DNA of 64,000 bases from Meghimatium bilineatum. Taxonomy: Eukaryota; Mollusca; Gastropoda; Stylommatophora; Philomycidae. The notes under the pieces are model-generated. The model was not told the origin of the DNA, searched no databases, and saw only the letters and a list, made by a program, of their open reading frames with translations. Of this stretch, positions 1 through 64,000 are shown in pieces. The DNA lies in assembly GCA_034231615.1 (NCBI GenBank), contig CM067322.1:102819587-102883586 (forward strand), given 5' to 3'. The stretch's first letter is position 1. Each line of letters opens with the position of its first letter. The position numbers were made by a program, and so were the translations under genes.

Positions 1-575
1 TCCTGACAGATGCAAGGTCAGTGCTTCAAGCTCTCCAGTCTGAAAAACTAACAGACTTGAAAAAACTACTTAGCGAATTGTCTTACCAGTATAGGGTAAC
101 CACGCAGTGGATACCCTCTCACTGTGGAATACCAGGAAATGAAAAAGCAGACCAACTGGCTAAGGAAGGTGCTGCCGAAGACCAACCAGATATACCAATC
201 ACCTACCATCAGAAAAAACAGATGATCAAGTCAATAAGAAAGCCACAAACACCAACACAAGATGACTATCATATTATGAACAGACCAGAACAAGTTATAA
301 TTCTACGTCTCAGAACAGGACACAACCGACTCCGCAGTCACATGTATACAAAGTTCAAGATTGGCAACACGGCCATGTGTACATGTGGACAGGCAGCACA
401 GAGTGCCAAACATATACTTCAAGAGTGTTCTGAGCATGAAACGCTGAGGCAGACATATTGGCCAGAGGAAACAACACTGGAATCAAAACTCTATGGGACA
501 CTGTATGAACTACAAAAGACAGTGAGTTTTATTAAGGAGACAGAATTACAGATATAGACATGTTTCAAGTGAACG
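1..575 (+). mobile_element. LINE-RH1 3' end, RNase H domain (cut by window edge)
   Basis: C-terminal part of a non-LTR retrotransposon polyprotein, open to a stop at 557. It carries the last part of an RNase HI domain: the motif WIPSHCGIPGNEKADQLAKE with the final catalytic Asp, then a C-x-C...H-x4-C zinc-knuckle-like tail (CTCGQAAQSAKHILQEC). The sequence after the stop runs into a short (GAA)n tail, which marks the 3' end of the element. The piece is nearly identical to the minus-strand copy at 15375-16549, so both are young. The 5' part lies outside the window. Confidence 0.85.
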
Positions 576-954
576 AAAGAAGAAGAAGAAATACCTGGTG
601 CAAACATTATCAACATATTCTCCCTATTGCATCCTCCATGTGTAATTGAATATTAATGGTGATGTAAGTAGGACTGGGAACCTGAAAGACAGGCAGAATG
701 AGGAATTTATTTAATCAGAGAGCTACAGAAACCATCAGTATGTATATACTTCCATGTCTGCTAGGGGAGACTGAGCCCCCAAGGTTTACCTGGAGTGCAA
801 TGTCAGCTCATACTGGTTAATAACCACAATCCATGCTTGTGCCACAGTCGAGACCTGGACTTCTAGCTCAGGGTTAAAAGAATATGACCACTGTCTACTT
901 TCCAGGCATGTTGTAGAAGGTGACTAAGGAAGGTTGGGGGATAGGCTGACAACC

Positions 955-1075
955 TGTCATCATCATCAGGTGACATATTCTTTCCAGAATGTAGTCTTCC
1001 CTATGTACCTGTTGAATTCTCCCCGGTCTTCAGCAAGTTGCCCCGCCTCTTTTAGTGACATGTACAGGCATTCCT
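955..1075 (-). mobile_element. LINE-F 3' terminal fragment
   Basis: Reading the minus strand gives the end of a LINE reverse transcriptase ORF with the motif KTTFWKEYVT and a stop, matching the C-terminus of the element at 48765-49892. It is about 100 bp long and 5'-truncated. A SINE-A-like head fragment (about 900-950, plus strand) abuts it. Confidence 0.6.
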
Positions 1076-1249
1076 ATATGCATGTTTTGCTTCAATTTAT
1101 TTCAAACACAGAAAAGGAAGAAATTAATGTTGAATTGTTACAATAAATGACAATGTTGGAATCCTATAGTTGACTGTTCCTTTATCAGAGTCATAAATGT
1201 GGAATTGTGAATTCTATTGTCTTGCACCAGGTGAATAATGGTTGATTGA

Positions 1250-1500
1250 ATGATAACCCCAGGAATTGCAAGCAATTACCTCTTACTTCCTATGTGCAAT
1301 GGGATAGTTTTTCAGAGCTTTCTTTCATACCCAGGAGACTTCAGCTTTTGGCTTAATGCAATGCCTATTGACAGAGCCTTCTACTCAGAGGGGGTCTATA
1401 ATTGTATAGACATGCTACAAAGCTTCTATAAGAGAGCCTATGTCATCTACTAAGGATTTCTGTTTCATGAGTGGTTTGTCTAGTGGGTCATTGGTGAGAA
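1250..1500 (+). repeat. Interspersed repeat R1
   Basis: The same roughly 250-bp sequence occurs reverse-complemented at 27255-27525. Shared landmarks are the cores for ATTGCAAGCAATTA, CCCAGGAGACTTCAG and AGCTTCTATAAGAGAGCC. No coding capacity or terminal structure is visible, so the class is unknown. Confidence 0.6.
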
Positions 1501-1539
1501 CCATAGATGCAACTGCATGCATGATGATGGTTGATAATA

Positions 1540-1690
1540 TCCACACTTGCCGTTAAGCGTGGGGTGGGAGACTCAGTTGTTTTTCCAAGGCCAGATGTAT
1601 CACCTTGGTTGCCTTGAGTCCCTGTTTGTTCAATTTTAGCTTGATGTTTTCTATCCACTGTTTTCTTGGTCTGCCTTTGACTTTATATCC
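1540..1690 (-). mobile_element. LINE C-terminal fragment
   Basis: The minus strand reads GRPRKQWIENIKLKLNKQG and onward, the basic linker typical of LINE reverse transcriptase C-termini. It stops immediately next to the minisatellite at 1721. Confidence 0.45.
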
Positions 1691-1720
1691 GGATACAAAG
1701 AATAAGTAGAATTCATGATT

Positions 1721-2284
1721 TGTGTGGTAGAAAGTTGATCACCCACATTGTACTGATGATGCTGTGTGTGCTAGAAAGTTGATCACCCACATTGTACTGA
1801 TGATGCTGTGTGTGGTAGAAAGTTGATCACCCACATTGCACTGATGATGATGTGTGTGGTAGAAAGTTGATCACCCACATTGTACTGATGATGTGTGTTA
1901 GAAAGTTGATCACCCACATTGCATTGATGATGCTGTGTGTGGTAGAAAGTTGATCACCCACATTGCACTGATGATGATGTGTGTGGTAGAAAGTTGATCA
2001 CCCACATTGTACTGATGATGTGTGTTAGAAAGTTGATCACCCACATTGCACTGATGATGCTGTGTGTGGTAGAAAGTTGATCACCCACATTGCACTGATG
2101 ATGCTGTGTGTGTTAGAAAGTTGATCACCCACATTGCACTGATGATGCTGTGTGTGGTAGAAAGTTGATCACCCACATTGCACTGATGATGCTGTGTGTG
2201 GTAGAAAGTTGATCACCCACATTGCACTGATGATGCTGTGTGGTAGAAAGTTGATCACCCACATTGTACTGATGATGCTGTGTC
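1721..2284. repeat. Minisatellite, about 45-bp unit, about 13 copies
   Basis: Tandem units contain AAGTTGATCACCCACATTG followed by a variable (TGATGATG)(CTGTGTG) spacer. Units vary in length by 3 to 9 bp in the spacer. The overlapping minus-strand ORFs here are by-products of the periodicity. Confidence 0.9.
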
Positions 2285-2640
2285 TGAGACAAAACAGAAA
2301 ATGTGTACAAAACACATCCCTCCCCTTGCAAACAACAGCATCACTATGAAAAAGTGTTTTGCCAAAATTCCTCATAATCCTAGTGCAACAGATTTTTATT
2401 TAACCTCTTTCCCAATTAAAGTTGTACCTGCTGACATGTATTTATGAATTTGATAAAACTATCGCAATAAAACTCATATATATATATATATATATATAAG
2501 TTTGTTCATACAGTCAAATCTATATAACCTTGGGGTTTGTCCGTGGTGAGAACTTGGACATAATCATCTGATTGTGAAGCAAATTTAACTTTCTTCAGGA
2601 ATATTATTTCTGAGACTTGGTGTCACAATAAAATTTCCCA

Positions 2641-3344
2641 TTAACCTTTAGAACCTGCCAGGCAAAACATTGAGTCTGAATTGTGTCATTTTTTAATCCT
2701 GAAGATCAAAACCTTCGCCAATGCTCGAAACCACAATCCCCCCACAAGCCACTTTTGTAATTTGTTTGAGAAAATGTTAGCGCAACTCTCAGTAGATATA
2801 TTATTTAACTTCCTGTTTCTGTTACTAAAGTGTCAACAGATGTGTGATTATGATCTTGAAATCCGAACAATCTATAGCCATCGGCATAGAGGTGAAGCGA
2901 CATGGCAGTGAATCGGGTTTTATATACTTTTATTTTATCGTATGTTCAGTGAAATCATTATTGATTGTGATTCTAAAGTGGAAATCTTGAGAGGTAAGTT
3001 CTTCAAATAGATTAAATAAAATAGGCCACGTGTTTTTCATTATTTAAAATATATAATATTCAACAGATCTGGAAAGACCCAAAATACAATAGGTCTAGAT
3101 CTACAATTTTGTTTTTTTCTGAAAAAACATCTTTATCACTTTCTCATATCACACAATCACAAACAAAACTTAACCAATATATGCAGAATTCAATTCTTTA
3201 TTTATATGTGCAAATATTATTTAAATATTTCTAACAACAAAAAAGTTATCACGATTTTAAAATAGCCACCAACGATTACGTAACATTTCCAAAAACTAAT
3301 TCAGCAGTATTACGTAATTGTAAACATAGCATGCTAAAGGTTAA
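2641..3344. mobile_element. TTAA-flanked piggyBac-type nonautonomous element (T1)
   Basis: The 704-bp segment starts TTAACCTTTAG and ends CTAAAGGTTAA, so it has inverted ends plus the TTAA target expected of piggyBac. Its right 130 bp match, inverted, the left end of the element at 29160-29840, and a third relative ends at 21352. No transposase ORF is visible inside. Confidence 0.6.
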
Positions 3345-3349
3345 TTTCT

Positions 3350-3575
3350 CACCAAAACAATGAATACCCTGCACTTATAATTTTGACAGATATACAATGA
3401 ATCCACTCAAGAGTTTTTTCACACAGTCTACCGGTACTCATAATTTTTTCCACACAAACAGTTAATCTACTCATAAATTTGTTACACAAACAATCCACTC
3501 ATAAATTCATCAAACAATAAATCCACTCACAGAATTGTCTTACAAACAATGAATTCGCTCATAAAATTAAAACAA
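3350..3575. repeat. Degenerate tandem repeat, about 33-bp unit
   Basis: Diverged copies of a unit built on ACAATGAATCCACTCA followed by TAAATTTT/TTCAC recur about six or seven times. It lies downstream of the LC8 stop codon (3848). A minus-strand AATAAA at about 3596-3601 could serve as the LC8 polyadenylation signal. Confidence 0.5.
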
Positions 3576-3847
3576 TCAATGACTGACCCAACACTTTTAT
3601 TTACTCAAGAATCATCGTCTAAAAACAGATTTGAAAATACTGTCATGGAATGAGAGAAAAAGCACCACGAATGGCAATGTAGCATTGCCTACAGAACATG
3701 ACTGACTTTGTTTATGTTGATATATGTACAGGAGGATTGATTACATGACTATAACATCATATAACATGTCAGATATGAGACAGTATGATAACTAGAGAAA
3801 ATCTATGTGTTTTTTTCTTGACTATAGATCTATGTGACTTAGACATT

Positions 3848-9957
<6,110 letters not shown>

Positions 9958-10004
9958 TGTGCTGGTGGCTGTGGAAGAACACGTGTACTATAGCTTCATA
10001 CATT

Positions 10005-10670
10005 CATTTATAGACACAACTAAAACTAATTTGTGGCTAAATGTTTTCACAAACCTAGCAGACAAACAGAACTGAACCTAATTTGTGGGTAAATGGCTTC
10101 ACACACCTGTCAGTCAGAACTAAAATTAATTTGTGGATAAAAGTCGTCCCAAACTGAGCAGACAGAAGTAAAACTAATTTGAGGCTTAATGTCTTCATCT
10201 ACCTGGCAGACAGAACTAAAACTAAATGGTGGCTAAATGTCTTCACACACCTAGCAGTATGATATAAAATTAATTTGTGGCTAAATATCTTTACAAACTG
10301 AACACACACATACACAGAACTAAACCTAATTTGTGGCTAAATGTCTTCACAAACCTGATACACACAGAACTAAAACTAATTTGTGGCTAAATGTATTCAT
10401 AAATCTGGTATAGGCCTACAACCAGTGGCATAGCGACAGGGGGGCGGAGGTGCGGACCGCCCCTGGCGGCATCATCGGGAGGGCGGCAAATTTATTTACA
10501 TCCAGGCTTTCACAATCACTGACATATTTTTTTAATGTCACAAGGGCGGAAAATTATGATTCCGCTCCGGGCGCCATTGACCAAAGCTAGGCCACTGCCT
10601 ACAACAGAAATAAAAATAATGTGTGGATAAATTTCTTCACAAATCTAGTAGACAAAACTAAAACGTGTCC
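10005..10670. repeat. Degenerate tandem repeat, about 60-bp unit
   Basis: About nine diverged units built on ACAGAACTAAAACTAATTTG followed by TGGCTAAATGTCTTCACA. The array is split by the hAT MITE at 10423-10597. It lies just 5' of the LC8 start codon, where a promoter or 5' untranslated exon might be expected. Confidence 0.75.
10423..10597. mobile_element. hAT MITE, 175 bp
   Basis: Inverted ends CAGTGGCATAGC and GCTAGGCCACTG, flanked by a perfect 8-bp target duplication CCTACAAC (10415-10422 and 10598-10605). The 8-bp duplication and CAGTGG ends are typical of hAT. The interior is GC-rich and non-coding. Confidence 0.9.
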
Positions 10671-11049
10671 CCTTAAGCAAGTGGATGTCTCATTTTGTCC
10701 CAACAGACGTAATGCTACTACGCCAATTTATATTTGTCGAGCTTTCCATGTGAAATAAGTAAATTATATCCCCAAACATGTATTTCATATAGTACTGTAT
10801 TGTAATAGTATCCCCATCGAGGCCAACTCCCTGAAGTGGAGATGGAGTTTAGTCCAGCCAATAGAGGCTGGAAATTAAGATTGGTAGAGCCACCCCAGGC
10901 CCACAGATTCGCCCAAATAAGCACTAGCTGTGATGCTGAAGTCGGAGATACCAGACGGAGAGGCACCGTGGTATCATGCAACAAGACCATATAACACATA
11001 TTCACAATAAAATATTACTAGTATGAAGTCTTTATTTTTTAAAATTACT

Positions 11050-11407
11050 TTATCTAAATTACTTTAAATGGACAACATCTTGAAAAAGTACAGAAATTCT
11101 CTTATCTAGGAAGCAAATTAACACTCGACGGTGATGTCATGACAGAAATTACAACTCGCATTGCCCTAGCATCAAGTGCATTTAACAGAATGTCTAATAT
11201 CTGGAAATCAAAGTCTGCAAAAGAGAAAGGGGTAGACCAAAAGAAACACTCAGAAGAACAATACTTAGAGAAAGTAAAAGAACCAATATCGAATCATACT
11301 ATTCAAGAACTGCACAGAGTAGCTTTGAACAGACAGAATTGGAGAAATCTGACCTCTGCCCTATGCGCTAACTTCAGCGCAAAAGGAAAATGAATGAATG
11401 AATGAAG
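11050..11407 (+). mobile_element. LINE fragment with internal deletion
   Basis: Reads a YLGSKLTLDGDVMTEITTRI-type motif found after the reverse transcriptase core, then jumps to a C-terminal segment (LHRVALNRQNWRNLTSALC), and ends in an (AATG)n tail. The middle is missing, so it is a dead copy. Confidence 0.7.
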
Positions 11408-11919
11408 TCTGCTGCTGAATTTATCAAGTCATGACGCAGAAAGTTGTTTCTATCCTATTTCTAAAATTCTTACTTCAACGTTTGCGAACAGCCGCCATAG
11501 CTGACAGAAATATATTGTTATGCGTGTTCTCGACGGTTACATTTGAATACTATCATGTTTAATATCTACCTTAAAGTTACCTGGTTAAGTTCTGCGATTC
11601 AAGACGCGATCTATTCAATTCTTAATTTGCCTTGATATATCAAATTATGTCTGGGGATTTCAACCTTTTAAAATGTCATTTCACTGTTGACGCATTTATT
11701 TCTATTGGCGGTAAACTACTCTCTGTCTTTTGACAGACCAGCATGCACCACACATTGTTTGTTGAACGTTTTCTGTTGCTATAGGTGCACGTTTGTTGTG
11801 CGATGAAGATCTTTCTGAGGTGCGCAATATTCTTGTTTGTATATGATCACCAATTTGATTATAGTGAAATCCCATTATAACAACCTGGTCCGAACCTAAA
11901 AAACCTGTATGTAATAACA

Positions 11920-12699
11920 TTATGACAATCAATACAAGGTAACTGCGTGAAACGTAACAACAATTAGACTTAACGTAAAACCCAGGTTTATATATCGCTT
12001 CAATGAGACACGACAGACTATAACTAAAACTAGTAGGTAATGATGCGCACACAAGAAATCATACAAATTACATTACACAAATCATATTCGACGTTTCAAC
12101 CAAAATGGCCTTATCAAGACTTAAACAAATCATCAAAAGACGACGAATGGAAAATTTATCAAACAAAACATCAAAAGACGCCGAATGGAAAAATTATCAC
12201 AACAATTAGATTGTTGTGATAATTTTTCTATTCGTCGTCTTTTGATGTTTTGTTTGTGTCTTGATAAAGACCTATTGGTTGAAACGTCGAATATGATTTG
12301 AATAATGTAATTTGTATGATTTCTTGTGTGCGCATCATTACCTACTAGTTTTAGTTATAGTCTGTCGTGTCTCATTGAAGCGATATTCTTCTTCTGCGTT
12401 CGTTCACAAACTCCTGCAAGTTAGCAGGATGTAGTCCGGAAAACGGAATGCGTTGTGTCATGGTTTACAGCATTACTGCGATATCTGCGCCTTTCGACCT
12501 GACACATCCGATTTCAGCATGGCTTTGGGTCACTGACCCTATATGGGATGGGACAGCCAACTTCATCCCATAACCTCCTTAGTTGCTTTTTACGACATGC
12601 GTGGAAGGTAAACAGTGTTGCTATTCTTTGCTCCCCTTTCGGGCCCCGGCAATACACGGGCGATTGAAGCGATATATAAACCCGTGTTTTACGTAAGTC
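11920..12699. mobile_element. Long inverted-repeat element with hammerhead-like motifs
   Basis: Flanked by a 12-bp direct repeat TATGTAATAACA (11908-11919 and 12700-12711). The two arms are inverted copies meeting near 12217. The right arm is itself split by a SINE-A (12387-12662). Each arm carries a GAAACGTC plus TTGATAA motif (12090-12119 minus, 12260-12288 plus) resembling a mutated hammerhead ribozyme core. Head-to-head copies and a 12-bp duplication would suit a Penelope-like or retrozyme-like element; that class is an inference. Confidence 0.6.
12387..12662 (-). mobile_element. SINE-A, full length (276 bp)
   Basis: Perfect 13-bp target-site duplication ATTGAAGCGATAT (12374-12386 and 12663-12675) fixes the boundaries. 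In its own orientation it begins CGCCCGTGTATTGCCGGGGC and ends in GAACGCAGAAGAAGA. No clear polymerase III A and B boxes were found, so SINE is used by structure (short, A-poor tail of GAA, target duplication). Confidence 0.9.
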
Positions 12700-12759
12700 T
12701 ATGTAATAACAGAAATGTGTTATATATAGTACAAACAATAAATAATAAATATAATTAGG

Positions 12760-13590
12760 GTGTCCAGATCTTTATCTTATACGGTAAGACATCAGCTTCA
12801 GTGCACACACGTTGTAACTTCGGCGAGGACCACTACGTGTTTTTTTTTTAATTAAAAAAGTACCTCTTCTGGTGAGGTAGAACAACGCTGTTTGGTTGAT
12901 TGAGATAAATATCTACCTAGGGCTGTCCATAATTTACGTCAACAACTTTTTTACAATTTTTGACCTCCTTCCCTGGTCAATAACTTGTCAATACGCCAGA
13001 GACCCGCCTCTTAATTATGCCCAAAATAACAACACCCTCTTCCCTTAAAATCATTTTTAACTAGAAAATTACGGAGGAAAAAAAATTACATAATTTTTGG
13101 TCCAATCATATATCACGTGCCTACCTAAGCGCCGTCAATGGTGGAAGAGTTCTCTGGAGATGGCCTTTAGTTTGCTGATTTTAACAAAGAAACTCGTTTT
13201 TGGAATTGTAAAATGTAAAAATGAAAATTTGTCACTTGCAAACTGTTGTTGCCAGAAAAAAGGGGGCTAATTTTAGCGGAGATTAAATTATGCTATGATT
13301 TAATGCTACGAATGCGCATAGGAGAAGGGGTGAACGTTAGGGACTACTGCTGGTGAATCTATTTGCACGCAACGCACTGAGAGGGCCCCAAGGTCATACA
13401 ATAGAGTCAGGGGGTTATCAGTGCGTAACGCGCAGATAGATTCGTTCGGCAGAAGATAGATGTCTCTAGCGACAAGAAATGGGAGGGGTGATTTATTTAG
13501 GAGGGTTGTGTGAGTGAGAACCAGCTTCAGTTATGGGGATAGGGATGTATTGTCGGCTAGGCAGGTTTCTAATAGTTTCCTAATTTATCC
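12760..13590. other. Intergenic stretch, no feature recognised
   Basis: AT-rich unique-looking DNA. I see no credible ORF, tandem array or terminal repeats. Confidence 0.4.
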
Positions 13591-13598
13591 AATACTGC

Positions 13599-13814
13599 CA
13601 GTGCCGGATTTACTTATAAGCTAAACAAGCTATAGCTTAGGGCCAGACTTTCTTGGGGGCCCCCCTAATTTTTTTTAATTTCACTATCTATATATTCTTA
13701 ATCGTTAAAGGGCCCCCATATCTCAAATGGCTTAGGGCCCCCATATCTCAAATGGCTTAGGGCCCCCATATCTCAAATTGCTTAGGGGCCCTATCAAGTC
13801 TAAATCCGACCCTG
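13599..13814. mobile_element. hAT MITE, 216 bp
   Basis: Inverted ends CAGTGCCGGATTTA and TAAATCCGACCCTG, with a perfect 8-bp target duplication AATACTGC (13591-13598 and 13815-13822). Inside, three copies of a 28-bp unit containing AGGGCCCCCATATCTCAAAT are in tandem. Confidence 0.9.
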
Positions 13815-13824
13815 AATACTGCAT

Positions 13825-14620
13825 CCTTATCTGTAGTAGGAAAGTTCATCATCGATGCGACAGCCATTTATCTAATACAAGTAACCGGCAGTGTGAATTC
13901 ACTAGCAGCAACAACAACAACAACAAAAAATTTGCAGTCGGCGATGACATCACAGACTACTAAAATAAAACGATCGGGCATATTATTTAAAAACTATGAG
14001 CTTGATAGGACCATGATATGTGATTAGGTCAATTTTTTTTAATTGACACAATTTAACTGTGTATAAAAACCGTTTTGTTGGCGGCATATTTTCTCAACCC
14101 CTCCCTCACCCCTAGTCAACAACTATTAAACTTTTAAAGCATGAAGAATTGTTGCAGCAATTTATGGGCAGCTCCTTATGATGATGTACGTAGCTTTCAA
14201 CCGCGGAGGATATTTCAGTTTGGCTGTATTACAGCGTTACAACCATCACAAAAAAAAGTAGTGGAGGTCGCGGTTCTTGTAATCCAATCACCACAACCTC
14301 TAGAATTATCTGTTAAATATGAGGTACGCAATTCTCAACTGCGGTTTTAATCCATTTTGGTTATCATTTGTCTGCAGTGTTTTATTGTAGGTTATAATTG
14401 CAGGTTATCATCAGCTGGCATGTCCATCGGCGATCTGATCCCGGAAGTAGATGTTTTCTCCTAATAGGGGAGGTGGCTGGGTTTTTTTCCTGATAAAAAA
14501 GGTAATTCGTGCGACATATCTTTTTGATGAATAATTTTATGATTTTTTTGGGTTTAATTTCGCTAAGGGGGGAGGGTTTGGATTTTGGACAAGTTCCTAG
14601 TACTATGTTGTTCCTAGTAG
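13825..14620. other. Intergenic stretch with a small dispersed repeat
   Basis: Mostly unassigned. The segment at 14250-14295 (GGTCGCGGTTCTTGTAATCC core) recurs diverged at 16890-16940. No gene recognised. Confidence 0.35.
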
Positions 14621-14624
14621 TTGT

Positions 14625-14690
14625 GGGGCGCATGGCAGTGTGGTTAGAACGCCGTTCTCAGACCCTTGTGGTCCCGGGATCCTTCATGTA
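14625..14690 (+). repeat. tRNA-derived SINE head
   Basis: GGCGCATGGCAGTGTGGTTA resembles a tRNA A box region and GGTCCCGGGATCC resembles a B box, about 45 bases apart. It does not fold into an obvious intact tRNA, so a tRNA-derived SINE remnant is more likely than a gene. Confidence 0.4.
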
Positions 14691-14762
14691 CTTGTCACGG
14701 CGTCTGCTATGCCCCCAAACCCCTCTCCCACCCTATCTACGAGTCTGGTTGAGGTTATTCAG

Positions 14763-14928
14763 TTCTTCTTCTTCTTCAGCATTCATTCTCAAACTCCCGC
14801 TGGATGTCCTTTGTAGCATAGCAGGACCATGATCCTACTAGATTTCCAGCAGGATGTAGTCTAGAGAATGGAAATGCGTTGTATCGCATATATTTGCGCA
14901 AATGGTCCGACACATCCGTCTTCGGCGG
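14763..14928 (-). mobile_element. SINE-B copy
   Basis: Reverse-complement tail (CTTCTTCTTC), then CTCAAACTCCCGCTGGAT, the internal palindrome AGGACCATGATCCT, CAGCAGGATGTAGTC and the head CCGACACATCCGTCTTCGGC. Confidence 0.85.
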
Positions 14929-15374
14929 GAGAGGTTTCAGTACATCAAGAGTTTATTTCGGACAAGAGTGTATTTCGGAACCGTTCTATTTCGGAGTTAA
15001 TTTATCAGGTAAATCTATTGATTTATGTACCGTCTATCGCTCCCCTTTATCTGCCGTCCAATATTTATTTCAATCTCCCGTAATCGTATTGTTAAGTTAG
15101 GTATTTTAAATATTCCTAATACATTTTGCGAGAATTTTCAAACACCTGATTAGCATGGTGAATTATGGATAATGGAATGCACTGTGTCATGATGTACAGC
15201 TTGTTTGCGATACGGTTTACGGTCTGGCACATTCTATTTCACGTTAAAATTCCACTTCTAAATTTCCTCTATCGCCTCCTCCGACATGCCATATGGACAG
15301 GTATTATTGGTATGTATGTGGACAGGTGTGGCTATTATTTTCTCCCTTTTCGGACACCTTATCAATTTGTTACA

Positions 15375-16549
15375 ATTCTTCTTCTTCTTCTTTCGTTCAC
15401 TTGAAACATGTCTATATCTGTAATTCTGTCTCCTTAATAAAACTCACTGTCTTTTGTAGTTCATACAGTGTCCCATAGAGTTTTGATTCCAGTGTTGTTT
15501 CCTCTGGCCAATATGTCTGCCTCAGCGTTTCATGCTCAGAACACTCTTGAAGTATATGTTTGGCACTCTGTGCTGCCTGTCCACATGTACACATGGCCGT
15601 GTTGCCAATTTTGAACTTTGTATACATGTGACTGCGGAGTCGGTTGTGTCCTGTTCTGAGACGTAGAATTATAACTTGTTCTGATCTGTTCATATTGTGA
15701 TAGTCATCTTGTGTTGGTGTTTGTGGCTTTCTTATTGACTTTATCATCTGTTTTTTCTGATGGTAGGTGATTGGTATATCTGGTTGGTCTTCGGCAGCAC
15801 CTTCCTTAGCCAGTTGGTCTGCTTTTTCATTTCCTGGTATTCCACAGTGAGAGGGTATCCACTGCATGGTTACCCTATACTGGTAAGACAATTCGCTAAG
15901 TAGTTTTTTTAAGTCTGTTAGTTTTCCAGACTGGAGAGCTTGAAGCACTGACCTTGCATCTGTCAGGAATACCACAGGCTGTAGGTCAGAGTTGGAGTTC
16001 AGCAGTTTTTTAGCTGCCACACTAATTGCCTGGATTTCTGCATCATAATTATTGCAGAATTTTCCTGTAGGTGTTCTGATTGTATCTCTAGGCTTGTGTG
16101 GATATTCTATATATACACCTGCACCTCCATTCATCACAGCATTCTGTGCTGACCCATCTGTGTACACTCTGACCCATATATCTTGTGGATATTCCTCATC
16201 CAGGAAACTGAGGGTGATTGTCATTCGCTGCACACTGTTCTGTTCGTCCTCGCTTAGTATTCCTTTCACATGGGTCTGAATGTATATTGGCATTCCATGG
16301 CTTTCACTCCACGGGGTTTGCTCTGGTACAGACCTTAAGGGCCTGCCAACTTCAGGTAGGTCTGTAAGTTGTCTACGGAGTCGTTTAGCTTGATGGATAA
16401 AGCTGCTCCTTTTCAGTCGTCCCATTGCTAGATTTTGGAATCTTTCCTTCATTGGATGACTTGGCATACACTGAAACTTTTCTGCTTGAATTAGTACTTT
16501 TGTGTCTCTGCGTTCGCCTTTGTTACAATAAAAAAAGTATTTCTTATTT
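15375..16549 (-). mobile_element. LINE-RH1, 5'-truncated, intact RNase H
   Basis: Minus-strand coding from about 16530 to the stop near 15412 gives a linker, then a full RNase HI domain, then a zinc-knuckle-like C-terminus. In the open frame beginning at 16596 the four catalytic acids are present: D147 (YTDGS), E187 (YDAEIQAI), D213 (LTDARSV) and D260 (NEKADQLAKE), with His250 in WIPSHCG. The first 25 codons belong to the adjoining SINE-A, so the open frame is a chimera of SINE-A and LINE and not a real gene start. The 3' end is a GAA-rich tail at 15375-15400. The reverse transcriptase and endonuclease are missing (5' truncation). RNase H would remove RNA from the RNA-DNA hybrid during target-primed reverse transcription. 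Confidence 0.88.
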
Positions 16550-16819
16550 CCCGTGTGTTGCCAGGGCCCGAGAGGGGGAGCAAAGAATAGCAACACTGTT
16601 TATCTTCCACATCAACACTGTGCACATCGATTAAGTAGATGGAGTTGGCTGTCCCATCCCATATAGGGTCAGTGACCCAAAGCGATGATGAAGTTGGAAT
16701 GTGATGGGCCGAAAGGCGCATATATCGCAGCAATGATGTAAACCATGACACAATACATTCCGCTCTTCGGACTACGCCCTGCTAATCTGCAGAAGTTTCA
16801 GAACGAAAACAGAAGAAGA
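16550..16819 (+). mobile_element. SINE-A, near full length
   Basis: Starts CCCGTGTGTTGCCAGGGCCC and ends AGAACGAAAACAGAAGAAG. It directly abuts the truncated 5' end of the LINE at 15375-16549. Confidence 0.88.
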
Positions 16820-17019
16820 CCTACTTCTTATGTTGAGGTACAGACACTTCAACCACAAACGTTAATCCAATCTGGTTATATCAGTTTTTAATCATCACAA
16901 AATAGTAGACGTCGCGGTTCTGGTAATCCAATCCTCCGGAGTAACACATGGACGACATAATTATATTAGCTTATTCATTGCCCTTTTTAAAAATTTAAAA
17001 AAAAAAAATTTGGAAGAAA

Positions 17020-17290
17020 AAAAAGCAGCAAAAGAGAATGCACAAAATACAGAGGTGTATCACTTCTAAGCTACTATGGAAAAATTTGTCAACAGAGTTC
17101 TAGAAAGAAGATTACGAACATTCATCAAACCACATCAACGTAACAACACTCAAATGGGATTCAGTAAAAACAAGAGCTGTACAAATTTTTACACTTAGAT
17201 AACTGACATAAAAAAACTGAAAATATTCAAGAGTTGTATATATCACGTTTGTCGACCAAGAAAAAACCTTCGAAGGAGTAGGCAGACATG
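17020..17290 (+). mobile_element. LINE reverse transcriptase fragment (N-terminal RT motifs)
   Basis: In broken frames it reads KYRGVSLL, a Q-x-GF-x-KNKSCT motif and a FVDQEKAF motif (RT motif A), the early part of a LINE RT domain. It ends abruptly at the next fragment. Confidence 0.6.
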
Positions 17291-17295
17291 GAAAA

Positions 17296-17725
17296 ATGTC
17301 ATATCACATGACGTATTCTCTCCAAAACGTTGTCTTCCCAATGAACTCTCTGAACTCCTCTCTGTCTTGGGCGATGCTGCTCGCATTTTCCAATGATGTA
17401 TTCATGTTATCTTTAATGTCGTTAGTCCATCATCTTCTTGGTCTGCCATTTTCTCCTTTTCCTAGGTACTCTTCCTTCCATTATTTGTCTTTCTAAACAG
17501 TTATGTCTCTTTATATGATCAAACAGGTGTAGTTTTCTTTGTGTTATTGTGTTTAGTAGCCAACAATCTGGCATCTTCAATGTGTTTATAATATCAGAGT
17601 TTCTCTTTCTTTCCTTCCATGATATTCTAAGTATCTTTCAGTAGCATTGCATCTCGAAGGCGTTGATCTTCTTTGCCGCTGTTTTACTTCGGGTCCATGT
17701 TTCATAGCCGTATGTTGCAACCACA
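17296..17725 (-). mobile_element. LINE-F 3' end
   Basis: Minus strand matches the last 450 bp of the element at 48765-49892: ATYGYETWT-like, RKxERNSDIINTL, RRWTNDIK and the FWKEYVT-type end. It has frameshifts. Confidence 0.7.
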
Positions 17726-17749
17726 AAAAATAATGGACTTCCGCCAATT

Positions 17750-17990
17750 TGGCCATCGAGAAAGTAATGGCAACCTTTAGGAATATTGTGCCTAGAAATG
17801 TCAAATGGATTAATCTATGTAAAATACTACCACGATATGGGGTTCCACAACACCTAACCAGCTTGTGCAAGAGTATTTGACAGGTACAAAGCGCATTGAC
17901 AGGTGTTCAATGCGCAGTGAACAGCGAAACGGGGACTATTCTGTAATATTTTCTTGCCGTACATGCATGCCGCACCAGAGTTGGTGATGT
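17750..17990 (+). mobile_element. LINE RT middle fragment
   Basis: Reads LPRYGVPQHLTSLCKSI followed by QVQSALTGVQ, matching the RT region between motifs A and B of LINEs. It lacks the YADD box. Confidence 0.5.
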
Positions 17991-18059
17991 TCTGATGTCT
18001 GTGCTGCTGCTCCGTACTCGCGATCTCAGCACATCCGATTTCGGCATGCCTTGACAATT

Positions 18060-18426
18060 CGGGTGGGCTACTCTAGCCCGTGACAGCCTTCCTATCTGTC
18101 GCCAGGCAGCGAATGTGTACTGACTCTACGCCGAGACAGTTTGTCCTTCACGTCTGCCCTGCACGAGGCGTTCCGCAGCCAGTGAACTTGCCTCATGTAA
18201 TTAGACGTATTGTGCCCGTGCTCATCCGGCACTGAACCTTTTCTCGTCCTCAAACCTGGTTCCGGTTTAGGAAGAACTTGACAGAAGAGTTATGCTCGGG
18301 ATCGTTCGCCTTCTTAGCCGAAGTGTTGCTCACCAACTTCGTGAGCCCCTCGCCCAAGTCTGAAAATGTACACATATTTAGGAACGTTAGAGACTTGTGT
18401 TTTGTTCTAGAGCTGAACAGTGCTTG
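18060..18426. other. Unassigned stretch with a local repeat
   Basis: A segment built on CACTGAACCTTTTCTC and TTCCGGTTTAGGAA occurs at about 18205-18310 and again, diverged, at about 18440-18540. Higher GC than its surroundings. No gene recognised. Confidence 0.35.
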
Positions 18427-18780
18427 TCACCTCGGACTGCTATGCCTGTGCCCATCGGGTACTGAACCTTTTCTCTCCGCGAGCATACTTCCGGTATAGG
18501 AAAGACTCGACAGTAGAGTTGGACTCAGGTTGGGATCACCGGTAACTAAAAGCCTATCTCGAACAAACAATGCTTTAGTTCCAATTTCATCGAACCGTTT
18601 TCTGCGCTCTTTTGCATATGACGCTGTCTTTCTCAGTGTACTCGTATTTTTGTATGTAAAATATGAGGTTAGAAAACCGTCGACTACAATATCCCATGTG
18701 TCAGTGGTCCAATAACGTTTGTTGGGTTGAAAGACAAATATCACAGACTTTGGAGTTTGTTCATCAACTGACATACCTCT
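18427..18780 (-). other. Unrecognised minus-strand open frame beside the minisatellite
   Basis: About 110 codons outside the array are open and of ordinary composition (for example VIFVFQPNKRYWTTDTWDIV and ERRKRFDEIGTKALFV). The start codon lies in or next to the 39-bp array. I recognise no family. It could be a mobile-element relic or a true exon; nothing here decides. Confidence 0.25.
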
Positions 18781-20412
18781 GTGCATACCTCGACACAGAT
18801 CACTTATCCTAGCATTTCCGTGCATACCTCTATACAGATCACTCATCCTGGCATGTCAGTGCATACTTCGACACAGATCACTCATCCTGGCATGTCAGTG
18901 CATACTTCGACACAGATCACTCATCCTGGCATGTCAGTGCATACTTCGACACAGATCACTCATCCTGGCATGTCAGTGCATACTTCGACACAGATCACTC
19001 ATCCTGGCATGTCAGTGCATACCTCGACACAGATCACTCATCCTGGCATGTCAGTGCATACCTCGACACAGATCACTCATCCTGGCATGTCAGTGCATAC
19101 TTCGACACAGATCACCCATCCTGGCATGTCCAAGCATACCTCCAAACAGATCACCCATCCTGGCATGTCCAAGCATACCTCCAAACAGATCACCCATCCT
19201 GGCATGTCCAAGCATACCTCCAAACAGATCACCCATCCTGGCATGTCCGTGTATACCTCGACACAGATCACACATCCTGGCATGTCCGTGCATACTTCGA
19301 CACAGATCATCCATCCTGGCATGTACGTGAATACCTCGACAAAGATCACCCATCCTGGCATGGCTGTGCATACCTCTACACAGAACACCTATCATAGCAT
19401 GTCCGTGTATACCTCTACACAGATCACCCATCCTGGCATGTCCAAGCATACCTCGACACAGATCACCCATCCTGGCATGTCCGTGTATACCTCGACACAG
19501 ATCACTCATCCTGGCATGTCCGTGTATACCTCGACACAGATCACTCATCCTGGCATGTCAGTGCATACTTCGACACAGATCACCCATCCTGGCATGTCCA
19601 AGCATACCTCCAAACAGATCACCCATCCTGGCATGTCCAAGCATACCTCCAAACAGATCACCCATCCTGGCATGTCCAAGCATACCTCCAAACAGATCAC
19701 CCATCCTGGCATGTCCGTGTATACCTCGACACAGATCACACATCCTGGCATGTCCGTGCATACTTCGACACAGATCATCCATCCTGGCATGTACGTGAAT
19801 ACCTCGACAAAGATCACCCATCCTGGCATGGCTGTGCATACCTCTACACAGAACACCTATCATAGCATGTCCGTGTATACCTCTACACAGATCACCCATC
19901 CTGGCATGTCCGTGTATACCTCGACACAGATCACACATCCTGGCATGTCCGTGCATACCTCGACACAGATCACTCATCCTGGCATGTCCAAGCATACCTC
20001 TACACAGATCACCCATCCTGGCATGTCCAAGCATACCTCGACACAGATCACTCATCCTGGCATGTCCGTGCATACCTCGACACAGATCACACATCCTGGC
20101 ATGTCCGTGCATACCTCGACACAGATCACACATCCTGGCATGTCCGTGTATACCTCTACACAGATCACCCATCCTGGCATGTCCGTGTATACCTCGACAC
20201 AGATCACCCATCCTGGCATGTCCGTGTATACCTCGACACAGATCACACATCCTGGCATGTCTGTGTATACCTCGACACAGATCACCCATCCTGGTAGGTC
20301 AGTGTATACCTCCTCACAGATAACCCAACCTGGCATATCCGTGCATACCTCTAACAGATCACCCATCCTGGCATGTCCGTGCATACCTCTACACAGATCA
20401 CCCACTACATAG
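18781..20412. repeat. Minisatellite, 39-bp unit, about 41 copies, with 468-bp higher-order repeat
   Basis: Each 39-bp unit encodes MSVHTSTQITHPG in one plus frame, so the plus strand stays open for 543 codons, and minus frames stay open too. Variant units (for example with TCCAAGCATACCTCCAAACA) recur with an exact 468-bp (12-unit) offset: a block at 19129-19440 reappears at 19597-19908. Units are a multiple of three, which alone explains the long frames. Confidence 0.93.
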
Positions 20413-20439
20413 TGAAGAGTCTGGAAATAGTAAATTTGG

Positions 20440-21352
20440 AAGAGGGAAGAATATCGTAATTGTTTTCATTAATTTCTAGGAATCTGTTCAGATCTCATCA
20501 TGATGAGGTTGAAATGCAATTTTACGTGAAATTACTATTGATTGTGAATGACGAGGAACTCTTGGAAATTATGTGTATTTTCAAAGTAGATATCTGCAGA
20601 AGACGGATGTGTCATGACATTGGAGCAAATAAAATGGTGACACAATGCATTTCTATTCTCTTGAGTACATCCTGCTGGAAATCTAATAGGACCATGGTCC
20701 TGCTACAAGAGAGATCCAGCGAGAGTTTGAGAATAAACGCTGAAGAAGAACAAAGTACAAGAGATATGAGTGACACATTAGTTTTGTTATGAAAGAACAG
20801 CGGACGAGTATAGGCAGAATATATTGACATTATGGACTATGGACACCAGACCTAGGCCTATAGAAAAAAAATGGATCTGACAAAATTTGTGACATGAACA
20901 TGCCTTTTTTGTTTGTTTTCACATACAATATTATGAGCACGTTAGTGTAACTATGAAATAATAAATATAAATACAATAAGTCTAGATATATAGAAGAAGT
21001 TTCTCAAGGTTTTTTTTAAAGTTCTGCAACACATCGGACAAGTATATGCGAGTCCGTATTTTTATTTTTTTAAATTTTTTTTTACAAAAAACTTTTAATC
21101 TTCACTATCTTATCACATATCATACATACACCAACAAAACTTACATTAGATTACATATTCAATTCTTTATTGCCAGTAACAATTATATAGACCAACACAA
21201 ATCTCTAAATACAATATAATATTTAGAGATATTTATATTGCTTATATTGTGTTTTCAAAACACTCACAAAAAAATAATGCAATTTGTCCCCAAAAAAATC
21301 CAGATGTAGGGGAGAAATTGCGCAATTTTAATGTAGCGTGCTAAAAGGTTAA
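20440..21352. mobile_element. TTAA element relic (T3), carrying a SINE-B
   Basis: Right end GCGTGCTAAAAGGTTAA (TTAA at 21349-21352) and interior segments such as GAAATTACTATTGATTGTGA match the elements at 2641-3344 and 29160-29840. The left end is not found. A SINE-B interrupts it. Confidence 0.45.
20589..20750 (+). mobile_element. SINE-B, full length (162 bp)
   Basis: Flanked by a 7-bp duplication CAAAGTA (20582-20588 and 20751-20757). It carries the palindrome AGGACCATGGTCCT and ends GAGAATAAACGCTGAAGAAG. Same length as the copy at 35412-35573. Confidence 0.88.
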
Positions 21353-21428
21353 TATCTACATGCTCACAGGGATTACTTCATCATCAACAAACATCTTTCA
21401 CATCTTTCTTCCTTTATCTATCCATACT

Positions 21429-21530
21429 TTCCATGTCTTATCCAACTCTCATATATCTTCTTTCCATGTCTTATCCAACTCTCATATATCTTCTTTCCAT
21501 GTCTTATCTATATCTCATATATTTTCTTTT
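21429..21530. repeat. Short tandem repeat, 33-bp unit, 3 copies
   Basis: Units share TTTCCATGTCTTATC and CTCATATATCTTC, at offsets of exactly 33 bp. Confidence 0.85.
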
Positions 21531-21615
21531 CTTCGGCATTTGTTCTCAAGCTCCAGTCTGTTAGCAGGATGTAGACAAGGAAATGCATCATAGTTTACAG
21601 CTTGGCTATGATAAT

Positions 21616-23772
21616 TAGGGGTGTACCGGATTTCGGCTCAGGTAAATCCGGAATCCGGCCATTTTTACAAATCCTTCTTCGGCTCCGGTCAAATTTTGCT
21701 GGATTTAGGCCGGATTTGTGTTGCCTAGTCACGTGAATTTTCTGTAAATGTTTCATGAGGCCAAGCCGAATTTTAGGCAATAGCAAAGTAGCACTTTCTG
21801 GTTTACTATTTCTCGCTGTTTTAAATAAGAATTTTAAGAAACAAAAATTCATTTTGAATTTTAATGGTGCATTACTTCATGAGTTTGTGGGACTTGTATA
21901 TTTCGAATTTTCGTAAATTTCTGTGGTCGATAAAATAAAATGGCATCAAAATCAAAGTCATTCAACGCCGTTTGGGATTACTTCAAGGTTAAAGACGATG
22001 ATTCAGTGGAGGTAATATATAAGTTGTGAGACACACAGTTAACGCGTGGACGATCAGATCGTCCCAAAGACTTCTCAACATCATCAATGTAGACCCATTT
22101 GCGATCGATGCACAGAAAAAGCTCTGACAAAATGATGGAAAAGAAAGCACCACCGGAGGCCAGTGTATCGGTGTGGCGACCACATCTATGATGAATCCGT
22201 GTTTGCACAAAGCAAGCAGCAGTACCCAGCAGTCAATTGTGCAGAAATGGGACGTGGCCAAACTTTGGGACATCAACTGTAGCTGTGTGCGCGTGATGGT
22301 CTTTTGAGTCTAAAGATTGTTGCTGACATCATCAGTACTGGAAGAAAATTGGTAGGACATTTCAAACACTCTTCGCCAGCAACTAATCGTTTGCATGAAC
22401 TAAAATGAATTAAACCTACCACAACATCAGCTTATCCAGGACGTGACAACACGATGGAACTCAACGTTCTATATCCTAAGATGTCTGTTAGAACAGCGTG
22501 TCAGCATCAGTCTGTACTGTGTTGAAATTGATTCGTTAACTGGGCTAATGGCACAGCAGTGGGCAGTCACGGAGAATGTGGTAGCTACTTTGGCACCATT
22601 TGAAGAACTCACTCGTGAAATAAGTTCAGCTCAGGCATCAATATCAGTTGTGATCCCATTAGTGAAAACACTCATGACTTTCCTCCAGAAAGAAGGTAGT
22701 GATGCTGGAATCAAAACTATGAAAGCAGCTCTGCTTGAAGCTGTTAGCAGCAGATTTGCGGACATTGAATCTAACAGTATTTACACCTGTGCCACACTAT
22801 TGGATCGTCGATTCAAGCTGTGATGCACGAGTCCATCTGATGTTAGCAGCTAACTCCATTATTCATTCAGCAAACACAGTCAGTGCACATGATCCATCAG
22901 CTACTAGTAGTAGTACTAGTGTTTTGACTTCTGTGAGCACTGCCACACAGTAAGAGTCCAGCCTATGGAGCTGTTTTGACACAATTGTCTAGGAAAATCC
23001 CACCGCAGATCGTTCTGCAAGTGCCGAAGGCAACAGCATTAACACTGAGATGACACAGTATCTGTCAGAGCCACTTCAAAATCGACAGTCAGATCCAGTT
23101 TCATAGTGGCATGCCAATAAGCAAAGATTTTCAAGTATGGCTAGACTGGCGCAGGCATTTCTTGCACCACCACCTACAAGTGTGCCATCGGAAAGGCTGT
23201 TCAGTACTGCAGGAGACATTATCACTGACCACCGTAGTAGCCTTGTACCACAAAATGCGGAAACGTTGATTTTCCTTAAATACAACTTGTCTCTTCTTGA
23301 CTCTGAGAGTTCAACTTCACAGCCATAATGAAGACTGACTGAAATAGTGAAATTACTGAATGAATGTATTTCAATAAATTCAATCTGTTCAATGTACTGT
23401 TGTTGTGAGTGGTAACCGAGCTGCCAATTAGTCAACTGAAAACAATGTGAAAACTAAAAACTGAAAACTAAAAATACTAAATTAGCATTATGAGCTTATG
23501 TATAACGTTTCATCTTGAACTTATGGAACTTAATATTGCTTAGTCTAATGTGAACGTAATTATTTTACATTTAAATGATTTAATATGAGTATATGTCATC
23601 ATTGTCATGTCTATAGTAATGAACAGTCGAGTGACTCCACTCACCTAAGTCAAGTGATGTAGTAAGTTATTTTATTTTAATTTTTTTATTTGTAAATCCG
23701 GCTCCGGCCGGATTTCACTTCATAAATCCGGATCCTGCCAGATTTCAAAAATTTGAATCCAGTACAGCCCTA
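21616..23772 (+). mobile_element. hAT transposon, 2157 bp, with perfect 8-bp duplication
   Basis: Ends TAGGGGTGTACCGGATTT and (inverted) TAGGGCTGTACTGGATT; target duplication ATGATAAT at 21608-21615 and 23773-23780. The subterminal regions are rich in repeated ATCCGG motifs (GGATTT, CCGGAATCCGGCC), probably transposase binding sites by analogy with other hATs. It encodes a broken BED-finger transposase (see 21940-23327). Confidence 0.93.
21940..23327 (+). pseudogene. hAT transposase, BED zinc finger and hATC dimerisation (ZBED-like), broken
   Basis: The start ATG at 21940 opens MASKSKSFNAVWDYFKV, the first half of a BED finger, then a possible donor (GTGGAG|GTAATA). Further pieces in changing frames give VTTRWNSTFYILRCLLEQRV and an RRFKL end of the catalytic region (22440-22823), and SVPSERLFSTAGDIITDHRS, the hATC dimerisation domain (23137-23327, stop at 23326-23328). 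Frame changes and stops separate these parts, so this copy is dead. It resembles ZBED-type hAT transposases. Confidence 0.82.
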
Positions 23773-23963
23773 ATGATAATATAACTGACACATTCGACTT
23801 GAGAATGGCTCTGAGTCAATTTAATTTGCAAGTTAGTCAACTCCATTCCCAAACCTCCTAAGTCACCTCTTACGACATGCATGGCAGGTCACAGGTATAC
23901 TATTCTGTGTTGTCCTTGCAGGTCCGATACAATAAACGAGCCTGTCTTATTATATCTGTTTCC

Positions 23964-24068
23964 GCCTGTGTGCTGCTGGGAACAAAGAATAGCAACACTG
24001 TTTACCATTTCATGTATGTTGCAAGAGGTGACTAAGGAGACATTGAGGGTAGAGTTGGTTGCCCTACC
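23964..24068 (+). mobile_element. SINE-A head, cut by the next hAT
   Basis: Has GCAAAGAATAGCAACACTG-type landmarks (here GAACAAAGAATAGCAACAC) and the GAGTTGG motif, then stops where a hAT-like end begins at 24077. Confidence 0.7.
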
Positions 24069-24076
24069 CCACAGAA

Positions 24077-25640
24077 CAGTGTTTCTCAACCTTTTTTGGT
24101 CCATCATCCCTTTGAGCCATAAATTATGTGCTGCCATCACCCCCTTAACCCCACTAGTCTCACGAGGGTAGGTAAAACATTTAACAAATTTGGATAGCAG
24201 GAATTAATTGCACATTTATTCACAATTGTGCTACATGATGATGATAAAGTCACAGTTTAGTTATTGCTCAACTTAATTGGTTATTGCTATGTTGTACTCA
24301 CTGTTGCTCAAGAAATAGGCCTACTTAGTGTGATGGCTGAACTTGGTGAAGGGAAATCAGTTTATCAATGTCTGGTTGAAAAATCACTTAACAGCAATCT
24401 TAGATCACCACATTGAGCAACATGCAGTTGATTTCTTTGTGAAAGTAGTCAGATGACTACACTAAACCCACATTCCACCAAATATGATGTGAGAAATGCA
24501 ATAAGTAAATATTTTACAATTCTGCAAAGTGTTGGATAGCGATTGGAGATTTCCTACTGTAACCTTGGTGACATCGATGGCTGTTTTTGCAGACTGTCAC
24601 GAAGTGTTTGAAAGAAAGATAAATTATCTTCTGCTTTGTCATGATGTGCAGTCTTCAAATGTTCAGTTAATCAGCTTGGTTTCATGGCTTCATTTGAAAA
24701 TACTCTTCCACTTATTAGACACATTGGCAGCTGCTTGTTTGCTGGTGATGGTATGTGGCAGCTGCTTGTTTGTTGGTGATGGTATGTGACAGCTGCTTGT
24801 TTGTTGGTGATGGTATGTGACAGCTGCTTGTTTGTTGGTGATGGTATGTGGCAGCTGCTTGTTTGTTGGTGATGGTATGTGGCAGCTGCTTGTTTGTTGG
24901 TGATGGTATGTGGCAGCTGCTTGTTTGTTGGTGATGGTATGTGACAGCTGCTTGTTTGTTGGTGATGGTATGTGGCAGCTGCTTGTTTGCTGGTGATGGT
25001 ATGTGACAGCTGCTTGTTTGTTGGTGATGGTATGTGACAGCTGCTTGTTTGTTGGTGATGGTATGTGACAGCTGCTTGTTTGCTGGTGATGGTATGTGAC
25101 AGCTGCTTGTTTGTTGGTGATGGTATGTGACAGCTGCTTGTTTGTTGGTGATGGTATGTGACAGCTGCTTGTTTGCTGGTGATGGTATGTGGCAGCTGCT
25201 TGTTTGCTGGTGATGGTATGTGACAGCTGCTTGTTTGTTGGTGATGGTATGTGACAGCTGCTTGTTTGTTGGTGATGGTATGTGGCAGCTGCTTGTTTGC
25301 TGGTGATGGTATGTGGCAGCTGCTTGTTTGCTGGTGATGGTATGTGGCAGCTGCTTGTTTGCTGGTGATGGTATGTGACAGCTGCTTGTTTGCTGGTGAT
25401 GGTATGTGGCAGCTGCTTGTTTGCTGGTGATGGTATGTGGCAGCTGCTTGTTTGCTGGTGATGGTATGTGGCAGCTGCTTGTTTGTTGGTGATGGTATGT
25501 GACAGCTGCTTGTTTGCTGGTGATGGTATGTGGCAGCTGCTTGTTTGCTGGTGATGGTATGTGGCAGCTGCTTGTTTGCTGGTGATGGTATGTGGCAGCT
25601 GCTTGTTTGCTGGTGATGGTATGAATCCATGCCTTAAATA
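24077..25640 (-). mobile_element. hAT remnant (ZBED5/SCAND3-like) containing a minisatellite
   Basis: Left end CAGTGTTTCTCAACCTTTTT matches the Charlie-type hAT terminus. Minus-strand reading in broken frames gives VFSNEAMKPS, a KLIEHLKTxH-like stretch and DNLSFFQTLRDSLQKQPS, then a C-terminus with VECGFSVV and VQPSH followed by a stop near 24335. The middle of the transposase is deleted. The 31-bp array (24728-25622) sits directly upstream of the VFSNEAMKPS part. The right end is not identified. Confidence 0.65.
24728..25622. repeat. Minisatellite, 31-bp unit, about 29 copies
   Basis: Units contain CAGCTGCTTGTTTG(C/T)TGG and TGATGGTATGTG(G/A). Because 31 is not a multiple of 3, three units (93 bp) give a 31-residue protein period; the minus strand is open for 319 codons by this alone. 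Confidence 0.95.
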
Positions 25641-25975
25641 TTCAGTACTGTATTGTCTGCATTTCTTTTTTTATTTGGCTGAGTCTGCCATTTTGTAATT
25701 GAGGCTTTTAGATTTTACCACTGAACATCTGTCTGTCTATAATGTTGTTTACTGCAGATGTACAAGAAAAAAAAGCCTTGCCCAGCATACTTGGACTTCT
25801 GTTTGATCTGCTTATTTGAACACACAGTACTATTTTGTGAACTATTTGTGGATTTCCTCCAACAATAAACTGTGTCATGACTTGTAGAATATTGTAGAAT
25901 GTAGATGAATTGTTAGTATTTTTCAAACCCAATGCATATCCCTCATTTTGTCTTACCTCGCTGATATACCAATTC

Positions 25976-26222
25976 CGCAGAAGACGGATGTGTTTGTTGT
26001 GCCATTGGTGTAAATAAAATGGCGGCACAACGCATTTCCATTCTCTGGACTATATCCTGGTGGAAATTTAGTAGGATCATTGTCCTGCTACAAGAGAGAT
26101 CCAGTGGGAGTTTGAGAACATTGTCCTGCTACAAGAGAGATCCAGTGGGAGTTTGAGAACATTGTCCTGCTACAAGAGAGATCCAGTGGAAGTTTGAGAT
26201 TGAACACTGAAGAAGAGAAGAA
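25976..26222 (+). mobile_element. SINE-B with internal tandem expansion (3 units)
   Basis: Typical head (GACGGATGTG) and tail (TTGAACACTGAAGAAGAG). The 3' part, TTGTCCTGCTACAAGAGAGA followed by TCCAGTGGGAGTTTGAGAAC, is present three times in tandem (about 42-bp unit). Confidence 0.85.
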
Positions 26223-26269
26223 TATACCAATTTCTTCTGCCCCCCCCCCGAGGGGAGATAATGCTCACG

Positions 26270-26444
26270 TTGAGAATGGCTGCCTTAGAGGGGCAATGTG
26301 CCTCAGTAGCCAGGCTGAACTCTGATGTTTCAGGCCGAATGGCACAGATTTTACAGCCAAGCTGTAAACCATGAAACAGCACATTCCATTCTCTAGACTA
26401 CGCCCAGCTAATCTGCAGGAGTTTGAGAATGGACACAGAAGAAT
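26270..26444 (+). mobile_element. SINE-A 3' part
   Basis: Carries AAGCTGTAAACCATGA and CAGGAGTTTGAGAATGGACA with the GAAGAA end. Preceded by a (C)10 run at 26250. Confidence 0.75.
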
Positions 26445-26684
26445 ATCTGTTTCTAAACCTCTTCTCCTAGCTCTTCTTAGTTTCCATTTTCTCCTTGCAG
26501 ATTCCAGGAACCTTAAAGAGACACGAGCTGACCATGGTCAAAGACAGACAATAACAAAGCCTCCCCCCCCCTCCAATGATGCTTAATGGCACAACACAAG
26601 TGGAAATAACAGTAGATAGATAGGTTGCAATGCCTGTCTTGCACTTGTTTCTGCTGGTCTTAATGTGCTACCATCAGGCAAATC

Positions 26685-26950
26685 TTCCTTTTTCTGCTAT
26701 CATTCTCAAACTTCTGCAGATTTGTAGGATGTAGTCCGAATAACAGATTGTATTGCGCCATGGTTTACAACTTAGCTGCTATATCTGCGCCACTCGACCT
26801 GACACATCCGACTTCAGGGTCACTTTGACCCTCTATGAGAGTGAACAGCCAACTTCACCCTGAAAAACAGTAGCCTCCTCCCTACAATGTGTGGCAGGTA
26901 ACAGTGATTGCTATTCTGTACTCCCCTCTCAGTTCCGGCAACACACAGAT
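26685..26950 (-). mobile_element. SINE-A copy
   Basis: Reverse-orientation family landmarks throughout (CTCAAACTTCTGCAGA, GACCTGACACATCCGACTTC, TTCCGGCAACACACAG). Confidence 0.82.
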
Positions 26951-27081
26951 GACACAAATAATTAAAAACAGCTCACTTATAAATGACGAAAAAATGTATA
27001 AATCTTTACATAGAAAAGAAATAAAATGCATACAATTCAAATAATTATTCTGCATCTCAAATTGACAAAAATATTTGTATA

Positions 27082-30000
27082 TCAAAGTTTGGAGAACTCT
27101 GGCGTCTGTTTCTGCATTGCCGCAAGTAAGGATTTAACAAAATCTTCTGACTGGAGCATGGCTGAATTCCACGTAGCCTGCAAAACAATACAAAATTTGT
27201 GGTTTTACTTTATACCACACTGCATGTTTCATTACAATTCACACATGCCGTTGTGTCTGTGGATCCCACCAATGACCCACTAGACAAACCACTCATGTAA
27301 CAGAAAACCTTAGTAGATGACATGCCGTTATATTGAGGCTCTCTTATGGAAGCTTTGTAGCATCTCACCTATACAATTATAGACCCCCTCTTAGACAGCT
27401 CTTTCAATAGGTATTGCATTAAGCCGTAATCTGAAGTCTCCTGGGTATGAAAGAAAGCTCAGAAAAAACCACCCCATTACACATAGGAAGTAAGAGCTAA
27501 TCGCTTGCAATTCCTGGGACTCTCAAACAAACAAAAATTATAAGTCACAATGAAAAATAACAAATGGTTTGGTAGATGTTTTGTTTGTATATAAACGAGG
27601 CTGCTCTTCTGATTAGCAGTATGTAGTCTGGAGAATGGAATGCATTCTGTTATGGTTTAGAGCTTAGCTACAATATACGCACCTTTCGACCTGACAGATC
27701 AATCTTCAGCATGTCTGTGTCATGTCACTTTGACCCTCTATGAGATAGTACAGTCAACACCACTCCAAAATCTCCTTACATCCTTAGTCAGCTCTTACAT
27801 CATGCATGGAAGGTAAACATTGTTGCTATTCTTTGCTCCCCTTTCAGGCAACACATGGGTGAGGCTGCTCAAATAATCATGTCTAATCCAGACAAGAAAC
27901 AATTTTCTTAAAGGAATGTTGCTTCCAACTTGAGCTTATAGTCACACAAAGCAAATGTTTACATTATGTATTTGAGCAACCACACAAATACATAAATACA
28001 TACGAAATACATAGAGTAACTACACAAATACATGGAGTAACTACACAAATACATGGAGTAACTACACAAATACATGGAGGAAATACACAAATACATAGAG
28101 GAAGTACACAAATACATAGAGGAAATACACAAATACATAGTATAACATTTGGAAGCATTAAAAGACATGACACCTTGTTGAACACCGTACTTGGGTAAAG
28201 TCAAAGGGAAGCAAAGAAGAGGTAGAGATACAAGTGGGAGAGCAACATCACAAGATGGACAGGTTACGGTAGTCTAACAGTGCACCACCAAAACAAGAGA
28301 CAGAGGATGTTGAAGATTTGTTGCAGCCAACCTTCGTTGCGGAGACAGCATTTGATGATGATAATGACAGAGTAACTACACAAATACACAGAGGAAATGC
28401 ACAAATACACAGAGGAGATACACAAATACATAAAGTAAATACACAAATACATATATAAATACATAACCAGGAGAAATTTTTCTCACCATATATTCCAAGG
28501 ATACTGGAACACTGTTGTCTCGAGAAAACACAATATTGTGTTTCGATCCTTGAACAGCAATTGGACTTTTTGATGCAATAACCTTTGCGACCTCTACAGC
28601 TGCGGTTAACATTTCAGTTTTATCAAGAAGAACTCGGCTGTGAAATTGAACAGATTTTTTAAAAAATACCTTGATAACTGAACTGATGTTTGTACTTGTC
28701 CTCAATCATCGAACAAAGAAGAAATTGTTAATCTTTAGTGACATCAACCGGTTTCTAACATTAACTCAGACAACGCAGAAAAATTACGCTCAAGACCATT
28801 CCTTGATGTTATCAATCCAGGATTTTCTTTCTACACCTTCCTCTTTCCACCTTTGACTGTTCCTTGAAAAATAATTTTAGAAAGTGAGTTGTGTCTTGCT
28901 ACATGTCCAAACTAAGCAAGTTTACTGTTTCACCTCTGCCAAAAGTGGTTCTTGATAACCTGCAAATTTATTTATTTTCTGCTGGATGAATATATTTGTC
29001 TTGTGCTCTATAGAACTAATTCTTAACAAATGTCTGAAGGACTTGTATTCAAAGGTCTTTCTGTGTCCACATTTTGTGTCCAGCGTTCACATTCGTATAA
29101 AAGTATACTTAGCACTATAAATCTGAATAGATTGATCTTTTCCGTAATTCTGATCTTACTTAACCTTAGGCATGCTGTGTTTACATTTACTTAATTTCTC
29201 TCCTGCCACTGAATTGGTTTTTGGAAATGTTACGCAATCATCGGTGGCTGTTTTGAAATCGCGATAACTTTTTTGTTGTTACATATAAATAAAGATCTAA
29301 ATTCTGCATATATTGGTGTACGTTTTGTTTGTATGTGAGTGATACGAGACGTGTGAGAAAGTGATAAAGCCAGATTTAGACTAGATCTAGGTGTACTGTT
29401 TATTTGATCGATCGACAGCTGTGAAATCTGTTAACTATTATATATTTTACTATTTAAATAATGAATATGAAGAACTTACCTCTGAAGTTTTTCACTTTTC
29501 CAGCTTAAAAAATGATGATTTCACTGAATATACGATGATAGAAAAGTATAATAAACTCGATTCACCGTCATGTCGCTTCGCCGCGATGCAGATGACTACA
29601 AATTGTTTGGATTCCATTTGAAAATCACTTGACATTGTATTCCCACCATTAAACAAAAAGGCGATAAATTTTCTTCTCAATGTTGCCACACCATTCTGTC
29701 AAAAAGTTACAGATCTCAATTTTTTGTTCGGTTTCGGGTTTATCGAACCGGGTGGTGGAATATGCCTTCTGAAATCAAGAAATGGCACAATTCCTGAGGA
29801 ATGCACCACCCAAAATGTAAACACAGCATGCTAAAAGTAAACACTAATTGAAGATGGTAACTTAGTAACTGAAATTTGAAGATGGTAACTTAGTAACTGA
29901 AATTTGAAGATGGTAACTTAGTAACTGAAATTTGAAGATGGTAACTTAGTAACTGAAATTTGAAGATGGTAACTTGGTAACTGAAATTTGAAGATGGTAA

Positions 30001-33000
30001 CTTAGTAACTGAAATTTGAAGATGGTAACTTAGTAACTGAAATTTGAAGATGGTAACTTAGTAACTGAAATTTGAAGATGGTAACTTAGTAACTGAAATT
30101 TGAAGATGGTAACTTAGTAACTGAAATTTGAAGATGGTAACTTAGTAACTGAAATTTGAAGATGGTAACTTAGTAACTGAAATTTGAAAGCCAGTACAAT
30201 ATGGTTGATCTGCTTTTGAACCATGAGCAAGTTTAAGAGTTGTGCTTGAGAGGCTGGTTCACTAACCTCTCTATGATGAAGCCAAAAATTGCTTGAGAGG
30301 CGTGCTCACTTTTATTTTTACGACGAAGCGAACAATTGCTTGAGAGGCTGGTTCACTAACCTCTCTATGATGAAGACAAAAATCGTGATATATACTGCAG
30401 ACAAAATAACTAGTTTGTCCTGAGCAGTCCAGACATTGATATCTTAATCAGGCTTGATCTTCTTCTTCAGCATTCATTCTCAAACTCCCGCTGGATGTCC
30501 TTTGTTGCATAGCAGGACCATGGTCCTACTAGATTACCAGCAGGATGTAGTCCAGAGAATGGAAATGCATTGTGTCGCCGTTTTATATGCGTCACACACC
30601 TGTTATTCCATACTAAAAATGTTGACTCTTAGTTCGGCCACACACGAGGCATTTCAGCTATTGTAGTCCTGAAGGGGTGTTACAGACCTGACATATTTAT
30701 TACCCAGCGCTGAATGAAATAATTCACGTGGAGGCTTGGATTTCGCTTCTGGTTCAAAGATACCGTTTCTCAATTTTGCGAATTTTATACAGCAGCCAGA
30801 GTTTGTGCATTTGCAAGCACAACTCAACATTTTCCATCGTCATATTTTTGTACAAGTCCTATTAGGTTGTCATTGTTTTTGACCAGTGCACATTCAATAT
30901 TTATACAGGTAAGACAATTTCGTTGTTCTTCATGTTAATTTAGTAGGCCTAATATCATTACTTTACATACAATGTCAAATTTGTTAGATCATCGTTTACC
31001 ATAAGAATGTGCAAAATAAACCTATTATGCCACCATCAAACACTAGTTTAGCATGTATATCTAGTTAGATCTCATTTTACTTGTGCAAATATGATCAAAA
31101 TTAGTTACATTGCGCAATTAGATCATGTAAAAGATTCATTCTTTGTGTAGCATTAACGCTACAAACTTGTCTTCATAATTTTTCTATTCGTGGTCGGCAA
31201 ATATAAGTCCAAAATAAACCTATTATGCCACCATCAAACACTAGTTTAGCATGTATATCTAGTTAGATCTCATTTTACTTGTGCAAATACGATTGAAATT
31301 AGTTTCACTGCGCAATTAGATCATGTAAAAGATTCATTCTTTGTGTAGCATTAACGCTACGAACTTGTTCTGTGTGATAGTTATCAATCGCGGTTGGATC
31401 CCCATAACCGTTTGAATAAGTTCGTTGCATGCTACACATACACAGAAAAGTAATTTACTATTGTAATAAGTATATGTTATACGTTTCTTTTGTGAAAATG
31501 TGTTAATAATATTTTAAAATTTATTTCAAAACAGGATGGATCACTGCAGTTCACTACACATGCGATTTTTGAATGATTTGTGCAGAATTTGTGTAGGAAG
31601 AACATTATCTAAGAAAGATAAAAGGATGCAGAAGAAACCACGATCCTGTAGCTTATATCAAAGTGACCTGGCTAGTATTTATGGGATACATATCATGGAC
31701 AATAGTGAAACAAAACATTCAACCACATTGTGTGTCAAGTGTGTAATGCGAAATCATAAACTCAAAATCAACAAGGATAGTAAATCTCTAGCTCGAGCCA
31801 AATTGATAGCTACTAACAGTGCCCTCATCTGGATGGATTTTAATCCTAACCTAACTGTTTTAGAATGTTCCGTGTGTAGTTATCATCAAAGTATGAACTG
31901 TGGCAGCATAAAAAGAAAGAGAGTTTTTGATAATTCTGATAATGATCATGATGTATCTGTGTCTGTGTTATTTCCTGCTACAGAAACAGAGGAAGATATT
32001 CTAATGTCAGTGACAGCAAGATTGTCTCCACAACTCACCAATAGTAATAACAAACAATCCAACAAATTTAACAGTACCCACAGCTCGCCGTTGTCTTCAA
32101 TATAATAATGGAATATTTTCCACATTTGCAACAAATGCATATCCACAATGTAGCTATACCAGCACACCTTCCATATTTACACCTGCATTTGCACATCTTC
32201 ACTATAACAGCACACCTTCCACATTTACAACACCTGCATATCCACAATGTAGTTATACCAGAACACCCTCCACATATTTTAGACCTTCAACGCCCAATAA
32301 CATACACGATTCTGCTATATCTAGCATATATCCTGCAGTTACAACATGTACAGTTTCTGAATTCAGAAAGTTAACATCAGACAGCACCACTTCTCCCATG
32401 ATGAAACATGGCTTTAGTTTTTAAAAATCTATCAACAAACCTATATCAGAACCATTGACAAATAAGGAGGAATTAGTTCAGTTTGAAAGTGAAATATATT
32501 TTGTTGGTTGAGTGAAATGCTATTGCGAAACTGTGTGTGCATTTAACGTTATTATACTATACACTGTTTTCGTTGCCACAAGAGAAGGAACTAAACAAAG
32601 TTAAGAGGTTCTAAAAACACTTAATATGAAGAAAGAATTACTAAGAGAAATCAAGATTAGACAAATAAAATATTTTGGACACATTAAAAGAAGTGACACC
32701 TTATTGAAGACCTTACTTGAAGGTAAAGTCAAAGGGAAACGAGCATGAGGTAGACAGAGATACGAGATACGTGTGGGAGAATAACATCACAAGATGGACA
32801 GGGTACAGTCTAGCAGAGTGCATCACCAAAACAAGAGGCAGGGGATGTTGAGATCTGTTGCAGCCAACCTTTGTTGCAGAAATGGTACTAGATGATGTCT
32901 ACCTGCCAAGTTTCTGGCTTGCCTCCCCTGATTTCACCAAGGGACAATTGAAGGGTTTCTCTTATTTCCCTTGAATTTTCTAATTGCAATTGAATTGACA

Positions 33001-36000
33001 GTGGGCGTGAACAGTGAACACACCCACCTCTGGTTTATTGATATCTCCTAAAAACTAAAAGTTTGTCCAGTTTCAGGTGTGGTCAATGTCCCGACACATC
33101 TGTCTTTGGCAAGATCAGGCTTGATCAAATTTGGGATAATGCGGTGAGTGGTCACTTAGTTGATCAAAGTTGGGATAATGGGGTGAGTGGCGACTTAATT
33201 GCCTCTTACTTAGTTCCCTTGTACTTGACACTGTTTCTATTGTGAGCTCCCCTGTCCTGCTACAGTAACACACATGGAGGATGACATGAATAAAGAAGAG
33301 AAATATGTTGCTCTATTCATTTAAACAAAAATACAATAATGGCAGCTGATGTAGAAGTGCTCATGTAACAGAACTTCTCTGCTTGTTTGTTATAAATCTG
33401 TGCATTTATTCTCCTGGGCATGCAAGAGTCATTAGCAATGAAAGAGCCAACAGATTAGCGTCAAAAGTACCAATACTAGGAGAATTAGTTGTGGACAAGA
33501 ACAACATATTAAGATCTGTACATGAATATTTTCTTCTTCTTCTGCATTCAGCATCTGCAGTCATGTTATATTGTCAGGCCTGTCATCATGGCGAAGTCCA
33601 ATGTCTTCTCCAGGTCATAGCAGCTGCCCCAAAGCTTTTACCTCAAATCTTCTTCTTCTGGTACGATCTGTTGTCTCTGCTCTTTGTATGTTGGACAATC
33701 CTGAAGTATTTGTTCAGGAGTCTGGGTGAACATTTCCTAAATGAGGACATTAAACTGGAAGGAGATATGATGTGAGTAAAAGAATTTGGAATTACCCCTA
33801 GGACAAGCAGAACAGGGTGACTAAGGGGGCGTCTAAGGTGTGTATGTAACTAGCAAGCTACAGGAATCATCATCATGCATATTCTTTGTCATGTGCTGTG
33901 AGAGACAGAGCGACTATGGGTTTGCCCAGAGTGCTTCAACGTCGATTCTTCTTTTTCATTGCTCATTCTCAAACTCCCGCTGGATCTCTCTTGTAGCAGG
34001 ACAACATTCTCAAACTCCTACTGGATCTCTCTTGTAGCAGGACAATGTTCTCAAACTCCCAGTGGATCTCTCTTGTAGCAGGACAACATTCTCAAACTCC
34101 CGCTGGATCTCTCTTGTAGCAGGACAATGCTGCTACTAGATATCCAGCAGGATGTAGTCCAGAGAATGGAAATGTGTTGTGTCACAATTGTATTTGAGCT
34201 AATGGCCTGACACATCCATCTTCTGCACCAATGTCAATTCAGAAAACTAAAATTGTTATATCAAATACCTCTTACCTGACAAATCCAATAGATTTGGCTT
34301 CATCAGAGTTAAATCGTCGTCCTGTGTATGTTAACTCACGAAAGGAACTATCATTTCCAACAATTTTCTGGAAACGTTGCAGTGTACCCAGGTCTGCTGC
34401 CAGTCCAATGTCTATTTCCTGAAATATTACACATTCAAAGAATCTACTTAGAACAGCAACAAAACATTAAAGATAAACAAAACAATATAAAATACACAAT
34501 GTAATATCTTAGTAGTCAGCTGGAATCTTAGTAATCAGGGTCATAGGCACAACTTTAGTAAGTGGGTGCGGCTATCTGTTACTGTTAAATAAAAAGGTAA
34601 TTTGCCCATTTTTTGGTCTTTCTTTTAAAAGAAAAAAAATTCCTTTCTTTTAAAGAAAAATCATAATGCAGCAAACAGGATTTGAACCAGGTGTGCTCAG
34701 ATGGCACCTACTTGCCTCGCTACCTGAGTCAACATGTTTAGGGATATTCGATCATACCACATCCCTAAAGAAAGATGTGAATTTAGTCAAGGCTTTCAAT
34801 GTACATATTGCTAAGCTACTATGAATATGGACCTGTCAAACGACACACAGACAACAACAATAACAACACTGTACAGGCATATAAATTCTTTAAGAGCCAC
34901 AAACATTTTAACATCGCATGTGCCAGATGGCCTCAGCACTACTTATTGTGGTTAATGATTTTTCTTTAATATTAAATCCTCGATGCTTATACTGTACTGT
35001 ACTGTACTGTACTATACTGTACTATACTATTATATTTGTTAATGAGGCTCTCTACCTCTCCCCTTATATACAGGCTTGAGAATGATATGGATGTTGTTTA
35101 GAAACCAGACCCTATAGTCTACACCAACGCAGACCCTATAGTCTACACCAACCCAGACCCTATAGTCTACACCAACCCAGACCCTATAGTCTACACCAAC
35201 CCAGACCCTATAGTCTACACCAACAACATAAGCAATAAAGATTTGACTTGGAACTGGCTACTGCAGGCTACAGAACCACTTATACTGGAACAGGGTGACC
35301 CACTGAAATGAATGTCCATGTAGAAAAGAAACACAAACTCCTGAAGACATACTTCAAGACTGCCCTGAGTTCAATAAAATGTGAGGAAAGATCACCAGAC
35401 TGGACTGAGCTTCTTCTTCAGCGTTTAGTCTTATACTCCCACTGGATCTCTCTTGTAGCAGGACAATGGTCCAACTAGATTTCTAGCAGAATGTAATCCA
35501 GAAAACGGAAATGAAATGCTTTGTGTCGCCATTTTATTTGTGCTAATGGCCCGACAGATCCATCTTCGATGGAGGACTGAGCTGAGACTCAGGTTTTGGA
35601 GCTATTGTTCTGACCTGAAGTTTTTTCCTTGTGACCAGCCTAAAGATCTAGTAAAAGCAATGGAAACCCTGAACGTAGAAGATGAATCATATTTATTATT
35701 TTGTATCATTGTTGTTTCTTATCTACACTGATCTACAGCTGGTGCAGCAGGGATTATGCCTATAGCAGATCAAGAAAGGAAACACTCCACTAAAGTGTCC
35801 CAGGAACCTTCTATGTTTGTTTTATCTGGATATAGATCAGATGGTCAGATCAGGTGCTGCATCAAAGACCAGATGGTCAAAACTTAAAACTGCATGTTAG
35901 TCCATTTCTTATATCTCATCATTATCATCATCAGGTGCTGCATCAAATATTGCAACGTCTGTCTCTTGCCTTAGTGGTGCACTCTGCTAGACTGCAACCT

Positions 36001-39000
36001 GTCCATGTCATGATGTTTCCCTCCCACTTGTATATCTGCATACTTCTATCATCCCTTGACTCTACCTTCAAGTAATGTCTTCAACAAGGTCTTTCAGTTT
36101 GTCCAAAATATGTTATTTGTTTGTTTATTTCTTGTAATAGTTCTTTTTTTCAATACTTAGTGTTGTGAGAATCTCTTTGTTTTCTTATCCTTCCATGAAA
36201 TTGTCCCTATTCTTCTACCACATCCACATCTCAACCACATCTACATCTCAACCACATCCACATCTCAAATGGCATCAATAGTGCCTTCTCAATGTTTGCT
36301 CATTGTTCTTATATTTAAATATTTGATTTGTTTTTGGTAGACTTTCCAGTTGGTCACACGCTTATATGGACTTTCCAGTTGGTCACACGCTTATATGGAC
36401 TTTCCAGTTGGTCACACGCTTATATGGATTACTGCACAGAAATGGACTTTGTGATCACCAGCCCCGAGAGAGGATCATAGAGAGCTTGTCTGTCAGAGCT
36501 ATTTCAGATGACCATATTTTTCTTGTGGTGTTGTACAATGGGCAGTTCTGTTAAATATGCTCTGTGTTGTTTGGAGATTGTCCACATGGGCAAATATCAA
36601 TGTCACCAACTCCCGTACATGTGCTGTTTGAGTCTGCTCAGTTCTAAATCTAAAAATGATTGTTGTTTTCATCAAACATTATGGATGATATTGTCTGTTT
36701 TGGCTGCATGGCATGGGTGAGTAGATTTCCATTTCATGAGAGCTATTGATAATAGAATTAATTTCTGTAAATGATACCACACCTTATAACTGTTGTTACA
36801 GTACAACTATACACACCTTATAACTGTTGTTACAGTACAACTATACATTTCTTAGTCAACTGATGTTTGGCAAATAAAAAACTTCTTGTGATTAACTCAG
36901 CTCATGTTGTGGGAAGGTCAAAGAATGGTGCTATGACAACAGAAAACATGCTACAGATGATATGAATCAGACAGTTTCTGGACAGCCACCAGGTTGTCAG
37001 TTCTGGGAAGGTCAAGGAACCGACTTGTCAGTTCTGGGAAGGTCAAGGAACTGGCTTGTCAGTTCTGGGAAGGTCAAGGAACTGGCTTGTCAGTTCTCCA
37101 CTTACGGATAAAATCACATGCCACGATGAATGATAACTCAACTTAGCTTTACTTCCATACTTTGCTTACATGAAGAGAGTCTGGGTATAATACAGGAGAT
37201 TACATGAAGAGAGTCTGGGTATAATACAAGAGATTACATGAAGAGAGTCTGGGTATAATACAGGAGATTACATGAAGAGAGTCTGGGTATAATACAGATT
37301 ACATGAAGAGAGTCTGGGTATAATACAGGAGATTACATGAAGAGAGTCTGGGTATAATACAGGAGATTACATGAAGAGAGTCTGGGTATAATACAGGAGA
37401 TTACATGAAGAGAGTCTGGGTATAATACAGGTAATTACATGAAGAGAGTCTGGCTATAATACAGGAGATTACATGAAGAGAGTCTGGGTATAATACAGGT
37501 AATTACATGAAGAGAGTCTGGGTATAATACAGGTAATTACATGAAGAGAGTCTGGGTATAATACAGGAGATTACATGAAGAGAGTCTGGGTATAATACAG
37601 GAGATTACATGAAGAGAGTCTGGGTATAATACAGGAGATTACATGAAGAGAGTCTGGGTATAATACAGGTAATTACATGAAGAGAGTCTGGCTATAATAC
37701 AGGAGATTACATGAAGAGAGTCTGGGTATAATACTATTTTTGTATAATACTAAATTTGTATAAGATATTATTTTAAGCAACATTGTTCTGTCTCTATGTT
37801 ATTTATGTTTACTAGAAGGCCTTTAGGTCCTTGTAGTTTGAATATGGATGTTCTATTTTTGTGTTCCTGAGGATACTTCAATGCTTGTACATGTTGTTTG
37901 TTGTTGTTGTAATAGTTCTTGTCTCGATTGGTCCATTCTCAGTGACTTGAGCACACAGGTTTAATGTCTTGACAAGAACACATCTTTTTTTGGGTATGTA
38001 GTTGGTCAAGCACGGAAAACTTGTTTATTGTTTGCAAGGTCATTCAGTGCTGCTAGAATAGATCTGGTTCAATTCCGGTCAGCTGTACAAATTATTTTCA
38101 TTTATCCTCATTCTTCCTACTTGAATTTATGGGTATAATACAGGTGATTACCTGTTATATTGTATTGATTGTGATTACCTGAAGAGGGTCTGAGCAAGAC
38201 AAGTGATTATTACTATTAATTCTATTAACATAACTCAAAAAAACACAGAAAGTACAAATATGTTTAACATAAAACAATATGTGCTACAACCTTAATCTGA
38301 AACCAGGCATCCTGTGTGCAGTATCTAATGTCACAGGCTGAGATCATGTCTATGCCACCTCCTATACAAGCACTGTGAACTGCTGCTATCACCGGCTTGG
38401 GACACTGTGACATATTGGGTAAGTCAAAATATCAGACAATAAGTTTGAGGGTGAGTTTTATTATGGTAATGTGCATCATCATCAGGTTAGACACTTCTAA
38501 AATTTGGTATCAAAATCTTATAATATCTTTTCACTGTATGTACAGAGACATACTCAGGTTAGACAGTTCTAAAGGTTGGTATACAAATCTTTTATCTTTC
38601 CACTGTACCACATCATAACAGGCCTAGACAATCCCTTTTTTTGCTGTCATTCTCCAACCTACTGGATCTCTCTTGTAGCTGTAAAATGTTCCTACTAGAT
38701 TTTCAGCAGGATGTAGTCCAGAGATCCCTCTTGAAGCAGGATGTTCCTATTAGATTTCCAGCAGGATGAAGTACAGATTTCCCTCTTTTAGCTGTACAAT
38801 GTTCCTACTAGATTTCCAGCAGGATGTAATCCAGAGATTTCTCTTGAAGCAGGATGTTACTACTAGATTTCCAGCAGGATGTAGTCCAGATATCCCTCTT
38901 GAAGCAGGATGTTCCTACTAGATTTCCAGCAGGATGTAGTCCAGAGATCCCTCTTGAAGCAGGATGTTCCTACTAGATTTCCAGCAGGATGTAGTCTAAA

Positions 39001-42000
39001 GAATGGAAATGCGTTGTGTCATGCTTTTATTTGTGACAAGACAGTTCTAAAGAGTGATATCACAGTCTTCTAATAATATTCTGTACTGTAGAAGTTACTG
39101 CTACACTGTTCTCAGTAACCTATCCCATCTGTACTAAAAACGTTCCCCAATGATCGCCAACTGTGTTGATTCCTTCTCTTGTCCTACAACAATAAGAGAG
39201 CTTTCATGTTACTCGCATTCTATTGACACCAGACAATATATACCACATGGATAGGATGGTCACTCATACTGACGCTTGGTGATTTCAGAGTGATATATCT
39301 TTAGCAATGAGGGGAAAGAGAACCAAAAATATGGGTTATCACTTCAATAGCAGTCGGGCAACGCACAAGAAGAGACTGTTGAACACCTACTACTGCAGTG
39401 CCCAAAACTAACAAACATCCGACAAGAACTATTACTACCACTTCCAGCTATACACAACACACTCTACACAACTGCACCACAACTGAGGAAAACCTGTGCA
39501 TTCGCCAGAAGGGCTATGGGCTGTCAAGAGCTTCCTGCTCACAGCGAAAGGAATTGAATAATCATCATCATCATCATCAATAGCAGTCAGAAAGAGGAAC
39601 GAGAAAGATTATATTATGATCAACAACAGATTTAGAAACAATGTCAAGAACACTAAGACCTATCCAGGAGCTGATATCAACTCTGACCATAATCCAGTGT
39701 TGTGCAAAATACATGTTAAACTTAAAAAAAATAAAGCATAGAAGAAATCAAGATCCACAGGTAGATAGATACATAACACTAAAACAACAAGACATACAAC
39801 AAAAATACCTTGTAGATGTAAAGAACAGATATGAACATCTAATGATGGAAAATAATCAATAACATGGGTTTCCCAAAACACATTACAAGACTAATAGCAG
39901 AGCTGTACAAAGACCAAGAAGCAGCTGTGAAAATGGATGGTGAAAGATCACAGTGCTTTAATATATAAAAAAGGATAAGACAAGGCTGTACCTTGTCTCC
40001 AAACTTGTAAAGTATCTATGCGGAAAATATAATGAGAAATGTGATGCAAGAAATATTGAAGCCTGAATTCAGACTCACAAATATAAGAGGCTGCAGATTC
40101 CAGAAATTACATTTGGGAACGACACAGTGTTACCAAGAACAAATGAACAAATATAAGAGGCTGCAGATTCCAGAAATTAAATTTGGGAACGACACAGTGT
40201 TACCAAGAACAAATGAACAAATATAAGAGGCTGCAGATTCCAGAAATTAAACTTGGGAACGACACAGTGTTACCAAGAACAAATGAACAAATATAAGAGG
40301 CTGCAGATTCCAGAAATTAAACTTGGGAACGACACAGTGTTACCAAGAACAAATGAACAAATATAAGAGGCTGCAGATTCCAGAAATTAAATTTGGGAAC
40401 GACACAGTGTTACCAAGAACAAATGAACAAGACCTACTGAACATAAATTAATCCAGAAATTCAACAAACAACAAAACATGTTTTTAAACATGAAAAAGAC
40501 AAAAATTATGGCAACAGACGAAATAAAATCAAGACCCAAAATTAATATATAGAACTACAACTTACAAAAAGTGACAAATTTTGATTATTTAAGAACTAAT
40601 ATAAACAATGTGGGTAACTGCGCGCTTGAGATTAAGAGAAGAACAGCAATGACAAAATTAAAACAGCTAAAGAAATTGTGGCACGGTACTAACATAAGAA
40701 CCAAATTGTGCTTATTACAAACATGTGTGTTTCCAGTGGCGACGTATGGATGGGAAGCATGGACACTAAATAAAACATTGTCCAAGAGAATAACATTATT
40801 TGAATTAAAGTGCTACAAAAGAGTTCTGAGAATACCATGGACAGCAAAGAAAACAAACCAGGTGGTGCTAAGCACAACCAGCGTCCACGAGGGCTGGTTT
40901 CTGAACAAAATCCAAGAAAAAGCTAGGTTTTTTCAGTCACATTAAGTGGCGCGACGGTATGGAGAGAGTGTTACTAGAGAGGATGATAGAATGTAACAGA
41001 GGTAAAGGTCAACCAAGATACCGGTGGACAGAATACATACAAGAGTACCTGCACATGTCCATAAAGAAGGCGGGACAACTTGCTCAAGACCGAGGAGAAT
41101 TCAATACATCTATAATGAAGACTAAATTCTGGAAAGAATATGTCATGTGATGATGATGAATGATGGAACAATTCAGAAGGGAGAATCCAGAAGAGAAAAT
41201 AGATAATAAATGGTACAGCCTAAGGAAAATAAAAAATATCTACTCACTGCACAAACCTGAAATCCAACAGGTAAAGCACAAAGCAAGGTAATGAAGTTTT
41301 GCTAGTAACATGAAATACAAATAGGCACACACACACACACACACAAATCGACGTTTCAACTGAAAATTCTTCTATAAAACCACATCTTTACTGCCTTAAT
41401 ATAATTCTTCGCTATTCTGCTGAGTGTCCAAAGTTCACTTCCATACATCAGAATTGGTTCTATATAACTTCGAAGAACTCACTTTTTCATCTTAATTGAC
41501 AAAGATTTATTACATAGGATGTTCTTCATCACATAAAATATTGCCTTTGCCTAGGCAATTCTACATTTGATATCTTTGTAGAAATCAAAGGCTAACTAAG
41601 CCTACTATCATCATGATAGGCAATTGATCTCTCTTACCATCATTAGACTAGGCAGGAAGTACACAAGAGAATCAATGGAGATGTTTGGTTGACAGAATTA
41701 CAGTAAGAGGGACACATAAATATATTATAATGAGCACACAACAAATATACAACCTTTTCAATTACTGTGAATGAGTTCTGTAAGTGACTGATCATCCTGC
41801 CAAGAAAGAATGCCCTCCTGCCAGCATCAGTAATTTGTTGTGCCTTTTGAAAGACTGTAGTATCTGAGATATCCAGCCCTGGAAATAGAATCTCATTAGT
41901 AATATGAAAGTTGGAAATATATCCTATTTAGGATATAGTAATCACCCTAGTACTGTTGGCTTTACTAATATTCTAGGAAATATTTTACTTCAGTAGGTTG

Positions 42001-45000
42001 ACATTCATTTCTGAATGGCCCAGATTCATGTTCCTCTAAATGTATTCTTGTGTATGTGTGTGGATTTGATGAAGGTTTTGGAAACTACAATATATGTACA
42101 ACTATTAAGGCAATATTTAGGGGTCTTTCTGGGTCCATAGTCACTGTGGTACAAAACAAGAAATAGAAAACATGGTTTAATATATACAAGAAACAACACA
42201 GCAGATATAGACATTACAATCAAACAAAAGAAGAATATTCACAGTTCCAGGTTATGAGTACTTACGTAGAATACAGGTTTTTAGAAAGTTCCACTTGAAT
42301 CTTCTATGTAAGTACTATTATTGTTACATTTCATGCAGTATTACCTTATATTGATTGTCAGGTTATGAGTATACAGTGTAATGTTCCCCAGCACGTTTCA
42401 GCAATAAGCCCAACCCTGTAGCTGCACAGCAAGGAGGAAATTGTGGTCTAGATGCAATATCGTCAGCAAAGAAATTGAACCAAGGAAGTCTGAGACATGC
42501 TCTGCACCTCCCACCACAGAGCTAAGTTGCATGTCCTGATAATCAAGAGCCATCTTCACATCAAATGTTGGCTATAACTGATCACCAACATCCCGTTTCT
42601 TGCTTAAAGTTGCAACTGATGAAATTCAAACATCACGAGAAATGCAGTTAAATTCTCTCCTAATAAATCTTCCCATACTGCAGAGCTTGATCTTGATTTT
42701 CTACTCTATAACACACGTTTCACCATCTTTGTCCAACATTAACATCATGTATCTCAGCAGATATATCACACATTTCATTAAAATGTTGTGTGTGTGTGAA
42801 CTGAAAATGGTATATGAATTAATGTTTTCATTAAATTGCATTTATTAGTTTCAATTTTCGCTTATTTGGGATGTAGATTAAAAGTCAACTTATCACCACT
42901 TATCTCACATATAAAAATTAGGGAGTTCACAATCAATTATATGACATTATTTACACATGATTTATTTATCATACATTTGATCATATTTGGTGTAATGTCT
43001 GAAGAGGTAAAATTTCTTATTTCAAGACACAGTAATTAGAATGTCGACAAAGATCCAAGGATTTCATTCGTTAATAAAAACTGGACATGATGCACAAATA
43101 TTAAGAATAAATTTATTGGGTCTAACCAAAAATAACATTGTATAACATTGTATGCATAAAATGGCATTACATAAGTGTCAACTTATTGTTTCACAAATTC
43201 ATATCTTTAAAAATGTATTTACATGTTTTAATAAAAACATCCGTATTTAGCAACAACAAAAAAAAACCCAAATTTGTATTAACTTTCACATTTTTTTTTA
43301 ATAACCAATAAAAATTAAGTATTGTTGAAGATTAGTGACTGTACCTGCTGTGAACATCTTCCCAGCACCAGACAAGATGACAACTCTACAATCTGGATCT
43401 ATAGCCAGCTTGTTGAAGCAATCAATCATTTCTCTATGAGATGAAAACAATGAAATCACATGTTAATGTACCGCAGCTGTTATTGTTAAATTACATGTTA
43501 ACATAGCTTTGATTGAGTGCATAACTTGAGTTGTATCCCATTAAAACAACTTGGTCCGGACTGAATACAGATGCATGTAGTAACAGAAATTTGTTATGTA
43601 TAGTATAAACAAAAAAGAATCAATATAATTGGGGATTTTATATAGTGTTGTTACATAGGGAAATTTGTTATAAAAGGATGATCTATAGAGGGATTCCAAT
43701 GTACAAGCAACAGTAAGACACTTTATTATATACATCTTCAATCACTCTAGCTAAGGCTGATGTGGGAAATCTTTGAGGGTAGGATTGAACTATTTTCATA
43801 TGGTATGGGGGTCACTATGGATGTTTGGCCATCTCATGAGAATGGAATCAACTCGACCAGCCTTTCATGTATACAACATGAGAAGCCAGGCTACAAGGCA
43901 CAAGGAAGACAAAGAACTAAATGGGTGGAGACAATGAAAGAAATTTTAAAGAGATAGGGCTAACCAAGACCCAAAGACAGACGGCTCCAACTTCCCCTCA
44001 CAAAGCTTAACAGTACAAGTGTAAACGACAATAGATAGATAGATATATGGGGCCAAAATGCTTTTTATTTTTAGTCCTTTGGAGCTTCAAGTAGTGTTTC
44101 AGCCCTGGTCCAGTGTATATAGTAATATAGTACTTTTATTTTAGCCTGATTATCCAGATATACATGGCCTGGCGGGTCTGCAGGCAGTATTTTTCTCACC
44201 ACTGCTCTAAGGGGTTCACTTGATTATTTTCAAAAAACAGTCAAGCTGTTAGCATTTCTAATGAACATGGTCTGCAATGTTGCTGGTAATGTAATCTTGA
44301 GGTGTGATGCAGATAAAGGGGTTTATTCCATCCCAGAATTCCAGCCATGGGTTATCAGCAAGCTTCCCCACAACAAAGATCTTGGGGTGGTGTAGTCAAC
44401 CCCACATCCAAACTTTCACTGCCTTGTCTTAGTCAGAGATATTAACCTTTAGGACCCTATGGGCGCAACATTGCACAATAGAAGTGTGTAAGATAGTAAT
44501 ATATCTCTGTCAATAGAAGTGTGGAAGAGAGTAATATATCCCTGTCAATAGAAGTGTAGAAGATAGTAATATATCCTTGTCAATAGAAGTTTGGAAGATA
44601 GTAATATATCCTTGTCAATAAAGATGTTGGAGGAGAGTAATATATCTCTGTCAACAGAAGTGTGGAAGAGAGTAATATATCCTTGTAAATAGAGACGTGG
44701 AAGAGAGTAATATATCCTTGCAATAGAGATGTGGAAGAGAGTAATATATCCTTGTCAATAGAAGTGTGGAAGAGAGTAATATATCCTTGTCAATAGAGAC
44801 GTGGAAGAGAGTAATATATCCCTGTAAATAGAAGTGTTCCATATTAATGTATGGCTCAGAAACATGGACACTAAATAAACAATTAGAAGACAAAATTGAT
44901 GCCTTTGAGATGTGGGTATATAGAAGAATAGGGAGAACATCATGGAAAGAGAAGAAAACAAATAAAGAGGTGCTAAAAACACTTAATATGAAGAAAGAAC

Positions 45001-46095
45001 TACTAAGAGAAATAAAGATCAGGCAAATAAAATACTTTGGACACATTAAAAGACATGACACCCTATTGAAGACCTTACTTGAGGGTAAAGTCAAAGGGAA
45101 GCGAGCAAGAGGTAGGCAGAGATACAAGTGGGAGAGTAACATTACACGATGGACAGGTTACAGTCTAGCAGAGTGCACCACCAAGACAAGAGACAGGAGA
45201 TATTAGAGATACGTTGCAGCCAACCTTCGTTGCGGAGACGGCACTTGATGATGATGATGAAATAGAAGTGTGGAAGAGAGTTCTTTAGAGCTACATAACA
45301 CAGATTATAACATATGTATGTAGTCTTGGACAATAAATAAACAGGATACTGCTGAAGACGGACGTGTAGGCCATTGACGCAAATAAAGTTGCGACAGAAT
45401 GCATTGCCATTCTATGGACTACATCATGTTGGAAATTCTATCAGTGGAAAATTAGAGACAATGGTTATAGACATATGGTTCTATAAATAGAGGTAATGGT
45501 AATTTGAGCTATGAGTTAGTCATGCAATCTTTATGACTTCCATGGCAAATGACACAGTTAATATTTTTGTCTTCTCCTTTTCAAGTCATGACAATTCTCA
45601 GAAGAAGCACAGATTTGATAAGAAACCTCCTACTCAGAGAGGGGGTCTACGTGGGCATCGTCCACCATCTTGTATACAGGCATATGATGGCAACTTGGGA
45701 AATGAGATTAAACTAAGACTCGAGATGGCGATGGTTGTTATGGCAAGGTAGAATATGATATGGTAACATCAGTATTACAGTAAAGATCAATCTACTCAGA
45801 TCGCTAGTGCTATGACATACACATGCATGTGTATGGGTCTCTACATGCACATAAACATGCATGTGTGCATAACCAAGGCATGTGCACACATGCTATGAAA
45901 TTTCCTTCACATATGTTCAATAGTATACTTACACCCAAAAATCTGTGTTCATTGCATTCCTTTTATCTGGACGGTTCAGCTCTACATTTTTAACAAACTC
46001 TGCAGGAGATGTTATGCTCAGAGTTTTATAAGTGTAGTCTGTTGTTGCACTCATTGTCCTTGTCAGTAATGTCAATTTGTGTTGTTGACTTCCTC
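27082..46095 (-). CDS. ECH1: Delta(3,5)-delta(2,4)-dienoyl-CoA isomerase, 7 exons, 5' incomplete
   Basis: ECH1 is a crotonase-fold enzyme that shifts 3,5-dienoyl-CoA to 2,4-dienoyl-CoA in beta-oxidation of unsaturated fatty acids, in mitochondria and peroxisomes. Exons, 5' to 3': 46095-45933, 43433-43345, 41878-41754, 38404-38291, 34418-34276, 28637-28487, 27177-27082. Every junction is GT-AG and every phase matches, giving about 293 residues. Key parts: [12 protein letters not shown] (exon 1), [11 protein letters not shown] (exon 2), [19 protein letters not shown] (exon 4), [16 protein letters not shown] (exon 5), [11 protein letters not shown] (exon 6). The rat catalytic acids Asp176, Glu196 and Asp204 correspond to D in GGGID, the first E of exon 5 and D in LAAD; all are kept. 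The protein ends FSKL, a PTS1 peroxisomal signal. Exon 1 opens at an acceptor (ATTACAG|GA) in phase 1, so an upstream exon with the start codon and targeting peptide is missing from my model. An in-frame ATG at 46054-46052 is an alternative start. Confidence 0.95.
27255..27525 (-). repeat. Interspersed repeat R1, second copy
   Basis: Reverse complement of 1250-1500, within ECH1 intron 6. Class unknown. Confidence 0.6.
27605..27857 (-). mobile_element. SINE-A copy
   Basis: Family landmarks CTCAGATTAGCAGTATGTAG-like start, GACCCTCTATGAGATA and GCTATTCTTTGCTCCCCTTT. Lies in ECH1 intron 6. Confidence 0.78.
28000..28460. repeat. Minisatellite, 21-bp unit, split by a LINE fragment
   Basis: Units ACACAAATACATAGAG(T/G)AA(C/A) run from about 28005 to 28147 and resume from 28373 to 28460 after a LINE piece. 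It lies immediately 3' of ECH1 exon 6 (28487) in intron 6. Confidence 0.88.
28148..28372 (+). mobile_element. LINE-G 3' fragment inside a minisatellite
   Basis: Matches 45035-45258: HIKRHDTL-like, basic [11 protein letters not shown]-like, WTGY and LRCGDS motifs in broken frame, ending in a short (GATGAT) tail. 5'-truncated at about 28150. Confidence 0.75.
28765..29159 (-). mobile_element. LINE C-terminal fragment
   Basis: Minus-strand reading gives [12 protein letters not shown]-like text and an upstream WTQNV-type stretch in broken frames. It abuts the TTAA element that starts at 29160. Confidence 0.5.
29160..29840. mobile_element. TTAA piggyBac-type nonautonomous element (T2)
   Basis: Left end TTAACCTTAGGCATGCTGTG then TTTACATTT; right end AAATGTAAACACAGCATGCT then AAAAGTAA. 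Inverted ends are about 27 bp long; the right TTAA has decayed to GTAA. Same family as 2641-3344. No transposase frame. Confidence 0.65.
29838..30190. repeat. Minisatellite, 28-bp unit, about 12.5 copies
   Basis: Nearly perfect units GATGGTAACTTAGTAACTGA plus AATTTGAA, with one unit carrying TTGGTAAC. High identity suggests recent expansion. Confidence 0.95.
30469..30612 (-). mobile_element. SINE-B copy
   Basis: Tail TTCTTCTTCAGCATTC, palindrome AGGACCATGGTCCT intact, and CAGCAGGATGTAGTCCAGAG. The head is shortened. Confidence 0.85.
30615..31010. other. Unassigned stretch upstream of the RAG1-like ORF
   Basis: AT-rich, no ORF or repeat recognised. It may contain the left end of the element that carries the RAG1-like ORF, but I see no inverted termini. 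Confidence 0.3.
31012..31368. repeat. 159-bp direct duplication
   Basis: Segments 31012-31170 and 31210-31368 are both 159 bp and differ at only a few positions. Each ends with GTAGCATTAACGCTAC, a short inverted repeat. The pair stands 170 bp upstream of the RAG1-like ORF and could be subterminal or promoter repeats of its element. Confidence 0.85.
31536..32105 (+). CDS. RAG1 N-terminus-like zinc-binding protein (N-RAG-TP-like)
   Basis: 189 codons from ATG at 31536. Cys/His pairs: C16-x2-C19 (DLCRIC), C38, H61, C66-x2-C69 (TLCVKC), C111-x2-C114 (ECSVC), then a basic patch KRKR at 127-130. In vertebrate RAG1 the N-terminal region has the same order: LCRIC, a segment with a (D/L)I-x-FKID-like helix (here [11 protein letters not shown]), FCHNCW, a Trp-x-His/Pro stretch (here IWMDFNPN) and C-x2-C followed by basic residues. 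Related proteins are known from molluscan transposons (N-RAG-TP of Aplysia). After the stop at 32105 another plus frame is open to about 32425 and is rich in Thr, Pro and Ser, so a one-base shift may truncate a longer protein. No RAG1 catalytic core is visible. An acceptor-like TTTCAAAACAG ends just before the ATG. The identification is by pattern, not by search. Confidence 0.6.
   Translation: MDHCSSLHMRFLNDLCRICVGRTLSKKDKRMQKKPRSCSLYQSDLASIYGIHIMDNSETKHSTTLCVKCVMRNHKLKINKDSKSLARAKLIATNSALIWMDFNPNLTVLECSVCSYHQSMNCGSIKRKRVFDNSDNDHDVSVSVLFPATETEEDILMSVTARLSPQLTNSNNKQSNKFNSTHSSPLSSI
32595..32905 (+). mobile_element. LINE-G 3' fragment
   Basis: Matches 44965-45258: [15 protein letters not shown]-like start, the YFGHIKR motif, a basic stretch broken by a stop, and WTGYSLAEC. 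Ends in GATGATG. Confidence 0.75.
33386..33943 (+). mobile_element. LINE-RH2 fragment, split by another LINE
   Basis: First part reads [19 protein letters not shown], the C-terminal RNase H motif (compare FVPGHVGVRGNERADQLAS at 55815-56216). After an insert at 33531-33727 it continues with an EFGIxPRTSRTG-like stretch and LWVCPEC. It is decayed. Confidence 0.6.
33531..33727 (-). mobile_element. Nested LINE tail insertion (LINE-RH1-like)
   Basis: Minus strand reads a C-terminal HPDS[19 protein letters not shown] motif and ends, at the left, in a (GAA)n tail (TTCTTCTTCTTC). GAATATTT on the left and GAACATTT on the right could be a diverged target duplication. Confidence 0.55.
33946..34227 (-). 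mobile_element. SINE-B with internal tandem expansion (4 units)
   Basis: The segment CTCAAACTCCCGCTGGATCT followed by CTCTTGTAGCAGGACAA occurs four times before the rest of the element (about 40-bp unit). It ends 48 bp from ECH1 exon 5. Confidence 0.88.
34665..34735 (-). repeat. tRNA-like segment, probably SINE-derived
   Basis: In minus orientation a perfect B box GGTTCAAATCC follows an A-box-like TGACTCAGGTAGCGAGG by about 35 bases. A cloverleaf is not evident, so I call it tRNA-derived. Located in ECH1 intron 4. Confidence 0.4.
34988..35227. repeat. (ACTGT)n microsatellite and 24-bp minisatellite
   Basis: A TGTAC-type pentanucleotide run at about 34990-35030, then five copies of a 24-bp unit (AGACCCTATAGTCTACACCA plus ACCC) at 35107-35227. 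Both in ECH1 intron 4. Confidence 0.85.
35282..35690 (+). mobile_element. LINE RNase H tail fragment split by SINE-B
   Basis: Reads a [14 protein letters not shown]-like zinc-knuckle tail, is interrupted at 35412-35573, and continues [17 protein letters not shown] to about 35690. Confidence 0.6.
35412..35573 (-). mobile_element. SINE-B, full length (162 bp)
   Basis: Perfect 10-bp target duplication GGACTGAGCT (35402-35411 and 35574-35583). The exact length agrees with 20589-20750, so 162 bp is the family unit. Confidence 0.92.
35930..36300 (-). mobile_element. LINE-G 3' fragment
   Basis: Minus strand reads [17 protein letters not shown] near its 3' end with an (ATC/GAT) tail and FEMW-like text upstream. 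A short 18-bp triplication (CACATCTCAACCACATC) lies at its 5' side. Confidence 0.65.
36336..36720 (-). mobile_element. LINE RNase H tail fragment with 29-bp triplication
   Basis: Minus strand reads [13 protein letters not shown]-x-QNCP, the zinc-knuckle tail of an RNase H LINE. Its left side merges with three 29-bp units (GACTTTCCAGTTGGTCACAC) at 36340-36428. Confidence 0.55.
36776..37100. repeat. Short tandem repeats, two arrays
   Basis: Two copies of a 36-bp unit (CACACCTTATAACTGTTGTT) at 36778-36847, and about four copies of a 31-bp unit (GTCAGTTCTGGGAAGGTCAA) at 36988-37095. Confidence 0.8.
37165..37735. repeat. Minisatellite, 34-bp unit, about 17 copies
   Basis: Units ATTACATGAAGAGAGTCTGG plus GTATAATACAG(GAG/GTA). 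Variant units (CTGGCTATAAT, CAGGTA) recur as a block, indicating multi-unit duplication. In ECH1 intron 4. Confidence 0.95.
38015..38090 (+). repeat. tRNA-like segment, probably SINE-derived
   Basis: Perfect B box GGTTCAATTCC at about 38068 following a TGGTCAAGCACGG A-box-like stretch. No intact cloverleaf seen. Confidence 0.35.
38631..39045 (-). mobile_element. SINE-B with internal tandem expansion (about 6 units)
   Basis: Unit of about 52-57 bp: TTCCTACTAGATTTCCAGCA, GGATGTAGTCCAGAGATCCC, TCTTGAAGCAGGATG. The copies share parts of the palindrome region and are followed by one normal SINE-B head at the right. Confidence 0.88.
39350..39583 (+). mobile_element. LINE RNase H tail fragment
   Basis: Reads [13 protein letters not shown] and then a C-terminal basic stretch, a stop and an (ATC)n tail at 39560-39581. 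Confidence 0.6.
39600..41165 (+). mobile_element. LINE-F copy, decayed, endonuclease to C-terminus
   Basis: The start reads [19 protein letters not shown]-like text, the end of an APE-type endonuclease. The RT core follows in broken frames ([24 protein letters not shown]). The C-terminal region is open at 40571-40945 ([16 protein letters not shown]) and 40959-41150 ([18 protein letters not shown]). A five-fold 70-bp tandem repeat replaces much of the RT palm around the YADD box. Tail is (GAT)n. Confidence 0.78.
40068..40430. repeat. 70-bp tandem repeat inside a LINE, 5 copies
   Basis: Copies start at about 40089, 40159, 40229, 40299 and 40369 (exact 70-bp steps; core GGCTGCAGATTCCAGAAATT). 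The unit comes from the LINE itself: it holds the sequence leading to the YADDTVL region. Confidence 0.9.
41236..41385. repeat. Interspersed repeat R2 with hammerhead-like motif
   Basis: Shares CTCACTGCA, CTGAAATCCAACAG, GGTAATG and an (AC)n run followed by ATCGACGTTTCAAC with 59592-59720. Confidence 0.55.
41388..41600 (-). mobile_element. LINE C-terminal fragment
   Basis: Minus strand reads [15 protein letters not shown], then [15 protein letters not shown] and MWFYRR, the typical region after a LINE RT core. Located in ECH1 intron 3, close to exon 3 (41754). Confidence 0.65.
42240..43340. other. ECH1 intron 2, no further feature
   Basis: AT-rich, no confident element or ORF. Confidence 0.4.
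43526..43706. mobile_element. Pogo/Tigger-like MITE, uninterrupted copy
   Basis: About 180 bp, ends GTATCCCATTAAAACAACTT and (inverted) TTGGAATCCCTCTATA. It aligns with the two halves at 11860-11919 and 12700-12757. It sits about 100 bp upstream of ECH1 exon 2 in intron 1. Confidence 0.55.
43745..44048 (+). mobile_element. LINE C-terminal fragment with (GATA)n tail
   Basis: Reads [17 protein letters not shown], a basic LINE C-terminal motif, and ends in a GATAGATAGATA tail. Confidence 0.6.
44475..45290. repeat. Minisatellite, about 37-bp unit, split by a LINE-G copy
   Basis: About ten units of GAGTAATATATCCTTGTCAA plus TAGAAGTGTGGAAGA at 44475-44838, resuming for less than one unit after 45262. 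Confidence 0.9.
44839..45261 (+). mobile_element. LINE-G, 5'-truncated copy inserted in a minisatellite
   Basis: Open from about 44847 to 45206: [71 protein letters not shown]; tail (GAT)n. AAATAGAAGTGT stands on both sides (target duplication, though the minisatellite unit contains the same text). The best-preserved LINE-G end in the window. Confidence 0.82.
45353..45465 (+). mobile_element. SINE-B, partial
   Basis: Head GAAGACGGACGTGTAGGCC-like and GCATTGCCATTCTATGGACT; the 3' half is degraded. Confidence 0.65.
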
Positions 46096-46135
46096 CTGTA
46101 ATTACAATAAACATTCTTAACACACTACCAAACTC

Positions 46136-46632
46136 AGATGTGTCTGGCAATTCATGTAAATAAAACAGTGATACAATGATGAACGGCCATGCTCAGATGT
46201 GTCTGGTAACTCACACAAATAAAACAGTGGTACCATGTATTTGTGTTCTACATCCTACTGGAAATCTAGTAGGTCCATCATCCTGTTACATGAAAGATCA
46301 TGCTGGAAAAATAGTAGGTCAATCATCCGGTTACATGAGAGATCCTGCTGGAAATCTAGTAGGTCCATCATCCTGTTACATGAAAGATCATGCTGGAAAA
46401 ATAGTAGGTCAATCATCCGGTTACATGAGAGATCCTGCTGGAAATCTAGTAGGTCCATCATCCTGTTACATGAAAGATCATGCTGGCAAAATAGTAGGTC
46501 AATCATCCGGTTATATGAGAGATCCTGCTGGAAATCTAGTAGGTCCATCATCCTGTTACATGAAAGATCATGCTGGAAAAATAGTAGGTCAATCATCCTG
46601 TTACATGAGAGATCCTGCAGGAGTTTGAGAAT
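46136..46632 (+). mobile_element. SINE-B with 90-bp higher-order expansion
   Basis: The head occurs about twice, then a 90-bp unit (two related 45-bp halves: GGAAATCTAGTAGGTCCATC and GGAAAAATAGTAGGTCAATC) is repeated four times, ending in the normal GATCCTGCAGGAGTTTGAGA tail. It begins 41 bp upstream of ECH1 exon 1. Long frames on both strands here are due to the multiple-of-three unit. Confidence 0.88.
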
Positions 46633-46667
46633 AACAACTAAAATAGAAAACTATTTTGTAGAATGTC

Positions 46668-47428
46668 TGTATTTATTCTCAAACTCTTGCAGATTAGCAG
46701 GATATAGCCTGGAGAATGGAATGTGTTGTTTCATGGTTTACAGATTTGCTGCGATATCTACACTTTTCGGCAAGACACATCCAACTTTAGCATAGTTCCT
46801 GGGTCACTTTGACCCTATACAGAATGGGACAGCTATCTACACTCCATAACTTTTTTAAGGTAAAGGTGGGTACTAAGGCAGCAACCTGACATCGGGGATG
46901 AAGATAGCTCTTCAAGTACTAAGCCACAGCAACTATTAGGTCATAACTATTCTAATCATATAACTCCTGTGACATGATGATGATGTTCCTCCGGCGCAAG
47001 AGAAGATGAGCATGGCATAAAAAAAACAATAAAAATGTGAAGTTGAAAAAAAAAAAAAAAACATAAATCATTTGTGATTGTCTAATTTGGTTTGGGTTTG
47101 TGAGTTTGTAGATGCCTGATGAGTCCGACTCATGTCGGGAAAGTTCTATTGCAGTGCATGCAGGAGGTCGGGGTAGGAGAGTTTTCGGATTTGTCTTTGC
47201 GCTTCCATCGCTTGAAAATTGTGTGCAGTGCTCTCTCTTTTTCAATTTTAGTGATGCCAGCAGTAACCTGAGTGTGCCAAGCTGAACGATCAAGGGCTGT
47301 AGTCTCCCAGGAGCTACGATCGATGCTGCAGTGCTGGAGAGAATTCTTTAGGCACTCTTATGACATGTATGAAATGTAAACAGTGTTGCTATTCTCTGCT
47401 TCCCTTTTGGTCCGGCAAAACACAGGTG
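46668..47428 (-). mobile_element. SINE-A split by an insert of about 500 bp
   Basis: The 3' two-thirds (46668-46855) and the 5' head (47360-47428, ACAGTGTTGCTATTCTCTGC) are separated by foreign sequence that includes a LINE C-terminus. Precise insert ends are not clear. Confidence 0.65.
47120..47350 (-). mobile_element. LINE C-terminus with C2H2-type end
   Basis: Minus strand reads TAGITKIEKERALHTIFKRW, then CMHCNRTFPTR with LIRHLQTH across a frame change: the C-terminal zinc finger tail seen in some LINE polyproteins. It shares this layout with 51469-52300. Confidence 0.65.
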
Positions 47429-47509
47429 ATTTTGTAGAACAAAATATTAGACAACTAATACAAATGTTAACTTCCTTTTATTATAGCTATATAAAAAGAC
47501 GAAATGGGA

Positions 47510-47622
47510 TCTTCTTCTTCTTCAGCATTCATTCTCAAACTCCTGGATTTCTCTTGTAGAAGGACAATGATCCTACAAGATTTCCAGCAGAACATAGTCC
47601 AGAGAATGGAAATGCCCTGCTT
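47510..47622 (-). mobile_element. SINE-B, partial
   Basis: Tail and body (CTCAAACTCCTGGATTTCTC, GGACAATGATCCTACAAGAT, CAGCAGAACATAGTCCAGAG); head missing. Confidence 0.78.
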
Positions 47623-47693
47623 TATGACAAGTCTGCTTACCCTGAACAAATAATATAATAACATTAATGAACACTTGACATATGTTTTTATTG

Positions 47694-47995
47694 TTATGTG
47701 ACATATTCTTTCCATAACGTTGCATTCCTTATAAATCTCTTCGATTTTAAGCAAGTTGTCCTGCCTCCTTCAGCGACATACATGCATTCTTGGATATCTC
47801 TTATCCACCGACATCTTGGGTGACCTGTGTCTCTGCTGCCTTCTATTGCTCCCTGCAGCAATACTCTCTTTCCATATCACAATATCTCTTTACATGACCA
47901 AAAAAACATAACTTTCTTATCAATATGATGTTTAGAAGCCAGCATTCGTGGACATTGATTTTGTTTAGCACCTCTTTGCTCGACTTCCTTTCTGT
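47694..47995 (-). mobile_element. LINE-F 3' end
   Basis: Minus strand reads ECWLLN, FFGHVKRY, a basic RCRW stretch and LWKEYVT with stop, matching 49600-49892. Confidence 0.7.
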
Positions 47996-48238
47996 CTATG
48001 GTATTCGCAGGACTCTTCTACAGCACAAAAGTTATTGTCTTTTACATAGTTTTGTTTATTGTTCATGCCTCACATCATATAGTCCTGACATATGAAATAT
48101 TTAACATATAGGTCTATATATTTCAGGAAATTACCCAGTAACTATTACTGTAAGTTGTGTAAGTTGATAAGTTATTTTTATAAATTACTATGTATGAGCA
48201 ATGGCAAATAAAATAATGTAATTATTATGTATTAGTAC

Positions 48239-48514
48239 GCCCGTGTGTTGTTGGGGCTCGAAAGGGGAGCAAAGAATAGCAACACTGTTTACCTTCCATG
48301 CATGTCATACGAGGCGACTAAAGGAGGTTATGGGATGGAGTTGGCTATCCCATCCCATATAGGGTCAGTGACCCAAAGCCATGCTGAAGTCGGATGTGTC
48401 AGGCCAAAAGGCGCAGATATCGCAGCAATGCAGTAAACCATGACACAACGCATTCCGTTCTCCGGACTACATCCTGCTGATCTGCAGGAGTTTGAGAATG
48501 AACGCAGAAGAATA
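48239..48514 (+). mobile_element. SINE-A, full length (276 bp)
   Basis: 9-bp target duplication TATTAGTAC (48230-48238 and 48515-48523). Identical length to 12387-12662. Best plus-strand reference copy: head GCCCGTGTGTTGTTGGGGCT, tail GAGAATGAACGCAGAAGAA. Confidence 0.93.
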
Positions 48515-48764
48515 TATTAGTACCATGCACAGTGGCATAGGCATCATGCTTCTCCATAACTCTCCATATCTTGTGATATCAATAAGTTCAGTTTGTGACT
48601 ATTTTTTTGTGCCACAGTGACAATCTATCCAGAAATTTGTCACTTTGTCTTCTATCTTTGTCCCATAATCTTTCCCGTGGTTACTAAATGTTATATCAAG
48701 CGAGGGGAAAACCAGTAAAGAGATACAAAATAGATGCAACAACACATACCAGATCCAAGGACAG

Positions 48765-49892
48765 ATGACACACATTTTTAAGAACAAAAATGTAAACATA
48801 GACACTAAAGTTGCTTTATACAAGACTATTATTATTATAGTCCAACACCAGCAACTATGGGAGATAATGAACAGCATGGGTTTCCCAAGACATCTGATTC
48901 ATCTAATAGAGGAACTTTACCAAGATCAAAAGGCTGCAGTGAAGTTAGAGGACGATCTCTCAGAATGGTTTGAGGTACAGAGTGGAGTAAGGCAAGGGTG
49001 CACACTCTCCCCATACCTGTTCAACATCTACGCTGAAAGTATAATGAGGAACGTGAGAGAAGACATTCACAACACTGACTACCACGCTTTAAACATAGGT
49101 GGATTCCTAATCCCGGAACTACGCTACGCAGACGACACAGTACTTCTTTCAAACGATATAAAGGGATTGGAACAACTAATCAAGAACACAAAGAAATATA
49201 GCGAAGCACAAAATTTGTATTTAAACACGCAGAAAACAAAAATCATGTCAACAGATATAACAACACAACAACCAAAAATCAGAATTGACAATACCGAGAT
49301 AGAATGTGTGGATAAATTTGAATACTTAGGAGCAAACATCAACGGTGCAGGAGACTGCATGGCAGAAATAAGGAAGAGATTGGCAATGGCATATTGCAAA
49401 ATAACACGGCTGAAAAACATATGGAAAAACAAAATAGAAACGAAAGTGCTAATGTTACGAACTTTTATTTTTCCGGTTGCAACATACGGCTGTGAAACAT
49501 GGACTCTAAGTAAAACAGCGGCAAAGAAGATCAACGCCTTCGAGCTGAAATGCTACAGAAAGATACTTAGAATATCATGGAAGGATAAGATCAGAAACTC
49601 TGATATTATAAACACACTGAATATTCCAGAGTGTTGGTTACTAAACACAATAACAAAAAGAAAACTACGCCTGTTTGGTCATATAAAGAGACATAACTGT
49701 TTAGAAAGACAAATAATGGAGGGAAGAGTACCTGGGAAGAGGAGAAGGGGCAGACCAAGAAGACGATGGACTGATGACATTAAAGAAAACATGAATACAT
49801 CGCTAGAAAATGCAAGCCACATCGCCCAAGACAGAGAGAGGTTCAGAGAGTTCATTGGGAAGACAACGTTCTGGAAGGAATACGTCACATGA
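48765..49892 (+). CDS. LINE-F reverse transcriptase, C-terminal two-thirds, intact frame
   Basis: Open for 375 codons. Homology to LINE RT starts near residue 27 (QHQQLWEIMNSMGFPRHLIH). Motif B-type [14 protein letters not shown] is at 76-89 and the catalytic YADD box at 121-124. C-terminal parts: FEYLGANINGAGDCMAEIRK, FPVATYGCETWTLSKT, KLRLFGHIKRHN, RRGRPRRRWTDDIKE, FWKEYVT and stop, then an (ATT)n tail. The RT domain copies the element's RNA at a nicked target. The first catalytic Asp (motif A) and the endonuclease are absent: the copy is 5'-truncated, and the first 26 codons come from adjoining sequence, so the ATG is not a true start. It is the best RT in the window. Confidence 0.85.
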   Translation: MTHIFKNKNVNIDTKVALYKTIIIIVQHQQLWEIMNSMGFPRHLIHLIEELYQDQKAAVKLEDDLSEWFEVQSGVRQGCTLSPYLFNIYAESIMRNVREDIHNTDYHALNIGGFLIPELRYADDTVLLSNDIKGLEQLIKNTKKYSEAQNLYLNTQKTKIMSTDITTQQPKIRIDNTEIECVDKFEYLGANINGAGDCMAEIRKRLAMAYCKITRLKNIWKNKIETKVLMLRTFIFPVATYGCETWTLSKTAAKKINAFELKCYRKILRISWKDKIRNSDIINTLNIPECWLLNTITKRKLRLFGHIKRHNCLERQIMEGRVPGKRRRGRPRRRWTDDIKENMNTSLENASHIAQDRERFREFIGKTTFWKEYVT

Positions 49893-49899
49893 CACATTA

Positions 49900-50330
49900 T
49901 TATTATTCCATCACTGTGCTACCAGTGCCAAACCTGGAGAATGACAGCTCAAGACAAAAGAAAAATAGTAACATCAGAAATGACATGTCTACGAAGAATA
50001 CTCGGAGTGTCATTAAGAGGTAGAATTAGAAACGATAACATCAGACAGATAACCAAAACAATACCAGTATTGGAACACATCAAAAGACAACAGATCAAAT
50101 GATTTTCACACGCTTCCAGATTACCAACAGATAGCATGCCACAAATGGCCATGACACATAGACATAAAGCCAGAGGCTGACCATGTAAAAGATGGATTAC
50201 AGAATCAAAGAAGCCACAGGAACAAGCTTACAAACAGCACACAAGAAGGCCATCTCCAGAGAACTCTTCCAAACCTGACACAGCAAGACAAACAAGGGCC
50301 ACAGCGTATAGATAGATAAATAGACTAAAT
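49900..50330 (+). mobile_element. Another LINE C-terminus, frameshifted
   Basis: Reads TCLRRILGVSLRGRIRNDNI, QQIKWFSHASRLPTDSMPQM and ARGRPRKRWI in two frames; tail (GATA)n near 50310-50325. The related piece is at 54880-55100. Confidence 0.65.
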
Positions 50331-50339
50331 GTTTTCTTA

Positions 50340-50960
50340 TCCCATGCCCTAAAAATCTTGATTGTCTGTTTTCAATTTTTGCTATAATTTGTCATTTTAC
50401 TCCAGCATCTCTGAGGACTTCTACATTACTTTTCTTGGCTGTCCATGGAATTTTCATCATTCTTCTCAAAAACTAGATCTCAATAGCCTCTAGCTTATCT
50501 TGGGCACTTTTGTTTTTACTATCCATGCTTCGCATCCATAAAGAAGGATTGCTAAATAGTCTTCTTCTTATTCATTCTCAAACTCCCGCTGGATCTCTCT
50601 TGTAGCAGGACCATGGTCCTATTATATTTCCAGCAGGATGTAGTCCAGAGAATGGAAATGCATTGTGTTGCCATTTTATTTGCGACAATGGTTCAACACA
50701 TCTGTCTTCGACGGGGCTCAATATAACATCCTCACACTCCAACTTGATTATGCATTGATATTACTCCAGTGCATAGAATGTTTAACATTTTTAAAAATAT
50801 TGAATTGGCCTGTGCTATCCAACTCTTGATCTCATTGGAGAACCGGCCATCTGATGTTCAAATGGTACCAGGATACTTGACTGTATCAACTTCATTTCAT
50901 ATGGACATAGCATCATTAAATTACCATTGATCTGAAATTTGGCGGTGTGTATTAAAATAT
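50340..50960 (-). mobile_element. LINE fragment split by SINE-B
   Basis: Minus strand reads a TSDGRFSNEIKS motif (near 50850-50900), then after the SINE-B the stretch LWMRSMDSKNKSAQDKLEAI and FLRRMMKIPWTAKKSNVEVL. Confidence 0.65.
50562..50716 (-). mobile_element. SINE-B copy
   Basis: Complete set of family landmarks including AGGACCATGGTCCT. It interrupts the LINE at 50340-50960. Confidence 0.87.
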
Positions 50961-50969
50961 TATTATTTC

Positions 50970-51460
50970 TTTGAAACAACAATTACTTAAATTACTAAAC
51001 TTTTGTTTTCTTCTTGTTTACTAGTTTAGGCTGAGGCCTTTATTTTCACTTTCCTGTACTACCATGTCTAACAGGGATTGGAGTTCTTGATGTATTGAGT
51101 ATTGTATAATATAATAATAGGCATACACAAGGCTACAACTGGTATTATCACCTTAGTGTTTATTAGTAGGCCCTATATATACTAATCATAATTATTATAT
51201 AATTATTATAATTATAATAAAATTATTATTATATTAAATATTAAATAATTTAAATTTAATTTCTCGGCAATAGGATAGTAAAACATCATAAATGAACGTA
51301 TAACCTGAAAGCAAAGGTTGTACTAGTCGACCGAGAAATCTCAAACTTTTATGCATATCTTATAATGTTACTTAAAAACGTTTTCTGTCCACTGGTTGTA
51401 ATGTAGAACAACATTGACAAAACATGAACCATGAACCTGGGTTTTTATTTCACTTGGAGT
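50970..51460. other. AT-rich intergenic DNA
   Basis: Contains an extreme A/T stretch at 51180-51265. No gene or element recognised. Confidence 0.4.
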
Positions 51461-51468
51461 AAGGAACT

Positions 51469-52300
51469 TTGTCTTCTGAACCTAGATCGCAGTTAGAGTG
51501 CTCTCCCTTCATTTCAGAATTATCACAAAACACGTTCTCACAATATGATCTCGGTAGTACGTTATCACAAAATGCCAACGTTGATGATGAAGTGTATACA
51601 AGGATCGCCAAAGCAAGCAGTACTTTCTGCAGATTGTACGCAAATGTTTGGCGTAGAAATGGAATTAACCTACATACTAAGCTGAAAGTTTACAGAGCAG
51701 TGATACTTCCAGTGCTGCTTTACGCTAGTGAAACATGGACTGTGTATAGATGTCATGTGAAAAAACTCAATCATTTTCATACAAATTGCCTCAGAAAAGT
51801 TATGAACATCAGATGGCAAGACAAGATTCCAGATACCACTGTCCTTGATAGAGCTGGTATTCCCAGCATTGACACGATCCTGATGCAGACACAGATTCGT
51901 TGGGCATGTCATTTAGTGCGTATGCCAGACCATCGTCTGCCAAAGATACTTCTCTATGGTGAGCTAGAGAAGGGTATACGATCTCAAGGTAGCCAAAGGA
52001 AGCGCTACAAGGACTCGTCAAAGAACTCACTGAAAGCCTTTGAAATAGACCACGATACATGGGAAGAGCTTGCACAAAATAGATCTACATGGCGTTCTAA
52101 AATAAAAAAGAGCGCATCATCTTGTGAAAAGAAGAGAAATGCAGCAGCTCAACAGCGGAGATCAGTTAGAAAGTCACGGATAGACCAAGATCCGTCTACA
52201 TCGTCATTCCATGTCCAAACTGTCCAAGGACATTTACAGCTCGAATAGGGCTCATTAGCCATCTACGAACTCATAATCAAAGACATAACTAAAATTGAAT
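51469..52300 (+). mobile_element. LINE C-terminal ORF with C2H2 tail
   Basis: Open frame 51469-52248: RIAKASSTFCRLYANVWRRN, LPVLLYASETWTVYR, LRKVMNIRWQDKIPDTTVLD, QIRWACHLVRMPDHRLPK, and a long basic C-terminus. A one-base shift near 52215 moves the C2H2 tail (CPNCPRTFTARIGLISHLRT) into another frame, so the protein's end is altered in this copy. No RT core remains. The 110-bp piece at 54135-54245 is the same 3' end. Confidence 0.78.
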
Positions 52301-52430
52301 TTTCATAAGTGGATGTAACAAATGGTCATCATCACTTGTGATGGACGAACAACATAAGCCGTCTCCGCAAATTATATTGATTGAACAATTGATCCAATGG
52401 ATAGGTATGTTTTGCGTAAGGGGTAGGGTT

Positions 52431-52583
52431 TTTTCTTCATCTGCCTTCATACTCGAGCTCCCGATACATCTTTCATGTAGAAGAACAATGATACTACTAG
52501 ATTATCAGCAGGATGTATTCTAGAGAATGAAAATTCATCGTGTCGCCGTTTATTTGCGCCAATGGCCGGACACACCCGTCTTC
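52431..52583 (-). mobile_element. SINE-B copy
   Basis: Diverged copy with ATACTACTAGATTATCAGCA and GGACACACCCGTCTTCGGCG. Confidence 0.8.
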
Positions 52584-52789
52584 GGCGATGGCTATGGGTT
52601 TAATCCTTAAAAAAAGGTCATACAATGATAATGCATGCATGGTACTTTTTGTTTTAAAAAATCGCTAAAGGGGACGGCGGGGTATTTGCGTTGATATTGG
52701 GGGGGGGGGGAGGGTTTGAACAACCCAAAACCCACCCCCTTATCAGTGGGTTTTTAATTGATTTCAAACATTTTTCGTGTGTGAAATGG

Positions 52790-53042
52790 AACCGAAAGTG
52801 CAGCAGAGAATAGTGACACTGCTGCTTAATAGGCCTATCGGAAGAGGAGACTAAGTGGTTGTGGATGGAGTTGGCTGCCCCATCTCATAATGGATCAAAG
52901 TGACAGGCCATGCTGAAGTGAGATGTATCAGGCCTAAAGGCGCAGATATCTCAGCTACGCTGTAAATAAGGACACGCGAAATTCGTTCTCTGGACTACAT
53001 CCTGTTAATCTGCAGAAGTTTGAGAATGAGCACAGAAGAACA
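52790..53042 (+). mobile_element. SINE-A copy
   Basis: Landmarks AGAGAATAGTGACACTGCTG, GGAGTTGGCTGCCCCATC and GCAGAAGTTTGAGAATGAGC plus GAAGAA end. Confidence 0.85.
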
Positions 53043-53089
53043 ATAAAACATTATCTCTGGTAAACTCTAAAAAAAAGATTGACATTTTG

Positions 53090-53390
53090 CCATCTCTTTC
53101 CCTTACATTTATAGACACATGTCTCCCTTACATTTATATCCATATAGACCTATGTCTCCCTTACATTTATAACCATATAGACCTATGTCTCCCTTACATT
53201 TATAGCCATGTAGACATATGTCTCTTTCCCTTACAGCCATATAGACCCATGTCTCCCTTATATTTATAGTCATACAGACTTATGTCTCCTTACATTTATA
53301 ATATATCGACTAATGTCTCTTTCCCTTACTTTTATAGCCATATTGACTTTCCCTTACATTTATAGCCATAGTCCTATAGACCTATGCCTC
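53090..53390. repeat. Minisatellite, about 33-bp unit, about 8 diverged copies
   Basis: Units built on CCCTTACATTTATAGCCATA and TAGACCTATGTCT. Confidence 0.88.
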
Positions 53391-53564
53391 TTTCTCGAAG
53401 CGTTTTCAAAGCCTCTTGTAACAACAAGGAAATCATTGTGTCCAAACCTGTAGATGAGGATAAATACTAATAAGTTATTTTCCGTTTGCATTCGTTTCGT
53501 GAAAAATGTCCCCTTTGGACCACAACGTGGAAATAATCATCGTTCCTTTGTCTATTTTTATTTA

Positions 53565-53765
53565 TATTTCTTATAATTGATAAAAGTCACAACAGGCAAA
53601 ATTGAAGGCAACAGAGACAGAGGGCGACAACGTGAGAAAATAGTAGACAGTGTGACAACCTGGCACGACAAGGAAACAACAACGACCATGATACATAATA
53701 CTGGAGACATAGAGCTGTGGAGAGCCATGACCGCCTACACCAGCAGGCACGATACCTGCTGATAA
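53565..53765 (+). mobile_element. LINE C-terminal fragment
   Basis: Reads GKIEGNRDRGRQREKIVDSV, IHNTGDIELWRAMTAYTSRH and a stop. A second short relic of this end (RAVIA-like) is at about 55480-55550. Confidence 0.65.
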
Positions 53766-54134
53766 TTTAATAATTGATAGAATATTCAGTAATAGTATTA
53801 TTTCAATATAGGCCTAGTATTTATTCCGTGGATTAGAAGGAGGGAGTGAACCAAAATAAAACCATTTAGTGCAAGTTAGTAGATAGGGGGTAATAAAGCA
53901 TTAACAAATAGGAACAAAACTGTTAGTTCTTGGAACTTGGCCTAAATTGGGGGGGGGGGGGAGTCAAATAAAAACTACCATTCCCTTTCCATTAACGATT
54001 TTTCGCCAAAAGTCATAACATTTTCCATAAAAAAGACGTTCTGACACATGACAACATACGAATGAAATTTTATAAATAGGGTAATCCTCCACCCCACTCC
54101 CTACTTTTTAGGAGACTATATCTACTTCTGTATA

Positions 54135-54245
54135 GCACAGTTTACAGCTCGAATAGGGCTCATTAGTCATCTACGAACTATTAGGCATGGGCATAATTCA
54201 AACAGAATTTTCAAAAGTGGATGTAACAAATGGTCATCATCATTT
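54135..54245 (+). mobile_element. LINE 3' terminal fragment
   Basis: About 110 bp matching 52220-52335 (core TTTACAGCTCGAATAGGGCT and GTGGATGTAACAAATGGTCA). Confidence 0.75.
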
Positions 54246-54724
54246 TCTTGATTAGAAACTAGCTTTACACAACTCGTGGGGCATTCCTATAAGTCCTCCG
54301 TTCCAACAGTCATCCCAGTGTATGAAGACAGAGTCCCGCGCAGGTGTTGATTGCGTGATCTTCGGGGCCTTCCTAAAGATTTACTTTTCCTCCCCTCTAG
54401 ATACTCCTATTTCTAACATTCTCTATATGTGTACGTTCTAATCCTCATTGAAATCATCTTTATCTTGAAATGGATTTATTACTGCCTTGATAAAGTCTGC
54501 TTTATCTCTTCTCGACATTGTGCCGTCTATCACCACATTGCATGCCAATAAGTGGGCTCTCTAGTTTCCTCTGACCCCAGCATGACAAGGGCAGTATGTC
54601 TATGTAATGCTCAGGACAATTGAGTTGTTCAATAAGTCCCACAATTCTTTTCTCAGCATGACTTTTCTATCTTGCGCAGCATGCTTTGAGAGTAATTATG
54701 ATCATTATCATTTACGAACACACA

Positions 54725-54877
54725 GTCAAGCAAAATGAATTAAACAGGTTACTAAAACACTTACCTTGCCTATTAATAAAAATATATAAAAAGTATATAT
54801 AAAAAACATACAATAAAACTAAACATTAATAGGCAAGGTAAGTGTTTTAGTAACCTGTTTAATTCATTTTGCTTGAC
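54725..54877. repeat. Near-perfect 53-bp inverted repeat (hairpin)
   Basis: Left arm 54725-54777 (starts GTCAAGCAAAATGAATTAAA) is the reverse complement of 54825-54877; the 47-base spacer is almost pure A/T. It could be a foldback MITE. I found no clear target duplication. Confidence 0.88.
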
Positions 54878-54879
54878 TA

Positions 54880-55100
54880 TTTGTTCATTAGGTTACTGCG
54901 GCACCATCCACTTTGTCGGACACCCTCTGACCATTTGGTTATTTATATTACGAACACACGTAGCATAGCTTACTGTGGTATGTTTTCTGATTGTCTGCTG
55001 ATGTGTACAAACCATTTGATCTGTTGTTATTTAATATATGCCAAGATTTCGGCGGTGCCGGTTTTTTTGTCTAATGTCCTAATTCCTCAGTCTGTCTCTT
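54880..55100 (-). mobile_element. LINE C-terminal fragment
   Basis: Minus strand reads QQIKWFVHISRQSENIPQ, matching 50090-50150 on the plus strand. It lies 100 bp upstream of the GS/SR-repeat gene start. Confidence 0.55.
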
Positions 55101-55199
55101 GACGATATTCCTAGGATATATTATTTACATCGTTCAAATTTATATTTGTTCGTAGATCGGGCACGGGAATTCAGTCACAAATTTTACTTCCGATTTAAA

Positions 55200-58100
55200 A
55201 TGGCAGACTCTGAGAATGAGGAGGTAACTGGATATTATTTAAACATCTACTGATTATACCTGCCGTGCTTTATTAATAATAATAACAATTGCTTATCTGT
55301 AAAAAAAATTTTTAGAATTGAAAATAATTCACTAAGACCACCACATTTAGAGAAATGACATTATTAATTTCATTTGTTTGTTTCTTTACTGCTCCTAAAC
55401 AACGATCTCTTGGACTTGTGTCTTGTGAGTGTCTTGTCTTGTGTAGTGCAGAGTGTACAACAGTACACTGTACACAGTACGAATACTGGGGATAGAGTGA
55501 GCTGTTGAGAGCCGTGATTGCCTAGACCAGTCGGCATGGCACCATAGAATGAATGTTTCTACGCAGTCAATGGCAACAAATTATAGGTCTACTAGGCTAC
55601 TTAGCCTACTACTCGGTAGCCTACTTATCCATAATCCAGCGTAGCCGTAAATGAGGCTACCTGATCATTTGCCCCGTTAATAATAATGATAATGACCTGA
55701 CTGCATCTGACAATTCACAATGAGATGATGTTTTGAGACTGAGATCTCAGCAGATCATTGATAATGCCAGAGCTGAGATGTTGAGATGTGATTCTATCTT
55801 ATAATTTATATCTTCCTGTTAGTTAGTTAGTTAGTCGTCGGATCATCATCACTGCAAACTAGACACATCCATAGTTGCTCCGATCTCTCCTTGAGTGTAT
55901 CCGCCATCACACTTCTGCTGACAGTACCGGTCCTATGCTGGTTGACCATCATTCTTCTGCGCCCTCCAAAATGTTCACCTCTAGCAACACTGCATTTCAA
56001 TCCCTGATCTTTAATCCTAGCCATTGAAAAGGAATCATCATCCACATTAGTCTCACTCTCGCGTGTTATATCTCTTAAGGAGTTCAAAATGTCAGCGCGA
56101 TCCATTGCCCCATCACCCTTTGCCACAATCGCACACGATGCCAGTTGATCCGCTCTTTCATTGCCTCGAACGCCCACATGTCCCGGCACAAAAATAAATG
56201 TAACCACTTTCAAGCTCGCATTTTCGCATCTTCTGGTTATTATACATAATACTAATTAACTTTAATTATAAATATTAAATACTAAAACCTGATCCTTAAC
56301 CTTAAATGCTAATTCTAATACAGTCATTTTCAATAAATATCAATTTATTTTAAATACTAATTATATTCCAAATTCAATCATACAGTGGCGATATGCATAG
56401 CAATCACACTGGAAAGATCAGGAAATACCTCGAAAGTAGAACAAAGGTCACAGTGAAGACTTAAACTAGACTTGAGCCTAGGCAGTCTAGTGGACAATTA
56501 GTCATTGCAGTCTAGGTTTTCAAAACAGACTTAGACTAGATCAAAAGCAAAGAGTATCAACCTTACCTGCCACTAGTGCCATGCATGTTGTAGGAGGCGA
56601 CTAAGTAAGAAGGCTTTAGATTTTATGTCCCATCCCATGAAGAATCAGTGACTTAGAAGCTATCCCGAAGTTGAATATGTTAGAAAAAAAGGTGCAGATA
56701 TTGCAGCTAATCTGTTAACCATGGCACAATACAACATATTCTCTGGTCTACATCCTGCTAATATGCAGGAGTTTGAGATTGAATGAAGAAGAATAAGAAA
56801 ATGGCTATTGTTGAAGGATTTATATTTATATTTCCCTTTTTTTAAATAGAGTTCCCAAGCAGATGCAAGTTCTATTCATGGTAGTAGAGATTCAAGCCCT
56901 GCAGGTAGCCACAGGAGTGGTAGCCCTAGAGGTAGCCACATGAGTGGCAGCCCTGCAGGTAGCCATAGGAGTGGCAGTCCTGCAGGTAGCCACAGGAGTG
57001 GCAGTCCTACAGGTAGCCACATGAGCGGCAGTCCAGCAGGTAGTCACATGAGCGGCAGTCCTGCAGGTAGTCATAGGAGTGGTAGTCCTGCAGGTAGCCA
57101 CATGAGTGGTAGTCCTGCAGGTAGCCACAGGAGTGTTAGCCCTGAAGATAGTCAGAGGGGTGGTAGTCAAGGCAGTAGCAGAAGTGGAAGTCCTGCAGGA
57201 AGCATCAGGAGTGCAAGTCCAGCAGGAAGCAACAGAAGTGGAAGTCCCACAGGCAGTATTAGTCCAGTCAGAAGCCATCACAGCGGCAGTCCAGCTGGGA
57301 GTCAGAGAAGTGGTAATATCTATTATCAATATCATTTATGTGCTTTTCTTGTTATTGAACAATTTTCCACTGTTATGTACTTGTTGCTCAAAGTTTTGCG
57401 TTCGTTCTCAAACTCCAGTTAGATTTCTCTTATAGCAGGACAATGGTCCTACAAGATGTCCAATAGGATTTAGTCTAGAGAACAGAAATGTGTTGTGTCA
57501 TGTTTTATTTGCACCAATGGCCATACCAGTTACATCTGACTTTGATGTTGGAAACTTCAGTGTTTTTACCTCTTCCACTGAACAGTGGAAGTCTATTACC
57601 GTATATATGGTATAGTTGACCAGCATGCAAGAGAACTAGTTTCTGTACCTACCGTATAGATGGTATAGTTGGCCAGCATGCAAGAGAACTAGTTTCTGTA
57701 CCTACCGAAAAGATGGTATAGTTGGCCAGCATGCAAGAGAACTAGTTTCTGTACCTACCGAAAAGATGGTATAGTTGGCCAGCATGTAAGAGAACTAGTT
57801 TCTGTACCTACCGTATAGATGGTATAGTTGGCCAGCATGTAAGAGAACTAGTTTCTGTACCTACCGTATAGATGGTATAGTTGGCCAGCATGTAAGAGAA
57901 CTAGTTTCTGTACCTACCGTATAGATGGTATAGTTGGCCAGCATGTAAGAGAACTAGTTTCTGTAACTACTGTATAGATTGTTAGTTAGTTAGTTAGTCG
58001 TCGGATCATCATCACTGCAAACTGGACATGTCCATAGTTGCTCCGATCTCTCCTTGAGTGTATCCGCCATTACACTTCTGCTGACAGTACAGGTCCTATG

Positions 58101-61100
58101 CTGGTTGACCATCATTCTTCTGCACTCTCCAAAATGTTCACTTCTAGCAACACCGGATTTCAATCCCTGATCTTTAATCCTAGCCATTGAAAAGGAATGA
58201 TCATCAACATTAGTCTCACTCTCGCATGCTATATCTCTTAAGGAGTTCAAAATGTCAGCGTGAAATAACACTATTCAGAACAAAATTTGCAGAGTTTTGA
58301 CACAATTTGTTCGCAATGAAAGATATTGTATGATAGACAAGTTACAAATCGTGTGAACACTTTCACTGGTAGAAGGCTGTTCATGGTTGGTTGGTTGCTG
58401 ATCCAGCGGTCCATGGGCTCATGCCCTGTGACCCAATGCCATTGTGTGCAATATGCATGTGTTTGTGAGCTGTTGTTTTGTTCCATTTATCTGGCCCTTG
58501 AGGGAGAAGCATTTTCCTGATGTTATCCAGCGCTGGGCATTCAAAAAGGTGAAGCTGTTCTTAAACGTAGGTAATGTCATGCTAAGACTGTCTCCAAAAG
58601 CATGACAGTCTTGTCAACCCCCATATGTAAAGTCTGATATTTGGCAAATTTTTGCATATGAGGCAGGATAGTTTATCAGCCCACCAGGTAATGTAGGCGA
58701 GCTCCAGCAACGTGGTGTAGACTGCATAAAGCATGGTGAGCCGTAGAAAACCATGGTCATCCACTGCGTCAGTTGTTTGGATTTGTCTTGCTACTGTATT
58801 CAAATGAGTACCGACAAGAGAGTGAGGTCGACGCTTTGCAAAATTCTTTCTTACTTAAATACAAAATCCCCAAGCCATTTTCACATCCATGAAAATTCAA
58901 TGATATTAAGCTACAGACTAAGCTGAAAGTTTACTTCCAGTTTGTTAAAGTTTTCTAATATTCTGTTGTTGTTACTATAAAGTTTTCTAATATTCTGTTG
59001 TTGTTACTATAAAGTTTACTAATATTCTGCTGTTGTTACTATAAAGTTTTCTAATAATCTGTTGTTGTTACTATAAAGTTTTCTAATATTCTGTTGTTGT
59101 TACTATAAAGTTTTCTAATATTCTGTTGTTGTTACTATAAAGTTTTCTAATATTCTGTTGTTGTTACTATAAAGTTTTCTAATAATCTGTTGTTGTTACT
59201 ATAAAGTTTTCGAATATTCTGTTGTTGTTACTATAAAGTTTTAGAATATTCTGTTGTTACTATAAAGTTTTAGAATATTCTGTTGTTACTATAAAGTTTT
59301 CTAATATTTTGTTGTTGTTACTATAAAGTTTTCTAATATTTTGTTGTTGTTACTATAAAGTTTTCTAATATTTATTTCTTGTTAATGGAAATAACAAATA
59401 AGTAAAAAAAATACCATCTGTTATGCTACATTTTGTTTTTTATTTCACCCACTTATATAGGTAGTCCTGCAGGATCCCAAGGAAGTCCTAATGGCAGCCC
59501 ATTAGACCATCAAGCTGGCAGTCACAGAAGTGGAAGTCACAGGTGAGCTGGGAGCATATTATTGGGATTTGTCTTTCTGTGTGAAAGTTGATATGTACTC
59601 ACTGCAGTAAAACTGAAATCCAACAGATGAAAGTTGGAACAGGGTAATGCAATTTTGCAAATAACTGGAAACCCACACAACACACATTGATGTTTCGATC
59701 AAAAGGCCTTTATCAAGAATACATTTACAACAAAATAACAGCACTATTGATATTCACACAGCAGAGCTAAATATCATGTGACTATATGAGAGAGTTTTGA
59801 TGGTCGTGATATGGTATGCACACCATTTGATTGTGTTTGATCTGTGGTACAGTTAGTTCTCCAGTTACCATTCTGATTGTGGGTATAACAAAATGGTGCA
59901 AGGCAAATACGCGCAATGCTAAGAATCCTGACAAATGCACGCAGGTAGTCGTAACAAAAACATGCAAGGCAAATGCGTGCCTACATAAGCGTGCTGATAA
60001 TTAATATTTGAACTCCATGGGAAGTTTGATAATGAACGCTGAAGAAAATGAAGAAGAATTAACTTTTTTCAAGATATCTTCTTTGAGTTCGATAAACATA
60101 TCACTCATACAAAGTTTTCTGATGGTTCAGTCAATCCAGTTTGTAATATGTCCCCCCCCCCCCCCCCTTTATGTGAACTGTTTTACTTATTTTACATTTA
60201 CTTGATAGTGTGATGACATTACAGAAATGTCACATAACACGCAAGCGGTGCATTCGTGAGAAAGACTAAGGAAGACATACCACTTTTTTAAAGTACACAC
60301 TGAAAGGATGGAAACACCGTACATATACTATTTTATAGTTTATGTGTTTTCGGTTTTTATGTAGCACAAATAAGACATTTTAAAAATATGCTGCTCATGG
60401 TCATGCGTTGCCGGGACCCAAAAGGGAAGCAAAGAATAACGACACTGTTCGCCTTCCATTCATGTTGTAAGAGGTGACTAAAGGGGTTACAGGGTAAAGA
60501 ATGAAACCATTTCACGCGAGAGTTTGGAGGCCCTAAAGGGGAGCAAAGAATAACGGCATTGTTACCTTCCTGGCATGTTGTACACGATGACTAAAGAGGC
60601 TATGGTATGGAGTTGGCTATTATATAGTAAGTGATACACAAGAAATTTTCGATTTGATTGTGGTTACATTTGACCCAGTGTTTTCTATCTCAAATTTTGG
60701 TGATTATAGTTAATTAAACAGTTTATTTTTAACTAACGTTTTCATTGTTTTGCGTGCGTTTGCCCTGATCGCATTTGTCCCGTGTGCCTATGTCGTTGCG
60801 TGCATTTGTCTTGTGCGCTTTGGTAGGGTGACCGGGTAAAAGACTTGCACAGTTGGGGGAGACAAGTTATGACTAAAGTCACTGCAATTACGCTACTGGT
60901 GTCTCAGAGTTTTGAAGGGGGCTTCTTCTGTGTTTTTTCTCAAACTCCTGCAGATTAACAGGATGCAGTCTGGAGAATGAAATGCGTTGTGCTATGGTTT
61001 ACAGCTTAGCTCTGATATCTGCACATTTCAGCTTGACGCATATGACTTCAGCATTGCTTCTGGATCACTTTGACCCTCAATAGGATGGGACAGCAACCCC

Positions 61101-62659
61101 TGACCTCCTTGGTCACCTTTTACGACATTCATGGCAGGTAACAGTGTTGATATCCTTTGTTCTCATCTCAGGGTATGTCAACACACAGTTGTGTGAATTT
61201 TATTCATATCAACACACAGGTGTATGGAGTTTATTCATGCCAACACACAAGTGTGTGGAGTTTATTCATGCCAACACACAAGTGTGTGGATTTTATTCAT
61301 GTCAACACACGGGCGTGTGGGGTTTAGTCTTGTAGATGTAGCATCTATTTCTTCTATACCTGGTGTCACAATATAGATCCCCCCCCCCTTTTTTTCACCT
61401 GGACTCACATCTTTTGCTAATCCATCTGTGAATACCACCAGTTTATATATTTTTCTTCTCATTGGCCCATCATGTTGATATCTGCAGTGTTGTCTTTTGT
61501 ATAAATTAGATAAATTAGATGGTTTTTGTGTGTTTGTGCGACTGTATTGTCAAGGCCTGTTGTAAGAGGTGACTACGGATGTTTGGGGGAATGGAGTTGG
61601 CTGTCCTTTCCCATAGAGGTTCAAACTGACCCATATGCCATGTTGAAGTCGGATGTGTCAAGCAGAGATGTGTGGATATCGAAGTGAAGCTGTAAACCCA
61701 TTCCGTTCTCTAGACTACATTCTGTTAATATGCAGATATTTGAGACTGAATGCAGAAGAAGAAGAAGAAAAAATGGTGTTGTTTTCCATTTCTTGTTTTG
61801 CAGCACATGGTTTAACATTGGTGTGTTTGGAAACCTAGTAAGTGTTAATGTTCATATATCTTTGTTGTAGATGCCTTTTCTCTCTATGATGATAGCGTTT
61901 AACATTTTCTTCTAGCATGATGTTTATAATTTTTATGATGTTTAGTGTTTTTTAATGTGATGGTTTTATATTTTAATGTTATTTAATAGTTTTATGATGG
62001 TGTTTATTTAAAAAAAAAATGATGGTGAATGTGTTTCTTGTTTTTCAGAAGTGGTAGCAATGTAAGCAGTCATAGGAGTGTCAGTCCAACTGGTAGTCAG
62101 AAAAGTGGAAGTCCAAGAAGCAGGAGTGGAAGTCCAGTGGGTAGTCATAGGAGTAGAAGTGGGAGTCCAGTTGGCAGTCATAGAAGTGGGAGTCCAGTTG
62201 GCAGTCACAGAAGTGGGAGTCCAGTTGGCAGTCACATAAGTAGGAGTCCTGCTGGTAGTCACAGGAGCAGAAGTGGGAGTCCTGTTGGTAGTCACAGAAG
62301 CAAAAGTGGTAGTCCAGCTGTCAGCCACAGAAGTAAAAATGGGAGTCCAGTAGGTAGCCACCGAAGCAGGAGTAGGAGTCCGGCTGTCAGCCACAGAAGC
62401 AAAAGTGGGAGTCCGGCTGTCAGCCACAGAAGCAAAAGTGGGAGTCCGGCTGTCAGCCACAGAAGCAAAAGTGGGAGTCCAGCAGGCAGCCACAGAAGCA
62501 AAAGTGCGAGTCCAGCAGGCAGCAACAGAAGCAGGAGCGGAAGTCCTGGTAGCCATGCAAGTGGAAGTCCTGTGGGAAGCCACCGGAGTGGTAGCTCGGA
62601 TGGCCGTAAGAGCAGAAGTGGTAGTCCAAGAAGTGGGTCAGGACACAGCAGTCGTGCAG
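55200..62659 (+). CDS. Ser/Gly/Pro/His/Arg-repeat protein, 4 exons, 3' incomplete
   Basis: Exons: 55200-55223 (MADSENEE), 56850-57312, 59461-59542, 62049-62659. Junctions are GAG|GTAACT, AAATAG|AGT, TG|GTAATA, TATATAG|GT, AG|GTGAGC, TTTTCAG|AA and GCAG|GTAGGG. Phases run 0, 1, 2 and 1 without a clash, giving about 393 residues so far. The ATG has a good context (AAAATGG). The protein is almost wholly SGSPAGSHRSGSP-type repeats that shift to SRSGSP/SKSGSP near its end, so it is low-complexity, basic and probably nuclear; dense Ser-Pro and Arg-Ser sites suggest phosphorylation. The acidic start followed by repeats recalls the N-terminal regions of transcription elongation factors such as IWS1, but no conserved domain lies in the window and I do not name it. 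Introns hold SINEs, LINE-RH2 copies and minisatellites. Minus-strand frames over exons 2 and 4 are shadows of the repeats. Confidence 0.75.
55815..56216 (-). mobile_element. LINE-RH2 3' end
   Basis: 128 open codons: FVPGHVGVRGNERADQLAS (RNase H C-terminal motif with the last catalytic Asp), then MVNQHRTGTVSRSV, LWMCLVCSDDDPTTN and stop, followed at the left by a (TTAG)n tail (TAAC in the sense direction). It sits in intron 1 of the repeat-protein gene. Confidence 0.8.
56569..56793 (+). mobile_element. SINE-A, diverged, 56 bp before an exon
   Basis: Landmarks ATGTTGTAGGAGGCGACTAA and TGCAGGAGTTTGAGATTGAA with the GAAGAA end. It is immediately upstream of exon 2 of the repeat-protein gene. Confidence 0.78.
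57396..57545 (-). mobile_element. SINE-B copy
   Basis: CTCAAACTCCAGTTAGATTT, GGACAATGGTCCTACAAGAT and GTCTAGAGAACAGAAATGTG. In intron 2 of the repeat-protein gene. Confidence 0.8.
57595..57975. repeat. Minisatellite, 53-bp unit, about 7 copies
   Basis: Units GTATAGTTGGCCAGCATG(T/C)A, AGAGAACTAGTTTCTGTACC, TACCG(TAT/AAA)AGATG. It abuts the LINE-RH2 tail at 57976. Confidence 0.93.
57976..58262 (-). mobile_element. LINE-RH2 3' end, second copy
   Basis: Same C-terminus as 55815-56216 (MVNQHRTCTVSRSV, CPVCSDDDPTTN) and same (TTAG)n tail, but truncated before the RNase H motif at 58262. Confidence 0.8.
58263..58900. other. Intron 2 stretch with a short dispersed repeat
   Basis: A 22-bp match in inverted orientation (core CCGCTGGATCAGCAACCAAC) links 58385-58410 with 6797-6820. 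Otherwise unassigned. Confidence 0.35.
58945..59380. repeat. Minisatellite, 32-bp unit, about 13 copies
   Basis: Units ACTATAAAGTTTTCTAATAT and TCTGTTGTTGTT, some with a 3-bp deletion. It ends 80 bp before exon 3 of the repeat-protein gene and contributes to its intron. Confidence 0.94.
59592..59720. repeat. Interspersed repeat R2, second copy
   Basis: See 41236-41385. In the minus direction it reads TTGATAAAGGCCTTTTGATC then GAAACATC, a hammerhead-like arrangement (59689-59718). Confidence 0.55.
60014..60062 (+). mobile_element. SINE-B tail fragment
   Basis: GGGAAGTTTGATAATGAACG plus GAAGAA tail only. Confidence 0.5.
60407..60640 (+). mobile_element. Two SINE-A head fragments in tandem
   Basis: Two 3'-truncated copies of the SINE-A 5' third (60407-60510 and 60525-60640), both with AGCAAAGAATAACG and GTGACTAAAGG/GATGACTAAAGA. 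Confidence 0.72.
60922..61170 (-). mobile_element. SINE-A copy
   Basis: CTCAAACTCCTGCAGATTAA, GATCACTTTGACCCTCAATA and GACATTCATGGCAGGTAACA. Confidence 0.82.
61190..61325. repeat. Minisatellite, 31-bp unit, about 4 copies
   Basis: Units ACACACAAGTGTGTGGAGTT plus TATTCATGCCA. Confidence 0.85.
61330..61470 (-). mobile_element. RNase H N-terminal fragment of a LINE
   Basis: Minus strand reads KLVVFTDGLAKDVSPGEKKG and GGIYIVTPG, the first strand of RNase H with its Asp (FTDG) but without the rest. A poly-C run interrupts it near 61380. Confidence 0.6.
61553..61768 (+). mobile_element. SINE-A copy
   Basis: GTTGTAAGAGGTGACTACGG, GGAGTTGGCTGTCC, GAAGTCGGATGTGTCA, ending with an expanded (GAA)n tail. 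In intron 3 of the repeat-protein gene. Confidence 0.82.
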
Positions 62660-62794
62660 GTAGGGGAATTAGTTATTTTCACTATGGTAACAACCTTAAG
62701 TTTTGTAAATACATTTTCAGTTTTAAAAGGGGGGGGGGGGGATTTACCCACATATTGACTAAATTTCTAGTACTAAAAGTCATGTTATGATTTT

Positions 62795-62965
62795 TTCCTA
62801 TGTCAACCCTCTCACCTCTTCCATCTAACTTATGAATGTCAACCCTCTCACCTCTTCCATCTAACTTATGAATGTCAACCCTCTCACCTCTTCCATCTAA
62901 CCTATGAATGTCAACCCTCTCACCTATTCCATCTAACCTATGTGGGGGATGTCAACCCTCTCACC
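62795..62965. repeat. Minisatellite, 36-bp unit, about 4 copies
   Basis: Units ATGTCAACCCTCTCACCTCT plus TCCATCTAACTTATGA. Confidence 0.9.
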
Positions 62966-62971
62966 TCTTCC

Positions 62972-63155
62972 ATCTTCTTCTTCTGCGTTCGTTCTTAAAC
63001 TCCTGCAGATTAGCAGGAAGTAGTCCGGAGAACGGAATGCGTTGTGTGATGGTTTACAGCATTACTGCGATATCTGCGCCTTTCGGCCTGACACATCCGA
63101 CTTCAGCATGGCTTTGAGTCACTGACGCTATATGTGATGGGGTAGCCAACTCCAG
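62972..63155 (-). mobile_element. SINE-A copy, 5'-truncated
   Basis: CTTCTTCTGCGTTCG start, GCAGGAAGTAGTCCGGAGAA, GCGATATCTGCGCCTTTCGG. Highly similar to the full copies, head missing. Confidence 0.85.
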
Positions 63156-63332
63156 AGATAAAGGAATAAGGGGCATTAATTTAAGCGAAAGAGGTCAGCT
63201 TATAGGAAGGGATTAGTTGTGACCATTCAATCAGTATATATTTTCTGGTGAGAATAAAAAAACTAATTTTGTGCACAATATCTAAAGCAGATTTCTGTAA
63301 AGAAATACATAAGTTCATTAGAAACACTAGAG

Positions 63333-64000
63333 CAGGGGTCGGCAACCTTTTGCTAACTGTGTACCAACTTAAGGTTTCAAATTATTCAGAGTGCCAACAT
63401 CACATATCATTTTATACAAGTCGAGGCCAATATTCTTATTTTACCATATATTTTATTTTTATATTTTAATTAATTAATATATAGTGATATTCAATAATAT
63501 GTAAAGTTGTAAACAACATTAAAAGAAATAGAGTTTCTTGAAAGATTAAAAAAAAACTTTTAAAAATTATTAATGGGAGCCTTGCCCTTGCATGGTCTTG
63601 GCCAGTTGCTCAATATCGACAACATACTTTGTCACTTTGAGTTTGACACAATTTTCTGAATGTTCAGGCGTTAGGCGACTATGCTGTGGATTTATCACTG
63701 CTTTCATGTGAGAGAAAATTTCCTCACAGGAATAGGTTGACCCAAAAGCTGAAAGAAAAGCAAAAGCAATTTTCTTCAAACAGATGTAATAATTGGAAGG
63801 GATCTCCAACAGCTGAGAATAGCTGCAGACTTTTCTAGATTTTCATTTTCCAGAGACTTCCGTAGTTCAACAACATTTTATGTCCATAATTCTGAAGATC
63901 TGAAGTTAATCTGTTGCTAAAACCCCGCTAATCGATTTATCATCAACTTTATACAGGAAACGGGAAGAATCTGCGTGCCATTTGAAATTGCTTGTCGTGC
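63333..64000 (-). mobile_element. hAT transposon 3' end, running off the window
   Basis: Terminus CAGGGGTCGGCAACCTTTT at 63333, preceded by a candidate 8-bp target CACTAGAG (63325-63332). The minus strand encodes, ending at 63570, a hATC-type C-terminus: LKKIAFAFLSAFGSTYSCEE, FSHMKAVINPQHSRLT, VKLKVTKY and MQGQGSH with stop; upstream text (LRKSLENENLEKSAAILSCW) fits the same protein in a shifted frame. It resembles domesticated hAT relatives such as the GTF2IRD2 and ZBED5 types. The other end and its target copy lie outside the window. Confidence 0.82.

Follow-up and report, generated by a model that had tools for sequence, protein, structure and literature searches.

Chapaev elements are DNA transposons of the CMC group. 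Part of PMC3985635 equates DUF1280 with Chapaev transposases and places it in one small clade with RAG1. The hallmarks of these elements, as given in a section of PMC4079192, are a 3- to 4-bp target site duplication (TSD), CAC and GTG termini, a DDE triad, and the C(2)C, LH and H(4)H motifs. The N-terminal region that Chapaev transposases share with RAG1 was earlier named the Chapa domain (PMC4411706, in the portion relevant here); the relationship between the two N-termini is, therefore, known, and the family described below is a further member. In passages of a review (PMC8355894), some Transibs are the only other transposons with a 12/23 asymmetry, and recognition of the 12/23 rule is tied to RAG2.

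Here, we present an analysis of a stretch of 64,000 nucleotides of Meghimatium bilineatum (contig CM067322.1, positions 102,819,587 to 102,883,586; the window). The original prediction was that an ORF at 31536..32425 resembles the RAG1 N-terminus, is without a catalytic core, and probably derives from an N-RAG-TP-type transposon. These coordinates are too narrow, as the feature is a transposon occupying 30595-33081 (Table 1). We conclude that it is very probably a defunct copy, with an internal deletion, of a Chapaev-type cut-and-paste DNA transposon that is young and present in many copies. The full-length form encodes a single 979-aa transposase, in which a RAG1-like N-terminal zinc region is followed by a Thr/Pro/Ser linker that has no RING finger and then by the Chapaev/DUF1280 core.

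Table 1. Features of the transposon copy, in positions of the window
Feature	Position	Strand	Basis
Transposon copy, 2487 bp, internally deleted, non-autonomous	30595..33081	+	Sibling ends and two related empty sites in the window
TSD GTCA, left	30591..30594	.	
TSD GTCA, right	33082..33085	.	
Left heptamer-like block CACACCT	30595..30601	+	
Left nonamer-like block ACTCTTAGT (siblings ACTTTTAGT), 23 bp past the heptamer-like block	30625..30633	+	
Tandem repeat, two units, period of ~200 bp; longer arrays in siblings	31009..31368	+	
189-aa ORF with three CxxC pairs, RAG1 C1-C2-C3-like (Chapa domain)	31536..32105	+	ORF translation, profile and hhalign
Remainder of the coding frame (Thr/Pro/Ser linker), shifted here by a net +4 nt upstream	32106..32424	+	
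Internal-deletion junction; 2754 bp of the full-length sibling gone, core included	32475..32476	+	
3' untranslated part retained from the full-length form; 98% identity to sibling	32476..33081	+	
Right nonamer-like block ACTTTTAGT; spacer to the heptamer-like block, 12 bp	33054..33062	-	
Right heptamer-like block CACACCT	33075..33081	-	

Comparison of the flanks of copies gave sharp termini, CACACCTG and CAGGTGTG, which in the window lie at 30595 and 33081. A repeat occurs three times in the window (30455-30594, 33944-34223, and 35406-35567); the transposon lies inside one of these repeats, and the other two are empty sites. The joined flanks with a single GTCA align ungapped over the junction within 34130-34270 (score 104), and a second empty site lies within 35470-35620 (score 89; the highest score among 500 shuffles was 32). 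Together with the genome copies and the flank alignment, the empty sites bear out the expectation of a mobile element with transposon ends and target duplications. Upstream of the ORF, the ~200-bp tandem units are more numerous in the siblings L009 and L051 than in the window. Within the 3' untranslated part, the stretch at ~32640-32900, which is also present in the full-length sibling, resembles by eye the coding sequence at the 3' end of a retroposon (IKYFGHIKR) and, also by eye, the end of the reverse transcriptase ORF at 48765-49892 (Pfam RVT_1, E 8.5e-22). Elsewhere in the window, long ORFs of short peptide repeats (18427-20412, 24671-25630, 46176-46795, 56892-57422, and 62008-62790) are tandem-repeat DNA that is open in several frames.

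We searched the window's own genome (1.61 Gb, 32 contigs) for siblings. At DNA level, there are at least 40 matches that are ~98% identical (all 40 scored of 358 candidates match), and the core of the copy on C24, used as a protein query, gave at least 109 matches (102 of 575 candidates scored). Six of the seven copies read at both ends have a 4-bp duplication (GTCA in the window, TGCA on C14, ACCG on C6, ATTT on C3, CAGT on C19, and TGTG on C7), while the copy on C24 has none; the right end of the copy on C9 was not found by flank comparison. Open frames of 979, 979, and 977 aa are present in L037, L040, and L038, respectively. L037, on C19 (14532631-14539286), is a full-length copy of 6656 bp. 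The window element is collinear with L037 up to 32475, lacks 2754 bp, and is then collinear again to the end, except that the number of tandem units differs. The identity between siblings is 98.2 to 99.8% (three pairs compared). Other copies are deletion derivatives of their own: those on C24 and C14 are 4137 bp long, the former with an in-frame TAA; L049 on C8 is another such derivative; and L053-L056 are derivatives without a start codon or first CxxC pair. Relatives were also sought in bacterial/archaeal and viral collections, where candidates matched the pattern and none was confirmed.

The ORF carries DLCRIC, TLCVKC, and ECSVC in the order foreseen, with W-DFNPN ahead of the third CxxC pair and GSIKRKR behind it. 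Past its stop, the predicted Thr/Pro/Ser-rich second frame is present in +1 and ends at a stop at 32422-32424. The suspicion of a frameshift also proved correct: in 10 of the 13 sibling loci compared, one gap of 4 nt, with the extra bases in the window copy, is the only gap, while the other three (L038, L053, and L055) show larger net differences; in the genome, 35 of 40 matches are 886 bp long, and the corresponding stretch of the window is 890 bp. Because all 13 sibling loci differ from it by 4 nt or more, the frameshift is peculiar to the window copy. This copy is unable to make the full transposase.

The core that is deleted from the window copy is intact in L037, in which residues 402-578 match Pfam DUF1280 (PF06918; E 3.9e-17). 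Because the window copy lacks 2754 bp compared with a sibling that has a Chapaev core, it is an ordinary non-autonomous Chapaev element. The other features of the family agree with those of Chapaev elements: the termini are 5'-CAC and GTG-3' (CACACCTG...CAGGTGTG), the TSD is 4 bp in six of seven copies and at the empty sites, and L037 has CLWC at 612 (C2C), LH at 679, and HILEFH at 901 (H4H). L040, though its frame is open, reads CLWR where L037 has CLWC. By reading of the sequence, GGD at 521, GDY at 592, and GEQGGE at 922 are candidates for the DDE triad of L037. A RING finger is missing from L037, which has four CxxC in total and none between residues 115 and 611. Compared with the RAG1 core by hhalign, the Chapaev core gave E 0.27, which is not significant; PF12940 (RAG1 core) gave no match in the genome, with a control that was likewise silent everywhere. 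A PDB search with the 979-aa protein gave no match. Broken pieces of the core were too scattered to be aligned and were left out.

The element could instead have been of the N-RAG-TP type proper, i.e., with the RAG1 N-terminus only and a core that was never present, as the window copy and many others carry the N-terminal part alone. We consider this most improbable, because near-identical siblings hold the core in-frame and, outside the deletion, are collinear with the window copy; moreover, in the largest class of N-terminus-only copies, which have an open frame of 276 aa, neither the start codon nor the first CxxC pair is left. This possibility is, thus, refuted for the family, unless the full-length form gained its core later. 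The prediction of an element without a catalytic core is correct for the window copy and other deletion derivatives and incorrect for the family, whose full-length members encode the core in-frame. Two gene candidates were rejected on the same grounds: the in-frame Chapaev core in L037, L040, and L038, together with the collinearity outside the deletion, rules out a coreless gene, and the loss of the start codon and first CxxC pair rules out a separate N-terminus-only gene with the 276-aa frame.

To assess the RAG1 likeness of the N-terminus, we used a RAG1 N-terminal sequence as query, which is recognized by Pfam (E 1.5e-90). Against L037, it scored 63, while shuffles had a mean of 29 (SD 5) and 0 of 2000 reached 63; with Cys and Trp fixed, the mean was 32 (SD 5) and again 0 of 2000 shuffles reached the score. 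Against L057, it scored 47, a value reached by 9 of 2000 shuffles and by 33 of 2000 with Cys and Trp fixed. Five N-termini, of which two (window and L037) are 97% identical, were combined into a profile and compared with 177635 distinct PDB sequences at E up to 10; the sole match was the RAG1 chain 21wb_A (E 0.0012), with a marginal best stretch (0.047), and the RAG1 chains of 1040 residues in the PDB were not matched by this profile. Using hhalign, the N-termini align with RAG1 at E 1.9e-5 and a probability of 78 over 103 columns that run through all three CxxC pairs of the Chapa domain or RAG1 C1-C2-C3. The shuffle scores, the match to 21wb_A, and the hhalign alignment uphold the proposed resemblance. 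The profile search suggested for this purpose gave a divided result: the five-sequence profile and hhalign detected RAG1, while phmmer with the window ORF alone gave no RAG1 in the PDB, and PF12560 (RAG1_imp_bd) was absent at E up to 10 in all proteins scanned. Searched against the genome, PF12560 gave three weak matches (best E 0.35). The best of them (G000:C6:19536909-19537277) lies by its coordinates at the start of an L057-family frame; judging from these coordinates, its register would put the first CxxC on RAG1 C1.

The L057 family (G000:C2:61112500-61120000), a Chapaev family of much greater divergence, also has these three CxxC pairs. The positions of the CxxC pairs and the Trp are identical in this family, at an identity of 29%, which is beyond chance, although in shuffles of the bare N-terminus, at least three CxxC occurred in 213 of 20000. 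Several broken N-terminal frames of this family are arranged as inverted pairs at distances of 1 to 2.5 kb, like fold-back derivatives (for example, C19:61238960 and C19:61241407). The L057 N-terminus also has a weak zf-AD match (E 1), raising the alternative that the RAG1 likeness is convergence in an unrelated CxxC zinc domain, e.g., of the zf-AD type; in line with this alternative, the PF12560 cut-off is never reached and the distances between the CxxC pairs are 50 and 45 here versus 65 and 35 in RAG1. Convergence, nevertheless, appears improbable: RAG1 is the only profile match in the PDB set, hhalign covers all three pairs, no shuffle with Cys and Trp kept in place attains the L037 score (as opposed to that of L057), and a shared Chapa domain has been reported (PMC4411706, in part).

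Both ends of the transposon consist of CACACCT and a ACTTTTAGT-like block, 23 bp apart at the left end and 12 bp apart at the right end, where the values of 23 and 12 assume a seven-base heptamer by analogy while the difference of 11 is independent of that choice. The RAG nonamer is ACAAAAACC; the nonamer-like block here is ACTTTTAGT. Siblings have CACACCTG at both ends, followed by ACTTTTAG, which occupies positions 31-38 at the left end and 20-27 at the right end, and the left block of the window copy has one change (ACTCTTAG). The family, thus, has the two conserved blocks with 12- and 23-bp spacing at opposite ends that characterize a 12/23 signal. This pattern was noticed before being tested; with the offset left free, 500 of 20000 shuffles had a shared 8-mer past the octamer, and with the offset set to 11, 8 of 20000 did. 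L058 is an older relative, with 82 to 89% identity over two long coding stretches; its left end retains 8/8 positions of the first block and 10/10 at positions 31-40, compared with 12/22 in the spacer and 6/20 in the next twenty; its right end was not found. Ends of the L057 family were not found either. That family has a sharp edge, which may be another inserted repeat because a second set of matches, running from the opposite side, stops at the same base and there is no CAC at this place.

Genome-wide, CACACCTG followed by ACTTTTAG at a gap of 4-34 gave 619 matches, while the pattern read backwards gave 65; decayed ends escape the exact pattern, and because the families are related, the matches are not independent events. 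A gap of 11 accounts for 422 matches (control, 1) and a gap of 22 for 141 (control, 0), together 563 of the 619 at two of the 31 gaps allowed, whereas the other 29 gaps have 56 together, i.e., 1.9 each compared with 2.1 each in the control, and are background. Among 100 matches listed, the gaps are 11 (71 matches), 22 (24), 21 (2), and 6, 18, and 24 (1 each). Among the listed matches with letters, distinct spacers number 32 of 60 at gap 11 and 12 of 22 at gap 22; some columns are fixed across the spacers, and the long spacers with the lowest similarity agree at 7/22 positions. On C1-C6, 99 places with gap 11 and 31 with gap 22 form 17 neighboring pairs within 10 kb, of which 13 face inward, 3 are in tandem, and 1 faces outward; all 13 inward pairs combine one 12 and one 23. 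At G000:C1:89110616-89124056, three 23-type ends precede two 12-type ends, as if elements had inserted beside or into each other.

The gaps of 11 and 22 may have been fixed by accident: an 11-bp indel in one end of a founder would have passed to all copies, and the spacing would be without function. We regard this as a real possibility, although we lean against it. The families are related and the spacers have fixed columns, so that the matches are not independent, kinship alone accounts for the mixed pairing in 13 of 13 cases, and the order of noticing and testing also speaks for an accident. However, spacers are down to 7/22 identical positions between families, yet only 11 and 22 exceed the control; the L058 spacer has changed to 12/22 while its blocks stay at 8/8 and 10/10; and drift would be expected to yield some other gaps. 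In the mechanism that we propose, the transposase from full-length copies would bind both end blocks, pair the one-turn end with the two-turn end, cut at CAC, and insert with a 4-bp stagger. Because both ends are retained in the deleted copies, these could be mobilized in trans by the transposase of siblings. We speculate, by analogy with RAG1, that protein contacts or binding of the ends are the probable role of the zinc region.

In the literature searched, which left the 2008 N-RAG-TP paper and Repbase Reports outside, we found no statement on 12/23-spaced Chapaev ends and no paper on Chapaev together with a nonamer. The 2008 N-RAG-TP paper reportedly discusses ends resembling recombination signals, and part of our finding may, therefore, be known. 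The portion of PMC4411706 considered is silent on 12/23 Chapaev ends. We tentatively suggest that a Chapaev lineage outside Transib and RAG could combine a RAG1 C1-C2-C3 N-terminus with working 12/23 ends, both perhaps from a Chapaev-RAG ancestor that predated RAG2. If true, this bears on the source of the RAG1 N-terminus and of the 12/23 rule, and the pairing of one-turn and two-turn signals would be open to study in a single-protein transposase; the near-identical copies with an open transposase frame in this genome offer a test system for the origin and mechanics of 12/23 pairing. Internal deletion is one route to N-terminus-only elements.

Like RAG1, RAGL, and ProtoRAG, the family has the N-terminal C1-C2-C3 zinc pairs and ends with a heptamer-like CAC and an A/T-rich second block, and it shares the 12 and 23 spacing with vertebrate signals. 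Its core has no significant match to that of RAG1 by hhalign, nor a match to PF12940 in the search with the silent control. In contrast to RAG1/RAGL, its duplication is 4 bp rather than 5 bp; the spacers of ProtoRAG are 27/31 (PMC8355894, in part) compared with 23/12 here. Some Transibs also have 12/23-asymmetric CAC ends, as described in the same part of that review; however, Transib is without a RAG1-type N-terminus (PMC7204232, in part) and makes 5-bp duplications (PMC8355894, in part), whereas this family has such an N-terminus, 4-bp duplications, and a DUF1280 core. N-RAG-TP of Aplysia is likewise a mobile element with a RAG1 N-terminus-like protein; by its description in part of PMC8355894, to which our comparison is confined, it consists entirely of the RAG1 N-terminal part, while the family here encodes a core. 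N-RAG-TP may itself be an internal-deletion derivative. The closest agreement is with Chapaev, with which the family shares CAC...GTG ends, a 4-bp duplication, the DUF1280 core, C2C/LH/H4H, and a Chapa-type N-terminus (PMC4411706, in part). It differs from two Chapaev subgroups, which have a RING finger according to the same part of that paper, in being without one and from Chapaev, as described in the papers searched, in having bipartite ends with 12/23 spacing.
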